From Gammaproteobacteria bacterium (GTDB lineage Bacteria; Pseudomonadota; Gammaproteobacteria; Pseudomonadales; Azotimanducaceae), in NCBI GenBank assembly GCA_009841635.1, contig VXLJ01000010.1, forward strand, positions 69,039-107,411: 38,373 nt of DNA. Direction: 5' to 3'. Positions within the stretch are counted from its first letter, which is position 1, and each line of letters begins with the position of its first letter. The position numbers and the translations under genes are program-made. Shown here piece after piece: positions 1-38,373 of the stretch. Under the pieces are notes generated by a model. The model saw nothing but the letters and a program-made list of their open reading frames with translations, searched no databases and had not been told where the DNA came from.

Positions 1-68
1 GTCGCATCGTCTTGATGCTGCGTCGTTGATTTTTTTTGCAACGAGCTAAGTCCGTCCGTGGATTAGGT

Positions 69-566
69 CTAGGTTGAGATTGAACTTCCTTGTTCCGTCT
101 CTGCGTTCAAAGGTTTGCCATGCAACAAGCAATGGTCAAGCAGTTCGCCTAAAAAGCGGTTCATCTCGACCTTTTCAAACCGTTGCGTGCGTGGCGGATT
201 CGGCTTGGTCTCTAACACTCGGAAATTCGTATGGTGTTGGTAGCTAACCACTTCCGCGGCGCGCGTATCGTGGTAAACGTGTAGTTTGAGATTGAGGTTG
301 GTAAGTTCTTCGGTTGAAGTTTGGCGAATCGTCACGGTCGAAGTGTAAAGGCTGATCTTTGAATGATCGAAAACCAATGCACCAGCACCGTTCGAAAACT
401 CAACGAGCCGCGATTGAAATTCACGCGTTTTGTTGGTTTGCATCAACTTCCGCAAGCGCGAATAGTTCGCTTCGCAACGAGCCACATGTGCAAATAAATC
501 TAGTACAGAATTCACGTCAGAAGGTTTATGAAGGGACACCCCTAAGCTGTCTTTCAATTTCACCAT
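69..566 (-). CDS. DUF1249 (YqiB-like) protein
   Basis: A 165-residue cytoplasmic protein of the DUF1249 family, whose best-known member is E. coli YqiB. Its function is not established. The match rests on family landmarks in the right order: an N-terminal CEANYSRLRKL segment, a central YHDTRAAEV block, an NPP segment where YqiB has its PNxxxH region, and a C-terminal NRFLGELLDHCLLHGKP. I start at the ATG ending at 566 (MVKLKDSLGV), which has an AGG about ten bases upstream. An in-frame ATG at 611 would add 15 residues that look unlike the family. In E. coli yqiB lies between nudF and cpdA, and its downstream neighbour here is outside the window. The family is essentially gammaproteobacterial, which supports the host assignment. 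Confidence is high for the family and low for any function. Confidence 0.85.
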   Translation of the reverse strand: MVKLKDSLGVSLHKPSDVNSVLDLFAHVARCEANYSRLRKLMQTNKTREFQSRLVEFSNGAGALVFDHSKISLYTSTVTIRQTSTEELTNLNLKLHVYHDTRAAEVVSYQHHTNFRVLETKPNPPRTQRFEKVEMNRFLGELLDHCLLHGKPLNAETEQGSSIST

Positions 567-671
567 GTCATTGTTACCTATGCAGTTTAACGCATTGTGC
601 CATCCGTGCAAATAGCAATCGTTGCGACGCTGGCGTAAACAGCAAATATTGAGCCTTATGAATACTAATTA

Positions 672-699
672 TTTGTACAGTTAATTGTAATAAACACAA
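672..699 (-). promoter_or_regulatory. Possible sigma70-type promoter for the DUF1249 gene
   Basis: The 180-bp gap between dctM and the DUF1249 gene is markedly AT-rich. Read on the minus strand it holds TTGTGT (694-699), a 16-bp spacer and TACAAA (672-677), a plausible -35/-10 pair about 100 bp ahead of the chosen start. Matches are imperfect (4/6 each), so this is only a candidate. I found no convincing terminator for dctM in the same gap. Confidence 0.3.
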
Positions 700-746
700 C
701 GAGTTTTTGTTGGGCACCAACGTAGTCTCGCGGTGCTTGCTAGGCG

Positions 747-2102
747 TCATTGCCCCATTTGATTTGGCAACCACAGCACAATGCCTGGTACGAGCAACAA
801 TACGACGACGGTCAGCACATCGGCGACGAAAAAAGGGCCTATGCCACGAAATACATCCTGCAGGGGGATTGCCATTTCGGTGCCTGCGACCGATGGCAAG
901 TCTCTTGACACCCCCGCCACGACAAAACAATTCAAGCCAATGGGCGGCGTTATCAAACAAATCTCCGCCATTTTCACCACGATGATCCCAAACCAGATTG
1001 GGTCATAACCCAGCGCGATCACGGCTGGAAACACAACTGGCAATGTCAAAATGAGCATGCCGATGGCGTCCATGAACATCCCCAGCACTGCATACGCAAG
1101 CAAGATGCAAACCATGATGAGCAAAGGCGGGAGATCCAAGCCGACAACCCAATTTGCGAATTCGTTCGGCAACCCCGCAAAACCAAGAAAACGCACAAAT
1201 AAAAACACGCCCCAAATGAGCGTGAAGATCATCACCGTGAGTTTGGCGGTTTCAGTTAACGCATCCTTCAACCTGCCACCCATACTGGCGACCTCACCTT
1301 GCCGCCACGCACGATAGACGTACAAAGCGAATACCACGGCCGCGCCCAATGCGCCGGCTTCCGTTGGCGTTGCCACGCCTGAGTAGAGCGCTCCGAAAAT
1401 AATGCCAACCACGAGAAATATCGGCAAGGATCCGGGCACGCTCGCAAACCTCTCACGCCAGGTAAAGCCTTTTGCAGCACCACCAAGTTCGGGTCGCCAA
1501 GCACACATGCCGATGATCAACGAGGTGTAGATAAGCACCGACACCAAACCAGGCAACAAACCTGCTAGCAGCAACTTTCCAACCGACTGTTCGACCAAAA
1601 TCGCATAAATCACGAGAATGGCCGAAGGCGGAATCAAAGATGCCAAGGTGCCACCAGCAGCGATGACACCCGCCGTTAAGCGTTTCGCATAGCCATGCTG
1701 AAGCATGTCGGGTATCGCGACGCGAGAAAAAACCGCGCTGGTTGCCGTTGAAGCGCCTGATACAGCCGCGAAACCGGCGCTTGCGAACACCGTCGATACA
1801 GCTAGGCCACCAGGTACCCAACCCAACCAACGCCGCGCCGCTTCAAACAATTTACCCGTGAGTCCGGCATGGAACGCAAGGAAACCAATCAGGATGAATA
1901 GCGGCAAGACAGATAGCGGATAGGTGACCGTTTTCGAATGCGGAATCGTGCCAGCCACCGCAGCAGCAACATCCCATCCTTTGAGTGCAAGCAACCCTAA
2001 AAAGCCAACGACCGCTGCAGCGATGTACACGCGAACGCCGACGACCACCAAGCCGATGAGCAATGCGACGCCGGCAATACCAATCCAGAATGGATCAGTC
2101 AT
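747..2102 (-). CDS. dctM: TRAP transporter large permease (DctM type)
   Basis: A 451-residue inner-membrane protein, almost entirely hydrophobic with about 12 predicted transmembrane helices. It is the ion-coupled translocating subunit of a tripartite ATP-independent periplasmic (TRAP) transporter. Family landmarks include the AAVSGASTATSAVF loop near residues 112-125, a GGTLASLIPPSAILVIYAI segment near 150-168, and a late segment containing KMAEICLITPPIGLN. Length is slightly above the usual 425-430. Its ATG overlaps the dctQ stop by 4 nt (ATGA), so it is translationally coupled to it. The substrate cannot be read from the permease. The family commonly moves carboxylates, sialic acids or other small organic acids. 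Confidence 0.95.
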   Translation of the reverse strand: MTDPFWIGIAGVALLIGLVVVGVRVYIAAAVVGFLGLLALKGWDVAAAVAGTIPHSKTVTYPLSVLPLFILIGFLAFHAGLTGKLFEAARRWLGWVPGGLAVSTVFASAGFAAVSGASTATSAVFSRVAIPDMLQHGYAKRLTAGVIAAGGTLASLIPPSAILVIYAILVEQSVGKLLLAGLLPGLVSVLIYTSLIIGMCAWRPELGGAAKGFTWRERFASVPGSLPIFLVVGIIFGALYSGVATPTEAGALGAAVVFALYVYRAWRQGEVASMGGRLKDALTETAKLTVMIFTLIWGVFLFVRFLGFAGLPNEFANWVVGLDLPPLLIMVCILLAYAVLGMFMDAIGMLILTLPVVFPAVIALGYDPIWFGIIVVKMAEICLITPPIGLNCFVVAGVSRDLPSVAGTEMAIPLQDVFRGIGPFFVADVLTVVVLLLVPGIVLWLPNQMGQ

Positions 2103-2725
2103 GCGCGTGTAGCAGCATCGTCATCAATACCGCCGCTTGTTTCAGTAAGGCGAATCTCAGCGGCCGCAACTTCCTCAGGCCGCTTGAGCGCGGGAATGGC
2201 AAGCGGCGGCAACCTTGGATTTACGAACAAGCGCGTGTATCCCGCCAACTGAATCACCAAGCGCACCAAAAGCAAACTTAGCGCCATGGGCACCACGAGC
2301 TTTGCGGGCCAGGTGGCAAGTTCCAGATCGATCGTACTATCGCCAAATTGAAAAGCACGTTGAAAATGATCGAACGAATAAGGAATGAGCACAGCGACAA
2401 TAAAAATCGCCAAGCATGAACCTAGCGCTTCAAAGAACCACAAGGTACGCCCCCGGAGCACTTGAATCACCAACTCCATGCGCACGTGACCACCTACCCG
2501 TTGTACGAACGCGATGGCGAGTACGGCAAACCCCACCATGCTTAGCTCGACGATGTCGATATAGCCGAGAATCGGGGACGAAAAGACCGTACGCATGACG
2601 ATCTGCACGACCCCAAGCACCATGAGACCAAATATGAGACCACCTGCAACTAGGTTGAATGCGTTTTCGGCCTTGCCAACAAAACGATCCAACGTAACAA
2701 GCAATGGACCGGTTGGATCTTTCAT
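2099..2725 (-). CDS. dctQ: TRAP transporter small permease (DctQ type)
   Basis: A 208-residue membrane protein with four hydrophobic segments (roughly residues 25-45, 58-80, 98-118 and 142-165), as expected for the DctQ subunit that partners DctM. The GYIDIVELSMVGFAVLAIAF and GGHVRMELV stretches are typical. The last 35 residues form a charged cytoplasmic tail. It lies 10 nt downstream of dctP and overlaps dctM by 4 nt, so all three subunits should be made from one mRNA. At a little over 200 residues it is somewhat longer than the usual 160-180 because of that tail. Confidence 0.93.
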   Translation of the reverse strand: MKDPTGPLLVTLDRFVGKAENAFNLVAGGLIFGLMVLGVVQIVMRTVFSSPILGYIDIVELSMVGFAVLAIAFVQRVGGHVRMELVIQVLRGRTLWFFEALGSCLAIFIVAVLIPYSFDHFQRAFQFGDSTIDLELATWPAKLVVPMALSLLLVRLVIQLAGYTRLFVNPRLPPLAIPALKRPEEVAAAEIRLTETSGGIDDDAATRA

Positions 2726-2735
2726 GGCGATGGCG

Positions 2736-3833
2736 TTATTTGAAAGTTGAACCCGCAGCTTCGAACGCTAGTTCTACAAGGCCGCGCGCATCGAAGGTGT
2801 CCTGATTTTCTTCGATCCATTCATCAATAACGCGCTTGCCGACCGAGTCGCGCAGTTCGTTACGCATCGCTGGGGAGAAGCTGACTTCGAGTAGTGCATT
2901 TCGCAATAGCGGCAAATTGGTTTCGTCGACATCTCGATAAGCTTGCAATTGCGCGGCATCGACCATGCTGCGCACGTCGTGCAAGACCTTGTGATATTGC
3001 GGCGGGAGTTTGTCGTACGCCGTTTTTGAAAACACGACCGGACAATCCGCTGAACCCGGTGCCATGCCATTCGTATACCAATCCGACACTTCGTGAATGC
3101 GATAAGCCACATGACTGTAGCTGAACGGAAATGCTGCGGCATCCATGGTGCCCTGTTGCACGCCGGTGTATACCTCGGTTGCGGTTGAGCTGGTAGGGGT
3201 GGCACCAAGGAGCACCATGGCATCGCCGATACCGCCGCCAGCACGAACTGTCATGCCTACCCAATCAGCCATGCTTGAAGGAGCTTCGCCACGCCCCATA
3301 AACTCGTATTGCGGAAGAAAGGTGGACGTGTAAAGCATGGCATCCCAGCGCGCAAATTCAGCTACCACGGCAGGATGCGCGTAGACCGCTTCGCGCACGG
3401 CTTTACTTTTCGCATCGGTTTCCATCGGCAAAAAGGGCATCGTAAGAACCATAAGAGCAGGGTTCTTTTGCGGGTGGTAGAAGTTGCAAACCATCGCGAC
3501 TTCAAACGCGCCGATCGCAATGCCATCTAAGTTCTCACGCGCCTTTGAAATGGCCTCGCCGTAGTGCAGATTGATTTGCCAAGCGCCGTTAGTTCGCTCC
3601 TCTACCTCTCGTGCCAAGACATCGACGGCAACTGTTCCCGCCCGCGGGTTGCCCCACAATGAAGCATCCCAAACAACCTTTGGGAATGCTGCGTCATGCG
3701 TCAAGGCTGGCGCATCTTTTCCTGCTTCTTGCGGCGACTCGTTAGATCCGCACCCGACGATGATCGGGGCCAGAATCGCAATGTAGAGGACTCTAAACAA
3801 CTTAACAAATTCTTCCGAAGCTCTTTGGGGCAT
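2736..3833 (-). CDS. dctP: TRAP substrate-binding protein (DctP family), predicted lipoprotein
   Basis: A 365-residue extracytoplasmic solute-binding protein that delivers substrate to DctQM. I start at the ATG ending at 3833, because the product then begins with a basic region (KLFR), a hydrophobic core and a lipobox I-V-G-C with the lipidated cysteine at residue 28. An ATG at 3890 would add 19 non-signal-like residues. The mature part shows DctP features: AxxVExRTNGAWQINLHYG, a GAFEVAMVCNFYHP region, MPFLPM, and a central GATPTSSTATEVYTGVQQGTMDAA that matches the family's helix-hinge segment. Most TRAP binding proteins are soluble in the periplasm, so a lipid anchor is less usual. The highly conserved ligand-binding arginine is probably in VGMTVRAGGG. 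Substrate unknown. Confidence 0.92.
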   Translation of the reverse strand: MPQRASEEFVKLFRVLYIAILAPIIVGCGSNESPQEAGKDAPALTHDAAFPKVVWDASLWGNPRAGTVAVDVLAREVEERTNGAWQINLHYGEAISKARENLDGIAIGAFEVAMVCNFYHPQKNPALMVLTMPFLPMETDAKSKAVREAVYAHPAVVAEFARWDAMLYTSTFLPQYEFMGRGEAPSSMADWVGMTVRAGGGIGDAMVLLGATPTSSTATEVYTGVQQGTMDAAAFPFSYSHVAYRIHEVSDWYTNGMAPGSADCPVVFSKTAYDKLPPQYHKVLHDVRSMVDAAQLQAYRDVDETNLPLLRNALLEVSFSPAMRNELRDSVGKRVIDEWIEENQDTFDARGLVELAFEAAGSTFK

Positions 3834-3902
3834 CACTAATTGTGGTGGTTTAATCCCTGCAATAAACCATATTGGCGGCGCTTTGTGCATGCTGCATCTT
3901 TG

Positions 3903-4469
3903 TCAATCGCCGATTTGCCCCTGAAGCTTTCGCCACATGCGCAACATGGACTCCTCTTCTGTAAGTGCTCGCAGCTTTTCCAACGCGACCCAACGCAAGT
4001 CGTTGGATTCGTCGCTGATAGCGAACGAAGCCTCATCGTCCGCGCTTAACAAAAACCGAATGTCGTAATGCAAGTGCGCGGGATCTACACCATGTGCAGG
4101 AATCCGATGCACATCGACATCAAAAATCAATTCATCTACAACCTCAACGCGCAAACCTGATTCTTCTTCGGCTTCTCGCATGGCGACCTGCAGGACGTTC
4201 GAATCGCCATCGCTATGACCGCCCAATTGCAGCCATTTATCCAGTTTGCGATGGTGGGTCAGTAGCACACGCGACCGATCAGGTGAAACAACCCATGCGG
4301 AACCCGTCAAATGGCCGTCATCGAAACAATCCCGCTCAAAACAGCGCGGCTGATGCAGGACGAATTGCTTCACCGCGGTAGGTGCAGATTCCTGCGGCCA
4401 TCTTGACAGATAAGTTTCGAGTCGCGACAACAACCAATGACGGGCATCATTCGCGAGGAGCGGTTTCAT
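3903..4469 (-). CDS. Nudix hydrolase
   Basis: A 188-residue hydrolase of nucleoside-diphosphate-linked substrates. The Nudix helix is clear near residues 83-106: GGHSDGDSN, then VAMREAEEESGL, supplying the REAEEESG metal-binding core. The first glutamate of the textbook box (Gx5E) is serine here, preceded by aspartate. The GGHxDGD variant recurs in one Nudix subfamily, so this need not mean loss of activity. An N-terminal extension of about 55 residues precedes the fold. The gene lies 69 nt upstream of dctP on the same strand and could be the first gene of that transcript, although nothing links its function to transport. It is not NudF-like in its box. The substrate cannot be predicted. Confidence 0.9.
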   Translation of the reverse strand: MKPLLANDARHWLLSRLETYLSRWPQESAPTAVKQFVLHQPRCFERDCFDDGHLTGSAWVVSPDRSRVLLTHHRKLDKWLQLGGHSDGDSNVLQVAMREAEEESGLRVEVVDELIFDVDVHRIPAHGVDPAHLHYDIRFLLSADDEASFAISDESNDLRWVALEKLRALTEEESMLRMWRKLQGQIGD

Positions 4470-4579
4470 AAGCCATGAACCGTCAAAATCAAGCGATCAA
4501 GCATACAAAATACTGTATTTCCGTATATTTTGAGTTTGCGTCAAGTGATTGATGGTAATTGTCGGACCCCAACTAATAA

Positions 4580-4828
4580 AGTGACTCGGTTGCTCAAGAA
4601 GAGGAAGCCAAGGTTCGTGAAGTTGAAAAGAGTGGTCGTTGTCGTTACCAGGTCAGTAAGTGGTCGGCTTCTGTGTCCAAAGTACCACTCCAAGTTGGCC
4701 GTAGCGAAGCCTTTAATACCAAGCTGGCAGCGATCTGGCCAATTCGATTCGGTCAGTTGTACCGTCATTTCAAACGCTCTAACAAGTTAAAACCATGGCA
4801 GACCAAAAACTCAAAGTTGCATTCATAG
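4580..4828 (+). pseudogene. Start-less open frame, possible gene remnant
   Basis: The 325-bp gap between the Nudix gene and the Gfo/Idh/MocA gene has no recognisable gene. One forward frame stays open for 82 codons after two tandem TAA stops, ending at a TAG inside the next gene. It has no ATG, GTG or TTG near its beginning. Its first half is rich in GAA, GTT and CGT codons, like real coding DNA (QEEEAKVREVEKSG near the start, IWPIRFGQLYRHF later). It may be the 3' remnant of a decayed gene or chance. I do not recognise a family. The AT-rich part at 4500-4540 is the likeliest promoter location for the flanking genes. Confidence 0.2.
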
Positions 4829-5850
4829 GTGCTGGCGGTATTGCGGGGACCCACATGCGTTACCTCGACCAAATGCCTGACGTCGAGCTGGTTGCCGCAG
4901 CCGATGTCATTGAATCCAATGTAGAGCGCCGATGCGATGAATTCAAGATTCCGCAAGCTTTCACTGATTACGAAGAAATGCTCAGTTCGATTGAGGCTGA
5001 CGCAGTGAGCGTCTGTACGCCGAACGGTTTGCACGCACCTTGCACGATCGCTGCGCTCGAAGCTGGATTCGATGTGCTAGTTGAAAAACCACTCGCTATG
5101 AATGCGGTCGAAGGACAGCGCATGGTGGACACCGCGAGAGCTAACAACAAAAAGCTAGTGATCGGCTTTCAACACCGTTACGAAGCACGGACGAACTTTC
5201 TGAAGACAGCTGTGGCAAACGGCAATCTTGGCAAGATTCTGTACGGACGTGTTCAGGCTTTGCGAAGACGGGGTATTCCCAACTGGGGCGTATTCGGACG
5301 CAAGGACTTACAAGGTGGCGGTCCGCTAATAGATATTGGTGTCCACGTCTTGGAAACAACGCATTTTGTGATGGGATCCCCAAAACCAGTGGCCGCGACG
5401 GGTGTGATTCATACGTACCTCGGTGACAAGCCTTCCTCTGTCGTGTCGCAGTGGCCAAACTGGGACCACGAGACGTACACCGTCGAAGACTTAGCGGTTG
5501 GTCACATTCGATTTGAAGATGGCTCGTCCTTGAGCATAGAAGCGAGTTTCGCCGCGCATATCGAGAAGAACATTTGGAGTTTCACGCTCATGGGCGAAAA
5601 GGGTGGCGCCACATGGGACCCACCGCAGTTATTCAGTGACCAGCACGACCATATGGTGAACACCGAACCTCACTGGTTGCCGAGTGGTGCAGCTGCGGAC
5701 CCGTTTCGCAAAAAAATGCGCAACTGGGTCGAGCATGTGCTCTATGACAAGCCGACCATGGCACCCGCCGAGCACGGCTTAATGGTTCAAAAAATGCTCG
5801 ACGGTTTGTACGCTTCGGCGACAGCTGGTAGCGAGGTGGCGATTAGCTGA
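4795..5850 (+). CDS. Gfo/Idh/MocA family oxidoreductase
   Basis: A 351-residue NAD(P)-dependent oxidoreductase of the glucose-fructose oxidoreductase/inositol dehydrogenase family, which act on sugars, inositols and related polyols. The Rossmann motif GAGGIAG is at residues 12-18, followed by acidic AAD around 36-38. The VEKPLAMN motif near 95-102 carries the catalytic lysine. The C-terminal domain has GGGPLIDIGVHVLE near 172-186, with the conserved aspartate and histidine. There is no signal peptide. The stop overlaps the convergent crotonase gene by 8 bp. No sugar-transport or other sugar gene is nearby, so the substrate is open. Confidence is high for the family only. Confidence 0.95.
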   Translation: MADQKLKVAFIGAGGIAGTHMRYLDQMPDVELVAAADVIESNVERRCDEFKIPQAFTDYEEMLSSIEADAVSVCTPNGLHAPCTIAALEAGFDVLVEKPLAMNAVEGQRMVDTARANNKKLVIGFQHRYEARTNFLKTAVANGNLGKILYGRVQALRRRGIPNWGVFGRKDLQGGGPLIDIGVHVLETTHFVMGSPKPVAATGVIHTYLGDKPSSVVSQWPNWDHETYTVEDLAVGHIRFEDGSSLSIEASFAAHIEKNIWSFTLMGEKGGATWDPPQLFSDQHDHMVNTEPHWLPSGAAADPFRKKMRNWVEHVLYDKPTMAPAEHGLMVQKMLDGLYASATAGSEVAIS

Positions 5851-6586
5851 CGCGGCGCGGTTTGCTCCGCGCTCGCGGCAAGTTAGTAGTCGCTTTGTCA
5901 AACCATTCATGCGCGGGAACGTCGCAATAGGCGCGCATGGTGCGCTTGATCGTCGTCAAAGCGTCGGATGGAAAAGTCGCCAACTCCTCACACAGGGCCG
6001 ACGCCACGGCAATGACTTCCGATGTAGGTGGTGCGGCATAGGCGATGCCCAAGCGATGCAGCTCAGTGCCAGTAAAACGGCGACCAGTTAGCGTCAATTG
6101 CGCAGTCAAGTGTTCGCTGAAGCGTAGATTCAACCATGCAAGGTTGTATGGTGCTGCCATGCCTTGACGAACTTCACCGACTTGCAGATAGGAATCGTCC
6201 CCAACAATTAGCAAATCTCCAGCTAAAGCCAAGGCCGCGCCACCATTGATGGCGAATCGTTCGAGTGCAACAACTATGGGTTTTCGACATTCATAGAGAG
6301 CTGTATGAACTGCTCGCCACGTTTGCTGAAAACTCGACAGCCATGCTGGGGCTGGTTCGCGATTGAATTCCTTCAGATTTAAGCCGGAGCAGAATGCGCC
6401 ATCGGCACCACGCAGCAATACGAGCCGGCACAGCGCAGAACTGTCTGCAGTTCGAATTGCGTCTGCAAGCTCATCCCCCAATGGTCCCGTGATCGCGTTC
6501 CGAGTACGCGGTTCGTTGAGCATGATTTCAACCCAACCGTTTCGGTCCTCACTTAATACAAGCGCCATGCATATACCTTCAGTCAA
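5843..6586 (-). CDS. Enoyl-CoA hydratase/isomerase (crotonase) family protein
   Basis: A 247-residue acyl-CoA enzyme of the crotonase superfamily. The oxyanion-hole segments are visible: GADGAFCSGLNLKEF near residues 60-74, and an INGGAALALAGDLLI segment near 113-127. The usual catalytic position is occupied by a glutamate in the LQVGEVRQGM segment. It is slightly shorter than the usual 255-265 residues and ends in an arginine-rich tail. An internal ATG (residue 7, MALVLSEDRNG) is an equally good start. It stands alone, convergent with the oxidoreductase gene. Hydratase, isomerase or hydrolase activity cannot be distinguished by eye. Confidence 0.92.
   Translation of the reverse strand: MTEGICMALVLSEDRNGWVEIMLNEPRTRNAITGPLGDELADAIRTADSSALCRLVLLRGADGAFCSGLNLKEFNREPAPAWLSSFQQTWRAVHTALYECRKPIVVALERFAINGGAALALAGDLLIVGDDSYLQVGEVRQGMAAPYNLAWLNLRFSEHLTAQLTLTGRRFTGTELHRLGIAYAAPPTSEVIAVASALCEELATFPSDALTTIKRTMRAYCDVPAHEWFDKATTNLPRARSKPRRVS
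5855..5872. repeat. GC-rich inverted repeat at the overlap of two convergent genes
   Basis: GCGCGG (5855-5860), a 6-nt loop and CCGCGC (5867-5872) form a perfect 6-bp stem just past the plus-strand stop at 5850, inside the 3' end of the crotonase gene. There is no T-tract on either side. It could help end transcription of the oxidoreductase gene only weakly. Confidence 0.3.
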
Positions 6587-6715
6587 CGCCTACCAATAAA
6601 GAATATGCGTTATGAAAGATGCAGCATGACACAAGCAGGAAAGTGTCTTAGGAAGTTCGCTTCCTCTATGATTTAAGGCAAGCAACTTAGTAGGTCACAT
6701 TCAATAACCACATCC

Positions 6716-7126
6716 GTGCAGAAATCCCCAAAATCGCTTCTCAACAGCGTCCGCGCCAAAGCCGATACGATGATTTCGCGTATGCGCGTGCCGACCAAGG
6801 ATTTGTCGTTGGTGGTTCGAAAATCGGTCGGTGATCTTGATGCTCAGAGCTTTCAATCTTGGTATGAATCACTCGACCTAAAGAGACGCACCCGCTATGA
6901 TCGCATCACTTCGAAGCTCAATCGGCTCATTAAGCAAAAGGCAAAACAGCGAACCGACGCGCGCATTGCCACGGCGGGACGTTTGCCGAGTGAACTCACA
7001 TCTGAACAGTACGAGATCATCTATCGCGAGGAACTCGATGAGATCAAGAACAGTCTCAAACTCGGTGTTTTACAAGGGACGCTAGGTATCGCGTTGGCGT
7101 CGTTAGGCATTAACTTGTGGTTATGA
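6716..7126 (+). CDS. Hypothetical protein, C-terminal hydrophobic segment
   Basis: A 136-residue basic protein from a GTG start. I do not recognise the family. Residues 1-115 are charged and mostly helical-looking, with a segment rich in arginine and lysine (LKRRTRYDRITSKLNRLIKQ). The last 20 residues (LGVLQGTLGIALASLGINLWL) are hydrophobic and could be a tail anchor. It ends 4 nt before the next gene, which is also membrane-associated, so the pair is probably co-transcribed. No strong ribosome-binding site precedes the GTG, and an internal ATG at residue 19 is an alternative. Confidence 0.6.
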   Translation: MQKSPKSLLNSVRAKADTMISRMRVPTKDLSLVVRKSVGDLDAQSFQSWYESLDLKRRTRYDRITSKLNRLIKQKAKQRTDARIATAGRLPSELTSEQYEIIYREELDEIKNSLKLGVLQGTLGIALASLGINLWL

Positions 7127-7130
7127 TCAG

Positions 7131-7517
7131 TTGTTCGCTCGTGTCATAGCTTGGTCAGCGGCAGGGCTTTGGCTCCGCAACCTTTGGCGGCAATCCACCT
7201 GGTTCAAGACTCTCGTAATAACAGTCGTCGCTGTGTTGGCCATTTCATGGGGTCATAGCGAATACCTCACATATGCAGCGGCGGCAAGCGCCACCGAGCA
7301 CGTTTGGCTATCGTTCATATTGAAATGGTCACTAATCAGTATCAGCTGTTTTATCGCTCTGTTTGCCTTCATACGTCGACGTAGACGACGTGTCTTGACA
7401 AATCAATCCCAGCCGGTGAGCCAAACTGAAACCTATAGCGAAAAAGAACCTCTCGGCGTCAACTTCGATAATCCGCGTTCGGCAGCCGAGCGGATTTTGG
7501 GGGAACGTCCGCCCTAA
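7131..7517 (+). CDS. Hypothetical membrane protein with two predicted helices
   Basis: A 128-residue protein I do not recognise. Two hydrophobic stretches (about residues 25-45 and 60-83) are followed by a block of six arginines (RRRRRR, about 84-89) and a polar C-terminal tail ending in NPRSAAERILGERPP. The positive-inside rule would put that tail in the cytoplasm. The only available start in the frame is a TTG at 7131, because an in-frame stop lies at 7104-7106. It follows the previous gene by 4 nt and converges on the MATE gene with a 4-nt gap. Confidence 0.6.
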   Translation: MFARVIAWSAAGLWLRNLWRQSTWFKTLVITVVAVLAISWGHSEYLTYAAAASATEHVWLSFILKWSLISISCFIALFAFIRRRRRRVLTNQSQPVSQTETYSEKEPLGVNFDNPRSAAERILGERPP

Positions 7518-7521
7518 AGCC

Positions 7522-8967
7522 TTAAATCGGCGGCGGCGTGCGTCGGCCAGCTATATATGCGTTTGCAGTGCGCACCACACGAATAGAAAGTCCAATCGCG
7601 GCAGCTGATAAGCCTGCACACAATCCCCACCAAAAACCAACCACCTCGGCCGGTTCGTCGGTTAGCCAACCAAATCCAAACGCAAGTCCGATGGGCATGC
7701 CGATGCCCCAATAGGCAGCGATCGCAATGAACATCGGTTTGGTCGTGTCCTTGTACCCGCGCAAAGACCCCATCATGACAACTTGCGTACAGTCGAACAA
7801 TTGAAATAGCGCACAATAAAGAAACAGCACAGACGCTAACTCTACGACTTGCGGCTCGTCGTTGTAAAGCGTCACAAGTTGCTCCCGCCCCAATAGCATC
7901 ACAATCGCAGCGATGAGACCTACGACTAGCGCACTCCCAATGGCCACGCGGACCGTTAGCCACGCATAGGTGAATTCACGTGCACCTACGCTTGCACCGA
8001 CGCGAATAGTGCTTGCCATACCGATCGCCAAGGGAATCATGAATGCAGCCCCCGCGAAACTGGTAGCAATGTTGTGGCTTGCGACCACGTCTACGCCGAA
8101 ACGACCGATTAGCATCACAATCCCAGAGAAAAACGAGACTTCCGCAAAAATGCTGGTGCCGATTGGGAAGCCGAGTCGTACTAAGGCCCAGATTTCAGCA
8201 AAACGTGGTGGATCGAAGCGATCGAAGACACCTGATCGCTTGATGCGCGTAACCAAGACCGCGACCACGATGGCAAAAAACTGAAACCAAAAAATCCATG
8301 CTGTGGCGATTCCGCAACCAATGCCCCCGCGTCCTTCAATGCCGAACGCACCCATCACGAACACGTAGTTGAGCGGGATCTTCAAGGCTAAACTCAATAA
8401 GCCAATGACCATGGCCGGCAGCGTGAACGCAAGCCCTTCGCACAAATTTCTAAATACAAAGTAGCCGAATAGCGCGAAGATCCCGACGGCTTGGGCCTGC
8501 AAATATCCCACCGCGATTGGGATTCCAACAGGATCGACGTTGAACGCCCGATAGATGGATTCCGCATTCATGAGGACGCTGATCACGACGATGGCACCTG
8601 CAAAGGCAAGCCATCCAGCTTGTCTTGCCACCGCACCGGTTTCACCCGTGCGTCCGGCACCATAGAGCTGAGCAACGGTAGGCGTTACTGCAAAGAGCAT
8701 GCCGGCCGTTAGAAGCATCGATGGCCAGAACAATGACGCCCCAAGGCCAATACCTGCTAAATCGGCAGCGCTCACCCGACCCGCGAACATCAAATCGATG
8801 ATTGACATGCCCATTTGCGACAGTTGCGTGAGCACAATCGGCGCGGCTAACAACGAAAGTGCTTTCAACTCGCTGCGTGCTGTGCGTCGCAGCACCGCTT
8901 GTGGCAGCGTAAACTCAGTTGAAGGTACGGACGGGGGCAGATTACCCGTACCAGACGCGGTGTTCAT
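7522..8967 (-). CDS. MATE family efflux transporter
   Basis: A 481-residue inner-membrane protein with about 12 transmembrane helices, arranged as two pseudo-symmetric six-helix halves. Members of the multidrug and toxic compound extrusion family export cationic drugs or metabolites in exchange for H+ or Na+. Family landmarks are APIVLTQLSQMGMSIIDLMFAGRVSAADLAGIGLGAS near the N-terminus and the FDCTQVVMMGSLRGYKDTTKPM segment near residues 385-410, which matches the repeat-2 signature. Length is normal for the NorM/DinF class. It stands alone, divergent from the M28-like gene. Substrate unknown. Confidence 0.95.
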   Translation of the reverse strand: MNTASGTGNLPPSVPSTEFTLPQAVLRRTARSELKALSLLAAPIVLTQLSQMGMSIIDLMFAGRVSAADLAGIGLGASLFWPSMLLTAGMLFAVTPTVAQLYGAGRTGETGAVARQAGWLAFAGAIVVISVLMNAESIYRAFNVDPVGIPIAVGYLQAQAVGIFALFGYFVFRNLCEGLAFTLPAMVIGLLSLALKIPLNYVFVMGAFGIEGRGGIGCGIATAWIFWFQFFAIVVAVLVTRIKRSGVFDRFDPPRFAEIWALVRLGFPIGTSIFAEVSFFSGIVMLIGRFGVDVVASHNIATSFAGAAFMIPLAIGMASTIRVGASVGAREFTYAWLTVRVAIGSALVVGLIAAIVMLLGREQLVTLYNDEPQVVELASVLFLYCALFQLFDCTQVVMMGSLRGYKDTTKPMFIAIAAYWGIGMPIGLAFGFGWLTDEPAEVVGFWWGLCAGLSAAAIGLSIRVVRTANAYIAGRRTPPPI

Positions 8968-9113
8968 AGGTTCCGAGGATTGGTGCGCATTCAGGCTCTC
9001 ACATGTGGCAAGAGTGAAGACGACGAGAAAGGTGGCGAATTATGGAAAAATCGCGTGTTGGCACGCCATCATTTGTTATTGTCTATGGGAATTTCTATTC
9101 GCACCACTAACAC

Positions 9114-9119
9114 TATAGT
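9114..9119 (+). promoter_or_regulatory. Candidate -10 element upstream of the M28-like gene
   Basis: TATAGT at 9114-9119 matches a -10 hexamer at five of six positions. It lies about 30 bp ahead of the GTG at 9149, in the divergent gap shared with the MATE gene. No good -35 sits 16-18 bp upstream, so the call is tentative. Confidence 0.3.
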
Positions 9120-9148
9120 TTGCGAAGCAGTTGAAACGACGAAGGCGC

Positions 9149-10384
9149 GTGAATAACCAAGAAAACCGCATTCAGCAAGTCGCTGAGGCTAATGACGCAA
9201 AAACATCTGCCAACTTTGTTATCGAACGAGAAATCGCTTACGCAGAGCTCGTTGAAGATATTCGCGCTTGGGATGCCCAAGCGCAACATCGAACTGGCAC
9301 GGACGGGGATCGAATCACGTCCGAAGTCTTGATGAGAAGGCTTGCAAATTCAGATGTCCATGTTGAAATCGTCGAGTTCCCGTTCTCCCGTCGTGTGCCT
9401 AAGCATTGCTACGTGCAGACCCGGGCACAGCGCATCGAAGGCATTCCTCTGTTCGACGGCGGCGAAACCCAGGCAGAAATCTCTGGCTTCGTTGTGAATG
9501 CGGGAGACGAGGGGGAATTTGCTGTGGGATTCGCCTCAGCGGTAGGAAGTCCCGCAAACCACGCTTTATTCAGCTACCGCGATAGTTCAACCTATCGTGC
9601 TTTGATTGGCATCTCGCGGAATGAAACGGCCGGCATCGCGATGCTTAACGCTGATGCATATCTAACGCCACACGGACTGCCGATATTGATTGTGGATGGC
9701 AGGTATGAAAGCTTCTTGCAGGAAGCCATTAGAGCGCGCCAACCAATCAATCTCAATGTCGCTTTCGACATTGAACAGACCATTGCCACCAACGTTCAAG
9801 CGACTGTCGTTGGCACTAACCCCAAGCTCAAGCCAGTCGTCGTCATGACCCCTAAAAGCTCATGGTGGACTAGCACTGCGGAACGATGCGGTGGTATAGC
9901 TGCGTGGCTTGCTGTCGTTCGTGCCGTGGCAGCTTCGCCACCTACTAGGACTGTCATCTTCACCGCCAATACCGGACACGAGCTTGGGCATGTCGGGTTA
10001 GATCATTTTCTCGAACAGAACCCTGATTTAGCGCAGGGCGCACATGTATGGGTGCATCTTGGTGCGAATTTCGCAGCGAAGGATTCCCAGGTGCGCATCC
10101 AATACTCGAATGAAACCTTGGGTGAGCGTCTGCGGCAGCACTTGCATTCTCACCAGGTCGAAATCGCGGGTGAGGTCCCAAGCTCTACTCGACCTGGCGG
10201 GGAAGCGAGGAATATTTTCGACGCGGGTGGAAACTACGTTTCGCTACTTGGCTCGAATGGCCTGTTTCATCATCCCGATGACCGCATGGCAAACAATGTC
10301 GATATGAATCGTGCGATGCGCAGCCGCAATGCTGTGGTGAGCCTGGTGAAAGACCTCAGCGGCGATGACGGCAATGCACCGTGA
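9149..10384 (+). CDS. M28-like (Zn aminopeptidase fold) protein with most metal ligands replaced
   Basis: A 411-residue protein without a signal peptide. The layout resembles peptidase M28: an N-terminal helical and protease-associated-like part (residues 1-200), then a catalytic-like domain. In active M28 enzymes zinc is bound by HxD, D, EE, D/E and H. Here the HxDS strand reads TPKS, the DDNASG region reads AERCGG, the EE pair reads HE (in NTGHELGHVG), and the later aspartate reads LGAN. Only the last histidine region (LFHHPDDRMANNVD) survives clearly. This suggests a pseudo-peptidase or a different chemistry. I start at the GTG at 9149 with AAGG just upstream. A TTG at 9131 would add an arginine-rich prefix. 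The gene converges on the LRAT-like gene with 2 nt between them. Confidence 0.7.
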   Translation: MNNQENRIQQVAEANDAKTSANFVIEREIAYAELVEDIRAWDAQAQHRTGTDGDRITSEVLMRRLANSDVHVEIVEFPFSRRVPKHCYVQTRAQRIEGIPLFDGGETQAEISGFVVNAGDEGEFAVGFASAVGSPANHALFSYRDSSTYRALIGISRNETAGIAMLNADAYLTPHGLPILIVDGRYESFLQEAIRARQPINLNVAFDIEQTIATNVQATVVGTNPKLKPVVVMTPKSSWWTSTAERCGGIAAWLAVVRAVAASPPTRTVIFTANTGHELGHVGLDHFLEQNPDLAQGAHVWVHLGANFAAKDSQVRIQYSNETLGERLRQHLHSHQVEIAGEVPSSTRPGGEARNIFDAGGNYVSLLGSNGLFHHPDDRMANNVDMNRAMRSRNAVVSLVKDLSGDDGNAP

Positions 10385-10386
10385 AG

Positions 10387-10806
10387 TTACGCTAGCTCCT
10401 CACTTGACGCAAATTTTTTGCCGAGCGCGAAGCCTGCGATCGCGATGCTTGGACTTCGAGTGATCGCAAACCCAACACCTGCGAAAAGTGCACCAACTAC
10501 CCAGCCTCGAAGTTGTGGGCTGCTACTTTTATTCCTGGTAGCTCGCGTGACCAAATGCTCGCAGTTATTGGTGAACGGGTTATAGGTAGCGTGCCTGTCA
10601 TAGCGCACATTTGAAAGCGTGCGGCTGCGTACTTCGTAGCGATGGTTTGACGGATATATCGTCTTATGCTTGCTAAATTCTTCGAGTGAAGATCTATGTT
10701 TACCACGAAACGGGGTGTTGTGCAGTACAGTTCCGTCTTCTAGCACGATACCCCGATGCATAAACACGCCCTTGCGGCGTGAAACGACGTCACCTGGTTG
10801 ATACAT
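10387..10806 (-). CDS. LRAT/NlpC-P60-type protein with C-terminal membrane segment
   Basis: A 139-residue protein resembling the circularly permuted NlpC/P60 (LRAT-like) cysteine hydrolases or acyltransferases. The N-terminus reads MYQPGDVVSR and then an HRGIVLEDGTVLHN stretch, carrying candidate catalytic His17 and a second His29. The nucleophile block is NPFTNNCEHLV, with Cys82, matching the NCEHFV signature of LRAT and H-rev107 proteins. Residues 101-129 (GWVVGALFAG onwards) are glycine-rich and hydrophobic and probably anchor it to a membrane, as in eukaryotic relatives. I chose the ATG ending at 10806 because a GGAGG lies 11 nt upstream. An ATG at 10845 has no such site. Bacterial members are poorly characterised. 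Lipid or peptidoglycan remodelling is possible. Confidence 0.75.
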   Translation of the reverse strand: MYQPGDVVSRRKGVFMHRGIVLEDGTVLHNTPFRGKHRSSLEEFSKHKTIYPSNHRYEVRSRTLSNVRYDRHATYNPFTNNCEHLVTRATRNKSSSPQLRGWVVGALFAGVGFAITRSPSIAIAGFALGKKFASSEELA

Positions 10807-10969
10807 AGAACAGCTGGCCTCCGAACCAAAGCATGCAACAAGCATAGCAAAATACTCTATCTATGAGACAATCAGCGGTCAAAATTGTTTCAAGACGCAA
10901 ATTTTTTGCGCAAAATGCAAATACGAGCTGCTACCTGCAAGAATCTACGGTGATATTTAGGAGCTTTTT

Positions 10970-11731
10970 ATGCAGGATCTAGCAGCCTTACGATTCCCAG
11001 ACCATCATGATGAAGTACTTAGAGCGCTTAACGAAATCGGCAATCCAAAACTAGCCGAGCATATCCCTAAAGATCGACGCTCAGCATTGGTTTATGCCGG
11101 GGTCAAAGTGCCAGTACGGCGCGCGCTCGGTAAGAAGGGATTTTCGTTCTATGATCAATCTGAACAGAAAACTCTCACCATTTGGCACGATTTGTTCATG
11201 CATTCGACCAATGGGGATGTGCTGTTTTGTGCTATGGACTTTCTTCGATTCCGAGTCCCAAAGCACGTGCCGAAGGATCTCTGGCCGCACATTCGCGACT
11301 GGATAACTCGAATTGAGAACTGGGCGCACGCGGATGAATTGAGCTGGATTTACTCGTATGTGCTTGAAGCTCATTTCGATCACGTATATCCGGATTTGCT
11401 TGAATGGAATGAGCAAGCAGATCTGTGGCCGAAACGAGTATCCATCGTCAGCCTCATCCACTACACGGGGAAAAATGCGGTGTTCCTACCGCCAGATGTG
11501 GTGTTGCCGATGGTGCGACGCTGCATGGAAGACCATCGCTATTACATGCAGAAGGCGACAGGTTGGGTGCTACGCGAAATGCATCGGGCATATCCGGAGG
11601 AGATTGAATCTTTCTTGACAGAACACCTAGGTGCAATAGGTGCAGATGCGTTGTCTAGATCCGTTGAAAAAATGCACAAAGAGGAGCGCCAGCGGTGGCG
11701 CGAAGCACGGGTTAAGGCTCAAACAACCTGA
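10970..11731 (+). CDS. DNA alkylation repair protein (AlkD-like HEAT-repeat glycosylase)
   Basis: A 253-residue all-helical protein of the DNA alkylation repair family, which removes alkylated purines from DNA. Helical repeats run the whole length. Residues equivalent to the AlkD active site appear in order: Trp118 and Asp122 in NWAHADELS, Arg156 in LWPKRVSIVSLI, and Trp199 in QKATGWVLREM. The repeat-rich tail (HRAYPEEIESFL) is also typical. A GGAG with about 7 nt spacing precedes the ATG, one of the better ribosome-binding sites here. It is a single gene, divergent from the LRAT-like gene and convergent on the secreted unknown. Confidence 0.9.
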   Translation: MQDLAALRFPDHHDEVLRALNEIGNPKLAEHIPKDRRSALVYAGVKVPVRRALGKKGFSFYDQSEQKTLTIWHDLFMHSTNGDVLFCAMDFLRFRVPKHVPKDLWPHIRDWITRIENWAHADELSWIYSYVLEAHFDHVYPDLLEWNEQADLWPKRVSIVSLIHYTGKNAVFLPPDVVLPMVRRCMEDHRYYMQKATGWVLREMHRAYPEEIESFLTEHLGAIGADALSRSVEKMHKEERQRWREARVKAQTT

Positions 11732-11768
11732 AGGCTAGAACCTCAAGGACTAGCGCAAGGACACATAT

Positions 11769-12710
11769 TCAGAGTTTGGGTGCTTCAAGCGCGCGAATAC
11801 TGTCTAGACTCGCAAATAAATACGAACTTTCTTGCGGCTCGGCGTGACACGCGTCGTAAGTTAATTCGGTCGTGAAATTAAAACGCGGACGCAAAAGTCC
11901 ACCCATGCGGCCTCGCATTTCATGGTGCACACGCTTGAGAACGTTTCGTTGGGTCGATTCGTCGTTGCCGAACCGATACTCGGTTTGTAGCACGGTGATC
12001 TTGATGCCAAGGTATACCCGTTTAGGCTTCTCTAAATGAAGGGTCAACCTATCAAGGCGCCGGGTTTTGCGATCAATCGAAATCTCCATCCTTAAATCGT
12101 TCGCTACGAATAGCTGATCTTTAGGCGTTAACTTGAGACCAAGCAATTTGGATGGACGGCCATGAAAGTTCATGTGCGTAGCAGAATCGTCGAGAAATCG
12201 GATCGAACTGAGATTGATCGGAATGACCTTCGGCAATACGACCGCTTCGCCCATTGGATATGGATACTCGGTGTAGTCACCGTTGAGTTCTTGCCAGTCT
12301 CGACTAGGTGGTTGCTCGGGATTGCTGCTTGCTAGAGCCATGACCTTCTTTTCAGGTGCGAAACGCTTCTTTTCATAATGGTCATAACGTCTAAAGAAGG
12401 CCGCAAGCTCGCCTTCAATGCTCATATCAATCAAGCACGATGCGTGCACTTCTACCCCGCTCCTACGTAGGGCTTCTTCAAGCAAGCTTTGATGTTCTTG
12501 CTTTAAGTGCAAGAGACTGAATTCTTCTTTGGCTATTGCGCGAAGCTTGTTTTTCTCCTCATTTGAACCGAACGTAAAAGTCGCCGGTTCAAAGTAGCTG
12601 AAGCTCGTCTGAGGAGATAGATGAGTTGATGCCATAGCTTCATCACCTTCAGCAAAGAGATTGAATGAAACTAGGCAAGCGATGGCGAGAAAAGCGCGCC
12701 ACATTGGCAT
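11769..12710 (-). CDS. Secreted hypothetical protein
   Basis: A 313-residue protein I do not recognise. It starts with a signal peptide (MPMWRAFLAIACLVSFNLFA, likely cleaved near residue 20). The mature part is mixed alpha/beta. It has a helical, charged region around residues 50-130, and then strands including VIPINLSSIRFLDD and two basic stretches (KTRRLDRLTLHLEKPKR). Two cysteines (about residues 97 and 288) could form a disulfide in the periplasm. An AGG lies 6 nt before the ATG. The gene is monocistronic, with 175 bp separating it from the upstream serine hydrolase. Confidence 0.7.
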   Translation of the reverse strand: MPMWRAFLAIACLVSFNLFAEGDEAMASTHLSPQTSFSYFEPATFTFGSNEEKNKLRAIAKEEFSLLHLKQEHQSLLEEALRRSGVEVHASCLIDMSIEGELAAFFRRYDHYEKKRFAPEKKVMALASSNPEQPPSRDWQELNGDYTEYPYPMGEAVVLPKVIPINLSSIRFLDDSATHMNFHGRPSKLLGLKLTPKDQLFVANDLRMEISIDRKTRRLDRLTLHLEKPKRVYLGIKITVLQTEYRFGNDESTQRNVLKRVHHEMRGRMGGLLRPRFNFTTELTYDACHAEPQESSYLFASLDSIRALEAPKL

Positions 12711-12794
12711 TCGAGACCTACGATGCTTGCGTAAAAAAACACGGGAGCAGTCTTTTGCAATAGGTAGTTGGTTATTCGCAAAAATTGTGAGGGG

Positions 12795-12819
12795 GTGAGA
12801 ATCCTAGCCGAGTTCTCAC
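12795..12819 (-). terminator. Possible terminator of the serine hydrolase gene
   Basis: Read on the minus strand, GTGAGAA and TTCTCAC form a perfect 7-bp stem around an 11-nt loop, 67 nt past the serine hydrolase stop. The downstream T-run is short (five Ts after a C-rich gap), so termination would be weak. The rest of the 175-bp gap shows nothing I can name. Confidence 0.4.
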
Positions 12820-12885
12820 TTCGACCCGCAAGCGCAGGTGGTTTCACGCCGCAACGTCGTTTTGCCATGAACCCAAGTGCGGGTA

Positions 12886-14127
12886 TCAATCAATGATCGC
12901 TTGCCGCACCGCGTTCTCAAAATCGTATTGCGCGCCAGGATGAGGTTGCTGCAACATGAGCACGCCAACCAATTCCTCCGCTGGGTCCGTCCACGACCTT
13001 GTGCCAAACGCGCCGCCCCAGCCAAATGCACCAACACTTCTACGACTGTCCGCTGCGATCGGATCTAGCATAACGGCAACCGTATACCCAAATCCCTGCC
13101 CGCGCGCTGTTTGCGTAAACCCCTTATAGAGATCACCAACCTGATTGCTCGACATCCATTGAACCGACCTCGACCCAAGCAGGCGATTGCCAAACAGCTC
13201 ACCACCATTTGCGAGCATTTGCTCAAAATGCAAGTAATCTTGAGCTGTGCTCGAAAGCCCGAAAGATCCCGAGAAATATTCCGTAGTCGCATTGAGCCAC
13301 CGCGACATATCTCGCCCGCTGATCTTCACCCGTCGCGGAACCTTGGCTGCGGGTAGGTTGTAGTGCGTGTCTGTCATATGCAATGGGTCGAATATCCGTG
13401 TTTGCAAAAACTCGTTGAATGGCGTCTCGGTCACTATTTCGATGATGCGGGCAACGACATCTAAGCCTGTTCCCCCGCTGTATACCCAGCGCGATCCCGG
13501 CTGGAAATCCAATATTGAATTACCAAGTTTGGGAATGAGATCTGCCAACGTGGTTCGCTCGTTGCGGGGACTATTGGCCGAGCCTAACCCGCCACTCGCC
13601 AAGCCTGAGGTATGCGTCAAAAGGTGTTTTATGGTGATTGGTGTGTCGGTAGGTACGAGCCGGTGTTCCGGGAGATTACGCCGATCGACGCGAAACGGAC
13701 TAATGTCTTCATCGGCGGGTTCCTTTAGCACCGCCACCTGCATGTCCGCAAACTCGGGAATGTATTGCGAGACAGGGTCGTTAGGACGAATCAAGCCCTC
13801 CTCAATCGCCATCATCGCGGCCACGCCGAGAACTGGTTTAGTCGAAGACATCATGACAAAAATCGCGTCACGTTCCATCTCCTTTTCCGCTTCGACGTCC
13901 ATCAAACCGTACGCTTTGAAGTGCACCACTTTGCCGCGGCGAGCAATAGCTGTAACTGCGCCTTGTATATTCCCGGCCTCAATATGTCGAGCCATTGCAG
14001 CATCAATTTGCAGAAGGCGCGAAGTCGACATGCCGACGGTCTCCGGTTCCGCGACGGGCAGCTCATTACCCACTGCAACGATGGCGGCTAAAAAGCATGC
14101 GGTTGCCAATTGAGCTCTTATTTGCAT
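12886..14127 (-). CDS. Serine hydrolase, class C beta-lactamase/esterase family
   Basis: A 413-residue exported serine hydrolase of the beta-lactamase class C fold, which includes esterases, peptidases and amidases as well as lactamases. The N-terminus looks like a signal peptide (MQIRAQLATACFLAAIVAVG). The SxxK nucleophile motif is Ser94-Ser-Thr-Lys97 in VMMSSTKPVLG. HLLTHTSGL follows near 167-175. The second-motif tyrosine is in WVYSGGTGL, near 208. The third motif region reads FGWGGAFGTRSW. There is no sign of beta-lactam specificity, and the sequence most resembles esterase-type members. It is divergently transcribed from the TauD-type gene. Confidence 0.92.
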   Translation of the reverse strand: MQIRAQLATACFLAAIVAVGNELPVAEPETVGMSTSRLLQIDAAMARHIEAGNIQGAVTAIARRGKVVHFKAYGLMDVEAEKEMERDAIFVMMSSTKPVLGVAAMMAIEEGLIRPNDPVSQYIPEFADMQVAVLKEPADEDISPFRVDRRNLPEHRLVPTDTPITIKHLLTHTSGLASGGLGSANSPRNERTTLADLIPKLGNSILDFQPGSRWVYSGGTGLDVVARIIEIVTETPFNEFLQTRIFDPLHMTDTHYNLPAAKVPRRVKISGRDMSRWLNATTEYFSGSFGLSSTAQDYLHFEQMLANGGELFGNRLLGSRSVQWMSSNQVGDLYKGFTQTARGQGFGYTVAVMLDPIAADSRRSVGAFGWGGAFGTRSWTDPAEELVGVLMLQQPHPGAQYDFENAVRQAIID

Positions 14128-14179
14128 TGCTTGGCTTCGTTTCTACGGTTGTGGAATACTAGACGACCAACGTGAGCAT

Positions 14180-14196
14180 TTGAAAATAACTTTCAA
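14180..14196. promoter_or_regulatory. Inverted repeat in divergent promoter region (possible operator)
   Basis: TTGAAA (14180-14185), a 5-bp spacer and TTTCAA (14191-14196) form a perfect 6-bp inverted repeat in the 145-bp gap between the serine hydrolase and the dioxygenase. It lies 53 bp from one start and 77 bp from the other, a sensible place for a shared operator. No regulator gene is adjacent. Confidence 0.3.
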
Positions 14197-14272
14197 TCGT
14201 CCACACCGAACGCCAAGATCACTTCACGGCATGCAATAATCGGCACTTTCGCACACCTAACCCCAGCCACCA

Positions 14273-15421
14273 ATGTCAAGCCTCGACGCAGCTAGCGACC
14301 AAACGCCGCAAGATCCCCAACTACTCGAAAACCCGTTGTACGCGAAACGCACTGAGAGGGCTCGCGCAGACAAACCGCCCTCACGGAGCACGCCACTTGG
14401 CGCTGTCGCAGCTTCTCGTTTCCCCAATACAACGAGTCGCAAAGTGCTAGAGCAGCATATTCTGGATGAAGATGAAGCACTAGTCGCCGGGTCGTTTGGG
14501 ACCGTTTGGTACAAGCCTGTTAATGTGAAAGGTATTGATCTGAAGCTCGAGCCTTTACAGCCAAGCATCGGTACGGTGGTACATGGTCTTGATCTCGCAC
14601 GGGATTTGGATGATCCAGATGTTGTAGCGTTTATCCGGCAACTTTGGCTCGAACGACATGTGGTCGCATTCCGTAATCAATCTCATGTGACGCGCGAACA
14701 AATGGTGAGCTTCGTCGAGCACTTCGGTGAAGTCGGGATGCCTTTCGGCGAGAAGGACCATGTTCCGAACTCGCCTTACGATCTAAATCAGCAAATCAAA
14801 GACAACGAGATTCCTAACATGCTCGTGCTGCCGTCGGATTCGACCGTGCCGAATGCCGCGAGCGGTTGGCATGCCGACGCTACCTGGCAGCGAAAACCAC
14901 CCATGGCAAGTGTCCTAATGTGCCGCGAAGCACCGCCCATCGGTGGCGACACGTGTTTTTGTGATTGTTTCGGCATGTGGGAAGGTTTGTCGAAGCAAAC
15001 GAAGGAAAAAGTTGCAAATTTACGAGCGGTGCATATCGGCGGTGTCGGTCATCAGCAGGACGGCAAAACCCCTGTGTCGGTTCATCCCGTGGCACGCACT
15101 CATCCAGAAACAGGGCAAACGAGCTTGTACGTACAGCAAGGCTTTGTGCGCCGCTTCGCCGATGAACATAACATGTCGGAAGATGAGCAGCGACCTATAT
15201 TGCTGGAAATGAAGCTGCAAGAAGGGCGGCCAGAGTACACCTGCCGCTTGAAATGGGAACCTGGGACGTTAGCGATGTGGGACAACCGCTGTGTATTGCA
15301 TTCGGCGAGCGGCGATTTCTGGCCTCATCGCCGATTTATGGAACGACTCACCATTCTCGATTTTGACGAAGATCGGCGTGTACCTTACTACGATCCCAGT
15401 CACGAACTACCGATCGACTAA
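14273..15421 (+). CDS. TauD/TfdA-family Fe(II)/2-oxoglutarate dioxygenase
   Basis: A 382-residue oxygenase that would couple 2-oxoglutarate decarboxylation to hydroxylation of a small molecule. The iron facial triad is visible: His200 and Asp202 in SGWHADATWQ, and distal His343 in VLHSASGDFWPH. Arg354 is the expected 2-oxoglutarate clamp, 11 residues after the distal His. The domain proper begins near residue 95 (LQPSIGTVVHGLDL). The first 90 residues are an unusual polar extension for this family, and no strong ribosome-binding site precedes the ATG. A GTG near 14441 would remove most of it. The substrate is unknown. Relatives act on taurine, alkyl sulfates, aryloxyalkanoates and methylated compounds. 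Confidence 0.92.
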   Translation: MSSLDAASDQTPQDPQLLENPLYAKRTERARADKPPSRSTPLGAVAASRFPNTTSRKVLEQHILDEDEALVAGSFGTVWYKPVNVKGIDLKLEPLQPSIGTVVHGLDLARDLDDPDVVAFIRQLWLERHVVAFRNQSHVTREQMVSFVEHFGEVGMPFGEKDHVPNSPYDLNQQIKDNEIPNMLVLPSDSTVPNAASGWHADATWQRKPPMASVLMCREAPPIGGDTCFCDCFGMWEGLSKQTKEKVANLRAVHIGGVGHQQDGKTPVSVHPVARTHPETGQTSLYVQQGFVRRFADEHNMSEDEQRPILLEMKLQEGRPEYTCRLKWEPGTLAMWDNRCVLHSASGDFWPHRRFMERLTILDFDEDRRVPYYDPSHELPID

Positions 15422-15429
15422 GGCTCAGG

Positions 15430-15792
15430 TTACTCCAACGCATTCAGCATGTAGTCGACTGCATTGGCGAGCTCTTCGTCTGTACAACTCATGCATAGCC
15501 CTTTTTTAGGCATGGCGGGTGGCATGCCGTTGATTGTGTTCTGAACGAGCACGCTTCGACCTTTTTCAACCCGCCATGACCATTGCTTCTTGTCGCCTAA
15601 CTTTGGCGCATCGGCAACCCCTGCATTGTGACAACTCGCGCAGTAGTTGATGTAGATTTGCAAGCCAGGATGTACGGCTTCTTCTGCTTGGTCTGTTGAC
15701 TCTGCACATCCGCTCACCATCAGCGAAAGTGCTATAAAACATGCAGCCCAACTCACACGTGCTTGTGCGGACCAAAAAGATTCAAGTTGCAT
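15430..15792 (-). CDS. Lipoprotein cytochrome c (c5-like)
   Basis: A 120-residue electron carrier. From the ATG ending at 15792 it has a hydrophobic leader and lipobox V-S-G-C, with lipidated Cys29. The haem motif CASCH is at residues 51-55, and the axial methionine is in INGMPPAMP (probably Met90). A second pair, Cys100-x-x-Cys103, followed by TDEELANAVDYML, is characteristic of the cytochrome c5/c555 group. An ATG at 15876 in the same frame would add 28 residues and spoil the signal peptide. It is convergent with the dioxygenase gene (8 nt apart) and divergent from ahcY. A specific redox partner is not evident. Confidence 0.9.
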   Translation of the reverse strand: MQLESFWSAQARVSWAACFIALSLMVSGCAESTDQAEEAVHPGLQIYINYCASCHNAGVADAPKLGDKKQWSWRVEKGRSVLVQNTINGMPPAMPKKGLCMSCTDEELANAVDYMLNALE

Positions 15793-15951
15793 GCCATTAG
15801 GTAGCCGGATTTGTATACCTGCGCCCAAAGCCTTTAAAACACCGGCACTCATTGACTTCACAACGTAATTTCGCACTCAAAATAACTCAGACCACGCCAA
15901 CGCCTTGAAATTCGCGTGTTAGGATTTTGCGGCATACCTGAAGAACGATTC

Positions 15952-17316
15952 ATGGCAAACGATTTCAAAGTCGCCGATTTATCCCTTGCTGCATTTGGGA
16001 ATCGCGAAATCGCACTAGCGGAAAGCGAAATGCCTGCTCTCATGGCGTTGCGAACCAAATACGCCGAATCTCAGCCGTTAGCTGGAGCACGCATTATCGG
16101 TTGCATTCACATGACAGTGCAGACCGCCGTTCTCATTCGCACCCTCCGCGCACTTGGCGCCGAAGTTCGTTGGTCGTCTTGCAATATCTTCTCAACGCAA
16201 GATCACGCCGCTGCCGCAATGGCTGAAGATGGCGTGCCCGTGTTTGCATGGAAAGGTGAAACGGAAGAGGAATACGAATGGTGTTTGGAACAAACCATTC
16301 TTATAGACGGCCAACCATGGGACGCTAATGTGCTCCTAGATGACGGCGGCGATCTCACCTTAATGATCCACGACAAATATCCGCGCATGCTCGAGACGAT
16401 TCACGGTATTAGCGAGGAGACCACAACCGGGGTTCATCGCTTGCTTGAGATGCTAAGCCATGGCACGCTAAAAGTGCCAGCTATCGACGTAAATGCTTCT
16501 GTGACGAAAAGCAAAAACGACAACCGTTACGGCACGCGCCATAGTTTGAACGACGCGATAAAGCGGGCGACCGATGTTTTGCTCGCCGGTAAGAAAGCGC
16601 TGGTCGTCGGTTACGGCGACGTCGGCAAGGGATCCGCAGCAAGTCTTCGACAGGAAGGCATGATCGTAAAAATCGTCGAAATTGATCCGATCTGCGCCAT
16701 GCAAGCATGCATGGACGGCTTTGAGGTGGTCTCACCGTATCGCGACGGCGAAAACAGCGGCCTTTTCGACGATATTGACACCGAGCTCATGGGCACCATT
16801 GATCTAATCGTGACTTGTACAGGCAATACGCGAGTTTGCGACGCACCGATGCTACGAACCGTTAAAGCAGGTGCGATCGTTTGCAATATCGGCCATTTCG
16901 ACAACGAAATTGACACCGCTTACATGCGCGAACATTGGCGCTGGCTAGAGGTTAAAGATCAGGTCCACCAGATATTTCGAAGCGAGTCCCCGAACGATTT
17001 CGTGATCCTCCTTTCCGAAGGGCGATTGGTCAATTTAGGCAACGCGATGGGGCACCCCTCGCGCGTGATGGACGGTTCCTTTGCCAATCAAGTGCTCGCC
17101 CAGATGCACCTCTTTGAACAACAGTGGGCTGCGCAAGACCCTAGCCAACGCGCGCCGATAACCGTTGAGGTGCTACCCAAAAAACTGGATGAAGAAGTAG
17201 CACAACTGATGGTGGAGGGTTTCGGTGGCAAACTCACAAAGCTGACCCAAGAGCAAGCAGACTACATCAATGTGCCAGTGCTCGGCCCATTCAAACCAGA
17301 TCAATACAAGTACTAA
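15952..17316 (+). CDS. ahcY: S-adenosylhomocysteine hydrolase (adenosylhomocysteinase)
   Basis: A 454-residue cytosolic enzyme that splits S-adenosylhomocysteine into adenosine and homocysteine, clearing the inhibitor of methyltransferases. The start at 15952 ([20 protein letters not shown]) fits the family, and an upstream in-frame ATG at 15916 adds 12 unrelated residues. Signatures are [13 protein letters not shown] with the [14 protein letters not shown] segment, the [16 protein letters not shown] region before the NAD domain, and the NAD-binding loop [15 protein letters not shown]. The C-terminus ends KPDQYKY, as in known enzymes, whose terminal Lys-Tyr reaches the partner subunit's NAD. 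No riboswitch fold was evident upstream. Confidence is very high. Confidence 0.98.
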
Positions 17317-17319
17317 CAA

Positions 17320-17586
17320 TTAACCAATCTTTGCGAGTTTGCTTACCTTTGGCAACAAATTGAGAGCGGCACGACGGCGCGCAGCTGATGCAGTCGTGCG
17401 TGTCGTAAGTCCCACTGGGGTGGGTGCTTGTTGAATCTCATGATTTTCACGTTTGGGTTGTTTGCTTGCCTGGTCGCTAACAAATCCATCGGATGGAGTA
17501 CTAAGCGAGCGGCGCACGGTTTGCCTTGATTTCCGCTGCGCCAAATCTTCGTCATCTATGCTTAAATGCTTATGTTGAAAGTGCAT
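17320..17586 (-). CDS. Doubtful small basic ORF opposite ahcY-CBS gap
   Basis: An 88-codon minus-strand frame fills the 287-bp gap between ahcY and the CBS gene. Its product is polar and basic, with a serine/threonine-rich middle and a C-terminus reading RRRAALNLLPKVSKLAKIG. I recognise no family and see no ribosome-binding site. It ends 3 nt from ahcY, where a real convergent gene or 3' UTR might sit. The gap otherwise holds the promoter and strong GGGAGG site of the CBS gene. Treat as unproven. Confidence 0.25.
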   Translation of the reverse strand: MHFQHKHLSIDDEDLAQRKSRQTVRRSLSTPSDGFVSDQASKQPKRENHEIQQAPTPVGLTTRTTASAARRRAALNLLPKVSKLAKIG

Positions 17587-17603
17587 TCAGCGGGAGGCGC
17601 ACC

Positions 17604-18041
17604 ATGAAGAGCGTGCTCGATGTCCTCAATCACCACCAACAAGACGAACTGTTCAGCATCGCACCTATCGCAACTGTCTACGATGCCATCCAACTGATGT
17701 CTGAACGCCATATTGGCTTGTTGCCCGTGTTGCAGGAAAACAAACTCGTGGGCGTAATTTCGGAGCGAGACTATGCGCGCAAGGTGATTCTGAAAGACAA
17801 ATCGTCGAAATCCACGCGCGTATCTGAAATCATGACGCAGAATGTGATCACGGTCACAAAAAAAGAACGCGTCGATGAATGCGTGAACTTGATGAAAAAA
17901 CACCGCATTCGCCACCTTATTGTCGTTGAAGAAGGAGTAGTTGAAGGCGTCATCTCTATACGCGATCTGTTTTCTGAAATCATTGACGATCAGAGCGAAC
18001 AGATAAGCGATCTCGTGCACTACATACGTGGCGAGAGTTAA
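17604..18041 (+). CDS. CBS-domain-pair protein
   Basis: A 145-residue stand-alone Bateman module of two CBS domains, which bind adenine nucleotides or SAM. Repeat one covers about residues 10-65 (TVYDAIQLMSERHIGLLPVL, then LVGVISERDYARKVI). Repeat two covers about 75-135 (IMTQNVITVTKKERVDECVN, then HLIVVEEGVVEGVISIRDL). The ATG at 17604 has a GGGAGG about 7 nt upstream, so the longer frame from 17526 is rejected. It sits between ahcY and frmA on the same strand, 25 nt before frmA. Its ligand and partner are unknown. Adenosyl ligands would fit the neighbourhood, but that is inference. Confidence 0.93.
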   Translation: MKSVLDVLNHHQQDELFSIAPIATVYDAIQLMSERHIGLLPVLQENKLVGVISERDYARKVILKDKSSKSTRVSEIMTQNVITVTKKERVDECVNLMKKHRIRHLIVVEEGVVEGVISIRDLFSEIIDDQSEQISDLVHYIRGES

Positions 18042-18051
18042 GCGCCGTTAA

Positions 18052-19173
<1,122 letters not shown>

Positions 19174-19181
19174 GGCATTCC

Positions 19182-20183
19182 ATGGATCCAAAAAACTGGC
19201 TCGATCAGGTGCAAGAGGACATTCTTGAGCCTGCTTTGCCTATCTGCGACCCGCACCATCATTTATGGGATCACCCTCAAAATCGGTACTTGCTGGACGC
19301 GCTGCTAGCTGATATCGGCAGTGGGCATAACGTCGTAAGCACTGTGTTTATGGAGTGCGGCTCGATGTATCGTGCCGACGGTGCTGAAGCGCTCAAACCG
19401 GTTGGCGAAACGGAATTCGTGAACGGCATCGCAGCCATGAGCGCAAGTGGTGGTTACGGCGATTCCCGCGCCTGCGCCGCCATTGTTAGCTATGCAAATT
19501 TGAACCTCGGAAGCGCAACTAGCGATGTTCTTGAAGCACATATGCAAGCAAGCGGCCGGTTTCGCGGCATTCGCCATGCGTCAGGCTGGGATGGGAGCGA
19601 AGTCGTTAGGAATTCCCATACCGCTCCCACTGAACACATGCTTGCGGATACGACCTTCCGCGAAGGATTTGCCGAACTTAGCAAGCGAGGCCTCACGTTT
19701 GATGCGTGGTTGTACCACCCGCAAATTCCTGAACTGACAGACCTGGCCCGGGCATTCCCTGAAACCACCATCATCTTTGATCACTTCGGCGGCCCACTCG
19801 GCATCGGTCCCTATGAAGGCAACCGCGAAGCCATATTCACAAAATGGCAAACTGACGTGGCCGAACTCGCACGGTGTCAGAATGTTGTCGCAAAACTAGG
19901 TGGCTTGGTCATGCCAATTAACGGCTTTGGCTTCCATAAACGCGCCACGCCAGCCACATCGGATGAGCTAGTGGCGGTAACGCAACGCTACTACCTGCAC
20001 ATGATCGAACACTTCGGCGCGGAGCGATGTATGTTTGAGAGTAACTTCCCAGTTGACAAGGCGAGCTGTTCCTACGCGGTACTTTGGAATTCATTCAAGA
20101 AGCTAACGAGTGGGTTCAGTGAAGCGGAGCGCGCGAGTTTGTTTCACGACACTGCGAGTCGAGTGTATCGCGTCGAAACTTAG
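19182..20183 (+). CDS. Amidohydrolase-2 family metal-dependent hydrolase
   Basis: A 333-residue TIM-barrel hydrolase of the amidohydrolase-2 group (PF04909 type; relatives include 2-pyrone-4,6-dicarboxylate lactonase and L-fucono-lactonase-like enzymes). Metal ligands sit in CDPHHHLWD near residues 22-30. TIIFDHFGGPLG follows near 188-199, VVAKLGGL near 227, and the conserved aspartate is in FESNFPVD (Asp292). It starts 8 nt after frmA with an AAGG upstream, so the two are likely co-transcribed. Its stop is 14 nt from the convergent TonB receptor gene. The likely reaction is hydrolysis of a lactone or related ring. The substrate is not readable. Confidence 0.9.
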   Translation: MDPKNWLDQVQEDILEPALPICDPHHHLWDHPQNRYLLDALLADIGSGHNVVSTVFMECGSMYRADGAEALKPVGETEFVNGIAAMSASGGYGDSRACAAIVSYANLNLGSATSDVLEAHMQASGRFRGIRHASGWDGSEVVRNSHTAPTEHMLADTTFREGFAELSKRGLTFDAWLYHPQIPELTDLARAFPETTIIFDHFGGPLGIGPYEGNREAIFTKWQTDVAELARCQNVVAKLGGLVMPINGFGFHKRATPATSDELVAVTQRYYLHMIEHFGAERCMFESNFPVDKASCSYAVLWNSFKKLTSGFSEAERASLFHDTASRVYRVET

Positions 20184-20197
20184 CGCTTGGCGTCGCT

Positions 20198-22249
20198 TTA
20201 AAAGTAGCGCGTGAAGCCAACCTGCGCATTTCTCGGCATCGCTGGAAAATAGCGCGGATTCCCGAATGACCAATCTGCGCGATCCGCATAGCGGCGATCC
20301 AACACATTGCGCAGGTGTGCTTGCATTTTCCAAGCATCATTCATGCGCCATTCGCCATGCCAATGAACGACAACGTGGCCGGGATATTCAAAGGTGTTGG
20401 CTGCGTCCATAAAGTAAGAACCGATGTGCACCAGTTCTAGCGTGGACGTCCATTTCGGGTGCAGTCGCCAGGTCCAGTCGAGCGAGCCAAATAAGCGTGG
20501 CGCAGTGTCGACTTCGTTGCCTTTCACAATGACCTCCCGCCGTGCGAGATTGTCGGAGAAGGCATATCGATGCCGCCCTAGTGATTGTGTTACACGGATT
20601 CCATGCTTGTCGCTTGGACGCCATGCGAACTGCCATTCAAGACCGCTTGATTGAACCCGACCGCCGCTGCGATTAAATCCTTCTGCATCGCGAATGACCA
20701 AGTTTCGACTTCGCTCACGATACGCAGAAACTTGAGCTGAGTGTTCATCGGTAACCCACTTGAAGCCTATTTCTAATGCGTCTAGTCTTTCGCTATCGAT
20801 AGAGGCGAACGATTGACCACTTTGCAGGCGATACAACTCAGCGATTTGAGGTGGTCTAAAGCCACTGCCGAGCGAGCCGTGCAAGACGATCGCCTTATTA
20901 AGTTCACGTTCGAAACCGACCTGCCAAGAACGATCCAAGAAAGCGTCTGAGCGGTCAGCTGGGCGCGTATAGAGACAACCGCCAAACCCACATGTGGAGC
21001 CATCGTCACGCGTATTGCCATCCAGATGCAAGTTGTCGTACGTATACGAGGTCGCTTCGATGCGAAGTCGGTATTTGACGTTCGTTTGGTCACTTACCTG
21101 ATAGCGTGCGTCATGGAAGATGCCCACGTGTGATGCGGCAACAGTGAAGTCGTAATGGGTACCCACGGGACGCGTCGCTACTAAGAATGCAGAACCTTGC
21201 GTCGGCTCAACTTGCACTTCGCTGAGCTCTGCGGCTACCCATTCACTATGTAGACCAAGCGCATACGTCGCCTTGCCGAAATTGCGCTCCCAATGTGCTG
21301 CAATGCCGCCACTGCGCTGGGCGTTCTCCTCGAGCGGTTTGCCTGGCAAGAAGTGCATGAGAAATTCCATGCTGCTCGCCCGCAAGAAAGGTGTTACAAC
21401 CCAATCCCCCTGGCTCCAATGGGTCGCATATCGAACCGCATAAGCGTCGCGAAACGCTTCAGGATTTGGATTGCTGGTGCGCAGTGCTTCATCCTTGTAG
21501 CTATCCAAACCCACCAGATAGCCTGCAGTTTCCTGACCAAGGGTTGCCAGCGACATGGTGGTTACGCCATGCCAATCCTGCCAACCTTGCTCAAGCTGCG
21601 CGGTGACTTTTAATTGATCGAAGCCGGTGTCATCGCGCCAGCCGTCAGTCGTTAGGCCGTAGACGGTTGCATTTACGGTTTCGTTGCCGACTTGTGCATC
21701 AATGCGTTGAAGCGAGTCTGAACCAAGCTGAAATCCCAGTTGCGGCTTGAGCTGGCCTAGCGTGACTGCATTGATCGCGCCATGCAACGCATTGCCGCCA
21801 AACCGCGAGCTGGCAGGACCTCGAATCACTTCAATAGCTGACGCTTGTTCGGTATTAAGCTCGAATAATCCGTTTACATTGCAAAACGATGCGGGTCGGA
21901 TGGGAATGCCGTTTTCAAGAAGTTGAAACGCCCCGCAAGCGCCCGCGCCAGTCAATACGCCGCTACGCATGGCGGTGAGGTGCTCTTGACCGGAACCGCG
22001 CGACACCCATATGCCTGGGGCTTGGCTCATGATTTCGTTTGGGTGGTTAGCACTGACGGTTACGATGGACTGAGCCTCAATCGTGGTGGCGGCCAACGCT
22101 GCTAGCGGATCTGCTGCAACGGTGGCTCGCGCTGAAACAACCACCTCTTCAATGGCGTCTGCGAGCTCAGCAGCATCTGAAGATTCTTCACTGGATGCTG
22201 AAACCATGCAGGTGGCGCAGACCACCAGCGCTGGTAGCCATTTGGTCAT
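20198..22249 (-). CDS. TonB-dependent outer-membrane receptor (683 aa)
   Basis: An outer-membrane receptor importing a scarce ligand with TonB energy. A signal peptide (MTKWLPALVVCATCMVSASS) precedes a TonB-box-like EEVVVSAR near residues 34-41. The plug domain follows, with an IEVIRGPASSRFGGNALHGAINAVT segment near 138-162. The barrel ends in the typical aromatic C-terminus (AQVGFTRYF). The plug has two cysteines around GACGAFQLLENGIPIRPASFC and the barrel has a close pair in STCGFGGCLY, probably structural disulfides. The size is that of siderophore, cobalamin or copper receptors. Its ATG overlaps the upstream dioxygenase-HEAT gene stop by 4 nt, so both are translated together. Confidence 0.93.
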   Translation of the reverse strand: MTKWLPALVVCATCMVSASSEESSDAAELADAIEEVVVSARATVAADPLAALAATTIEAQSIVTVSANHPNEIMSQAPGIWVSRGSGQEHLTAMRSGVLTGAGACGAFQLLENGIPIRPASFCNVNGLFELNTEQASAIEVIRGPASSRFGGNALHGAINAVTLGQLKPQLGFQLGSDSLQRIDAQVGNETVNATVYGLTTDGWRDDTGFDQLKVTAQLEQGWQDWHGVTTMSLATLGQETAGYLVGLDSYKDEALRTSNPNPEAFRDAYAVRYATHWSQGDWVVTPFLRASSMEFLMHFLPGKPLEENAQRSGGIAAHWERNFGKATYALGLHSEWVAAELSEVQVEPTQGSAFLVATRPVGTHYDFTVAASHVGIFHDARYQVSDQTNVKYRLRIEATSYTYDNLHLDGNTRDDGSTCGFGGCLYTRPADRSDAFLDRSWQVGFERELNKAIVLHGSLGSGFRPPQIAELYRLQSGQSFASIDSERLDALEIGFKWVTDEHSAQVSAYRERSRNLVIRDAEGFNRSGGRVQSSGLEWQFAWRPSDKHGIRVTQSLGRHRYAFSDNLARREVIVKGNEVDTAPRLFGSLDWTWRLHPKWTSTLELVHIGSYFMDAANTFEYPGHVVVHWHGEWRMNDAWKMQAHLRNVLDRRYADRADWSFGNPRYFPAMPRNAQVGFTRYF

Positions 22250-23829
22250 GCAGCTGTGCTCACAATGCTCCAGCGTTCATTCCGCAACAAACGCAAGCTC
22301 GTAGTAAGCGCCTTCGAATGTCCCAGTTCTGCGAGTCGACTCACCGTTTCCAATGCCGTGCTTTTGGCATAGCGATCCGTCTCTACGAGAACACGATGGC
22401 AGATGAGCTCCGCGATGTCATTAGCTAATGAAGGGTGCGCTTGTTCTACCAGCAAGCTAGTAACGATGTTCAGCAATGCGGTATACATGCATTGGCGTTC
22501 TGCGCTCTGTACAAGCCCACTACGCGTCACCCGTTCAGGAGCAATGAGCAGGTGATCGGTCCACGCCATGCATAACTCGGTCGGAAGCGCTATGACGCCA
22601 CGACTTATATTGCGCCGCAATGCGCGGCCAACCGCATTCATGGCTGTCATTCGCACGTCCGTGTCCACATCATCGACGGAAAAGGCGATCAGCATCTTGA
22701 CCTCAGCGTCTGTCGGACGCGTTAGTTCACCGAGCAAGAATGCGCCACACCTACGAAGATATGTATGCGGAGACGCCACCAGTGCTGGTGTCGCTTCCCT
22801 CGTTTCGGCATCGCACCCGACCAATGCATACATAGCACTTCGCCGCTCGGCTTCAGCATCACTAGAACAGGCTGAAATCACGCGATTTGAATCGCTCTGC
22901 ATCGATTTATGAGCTTGGCTTAGCCGGTCCGCTTCTTGCGTTTCATCGAAATCTACGGATTCGTTTCGACTTTTAGCGTCAACCTCGAGTCCTAACCAAG
23001 CAGCTTGTTTAGCAACCAATACTTGACGCCGCGGGTCCAACGCGGCATAGGAAAAAACGGGAGTTGACGAAGATTGCTTAGGTTCGGTGGTACGAACGTA
23101 CCAGAATTTGTACATGTAGCGCGCATCATTGCTGGTGGCTCGCGTGCCACGGTGAAAGAGATCGAAATGCACAAGCACAAGCGCACCTTGAGGCAGAACC
23201 AATCGCATTGGTTCAACATCGCGATCAAAAGACGCTAATTGAGCATGCAAGTGACGATCACGTGAATCCTCATCCATAGCGTTCATGCTTTCCTGCTGGA
23301 AGGTCGGATCGAGCCGATCTTCGCCTTCGGTGCGCCCTGAATCCTCGCGATCAACGTTCCAATACTGGGTTCCTGGGAGTATTTCTGTTGCTCCCATATC
23401 TATGGTCACTGCTTGGGGGTAATAGAAGACCATGGCCCAGTTAGGCCGATGCGAACGCACGCCGCCGCGAGTGCCCCAAGGCAATGGTGAATCTTTGTGA
23501 TAAGACTGGTCGTACTGACCGCTTAAATGGATGAACGAATGACCGTAGCGAAAGTAATTTGCACCCAATACCGAGGTTAAAGCGCCATCAAGCGCGTTGC
23601 ATGCGAGCACTTCGTTCAAGGCCGGAACTTGTACATGCAGGTTGTCCGCGATGGCGTCCAAGCTGGCAAGTGGGTTCGACAATTCCGCGCGCTGTTGGTG
23701 CAACGTCGACGCCGCTTCAAACAGCCGTTCATGCGTGTCGTTTGAAATAGCACTGGTATCGACGATGTGGTAACCAACATCTAAAAACCGACACAATTCC
23801 GCATCGGTCAATGCAAAATCACGAGTCAT
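22246..23829 (-). CDS. Phytanoyl-CoA dioxygenase-like protein with C-terminal HEAT-like repeats
   Basis: A 527-residue cytoplasmic protein in two halves. Residues 1-250 look like a PhyH-type Fe(II)/2-oxoglutarate oxygenase. His111 and Asp113 (SYHKDSP) and distal His226 (LFHRGTR) form the iron triad. Arg237, 11 residues further on, is a suitable 2-oxoglutarate clamp. A short linker leads to about 210 residues of helical pairs resembling HEAT repeats (SAMYALVGC, LRRCGAFLLGEL, VRMTAMNAVGRAL, KSTALETVSRLAELG). The PhyH domain alone would be about 270-300 residues, so the C-terminal half is an addition, perhaps for protein binding. It is translationally coupled to the TonB receptor and divergent from the FGE homologue. 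Substrate unknown. Confidence 0.82.
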   Translation of the reverse strand: MTRDFALTDAELCRFLDVGYHIVDTSAISNDTHERLFEAASTLHQQRAELSNPLASLDAIADNLHVQVPALNEVLACNALDGALTSVLGANYFRYGHSFIHLSGQYDQSYHKDSPLPWGTRGGVRSHRPNWAMVFYYPQAVTIDMGATEILPGTQYWNVDREDSGRTEGEDRLDPTFQQESMNAMDEDSRDRHLHAQLASFDRDVEPMRLVLPQGALVLVHFDLFHRGTRATSNDARYMYKFWYVRTTEPKQSSSTPVFSYAALDPRRQVLVAKQAAWLGLEVDAKSRNESVDFDETQEADRLSQAHKSMQSDSNRVISACSSDAEAERRSAMYALVGCDAETREATPALVASPHTYLRRCGAFLLGELTRPTDAEVKMLIAFSVDDVDTDVRMTAMNAVGRALRRNISRGVIALPTELCMAWTDHLLIAPERVTRSGLVQSAERQCMYTALLNIVTSLLVEQAHPSLANDIAELICHRVLVETDRYAKSTALETVSRLAELGHSKALTTSLRLLRNERWSIVSTAA

Positions 23830-23952
23830 TGGCAGGATTGAAGAAGACGCAAATAGCCGCTAGGACACGGCAGTGGCAGCTTATGGACATGCTGCACCGT
23901 TGATTATGAATTTTATGGCGAACGACCAAATGCATCGGCCCATGGCTGCCCC

Positions 23953-24867
23953 GTGACCAGTTCGTGTTGTGCCCCACGATCGTCGGGGCAACCAGCGCAA
24001 ACCACGAACTTTCAGAACAAAGGCCATGTATCGCAATCATTTGTTGAACTAGAGAGCACCGCTTTCTGGATGGGTTCTGAAGATGCCGATACGCGTCAAG
24101 AAGATCATGAAGGTCCGGTTCGAGAGGTCTATGTCGAACGATTCGCGATTGCGCCAACGGCGGTCGCCAATGCGGAATTTCGACGCTTCGTCAAAGATAC
24201 CAACTATCAAACGGACGCTGAGCGGGTGGGTTGGTCATTCGTTTTCGCGCCATTCGTTGCCAAGCGGCTACGTAAGAACAGGCTACAAAGCGAAAGCGTA
24301 AAAGTGGCACCGTGGTGGTTGGCGGTACGAGGTGCGAATTGGCGGCGACCAGAGGGACCCGGATCCAATCTGAACGCGCGCTCCGACCATCCGGTGGTGC
24401 ACGTCTCTTGGCATGACGCAAAGGCTTACTGCAGCTGGGCCGGCGCACGCCTACCCACGGAAATGGAGTGGGAATTCGCCGCACGTGGTGGATTGGAACG
24501 ACAACGCTATCCATGGGGCAACGAACTGACCCCTAACCACCAACATCGTTGCAATATCTGGCAAGGACGATTTCCTGATCTCAATACACGCGAGGATGGT
24601 TTTGCCGGCTCCGCACCAGTGGACGCCTATGAACCGAATGGCTATGGCTTGTTTAACGTCGCCGGTAACGTGTGGGAGTGGTGTGAAAACTGGTTCGGTA
24701 CACAAGGCGACTCGGCGCAATTCACGACAGGACGAGTTCTGCGCGGTGGCTCCTATTTATGTCACGCAAGTTATTGCAATCGCTATCGTGTCGCAGCTCG
24801 ATACGCCAACGCCCCTACCGCCGCGACTGGCAATTGCGGGTTTCGGATCGTGCGCGACGATGGCTGA
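23953..24867 (+). CDS. Formylglycine-generating-enzyme family protein
   Basis: A 304-residue member of the SUMF1/FGE family. FGE oxidises a cysteine in type I sulfatases to formylglycine. The core begins with FWMGSEDADTRQEDHEGPVREV. It continues through HPVVHVSWHDAKAYCSWAGARLPTEMEWEFAARGG and GNVWEWCENW to RGGSYLCHASYC. The copper-binding catalytic pair, Cys270 and Cys275, matches human Cys336/Cys341. This separates it from EgtB/PvdO-type relatives. The GTG start gives an N-terminus with CCAP, a feature I associate with bacterial FGEs. No sulfatase lies in the window, so its target must be elsewhere or be something else. It converges on the PLP enzyme gene. Confidence 0.9.
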   Translation: MTSSCCAPRSSGQPAQTTNFQNKGHVSQSFVELESTAFWMGSEDADTRQEDHEGPVREVYVERFAIAPTAVANAEFRRFVKDTNYQTDAERVGWSFVFAPFVAKRLRKNRLQSESVKVAPWWLAVRGANWRRPEGPGSNLNARSDHPVVHVSWHDAKAYCSWAGARLPTEMEWEFAARGGLERQRYPWGNELTPNHQHRCNIWQGRFPDLNTREDGFAGSAPVDAYEPNGYGLFNVAGNVWEWCENWFGTQGDSAQFTTGRVLRGGSYLCHASYCNRYRVAARYANAPTAATGNCGFRIVRDDG

Positions 24868-24886
24868 ACAGACCGTGCGGCGGAGT

Positions 24887-26110
24887 TCAATTGCCGAGAA
24901 CTTCGGCTAGATCCTCACACAAGTCGTCTGGATGTTCAAGTCCCACGGATACCCGGAATAAACCGTCACCTGCAAACTCTCGATAGCGCTTAGTTTGTTC
25001 GGCATCTAGCGACAAACCCGTACTTAACGCTGCCTCAGTCGGAATCCAATAAATAAGACTGCGACTATGTCCTAGCGACACGGCGAAATGAAAGACGTTG
25101 AGTTCTTTCGCACATCGATAGGCCAATGCGTCGCCATCACGGACTTGAAAGGAGAGCATGCCTGAGAACAGGTCCATTTGGCGGTCAGCTAGCGCAAACT
25201 GAGGATGGCTCGCCAAACCAGGATAGTTCACGCGTAGGACGGCGGGATGCGACTCCAGAAAAGTAGCCAACGCCATGGCTGATTCCGTGTGCATTCGCAT
25301 GCGTGCAGGTAAAGTCGCGGCACCTCTAGCAATCAACCAAGCATTGAATGGACTGATCACGCCGCCTAAATGAATCATCGCATCGTTGCGAAGCGCATTC
25401 ATGCGTTCACGACTGCCAAGGATGGCACCACCAATTGCATCGCCGTGTCCACCGATGTACTTGCTGAGCGAATGGACAACGCAATCCGCACCCAATTGGA
25501 GGGGTCGAGTCACAATGGGGGTGGCAAATGTGGAATCAACGGCAAGGGGGATGCCATGACGCTTTGCGATTGCGCTCACGGCGGCTATGTCGGTTAGACG
25601 CAGCGTGGGATTGGCGGGTGTTTCTACCCAGATCAGTTTGGTGTTGGGCTGAATTGCATCAGCTACGAGTTGCGCCTCGCTCGTGTCGACACGGGTCGAT
25701 GTAATCCCAAATTTTGGCAAGCTCTCGCGCACATATTCAGCCGTACCAGGGTAGTTCACGTCGCTAATTACTAAATGATCGCCACTTTCCAACAACCCAA
25801 GCAGCAACGTTGTCGTAGCAGCCATGCCTGATGCTAGCGCAATGCAAGCTTCGGCATCTTCAAGGCTCGCTAGCTTGCCTTCAAGCATGTCAATGGTGGG
25901 ATTACCCCAGCGCGTGTAGACATAAGGTCGTTCTTCACCAAACTCTTTAATCGAAAATCCAGCTGGATCGTCAGACGCAAAGGTGGTGGACATGACTAAA
26001 TTGGGAGCGGACGCGCCAGTTACCTTGTCGACATGTTCACCACTATGAACTGCTCGAGTTTCGAGACGGTGCTTGGTAGCTGATTGCTTGGTCATGAAGG
26101 TATCTGACAT
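24887..26110 (-). CDS. Trans-sulfuration family PLP enzyme (Cys/Met metabolism)
   Basis: A 407-residue fold-type I PLP enzyme of the cystathionine gamma-synthase/beta-lyase, O-acylhomoserine sulfhydrylase and methionine gamma-lyase family. The cofactor lysine is Lys217 in VHSLSKYIGGHGDAIGG. Other family marks are YTRWGNPTIDMLE, ASGMAATTT, an ETPANPTLRLTDI segment, and SLGHSRSLIYWIP near the C-terminus. The usual YGGT loop reads NYPGT. I start at the ATG ending at 26110. The frame extends to 26254 but that prefix is not family-like. Which of the four reactions it performs is not decidable by eye. It is divergent from the mevalonate operon. Confidence 0.9.
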   Translation of the reverse strand: MSDTFMTKQSATKHRLETRAVHSGEHVDKVTGASAPNLVMSTTFASDDPAGFSIKEFGEERPYVYTRWGNPTIDMLEGKLASLEDAEACIALASGMAATTTLLLGLLESGDHLVISDVNYPGTAEYVRESLPKFGITSTRVDTSEAQLVADAIQPNTKLIWVETPANPTLRLTDIAAVSAIAKRHGIPLAVDSTFATPIVTRPLQLGADCVVHSLSKYIGGHGDAIGGAILGSRERMNALRNDAMIHLGGVISPFNAWLIARGAATLPARMRMHTESAMALATFLESHPAVLRVNYPGLASHPQFALADRQMDLFSGMLSFQVRDGDALAYRCAKELNVFHFAVSLGHSRSLIYWIPTEAALSTGLSLDAEQTKRYREFAGDGLFRVSVGLEHPDDLCEDLAEVLGN

Positions 26111-26226
26111 ATAGCGTGTGGGGCAATGAGCGTGCGATTGTGCATACGGAAAATTCCAAAGCCAGCCGTTAGCTCCGCACGTCCAGCGCAAGCTTGAGGG
26201 ACGGGTTACTTGTTCGAAACTGCATG

Positions 26227-26252
26227 GCGAACCACGTTTAATGTTGGTTCGC
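26227..26252. promoter_or_regulatory. Perfect 8-bp inverted repeat upstream of the mevalonate operon
   Basis: GCGAACCA (26227-26234), a 10-bp AT-rich spacer and TGGTTCGC (26245-26252) form a perfect dyad. It lies 40 bp before the phosphomevalonate kinase ATG and 116 bp from the start of the divergent PLP enzyme gene. The size and position suit a regulator operator. A 5'-leader hairpin is the alternative, since the same bases could pair in RNA. No second copy was seen upstream of mvaD or the amidase. Confidence 0.45.
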
Positions 26253-26292
26253 AAACACCTCTCATGAATCGCTATTCACTGCAGCTAAACCC

Positions 26293-27252
26293 ATGCTCAC
26301 AGTAACTGCGGCTGCGCCTGGTAAATTAGTGCTTGCTGGCGATTACGTCGTGCTGCTTGGTGCACCCGCCTTGGTATTAGCGGTCAATCGATACGCACTC
26401 GTGGCACTACGCGAAGAAGCGTTAGGCGGATGGTCGATTAAGTCAAACGTCACTAGCCCAGCCAACTATGCATCGCTCGATGAACTCTTGACGTCGGATC
26501 AGCACGACCTCATAACACGCATTTTGCGCCAATTGCCGAACTTAACGCAACTGCCTGTCCATGCCAGCTTGCAGCTGGATAGTAGGACCTTTTACACGCC
26601 ACAAGGCAAGCTCGGGCTCGGCTCAAGCGCAGCGATCTTAGTCGCGTTTGCCGAGTTAATAGCTCATCTCACCCAAAATCAGCTAAGCGATAGCGACCTC
26701 ATCGACGTTCATAATGCTTTGCAACAAAACAACGGTAGTGGGTTGGATGTGCTTGCAGCTCGCAAGGGCGGCTTGACGCGTTTTCAACAGCGTACAGCCA
26801 AGCATACTGCGCTACCGTCTGGCGTGTTCATGCGATTTCTGTTCACGGGGCATAGCACGCGTACGGCTGCCATGATCACCAAGTTTCATGCGCTGCGCAA
26901 TACCTACCCTGCGCGTAAGATGAACGACTGGCTTGACGCGGCGACCCACACAGCAAATGCCGTTTCATCCAAAGCGGCCTTTTTTGAATCCATGCACGAG
27001 CTCACACGCTGTGCGTTGGATTTTGATGATGCGACGGACCTTGGCATCTACTCTGAACCGCACCGTCTTGCCCTTAAGCAAGCGCAGCGAGCAAAGGTGA
27101 TTTACAAACCCTGCGGGGCCGGTGGCGGAGATACGGGCGTAGTGTTAAGTGATGATCCGGCTAAACTAGGTTTTTTTGAACAAAATATCACGAAGCATGG
27201 TCTAGAAATGTTGAATCTGGAGATGTCAAGCCATGGCGCAATCATCCAATAG
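26293..27252 (+). CDS. mvaK2: Phosphomevalonate kinase (GHMP kinase)
   Basis: A 319-residue GHMP-fold kinase that phosphorylates mevalonate 5-phosphate to the diphosphate. The N-terminal APGKLVLAGDYVVLLGAPALVLAV is characteristic of phosphomevalonate kinases. The ATP loop is GLGSSAA (residues 108-114). LQQNNGSGLDVLAARKGGL (143-161) corresponds to the family's GSGxDVAAAxxGG block, and the C-terminal GAGGGDTGVV to its GAGGGDCG. These features distinguish it from mevalonate kinase. Length is on the short side (yeast and Gram-positive versions are 360-450). The stop overlaps the next gene by 20 bp, giving tight coupling with the reductase-kinase fusion. Confidence 0.92.
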   Translation: MLTVTAAAPGKLVLAGDYVVLLGAPALVLAVNRYALVALREEALGGWSIKSNVTSPANYASLDELLTSDQHDLITRILRQLPNLTQLPVHASLQLDSRTFYTPQGKLGLGSSAAILVAFAELIAHLTQNQLSDSDLIDVHNALQQNNGSGLDVLAARKGGLTRFQQRTAKHTALPSGVFMRFLFTGHSTRTAAMITKFHALRNTYPARKMNDWLDAATHTANAVSSKAAFFESMHELTRCALDFDDATDLGIYSEPHRLALKQAQRAKVIYKPCGAGGGDTGVVLSDDPAKLGFFEQNITKHGLEMLNLEMSSHGAIIQ

Positions 27253-29482
27253 TTCTAGAGTCCCGGGGTTCTTCAAGCTCGACATCCCCGAACGCTTGCA
27301 TGCGCTACGCGAACGCGGTGTGTTAACGGCCACGGATTTGCATGCACTCGATTCAGGTGCACATATCTTGCGTATGCAAACGGCGGATCGAATGATCGAA
27401 AACGTCGTGGGCGTCATGGGTATGCCGTTAGGCTTAGGTTTGAATTTCCTGATTAATGGTCAGGACTATGTCGTACCTATGGTCGTGGAAGAACCTTCTA
27501 TCGTCGCTGGCGTGTCAGGAGCCGCACGAATTTTTCGCCTGTCAGGCGGCATCCACGCTGAAACCACCGATCCCATCCTGATCGGCCAGGTCCAAATCGC
27601 CAACGTCAAAGATGCTGACACGGCAAAAGATGCATTGCTGGCCAATCGAGAAGAAATCCTCAATCTCGCCAATAGCTTGCATCCCAAAATGGTCGCTCGC
27701 GGCGGCGGCGCTCGCGATATTGAAGTACACGTACATCCGAACGTCGGCGAAGCGGGTGAAACCTTCGTGGTGGTGCATCTGTTGGTGGATACGCGCGACG
27801 CGATGGGTGCGAACGTTGTGAATGGCATGTGCGAAGGCATCGCGAGCCTCATTGAGACCATTTCTGGCGGCTCGGTCTTTGTCCGAATTCTGTCGAATCT
27901 AACCGACCGATCCATGGTTACAGCGTCACTCTCCGTGCCGGTCGAAAACCTCAATACTGGGGATTACTCTGGCGAGCGGGTCCGGGACGGCATCATCTTG
28001 GCAAATGACTGGGCGTTGGCGGATCCTTATCGAGCCGTTACACACAACAAAGGCATCATGAACGGCATCGACGCGGTCGCGCTCGCAACTGGCAATGATT
28101 TCAGGGCCATCGAGGCCGCTGCGCATGCTTACGCTGCGACATCCGGACGCTATAAAGCGCTGACCTCTTGGACTAAAGCTGCGAGTGGTGCGCTGGAAGG
28201 CAAGCTCACGATGCCGCTGAAGGTCGGCACGGTCGGCGGTTCGTTAGAAACGAACCCAACCGTAGCGATAAACCACCGCATCCTAGGTTCACCAAACGCG
28301 CAAGAGCTCGCAGGCATCATGGGGGCCGTTGGGTTGGCGCAGAATTTCGCTGCGTTACGCTCGCTTTCCACGGCAGGGATCCAGCAGCACCACATGAATT
28401 TGCATGCCCGCAGCGTGGCTTCCACCGCGAACATCCCCACCGAATACTTCGATGCAGTCGTCGAAACGCTTATTGAAGAAGGCGATATCAAAGTATGGCG
28501 CGCACAAGATATTCTGCGAAGATTGCGCACTTCGGAAGTTAGTGCTGATACCGCTCATCCTCGCAGTTCCGCGTGCGGGAAGGTGATTTTGCTCGGGGAG
28601 CACGCGGTTGTATACGATCGTCCAGCACTTGCCGTGCCACTTCCCCTCGCAGTAGAAGCCCGCGTCGTCGCTTCGAAAGATCCAACGCTGCTTGTACCCC
28701 GTTGGGGCGTTGAACAGAGCATTCCACGCGCTGAAGAAAAACCGCAAGGGCTCGTTGGCGGATTGTCGATGCTGTTAAGAGAACTTAACCTCGCTGACGC
28801 TTCAATCAATATTGAAGTATTTCCCAACATACCCCGAGCAATGGGTTTAGGCGGCTCAGCCGCCATCGCGGTCGCAGTGATTCGCGCGATGGACGAATTC
28901 TTCAAACTTGGTATGAGTGCAGAACGCGTCAATGAGCTGGCATATGCCTGTGAAAAGTCAGCGCATGGCGCACCGTCCGGCGTGGACAACACCATCGCGA
29001 CGTTCGGCAAGCCATTGATCTATAAGCCTTCTGGCGACTCGGATTCACGCCTCTTCGAGGTCCTTAGACCTAAAACGCCTATCCACCTTGTCGTTGGCAT
29101 GAGCGGCAAAGAAAGTTTGACGGCAAATATGGTAGGCCAGGTCCGCAAAGCGCACGACCAACGACCTGCGGCGTACAACATGCTCTTTGACCAAATCGCT
29201 TCTATCACGGTCGAAGGGACCGAAGCATTTATCGCCGGCGATTTAGAAACACTTGGTGAGCTGATGAATATGGCCCATGGTTGCTTGAATGCCCTGCAGT
29301 TGTCAACGCCCGTGCTAGAAGAGTTAGTGTTTCTAGCACGCTCAAACGGCGCACTAGGCGCCAAAATAACTGGTGCGGGTGGCGGCGGCAGCATCGTGGC
29401 ATTGTGTCCAGATCGCCAGGCGCAAGTTGCAACGGCCATCGAAACGGCTGGCTATCAAACTGTTACTTTCACAATAGAGTAA
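27233..29482 (+). CDS. mvaA-mvaK1: Fused class II HMG-CoA reductase - mevalonate kinase
   Basis: One 749-residue polypeptide joining two consecutive mevalonate-pathway enzymes. Residues 10-430 are a complete class II reductase: ENVVGVMGMPLGLGLNFL (56-73), the glutamate in VVEEPSIVAG (84-93), DTRDAMGAN (187-194), Lys273 in HNKGIMNGI, Asp289 in TGNDFRAIE, KVGTVGG (330-336) and QHHMNLHARS (385-394). After a linker of about 12 residues, 448-749 form a complete mevalonate kinase: Lys450 in CGKVILLGEHAVVY, GLGGSAA (538-544), Glu574, Asp585 in HGAPSGVDN, and TGAGGGG (713-719). Both halves are full length with key residues kept and no frame break. A GGAG about 10 nt upstream supports the ATG at 27233. 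The fusion is not a window artefact. Confidence 0.95.
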   Translation: MAQSSNSSRVPGFFKLDIPERLHALRERGVLTATDLHALDSGAHILRMQTADRMIENVVGVMGMPLGLGLNFLINGQDYVVPMVVEEPSIVAGVSGAARIFRLSGGIHAETTDPILIGQVQIANVKDADTAKDALLANREEILNLANSLHPKMVARGGGARDIEVHVHPNVGEAGETFVVVHLLVDTRDAMGANVVNGMCEGIASLIETISGGSVFVRILSNLTDRSMVTASLSVPVENLNTGDYSGERVRDGIILANDWALADPYRAVTHNKGIMNGIDAVALATGNDFRAIEAAAHAYAATSGRYKALTSWTKAASGALEGKLTMPLKVGTVGGSLETNPTVAINHRILGSPNAQELAGIMGAVGLAQNFAALRSLSTAGIQQHHMNLHARSVASTANIPTEYFDAVVETLIEEGDIKVWRAQDILRRLRTSEVSADTAHPRSSACGKVILLGEHAVVYDRPALAVPLPLAVEARVVASKDPTLLVPRWGVEQSIPRAEEKPQGLVGGLSMLLRELNLADASINIEVFPNIPRAMGLGGSAAIAVAVIRAMDEFFKLGMSAERVNELAYACEKSAHGAPSGVDNTIATFGKPLIYKPSGDSDSRLFEVLRPKTPIHLVVGMSGKESLTANMVGQVRKAHDQRPAAYNMLFDQIASITVEGTEAFIAGDLETLGELMNMAHGCLNALQLSTPVLEELVFLARSNGALGAKITGAGGGGSIVALCPDRQAQVATAIETAGYQTVTFTIE

Positions 29483-29486
29483 TTAC

Positions 29487-30260
29487 ATGCGAGTTGCCAC
29501 ATGGAACATCAATGGCGTGCGCGCCCGAATGGACTATATCAAGCATTGGCTTGAAGCTCGCAAGCCTGATCTGGTCGGATTTCAAGAAATCAAAGCGATG
29601 AACGAGGCGTTCCCTACGGATGCGTTCAATGACATCGGTTACCAGGTCCACCTACATGGGCAGAAAGGTCGCAATGGCGTGGCGTTCGCAACGACGCTTG
29701 ACGTCGACGTCACGCAACGTGGGCTGCCTGGCCACGACGCAGATGGCTCTCGGCTCATCGTAGGCAAAGCCGAAAACCTTACGTTCGCTAGCGTGTACTG
29801 CCCTAATGGTAAAGATATTGATCATCCCGACTATCAAATGAAGCTCGGTTGGTTAAGTGATTTATCAGATTTTTGCGCCCGTCAGGTTGAAGACGGACAG
29901 GACTTCCTGATCGGCGGTGATTACAACGTCGTTCGCACGGCGTTAGACTCGCACTATGGCGCAAACGGTGATGGGAAGATCTTCCACACCAAGGAAGAAC
30001 GGGGCGTACTTGAGAAGCTCTTTAATGTCGGCTTAGTGGATTTGTACCGGCATAAATACCCTGAGTCCGACGCATTTTCATGGTGGGACTATCGTAGCGG
30101 CGGGTTTCGCTTCAACAAGGGCTTGCGGATTGATTTATTACTCGGCACGCAAGGTATCGTTGACCGCATGACCGATGTCGTGATTGATCGCGACTATCGG
30201 AAGAAACTCGAAGGCTTAACGGCTTCTGATCATGCACCTGTTTTCGTTGATTTGAGCTAA
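29487..30260 (+). CDS. xthA: Exodeoxyribonuclease III
   Basis: A 257-residue AP endonuclease and 3'-5' exonuclease of base-excision repair. Metal and catalytic motifs are ATWNINGVRAR with Asn at 8 and 10, the Glu in GFQEIKAM, GGDYNVVRTALD, an FRFNKGLRIDLLLGT segment, and the terminal LTASDHAPVFVDL carrying the catalytic Asp-His. It follows the reductase-kinase fusion stop by 4 nt and precedes the sulfurtransferase by 6 nt, so it is embedded in the mevalonate transcript without an obvious functional link. Confidence is very high. Confidence 0.97.
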   Translation: MRVATWNINGVRARMDYIKHWLEARKPDLVGFQEIKAMNEAFPTDAFNDIGYQVHLHGQKGRNGVAFATTLDVDVTQRGLPGHDADGSRLIVGKAENLTFASVYCPNGKDIDHPDYQMKLGWLSDLSDFCARQVEDGQDFLIGGDYNVVRTALDSHYGANGDGKIFHTKEERGVLEKLFNVGLVDLYRHKYPESDAFSWWDYRSGGFRFNKGLRIDLLLGTQGIVDRMTDVVIDRDYRKKLEGLTASDHAPVFVDLS

Positions 30261-30266
30261 ATAGCC

Positions 30267-31085
30267 ATGAAAAAAGATGAACTGATCATTTCAGCAATTG
30301 AATTAGAGGGGCGAATAGACGACGGTGACGAGACGCTTAGGTTGTTCGACTGTCGCTGGTCGCTCACCGATCCAAGCTTGGGTCAAAAACAATTTGATGA
30401 ACGCCATATCCCCACTGCGCAATACATGCCGCTCGAACCAGCACTAAGCGATCCGGCGGGTAAGCGCGGTCGACATCCACTGCCAGAAAAATCTCGATTC
30501 GCCGCAACGTTGGGTGCATTCGGCGTGGCAAATACTTCAGACGTCGTCGTGTACGACGATGGCTCTAGCACCTACGCTTGCCGTCTGTGGTGGATGCTGC
30601 GGTGGGTCGGCCATAGCAAGGTTAGGCTACTAGATGGTGGATTGACCCAATGGGATGACTGGTATTTTGATACGTCTCAGGTGGTAGAACAAGTTGAATC
30701 GACACATTTTGAGGTGCGGCCGTCGCTCACGAGAGTGTACGAGGCAGACGACTTGCTTACAACTGAGTATCCCATCATCGACGCGCGAGCACAGGATCGC
30801 TTCAAAGGTCGCAATGAAACCTTAGACCATACAGCTGGCCACATACCAAACGCTCGCTGTTTTCCTTTTGACGCCAATACTCGAGGCGATAAATGTTTCA
30901 CGCGTTCACAGGTGCGCTTCAGGGAATTTATTGATCAGGATGCGATTGTTTGCTATTGCGGATCCGGTGTGACCGCAACCAACAATATCATGGCGTTGAT
31001 GCTTGCTGGCTTTCCTGAGCCGATCCTATATCCAGGATCTTGGAGCGAGTGGATTGAGGACCCGACGCGACCCATCGAGCTTTAA
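30267..31085 (+). CDS. sseA: Two-domain sulfurtransferase (rhodanese/3-mercaptopyruvate type)
   Basis: A 272-residue protein with two rhodanese domains. Residues 20-140 form the inactive-type N-terminal domain (DSSTYACRLWWMLRWVGH in its core), and 160-272 the catalytic one. The active loop is CGSGVTA at 231-237, with Cys231 as the persulfide carrier. The CG[SA]GVTA form is typical of 3-mercaptopyruvate sulfurtransferase rather than classic thiosulfate sulfurtransferase. It is the last gene of the four-gene plus-strand run and its stop overlaps convergent mvaD by 4 bp. Confidence 0.93.
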   Translation: MKKDELIISAIELEGRIDDGDETLRLFDCRWSLTDPSLGQKQFDERHIPTAQYMPLEPALSDPAGKRGRHPLPEKSRFAATLGAFGVANTSDVVVYDDGSSTYACRLWWMLRWVGHSKVRLLDGGLTQWDDWYFDTSQVVEQVESTHFEVRPSLTRVYEADDLLTTEYPIIDARAQDRFKGRNETLDHTAGHIPNARCFPFDANTRGDKCFTRSQVRFREFIDQDAIVCYCGSGVTATNNIMALMLAGFPEPILYPGSWSEWIEDPTRPIEL

Positions 31086-32035
31086 GCCACTAACAGGCGA
31101 GCTCCCTCACCTATCCGTCCGAGTCTCACCTCGACAACGCCAGGTACTTCGTTCAATCGGCGCGTGACGTCCTGTGCTACCTTCACATCGCATACTGCCT
31201 TCACATGTGGTCCGGCATCGATCGTATAGAACACATCAAGCCCTTGTAACCGCATTTGCGTAATGGCTTCAATGCACTTTATGGTAGTTTCATTCCAATA
31301 GACCAAGGGTGGGGCGGAACTGAGCATCAAAGCGTGCAGATTACGACAGCTGGTTTCTGCGACATTGGCAAGCATGTCGAAATGCCGCGCTTTTACGGCT
31401 TCAACACCCTCTTGAAATGCGGTTTGGGTCGAACTTAGCCAGGCATCGTAATACGACGAGGTCGCGCGGGCGCGGGTCATGCCTTCGGTGGAAGGAATAG
31501 GTTTGCGTGTCTTTGCATTAATTGCAACCACCACGTTCAAATCCCACTCAGCTGCAGCTAAAACCTGTGAAACTGCACATGCTGAATCCCTTGGCTCCAT
31601 AACTACAAAACCACCATGCACGGACCGTGCCGCAGAAGCTGAACCCCGCCGCGCCCATTCGCAAAGTTTGGCTTGGGACCATTCAAGCTCGCAGATGGTC
31701 GACACAGCTAATGCGAGGGCAGCGAATCCAGAAGCGGACGACGCCAGCCCACTAGCTGCTGGGAAGTCGCTGGTAGACTCAACTCGCAGTGGCGGCACAT
31801 CGAACTGTTCGCGCACCGCTGCGAGCCAAGCTGTGATTTTCTTGTCATCGACTTGTTCACCATCCAAGTGCACAACGTCGGTGGCGGCCGATTCGACGCG
31901 TGTCATGGTGGAAAACCCGCCTAGCGTCATTGCCAAGGACGGCGTCGCGGGGATGTTTAGTTCGTCGTCGCGCTTACCCCAGTACTTAACCAGCGCAATA
32001 TTCGGATGTGCAAGCGCTTGAACCGCCGCGCCCAC
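31082..32035 (-). CDS. mvaD: Diphosphomevalonate decarboxylase
   Basis: A 317-residue GHMP-fold enzyme that makes isopentenyl diphosphate by ATP-dependent decarboxylation. Signatures are HPNIALVKYWGKRD (10-23) and FPAASGLASSASGFAALA (91-108). Arg137 lies in GSASAARSVHGGF, and catalytic Asp273 in FYTIDAGPHVKA. Keeping both that Asp and Arg argues for classical diphosphate decarboxylase activity rather than the archaeal monophosphate variants, and agrees with the phosphomevalonate kinase nearby. It starts at GTG, overlapping the amidase stop by one base (TAGTG). Together with the two genes at 26.3-29.5 kb it completes the route from HMG-CoA to IPP, although on the opposite strand. Confidence 0.96.
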   Translation of the reverse strand: MGAAVQALAHPNIALVKYWGKRDDELNIPATPSLAMTLGGFSTMTRVESAATDVVHLDGEQVDDKKITAWLAAVREQFDVPPLRVESTSDFPAASGLASSASGFAALALAVSTICELEWSQAKLCEWARRGSASAARSVHGGFVVMEPRDSACAVSQVLAAAEWDLNVVVAINAKTRKPIPSTEGMTRARATSSYYDAWLSSTQTAFQEGVEAVKARHFDMLANVAETSCRNLHALMLSSAPPLVYWNETTIKCIEAITQMRLQGLDVFYTIDAGPHVKAVCDVKVAQDVTRRLNEVPGVVEVRLGRIGEGARLLVA

Positions 32036-33480
32036 TAGTATCCAGCAGGAGGCGTGAAGGCAAACCCTAGCTGTTCAAGGCCCCGCGCTACGCCTAACGT
32101 TGTCAAATCGCCGTATTCCGGCCCGACCACCTGGACGCCAATCGGCATGCCTTCATCGTCTAAACCGGTCGGGACGATGGTTGAGGGCAAATATGCGTTG
32201 GTTGGTAATCCCGCCCAGAAAACTTGCAGGAAGTAAGCCTGCTGTGCGCCGTTTACCGTAATGGTGCGCTCATGAAACGGTCGCTGATCATGTGGAAAAG
32301 CAGAACGCGCCATGATGGGCATGAGCACGATATCGTAATCTTCGAAGAACTTATGCCAAGCCCAACGAATGTGCGTGCGTTTCTCGTTGTTGCCTATCCA
32401 GTCGCGAAATCGTGCAACCTGTGAGCGACGGATGACCGCATCCAACGTCTGGTCGTTTGGGTCCAGGGCTTCGGCCGCTGCCAGATTCCGCGCATACTGC
32501 TCTTCTGGCACGCGACAAGCCATCGTTGCGGACAACAATGACTGATACGTGAAATGCGTGTGCTCAGCAGTGAACGCCGGCCGGGCGTCGTAATTCAATT
32601 GCGCTCCTTCAGAGCGCAGAGCTTCGGCCACCATGTCAACGCGCGCTGAAACGGACGAATCAACGGGTGCCATATCGTCGTCGCGCCAGACCGCAACCTT
32701 TAAATCGCCTAGCTTCTTCTCGAACTCTGGCAATTCCAGCTTGAACCCCCGCGCTTCGATTTCATTAGGACCGGCCATGACCCGAGTCGCAATTTCCACG
32801 TCTTCCGCGCCGCGGCCTAACGGACCGATGACCGAGAGATCCGAAGGGCTGAGTATGCCTGGTGTCGCGTGGCCTCGTGGTGGCAGCATGTTCCAGGTCG
32901 GCTTGTGACCAAAGACACCGCAAAAGTGGGCTGGGTTACGGATTGAACCGCCTATGTCAGAGCCACTCTCGATACCAGCCATGCCCGCGGCCAATGTAGC
33001 GGCGGAACCCCCAGACGAACCGCCAGGGATTTTTGCAACATCGTACGGATTATTGGTCGTGCCGTAAATTTCGTTGTAGCTTTGAAAATCCGATAGAAGC
33101 AGCGGCACATTCGTCTTGCCAAACAGCACCACCCCTGCTTTTCGCAAGCGTTCAACCGACAACGCGTCGTGCGTGGCTATGTTGTCCTTTAGGTACGGCG
33201 CGCCCCAGGTCGACGGCGTACCCTTCACGTCGTAGGACTCTTTGATCGTCATGGGCACGCCATGCAACGGACCCAGCTCATCACCAGCAGCAATGGCTGC
33301 ATCCGCGCGCTTGGCAGCGTCCATTGCTTCCTCTCGTATTTGCCAGATCACTGCATTGAGTGCGCCATTGAACTGGTCTACGCGGTTAAAGAAATAAGTC
33401 AGTAGTTCAACGCTAGAAACTTCCTTCGCACGGATTCGCCGCGCAAGGGAAACAGCACTTTGGAACGCAAACTCAGTCAT
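32035..33480 (-). CDS. Amidase-signature family hydrolase
   Basis: A 481-residue amidase of the Ser-cisSer-Lys type. The triad is visible: Lys80 in GVPMTIKESYDVKG, the cis-serine in PGGSSGGSAATLAAG (152-166), and nucleophile Ser179 in GSDIGGSIRNPAHFCGVFGHKPT. The full-length fold and the C-terminal LPTNAYLPSTIVPTGLDDEGMPIGVQVVGP are typical of amide hydrolases in catabolism rather than GatA, whose partner genes are missing here. Translationally coupled to mvaD downstream and preceded by hisN with a 47-nt gap. Substrate unknown. Confidence 0.93.
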   Translation of the reverse strand: MTEFAFQSAVSLARRIRAKEVSSVELLTYFFNRVDQFNGALNAVIWQIREEAMDAAKRADAAIAAGDELGPLHGVPMTIKESYDVKGTPSTWGAPYLKDNIATHDALSVERLRKAGVVLFGKTNVPLLLSDFQSYNEIYGTTNNPYDVAKIPGGSSGGSAATLAAGMAGIESGSDIGGSIRNPAHFCGVFGHKPTWNMLPPRGHATPGILSPSDLSVIGPLGRGAEDVEIATRVMAGPNEIEARGFKLELPEFEKKLGDLKVAVWRDDDMAPVDSSVSARVDMVAEALRSEGAQLNYDARPAFTAEHTHFTYQSLLSATMACRVPEEQYARNLAAAEALDPNDQTLDAVIRRSQVARFRDWIGNNEKRTHIRWAWHKFFEDYDIVLMPIMARSAFPHDQRPFHERTITVNGAQQAYFLQVFWAGLPTNAYLPSTIVPTGLDDEGMPIGVQVVGPEYGDLTTLGVARGLEQLGFAFTPPAGY

Positions 33481-33527
33481 GGGATACTCCAGCCATACGC
33501 GTTCAATGATATGGTTAAGGAAGCGCG

Positions 33528-34325
33528 TTAGCTGTTTGAAATCGTGGCTAACACCTGCTCGTGCAAGATTGGATTCGCGGCGGCGATGGCTTCACCTGAC
33601 GTTAGATCCGCAAGGCCTTGCCAATTCGTCACAACACCACCGGCACCACGCACGATGGGCACCAACGGCAAGATATCCCATGGCTTGAGCTGATTTTCAA
33701 CCACAAGATCCAGTTCGCCTAGGGCTACCAGCGCGTACTGATAGCAATCGCAGCCATAACGCGTCAATCGAACTCTAGCTTCAATACGCTGTAATAACGA
33801 TTGGTCATGCAACGTCGCGAACAGGCGCGGATCCGTCGTCGCAAAAAGAGCGTCAGCCAGCACGGCGGACTTGCGAGTGCTCAACGTGCGCGATTCGCCG
33901 TGCCGAAGGTACGTTGCCGAAGAGCCATCTCCCACAAAGATCTCGCCGGTAAATGGCTGCACCATTACGCCTAAGTAAGGCTCGCCATTTCGAAGCAACC
34001 CAAGTAAGACACCCCAATGCAAAAAACCACTCATGAATGCCCGCGTACCGTCTATTGGATCTACGATCCACGTCCATTCATGCAAACCTTCGTCGCCGAA
34101 CTCTTCGCCCCGAATAGCGTGATTTGGGTATTGCGCTCGAATCCGGCTCCTAATGAGGCGCTCACATGCTCGATCCGCGGCCGTGACTGGGTCGAAGCTG
34201 CCGTCAGCTTCCTTGTTATGAACAACAACTGCTTGTCGAAACCAACGCAACGTCGCCTGCCCACCGGCGGTAGCGGTTTTTATGGCGAAGCGCTTTAGAA
34301 ACTCGGGTGTTTCAGAGACCGACAT
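33528..34325 (-). CDS. hisN: Inositol-monophosphatase-fold phosphatase, HisN (histidinol-phosphatase)-like
   Basis: A 265-residue Mg-dependent phosphatase. Metal motifs are DPVTAAD (46-51), GEEFG (73-77) and WIVDPIDGTRAFMSG (86-100). The last ligand is in the PWDILPLVPIVRGAGG segment near 216-231. Features such as the GTRAFMSGFLHWG stretch and NQLKPWDILPLVPI favour the histidinol-phosphatase branch over SuhB/CysQ. Other his genes are not adjacent, which is common for this type. It is the first gene after the receptor's terminator, so the hisN-amidase-mvaD run probably starts here. Confidence 0.88.
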   Translation of the reverse strand: MSVSETPEFLKRFAIKTATAGGQATLRWFRQAVVVHNKEADGSFDPVTAADRACERLIRSRIRAQYPNHAIRGEEFGDEGLHEWTWIVDPIDGTRAFMSGFLHWGVLLGLLRNGEPYLGVMVQPFTGEIFVGDGSSATYLRHGESRTLSTRKSAVLADALFATTDPRLFATLHDQSLLQRIEARVRLTRYGCDCYQYALVALGELDLVVENQLKPWDILPLVPIVRGAGGVVTNWQGLADLTSGEAIAAANPILHEQVLATISNS

Positions 34326-34339
34326 GTGTGCTCTCTAGC

Positions 34340-34374
34340 AAAAAAAACGAGCCAATCGTCGTGTGGGACGATTG
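34340..34374 (-). terminator. Rho-independent terminator of the large TonB receptor gene
   Basis: Read on the minus strand, CAATCGTC (34374-34367), a 6-nt loop and GACGATTG (34360-34353) form a perfect 8-bp stem. A flanking G-U and G-C pair can extend it. GCTCG and then eight Ts (34347-34340) follow. It lies between the receptor stop (34410) and the hisN start (34325), so hisN and its followers need their own promoter or read-through. Confidence 0.85.
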
Positions 34375-34384
34375 ACCCGTTGCA

Positions 34385-34399
34385 GCGCTGAGCCAGCGC
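34385..34399 (-). repeat. Second small hairpin preceding the receptor terminator
   Basis: GCGCTG, loop AGC and CAGCGC form a perfect 6-bp stem 11 nt after the receptor stop and 11 nt ahead of the main terminator stem. There is no T-run of its own. It may protect the mRNA 3' end or assist termination. Confidence 0.5.
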
Positions 34400-34409
34400 A
34401 CCGTGAGAC

Positions 34410-37400
34410 TTACAGATTAACGCCGACTGACAATCCCATGATGCGTGGTTCGGTTAGGAAGTAATTACGGAAAAATCCCGAAGTGTCAGATGTCAAGTAA
34501 TGGCCTGTGACGTTGTCTTTATCAGCGAGATTGCGTATCCACAACTTCACGTTGTATCGATCATCCGAACTTTCGTAAATCGCGGAGAGATTGTGTTGTC
34601 CCCATGATGCCATTTGGTCCCCAACGGTGTTGTATACACGTGAAAAAGCTTTCGATTGCCAGTAATAATCCCAGCGAACTGTGACGTCGCCATTAAAGAC
34701 TTCAGGCCAGGTATAGCTACCGCCAATCTTGACTGTATGGTCAGGTGAATATGGCAAGGTATTGCCGTCTAAATCAGTCGGATTTCCGTCTGACGTTTCC
34801 ACGCCAAAGGCAGAGAGGAAATTTCGTGAGAAGTAGGCGGGAATTGACACGCCTTGGCTGTTCTCTGGATACGAAACAGAAACCGTTGTTACGCCGTTTC
34901 TAACATCCAAGGCGGCACCAGCCGCTAACGCTGTATTGACCAATTCAGGTGTTAATTGCGATTCGCGCGCAATGTAGTTGACTGCGGTTAACGCGCCAGG
35001 GTCAATGTTGTTTAGAAGCACCCAATCTTCTTGCCCGCCGACTCGATTGGTTGTGTCGATCGACGCAGATCCTTCAATGCTCGTATTCAAGAAACCGTAG
35101 CTGAAGTCAACACCAAGTTGCGGCATCGACTCAAAGCGATAGTTGCCTTCCAATTCGATCCCAGCGATGCGAGCGTCGATATTCTCAGTGATTGAGCTGT
35201 TGTTCTTGATGACAGTCGTTTGAAGGCCTGTGTAGTCATACATGAAGGCCGCCGTATTGAGCGTCAGGCTATTGTTGGCGTTGCGGTACTTCCGCCCAAA
35301 TTCGAACGCGATGACGCTTTCCGGGGTGAAAGTGAATGAGCTCGTATCCTGGAATTGCCTTGGAATCGCCGGATTCAAGCCGCCGGGTTTGTATCCCTTG
35401 CTCACGAACCCATACCACAAAGTGCCATCGTCGGCTTGGTAATCGATGCCTATACGACCACTTAACTCACTAAACGAAGCGTCTTCTGGGCTACCCGTGA
35501 GCAACCGTGATTCATTGAACTGAGGCACAATCGGTACCTGCTTGCTGATCGCTACGCGTTCCGGGCTATAGGCCGGCGTCACAAGTGCTGCAGCAAGTTC
35601 ACTGGGCGATACCCCATAAAACAGCGCTAAATCTTCTTCTGGCGCGCCGCCAAACGGTCCCAGGATGATGTTCATGGTGCGCGACCAGAAAGCGCCGCTG
35701 TAAGCATTGATGTTCGTCAAATAGTTGGGATCAATCAAACCGAGTTGAGCGGCACCTAAGATCGCTGCTTCAAGCGTAACCGCTTCAGGCGGTATGCCTA
35801 GCGCCGCAACCGCGGCTCGTGTTTGCGCAAGGATCGCCTGTTGTACAGCTAATACCACGGCGGCTTGGTTAATCGCATTGAACAATGTGCTGCTGTCGCG
35901 ACGGGCGACCTCATCGTTATTGAACCGTAACCCAATCGTCATTTTCATATCGTCGGCTAAATCGAAATAGCCTTCGCCGAACAAGGCCGTGCCTTCGCGT
36001 TGCAAGCCGTCAGGTGCGGTCGCATTCAGGAAAAAGCCAGGATAGAGCGGCGGCAAGCCGAATAACGGCGCACCGACAGTCGTCACGAGATCAAGCGTGT
36101 TTGCAAGCACGTAATACTCCGTGGTCCGCGTGACATCGAACGCACTCGCACCGAGCAAGAAGTTGAAGCCGCCATCGTAATTAGAGCGGAGTTTTGCTTC
36201 AAGAATCTGGTATGCGTTATCACTGGCAGATTGGTCAAATGAAAAGACTCGATCAAGCGCGCCATAGCCCTCGAGGCTGCATCCGCCAAAACTACCGGCG
36301 GTACCACGATCGAGCGAGCAGCCGAAGTTATCCCAGAATCCTGCGATGTTATTCGCTGGTGCAGAAACGGGCCATATACCGGACGGATTCAAAGGTGTTG
36401 GATTTAACCGCGCACCCACGTCCATGACGTAATCATGGCGCGACAAGTAGTCGCTGCGGCGCGTCGCGCCAATCACGCCAAGGTCCAGGTCGCCGAGGTC
36501 ATGGTTCACGCTGAAGGCGTATATCGTTTCTTTTTCTTTGAATACCGGTTGAAAATCGGTATGGATTTGGCGCATATCGTTGTAGCGCGGACGTGGGTAA
36601 TCAAATAACGATTCACCAGCACCGGAAGGTCCTAGTGGCATCGCGCCGGAAGAACCACCAAAAATACCTCCTGTCGTCGCACCGAGGTGCGGAGCATCGA
36701 AATCAACGCCATCGGGCGTGCAGCCTGTCGTCGGCAGTGAATTGCGATCGCAAATTTGATTGGTAATCCGCGCGCGATCGTCGTCTTCTTCGAAGTGCGT
36801 GACCATAAACCAAAGATCAGTGTCTTCCGAGATATCAAGCGCTAAGGTGGCCCGCATCGCGAAGATGTTGCGGCCGTCCAAGGTTGGTTCGATATGCGGC
36901 AACATTTCACCCGCATCATTTCTCTGACCATACGCTAAGTTTTCTACATAGCCATCGCGTTGCAACTTGAAACCGGCCAAGCGGAACGAAGCTTTATCGC
37001 TTAGTGGAACATTGACATGACCTTTTAGACGTTGATGTTGGTAGTTGCCGGTTTCGTAATCAATGCGCGACGAAAACTCGTCGAAGACTGGTTTTTTAGT
37101 GACAAAATTGATAGCGCCACCGGTTGCGTTGCGGCCGAACAACGTACCCTGCGGTCCACGCAAAATCTCAACACGTTCCAGGTCAAAAAACTCGATGGAA
37201 TTGAGATTGGAGGGCACGGCAATTTCATTCATGTGTGCCGATACGCCAGTTATGCTCGCGGAGCCAATGGCTAACGAGCCAACGCCGCGGATGGAAAAAC
37301 TCGAGCCGCCGAAATTAGTAGCCGTGTAAGTAATGCCTGGCGCATTGAGTTGCAAATCGGATGGTGTGATGACTTGCTGATCTTCAATCATGTCGTCCGT

Positions 37401-37580
37401 TAGCGCGGTCACTGCGATCGGCACTTCCTGGATGTTTTCGTCCACGCGTTGCGCCGTTACGATGATCTCTTCGATTGGTTCTTGCTCGCTTTCCTGCGCC
37501 CACGATAGCGAGCCGGGCACCACAACCGCCAGGGCGGCAACCAAGCCACATAGTCGTGCATTCATGGAATCTCTAGACAT
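34410..37580 (-). CDS. TonB-dependent outer-membrane receptor (1056 aa)
   Basis: A very large outer-membrane receptor. A signal peptide (about residues 1-28) is followed by a TonB-box-like EEIIVTAQRV near 37-46. The plug is classic (NAPGITYTATNFGGSSFSIRGVG, then VEILRGPQGTLFGRNATGGAINFVTKKP). The long barrel ends MGLSVGVNL. The style matches the large catabolic-type receptors common in sphingomonads and marine gammaproteobacteria, which import complex organic compounds rather than iron. Length exceeds the common 750-850, with insertions around residues 280-330 and 560-680. Two cysteine pairs may form loop disulfides. The ATG at 37580 has GGGGAG 6 nt upstream, which decides it over an ATG at 37565. 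Ligand unknown. Confidence 0.94.
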   Translation of the reverse strand: MSRDSMNARLCGLVAALAVVVPGSLSWAQESEQEPIEEIIVTAQRVDENIQEVPIAVTALTDDMIEDQQVITPSDLQLNAPGITYTATNFGGSSFSIRGVGSLAIGSASITGVSAHMNEIAVPSNLNSIEFFDLERVEILRGPQGTLFGRNATGGAINFVTKKPVFDEFSSRIDYETGNYQHQRLKGHVNVPLSDKASFRLAGFKLQRDGYVENLAYGQRNDAGEMLPHIEPTLDGRNIFAMRATLALDISEDTDLWFMVTHFEEDDDRARITNQICDRNSLPTTGCTPDGVDFDAPHLGATTGGIFGGSSGAMPLGPSGAGESLFDYPRPRYNDMRQIHTDFQPVFKEKETIYAFSVNHDLGDLDLGVIGATRRSDYLSRHDYVMDVGARLNPTPLNPSGIWPVSAPANNIAGFWDNFGCSLDRGTAGSFGGCSLEGYGALDRVFSFDQSASDNAYQILEAKLRSNYDGGFNFLLGASAFDVTRTTEYYVLANTLDLVTTVGAPLFGLPPLYPGFFLNATAPDGLQREGTALFGEGYFDLADDMKMTIGLRFNNDEVARRDSSTLFNAINQAAVVLAVQQAILAQTRAAVAALGIPPEAVTLEAAILGAAQLGLIDPNYLTNINAYSGAFWSRTMNIILGPFGGAPEEDLALFYGVSPSELAAALVTPAYSPERVAISKQVPIVPQFNESRLLTGSPEDASFSELSGRIGIDYQADDGTLWYGFVSKGYKPGGLNPAIPRQFQDTSSFTFTPESVIAFEFGRKYRNANNSLTLNTAAFMYDYTGLQTTVIKNNSSITENIDARIAGIELEGNYRFESMPQLGVDFSYGFLNTSIEGSASIDTTNRVGGQEDWVLLNNIDPGALTAVNYIARESQLTPELVNTALAAGAALDVRNGVTTVSVSYPENSQGVSIPAYFSRNFLSAFGVETSDGNPTDLDGNTLPYSPDHTVKIGGSYTWPEVFNGDVTVRWDYYWQSKAFSRVYNTVGDQMASWGQHNLSAIYESSDDRYNVKLWIRNLADKDNVTGHYLTSDTSGFFRNYFLTEPRIMGLSVGVNL

Positions 37581-37637
37581 TCAATGCTCCCCTTCGCAAC
37601 GCAAGGTTTATGCGTACTTCCCGTGCACCGAACGCGC

Positions 37638-37653
37638 CTGTGCGAACGCACAG
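37638..37653. repeat. 16-bp perfect palindrome upstream of the large TonB receptor
   Basis: CTGTGCG, AA and CGCACAG (37638-37653) form an uninterrupted dyad about 58 bp ahead of the receptor ATG. GCG/CGC flanks could lengthen an RNA stem with one bulge. Its location suits an operator or a 5'-leader hairpin controlling the receptor. No T-run follows in either direction. Confidence 0.45.
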
Positions 37654-37670
37654 CGCGAGGTCGCCACACC

Positions 37671-37698
37671 AAAAAACTAATCTTACGAATAAGACTAG
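37671..37698 (-). terminator. Rho-independent terminator (UUCG tetraloop) of the CoA-transferase gene
   Basis: On the minus strand a 9-bp stem (one G-U) closes a UUCG tetraloop at 37677-37698 and is followed at once by six Ts (37676-37671). It lies 55 nt past the CoA-transferase stop and ahead of the TonB receptor, separating the two transcripts. On the plus strand the G-U becomes an A-C mismatch, so the element is directional. Confidence 0.8.
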
Positions 37699-37728
37699 TA
37701 GTTACAAGAAGAAGCTATTTAGCCCAGT

Positions 37729-37754
37729 TCATGCTGGTGCATGAGTATTTTTTT
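37729..37754 (+). terminator. Plus-strand hairpin with T-run, opposite the end of the CoA-transferase gene
   Basis: TCATGC, loop TGGT and GCATGA (37729-37744) form a perfect 6-bp stem. On the plus strand it is followed by GTA and seven Ts (37748-37754). No plus-strand gene is evident upstream. It may stop antisense transcription or end an unannotated small RNA. On the minus strand it lies just after the TAA and has no T-run. Confidence 0.5.
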
Positions 37755-38373
37755 AGACGACGTTGCGTTCGCGAAACCCGTCTATTTCGCTAGCTGAATA
37801 GTTCAGCTCGCGCAATATCTCATCGGTATGTTCGCCTAAATCCGGCGCTCGAAGACCGGCTGTCAATGCGGTGTCGCTTAGTTGAATAGGTGGCCCTACC
37901 ACCTGCTGTGGCTCGTTACGGTCGTCAACGCCAGATGTCAGGTATTCGTTCGCCCAGACGTTTTTATCTGCAGCGACTGCAGCATAGTCACGTACAGGTG
38001 CATAGCGCACGGATGTCGCACCTAGCAGCTCACACCATGCATCTGTGGTTTTACGTTTGAAAGACAACTCCAACTCACCTAAAAACCACTCTATACCGGC
38101 AGGCGTCGCGAGGGTTTGCATGCGCTCGTCAAGTAGCAAATCGGGTCTGTCAAGCGCCGTCACTAGCTCATCTAATGCGCCGGGTGGTACGCCTATAAGG
38201 CCTATCCAGCCATCGAGCGTCTCGTAAATTCGATACGCGCCGCGAATCAACGGGTGACCAAAATTGCTGCGCCCAGGCACTTCCTGAGTCATTAAGTAGT
38301 GGGTGTATTCAGCCGCTTGCGCCCAAATTTGACCACCGAGTAGCGACACTTCGACTTTCTGGCCTTTGCCGCT
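37753..38373 (-). CDS. Class III (CaiB/BaiF) CoA-transferase, C-terminal part
   Basis: The frame is open to the window edge, so only the last 206 residues are seen. Full-length family members are about 380-410. The visible part begins SGKGQKVEVSLLGGQ, a family hallmark. It continues with RGAYRIYETLDGWIGLIGVPPGALDELVTALDRPDLL and ends in the APDLGEHTDEILRELNYSASEIDGFRERNVV tail typical of CaiB/BaiF proteins. The catalytic aspartate lies upstream, outside the window. The apparent GTG start at 38349 is internal to the domain and is rejected. Such enzymes move CoA between carboxylic acids during catabolism. Confidence 0.92.
   Translation of the reverse strand, partial: SGKGQKVEVSLLGGQIWAQAAEYTHYLMTQEVPGRSNFGHPLIRGAYRIYETLDGWIGLIGVPPGALDELVTALDRPDLLLDERMQTLATPAGIEWFLGELELSFKRKTTDAWCELLGATSVRYAPVRDYAAVAADKNVWANEYLTSGVDDRNEPQQVVGPPIQLSDTALTAGLRAPDLGEHTDEILRELNYSASEIDGFRERNVV

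Follow-up and report, generated by a model that had tools for sequence, protein, structure and literature searches.

A natural fusion of class II HMG-CoA reductase to mevalonate kinase is confirmed as real in a single open frame of 749 codons plus stop (27233–29482, plus strand) within the window, the whole 38,373-nucleotide stretch of DNA that was analysed. The product is very probably a bifunctional biosynthetic enzyme, an NADPH-dependent reductase and an ATP-dependent mevalonate kinase that are flexibly tethered and encoded in an operon replacing the MEP pathway; the N-terminal half would reduce HMG-CoA to mevalonate with NADPH, and the C-terminal half would convert mevalonate and ATP to mevalonate 5-phosphate. 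The preliminary description of this DNA had claimed an unbroken reductase–kinase frame, and the 749 codons, with both family models above their cut-offs, bear this out. The frame was found once, at 100% identity, on contig C17 of the assembly from which the window comes, and PF00368, PF00288, and PF08544 are the only Pfam matches in the protein. Just as the preliminary description knew of no characterised reductase–kinase fusion, searches of the open-access literature (openly licensed papers only) yielded no description of one; papers matched by their wording seem, judging from their titles, to be unrelated (splicing, virus integration, fungi). The features are collected in Table 1.

Table 1. 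Features of the fused gene and of its operon neighbours, in window coordinates.
Feature	Residues	Coordinates	Strand	Basis
Putative phosphomevalonate kinase (GHMP kinase)		26293..27252	+	PF00288 31.3 bits; position; 3' end overlaps the fusion, from its start ATG, by 20 bases
Class II HMG-CoA reductase domain	1-428	27233..28516	+	TIGR00532, PF00368, alignment, Foldseek
Cofactor-selecting stretch (H-P-K...R), NADPH-type	150-156	27680..27700	+	Residue counts, E. faecalis comparison
C-terminal flap of reductase, kinase joined at its end	377-428	28361..28516	+	Class II alignment, model helices
Linker	429-446	28517..28570	+	Low column identity, variable length, low pLDDT
Mevalonate kinase domain	447-749	28571..29479	+	TIGR00549, conserved residues, Foldseek
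Diphosphomevalonate decarboxylase		31082..32035	-	TIGR01240 234.4 bits vs cut-off 171.35

The reductase half matches TIGR00532 over residues 5–392 (374.1 bits against a cut-off of 259.95) and PF00368 with 344.2 bits, and its top Foldseek match is the HMG-CoA reductase of P. mevalonii (E 1.5e-40), which it resembles in fold and catalytic residues (46% identity, structural alignment). Alignment with the enzymes of P. mevalonii and S. pneumoniae places E87, K273, D289, and H387 on P. mevalonii positions 83, 267, 283, and 381 (the catalytic glutamate, lysine, and aspartate and the flap histidine), and each is present in 65/65 fused proteins. The kinase half matches TIGR00549 over residues 447–724 (234.3 bits against 163.05), while a second mevalonate kinase model, NF003036, stays below its cut-off (209.7 against 403); Foldseek matches it to the mevalonate kinases of L. 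major and M. mazei (2hfs, 6mde) with E values of about 1e-20, and K450, S542, E574, D585, G714, and G716–G718 are each found in 65/65 fused proteins. The catalytic-type residues first named for the protein (E86/E87, K273, D289, K450, E574, D585, and the glycine motif) stand and are identical in 65/65 fused proteins, with the exception that "His386/387" narrows to H387, H386 being present in 3/65.

The kinase is joined to the reductase at a mobile element. The class II flap is described, in the part of the source that deals with it, as shutting over the active site and moving again for product exit (PMC10070635), and the AlphaFold2 model of the single chain has the three helices of such a flap (384–398, 403–416, and 421–438), with an alignment that reaches residue 426 of P. 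mevalonii. The domain ends leave about 18 linker residues rather than the 12 or so previously estimated. Across the 65 fused proteins, mean column identity is 0.30 for residues 425–446 against 0.62–0.73 for the domains, and the A424 and G449 columns are 9 to 87 residues apart (median 28), the two shortest linkers (L082 and L078) belonging to proteins whose flap is also incomplete at its end. The model has a mean pLDDT of 85.4 and a pTM of 0.59, with pLDDT below 50 at residues 437–440 and 1–4 only, and does not fix the relative placement of the domains. A variable linker on a mobile flap therefore favours a flexible tether over a rigid tunnel between reductase and kinase. The kinase would then be suspended by this linker at the flap's end, and since the flap shuts the active site and reopens for product, each reductase site would have a kinase near its exit. 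Instead of a sealed tunnel, the likely gain would be a fixed 1:1 dosage together with rapid, ATP-driven consumption of mevalonate, so that the reversible reductase would become effectively one-way and free mevalonate would stay low. A fixed passage, through which mevalonate would reach the kinase site from the reductase unreleased, might be suggested by the placing of consecutive steps on one chain and by the clade of 65 fused reductases that contains no unfused row, but is judged unlikely given the length range and low identity of the linker, the pTM of 0.59 and low-confidence hinge of the model, and the movement of the kinase-bearing flap during the reaction, as far as the cited account goes (PMC10070635).

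Residues of the cofactor-selecting stretch recur among the fused proteins (H150 in 64/65, P151 in 63/65, K or R152 in 44/65, and R156 in 64/65). The NADH-specific P. mevalonii enzyme, which carries no kinase, has Asp146, and the E. faecalis reductase has Y146-P147-S148-R152, according to the relevant portion of one report (PMC10070635); the Asp146 position is His (His150 here) in 64/65 and Asn in 1/65 fused proteins, and none has the NADH-specific Asp. In the R. pomeroyi reductase, the substitution D154K is recorded in part of another report as raising NADPH activity 53.7-fold (PMC12292504). NADPH use and biosynthetic reduction of HMG-CoA are accordingly predicted from the NADPH-type residues of the fusion. 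A degradative reductase, raised by the NCBI name of the matched family ("degradative"), is disfavoured by the same residues. The biosynthetic direction had earlier been proposed as a consequence of the fusion; the direction is retained as a prediction because of the NADPH-type residues, the absence of IspH, and the operon, and not because of the fusion itself.

In a sample of 58 genomes (the host's own and relatives, with two candidates scored per genome), fusion homologues are present in 28 (25 full length) and IspH, by which alone the MEP pathway was judged, in 27, and the two never co-occur. Neither is found in G020, G027, and G032, so simple replacement does not account for these three; stretches of G027 match the synthase and the isomerase and stretches of G032 the isomerase only, and no class II reductase match lies in these stretches. 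Unexpectedly, the host's own and 17 congeneric genomes yielded no HMG-CoA synthase with PF08540, TIGR00748, or the family's own synthase (E limit 1e-10) as queries, which therefore points to a mevalonate pathway lacking its usual entry; PF08540 and the family's synthase each match the same 6 of the 58 genomes. An archaeal-type HMG-CoA synthase gave weak matches in 22/58 genomes, with none above cut-off and none in the genus.

One tentative explanation, which we consider possible but on balance doubtful, is that this genus, whose members bear sterol genes, lost HMG-CoA synthase and that HMG-CoA derived from leucine or isovalerate, captured by the fusion, feeds the mevalonate pathway and sterols. 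HMG-CoA would arise through methylcrotonyl-CoA carboxylase (MCC) and a candidate methylglutaconyl-CoA-type hydratase, the fusion would divert it from HMG-CoA lyase to isoprenoids and sterols, and in some species one fusion paralogue may serve a sterol cluster; the fusion heads a steroid gene cluster in five congeneric genomes. An MCC-like beta subunit, which this explanation requires, occurs in 18/18 genomes of the genus and does not discriminate, because it occurs in 50/58 genomes overall, including IspH-bearing ones. If the explanation is true, the bacterium would make isoprenoids and sterols from leucine-derived HMG-CoA. The apparent genus-wide lack of HMG-CoA synthase makes the question of a leucine-to-isoprenoid or leucine-to-sterol route testable. 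As a separate observation, the three best solved relatives of the MCC-like beta subunit carry no MCC label (757.7 bits for AccD1, 752.6 for the beta subunit of a propionyl-CoA carboxylase, and 741.5 for a carboxyl transferase protein). The MCC beta subunit of P. aeruginosa comes fourth with 734.1 bits, and typical propionyl-CoA carboxylases score 278 or less.

The missing synthase could also be read as a sign of salvage, where imported mevalonate would be sent in part to isoprenoids by the kinase and the rest oxidised by the reductase to HMG-CoA for catabolism, and the "degradative" family name, TRAP transporter genes in the window (747–3890), and an HMG-CoA-lyase-like gene in the host genome (NF004283, 183 bits, below the cut-off of 246) are in keeping with it. 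We regard salvage as quite improbable, since NADPH-type residues take the place of Asp146, an HMG-CoA synthase homologue lies near the fusion in 16/47 named fused loci outside the genus, and some 23 kb separate the TRAP genes from the fusion.

The fusion mostly sits in a mevalonate operon, and would form the middle of the one that replaced the MEP pathway. The gene upstream of it is assigned as a putative phosphomevalonate kinase (PMK) by position because its family scores are below cut-off (TIGR01220, 58.5 bits against 165.7); in 40/47 named fused loci, a homologue precedes the fusion on the same strand, and in 38 of these 40 it is at most 330 bases from the reductase match. The flanks of these 47 loci also carry homologues of diphosphomevalonate decarboxylase (41), type 1 IPP isomerase (38), and HMG-CoA synthase (16). 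A type 1 isomerase homologue is present in 18/18 genomes of the genus, and one of these homologues (L032) passes TIGR02150 (147.4 against 105.8); for the type 2 isomerase, there are only weak below-cut-off matches in the host's own genus. GHMP kinases vary in substrate, and the kinase half could use another one, for example phosphomevalonate, with mevalonate phosphorylated elsewhere. This is very improbable, as the TIGR00549 cut-off is exceeded by 71 bits, all other-substrate models remain below their cut-offs, and the separate PMK-like gene stands upstream in most fused loci.

The search for the two-domain architecture and the mapping of its spread, both proposed with the preliminary description, show that the fusion recurs as one clade, and the fused proteins carry record labels of five phyla among the matches listed. 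Among the best 80 of 585 relatives, taken as named loci, 47 carry the fusion in one frame, another 14 have reductase and kinase genes side by side, 17 have a reductase with no kinase match next to it, and 2 are truncated where the contig stops; four of the fused loci (L041, L042, L044, and L045) are apparently counted among the 58 genomes too. No fused copy was found among plasmid records, of which 44 match and none covers 80% of the query. A reductase tree was built from 102 rows (65 fused, 14 adjacent, and 23 of other kinds) after the removal of L116, L134, L137, and L139, which are unfused, and of rows that were near-duplicates, partial, or at a contig end. In it, all 65 fused reductases form one clade (SH-aLRT 100) with no unfused row inside, and in a careful tree of 72 of these rows (53 fused, 9 adjacent, and 10 other) the 53 fused rows again form one clade (bootstrap 100/SH-aLRT 99). 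The nearest unfused rows (n = 19) are mainly Myxococcota and Bacillaceae, with the kinase as the next gene in 14/19. A quick kinase-domain tree (79 rows), in which long branches (L092 and L086) are flagged, needs two state changes, not one, although its starred branches force one only. Independent fusions in different phyla are rejected on the reductase trees, and the fusion appears from these phylogenies to have arisen once. Merging of two genes by an assembly or annotation fault, the missed stop or frameshift that the preliminary description had itself raised and to which the draft state of the host genome (53 contigs) and two Myxococcaceae loci with both genes in one frame and a single stop between might point, has a negligible probability and is refuted at the family level, because open single frames recur in 47 of the best 80 named contigs (4, by title, from named strains rather than MAGs, isolates of Dyella and Cryobacterium included), in full length in 16/18 genomes of the genus, and as one fully supported clade.

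A close described case, the reductase–thiolase fusion MvaE of Enterococcus, which had been named at the outset, is confirmed in the pertinent part of the literature, and likewise joins a class II reductase with NADPH-type residues to another pathway enzyme (PMC10070635). In MvaE, however, acetoacetyl-CoA thiolase is N-terminal, whereas in the present protein the partner is the following enzyme of the pathway, mevalonate kinase, attached C-terminally to the flap, and an N-terminal thiolase domain gives no match. IspDF is similarly a natural fusion of two isoprenoid-precursor enzymes, but, as outlined in a section of its source, joins non-consecutive steps of the MEP pathway (PMC13001223), unlike the consecutive mevalonate-pathway steps joined here. 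The 14 adjacent pairs of Myxococcus/Hyalangium and Bacillaceae share both genes and their order and differ in having two frames that overlap, abut, or are split by one stop; on the tree, the unfused rows closest to the fusion include myxobacterial ones. The gene represents a conserved natural fusion of consecutive mevalonate-pathway enzymes distinct from MvaE, whose single apparent origin and unfused sister group allow comparison. The fusion also marks lineages where the MEP marker is missing, some of which carry sterol or hopanoid genes. It could serve isoprenoid engineering as a ready-made two-in-one catalyst and offers a clean system for asking whether a kinase on a moving flap drives a reversible reductase forward. 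The paper on the "CSG" clusters of Ircinia sponge symbionts does not use the word "mevalonate" in its main text, and its section 14 names neither reductase nor kinase (PMC9531527). In the portion that gives their gene order, these clusters resemble the host's own cluster L172 (PMC9531527), in which an epimerase-type gene, a Rieske protein, an ERG24-like gene, a P450, and a cyclase follow one another, while a squalene-synthase-like gene is encoded on the other strand.

The fusion of a class II HMG-CoA reductase with a C-terminal mevalonate kinase is encoded by 749 codons in a single frame without interruption, as the preliminary description had claimed, and both the reductase (residues 5–392) and the kinase (residues 447–724) score above the curated Pfam and NCBIfam cut-offs. 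Both halves, described there as complete, have catalytic-type residues identical in 65/65 fused proteins. A search of the host draft genome (2.9 Mb, 53 contigs, 97% complete) detected no other copy. The start codon of the fusion overlaps the 3′ end of the upstream GHMP kinase gene by 20 bases, and the fusion is separated from the diphosphomevalonate decarboxylase (MDD) gene by genes for exodeoxyribonuclease III and a rhodanese-domain protein (table).

Coordinates of the fusion, its neighbors, and related loci
Feature	Location	Strand	Remarks
TRAP transporter genes DctM, DctQ, DctP	window 747–3890		
TonB-dependent receptor, PhyH-type dioxygenase, sulfatase-modifying-factor-like protein	window 20198–24867		side by side
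GHMP kinase	window 26293–27252		overlaps fusion start; best read as phosphomevalonate kinase (PMK), named by place because family scores are below cut-off
Reductase-kinase fusion	window 27233–29482	+	
MDD	window 31082–32035	opposite to fusion	above family cut-off
Hopanoid-type cluster, another genus of the family	L026 3025–16999		HMG-CoA synthase homologue, radical SAM protein with DUF3463, type 1 isomerase homologue, fusion, PMK-like, MDD, epimerase, MMPL exporter, phosphorylase, squalene-hopene cyclase
Stop codon between reductase and kinase, Myxococcaceae	L084 4841–4843; L085 9241–9243		
Sterol gene cluster, host contig C35	L172 809–12051		SdmB-like, SdmA-like, ERG4/ERG24 family, P450, epoxidase-cyclase, EBP-like, squalene-synthase-like
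Squalene epoxidase-oxidosqualene cyclase, 1130 aa	L172 5457–8849	+	PF08491 residues 169–409, cyclase residues 487–1118
Fusion paralogue heading sterol cluster	L181 17401–19701	−	likewise L022, L031, L032, L039; five congeneric genomes in all
Sterol-gene homologues, Myxococcota MAG	L103 258–7199		SdmB, SdmA, reductase, P450, cyclase

Homologues of the fusion occur in 28 of 58 genomes (the host's included), namely, 18/18 of its genus and 10 from other genera of the family; 25 of the 28 gave a near-full-length match over both domains in one open frame, and the other three are incomplete (G012, G034) or contain unread letters within the frame (G001). Weak matches to one domain only were obtained in seven further genomes. 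In a class-level sample, 10/369 genomes carried the fusion (own genome counted, one of the 10 partial), and in 19 more, two of them with an internal stop, the match was limited to the reductase part or ran slightly past it. A scan of named genomes confirmed at least 585 relatives, and the best 80 of these comprised 47 fused in a single frame, 14 with adjacent reductase and kinase genes, 17 with a reductase and no neighboring kinase match, and 2 ending at a contig edge. Going by record titles, fused members of these 80 come from strains such as Dyella monticola 4 G-K06, Cryobacterium aureum Hh31, C. levicorallinum Hh34, and C. psychrotolerans CGMCC 1.5382, and from MAGs labeled Calditrichota, Acidobacteriota, Planctomycetota, and Nakamurella. 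Because named strains carry it, the architecture may well be listed in protein databases. No description of it was found in the open-access literature searched, in keeping with the earlier statement that no characterized example was known, and it is absent from the available portions of seven papers (PMC13001223, PMC4784904, PMC12292504, PMC9531527, PMC10152446, PMC6832408, PMC10070635); as far as could be seen there, the enzyme is so far uncharacterized. Judged by sequence, the fusion is a real, old, and widespread mevalonate-pathway fusion, putatively bifunctional.

In a 102-row reductase-domain tree, the 65 fused rows group together without exception as a single clade (SH-aLRT 100), and the fused state requires one change against a shuffled mean of 30.5. 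In a careful 72-row tree, the clade has bootstrap 100 and SH-aLRT 99 and is single in 100% of 200 bootstrap trees; by these phylogenies, the fusion appears to be of one origin. The kinase-domain tree is less clear, with two changes of state and long-branch warnings. The closest unfused rows are 11, chiefly Myxococcota, with the kinase as the next gene in 6 and not in 5, followed by eight Bacillaceae with the kinase next in 8/8 (supports 90 and 82), and an adjacent gene pair is therefore a likely forerunner of the fusion on this unrooted tree. Two Myxococcaceae loci (L084, L085) come near to being fused, with reductase and kinase in a shared frame and separated by one stop codon. The four Cryobacterium rows group with Salinisphaera and one gammaproteobacterial genome (supports 96 to 99), suggesting that the fusion has moved from one phylum to another.

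According to the available parts of the sources, the cofactor-selecting position is Asp146 in the NADH-specific P. mevalonii enzyme, the NADPH-specific Enterococcus enzyme has Tyr146-Pro147-Ser148-Arg152 (PMC10070635), and substitution of this Asp allowed the R. pomeroyi enzyme to use NADPH (PMC12292504). The fused proteins carry NADPH-type residues, His150 (64/65), Pro151 (63/65), Lys or Arg152 (44/65), and Arg156 (64/65), from which we infer that the reductase half would perform NADPH-dependent biosynthetic reduction. The kinase is attached at the last helix of the reductase flap, which in class II enzymes shuts over the active site and shifts for product exit (PMC10070635, in part). Between fixed columns, the linker spans 9–87 residues (median 28), the two shortest (L082, L078) lacking the flap end too, and its mean column identity is 0.30 vs. 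0.71 for the reductase core, 0.73 for the flap, and 0.62 for the kinase. An AlphaFold2 model from 34 sequences (mean pLDDT 85.4, pTM 0.59) has the hinge 437–440 as its sole internal stretch with pLDDT below 50, and Foldseek matched it to the P. mevalonii reductase and to Leishmania and Methanosarcina mevalonate kinases. From alignment and model, the linker is concluded to be a probable flexible tether, which would keep one kinase close to each reductase exit, and ATP hydrolysis by a kinase so held would thereby pull the reductase forward. Strict channeling of mevalonate from reductase to kinase is improbable.

Among the 47 named fused loci in the best 80 of the 585 relatives, some too short for every neighbor to appear, 40 have a PMK homologue upstream of the fusion and on its strand (within 330 bases in 38). 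The flanks contain an MDD homologue in 41 loci, a type 1 IPP isomerase homologue in 38 (no more than 400 bases downstream in 34), and, in 16, a divergent HMG-CoA synthase homologue of 500 aa, which scores above both Pfam cut-offs and below that of NCBIfam. With the MEP pathway judged by IspH alone, IspH was present in 27/58 genomes, the fusion in 28/58, and both together in none, and the mevalonate operon appears to have replaced the MEP pathway. Neither was detected in three of the 58, all of the same family (G020, G027, G032). In G027, listed as 100% complete, an HMG-CoA synthase homologue adjoins a type 1 isomerase homologue, and no class II reductase match was found within the stretch examined.

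In the 18 genus genomes, IspH is absent and the fusion occurs together with PMK-like, MDD, and isomerase genes. Unexpectedly, HMG-CoA synthase was found in 0/18 with PF08540, the synthase query of fused relatives, or an archaeal-type model, searches that a further synthase type could escape; it is present in 5/28 fusion-bearing genomes. The PF08540 and fused-relative queries each matched the same 6/58 genomes and therefore work in the family. An MCC-like (methylcrotonyl-CoA carboxylase) beta subunit is present in 18/18 genus genomes (67–86% identity to the host copy), and among solved proteins the subunit scores highest against AccD1 (757.7 bits), which we take to be an MCC-type enzyme, then against a protein labeled propionyl-CoA carboxylase beta (752.6), a carboxyl transferase protein (741.5), and P. 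aeruginosa MCC beta (734.1), with typical propionyl-CoA carboxylases at no more than 278 bits. One host cluster encodes an HMG-CoA-lyase-like protein that scores below the NCBIfam cut-off, a biotin carboxylase whose MCC domain is likewise sub-cut-off, a crotonase, and another MCC-like beta subunit. The beta subunit is consistent with leucine-derived HMG-CoA supply, short of proof because it occurs in 50/58 genomes, including IspH-bearing relatives. Leucine is reported to be incorporated into isoprenoids in T. brucei, via HMG-CoA, and in halophilic archaea (PMC6832408, in part).

The host sterol cluster lies on a contig other than that of the fusion, and in gene order it is similar to the steroid clusters that the available part of PMC9531527 describes from Ircinia sponge symbionts. 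Its EBP-like protein barely exceeds the PF05241 cut-off (26.0 vs. 25.7 bits), and the Sdm homologues of G006 are strong but sub-cut-off against the NCBIfam models (295 and 410 of 600 bits). The host's epoxidase-cyclase protein likewise joins consecutive isoprenoid steps, which makes it the second such fusion in this organism, and several congeneric genomes also have cyclase matches within frames of more than 1000 aa. Triterpene cyclase matches occur in 11/18 genus genomes. The sterol cluster is headed by the reductase-kinase fusion itself in G003, G006, and G014 and by a second fusion copy in G015 and G016, each of which has both copies. Of these sterol-cluster copies, the four included in the tree (L007, L012, L020, L021) group on a separate starred branch (support 99), and the window's copy is on another one (support 91) with those of G017, G004, G010, and G011, which have an adjoining PMK. 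In a Myxococcota MAG, an unfused reductase sits amid sterol-gene homologues (L103).
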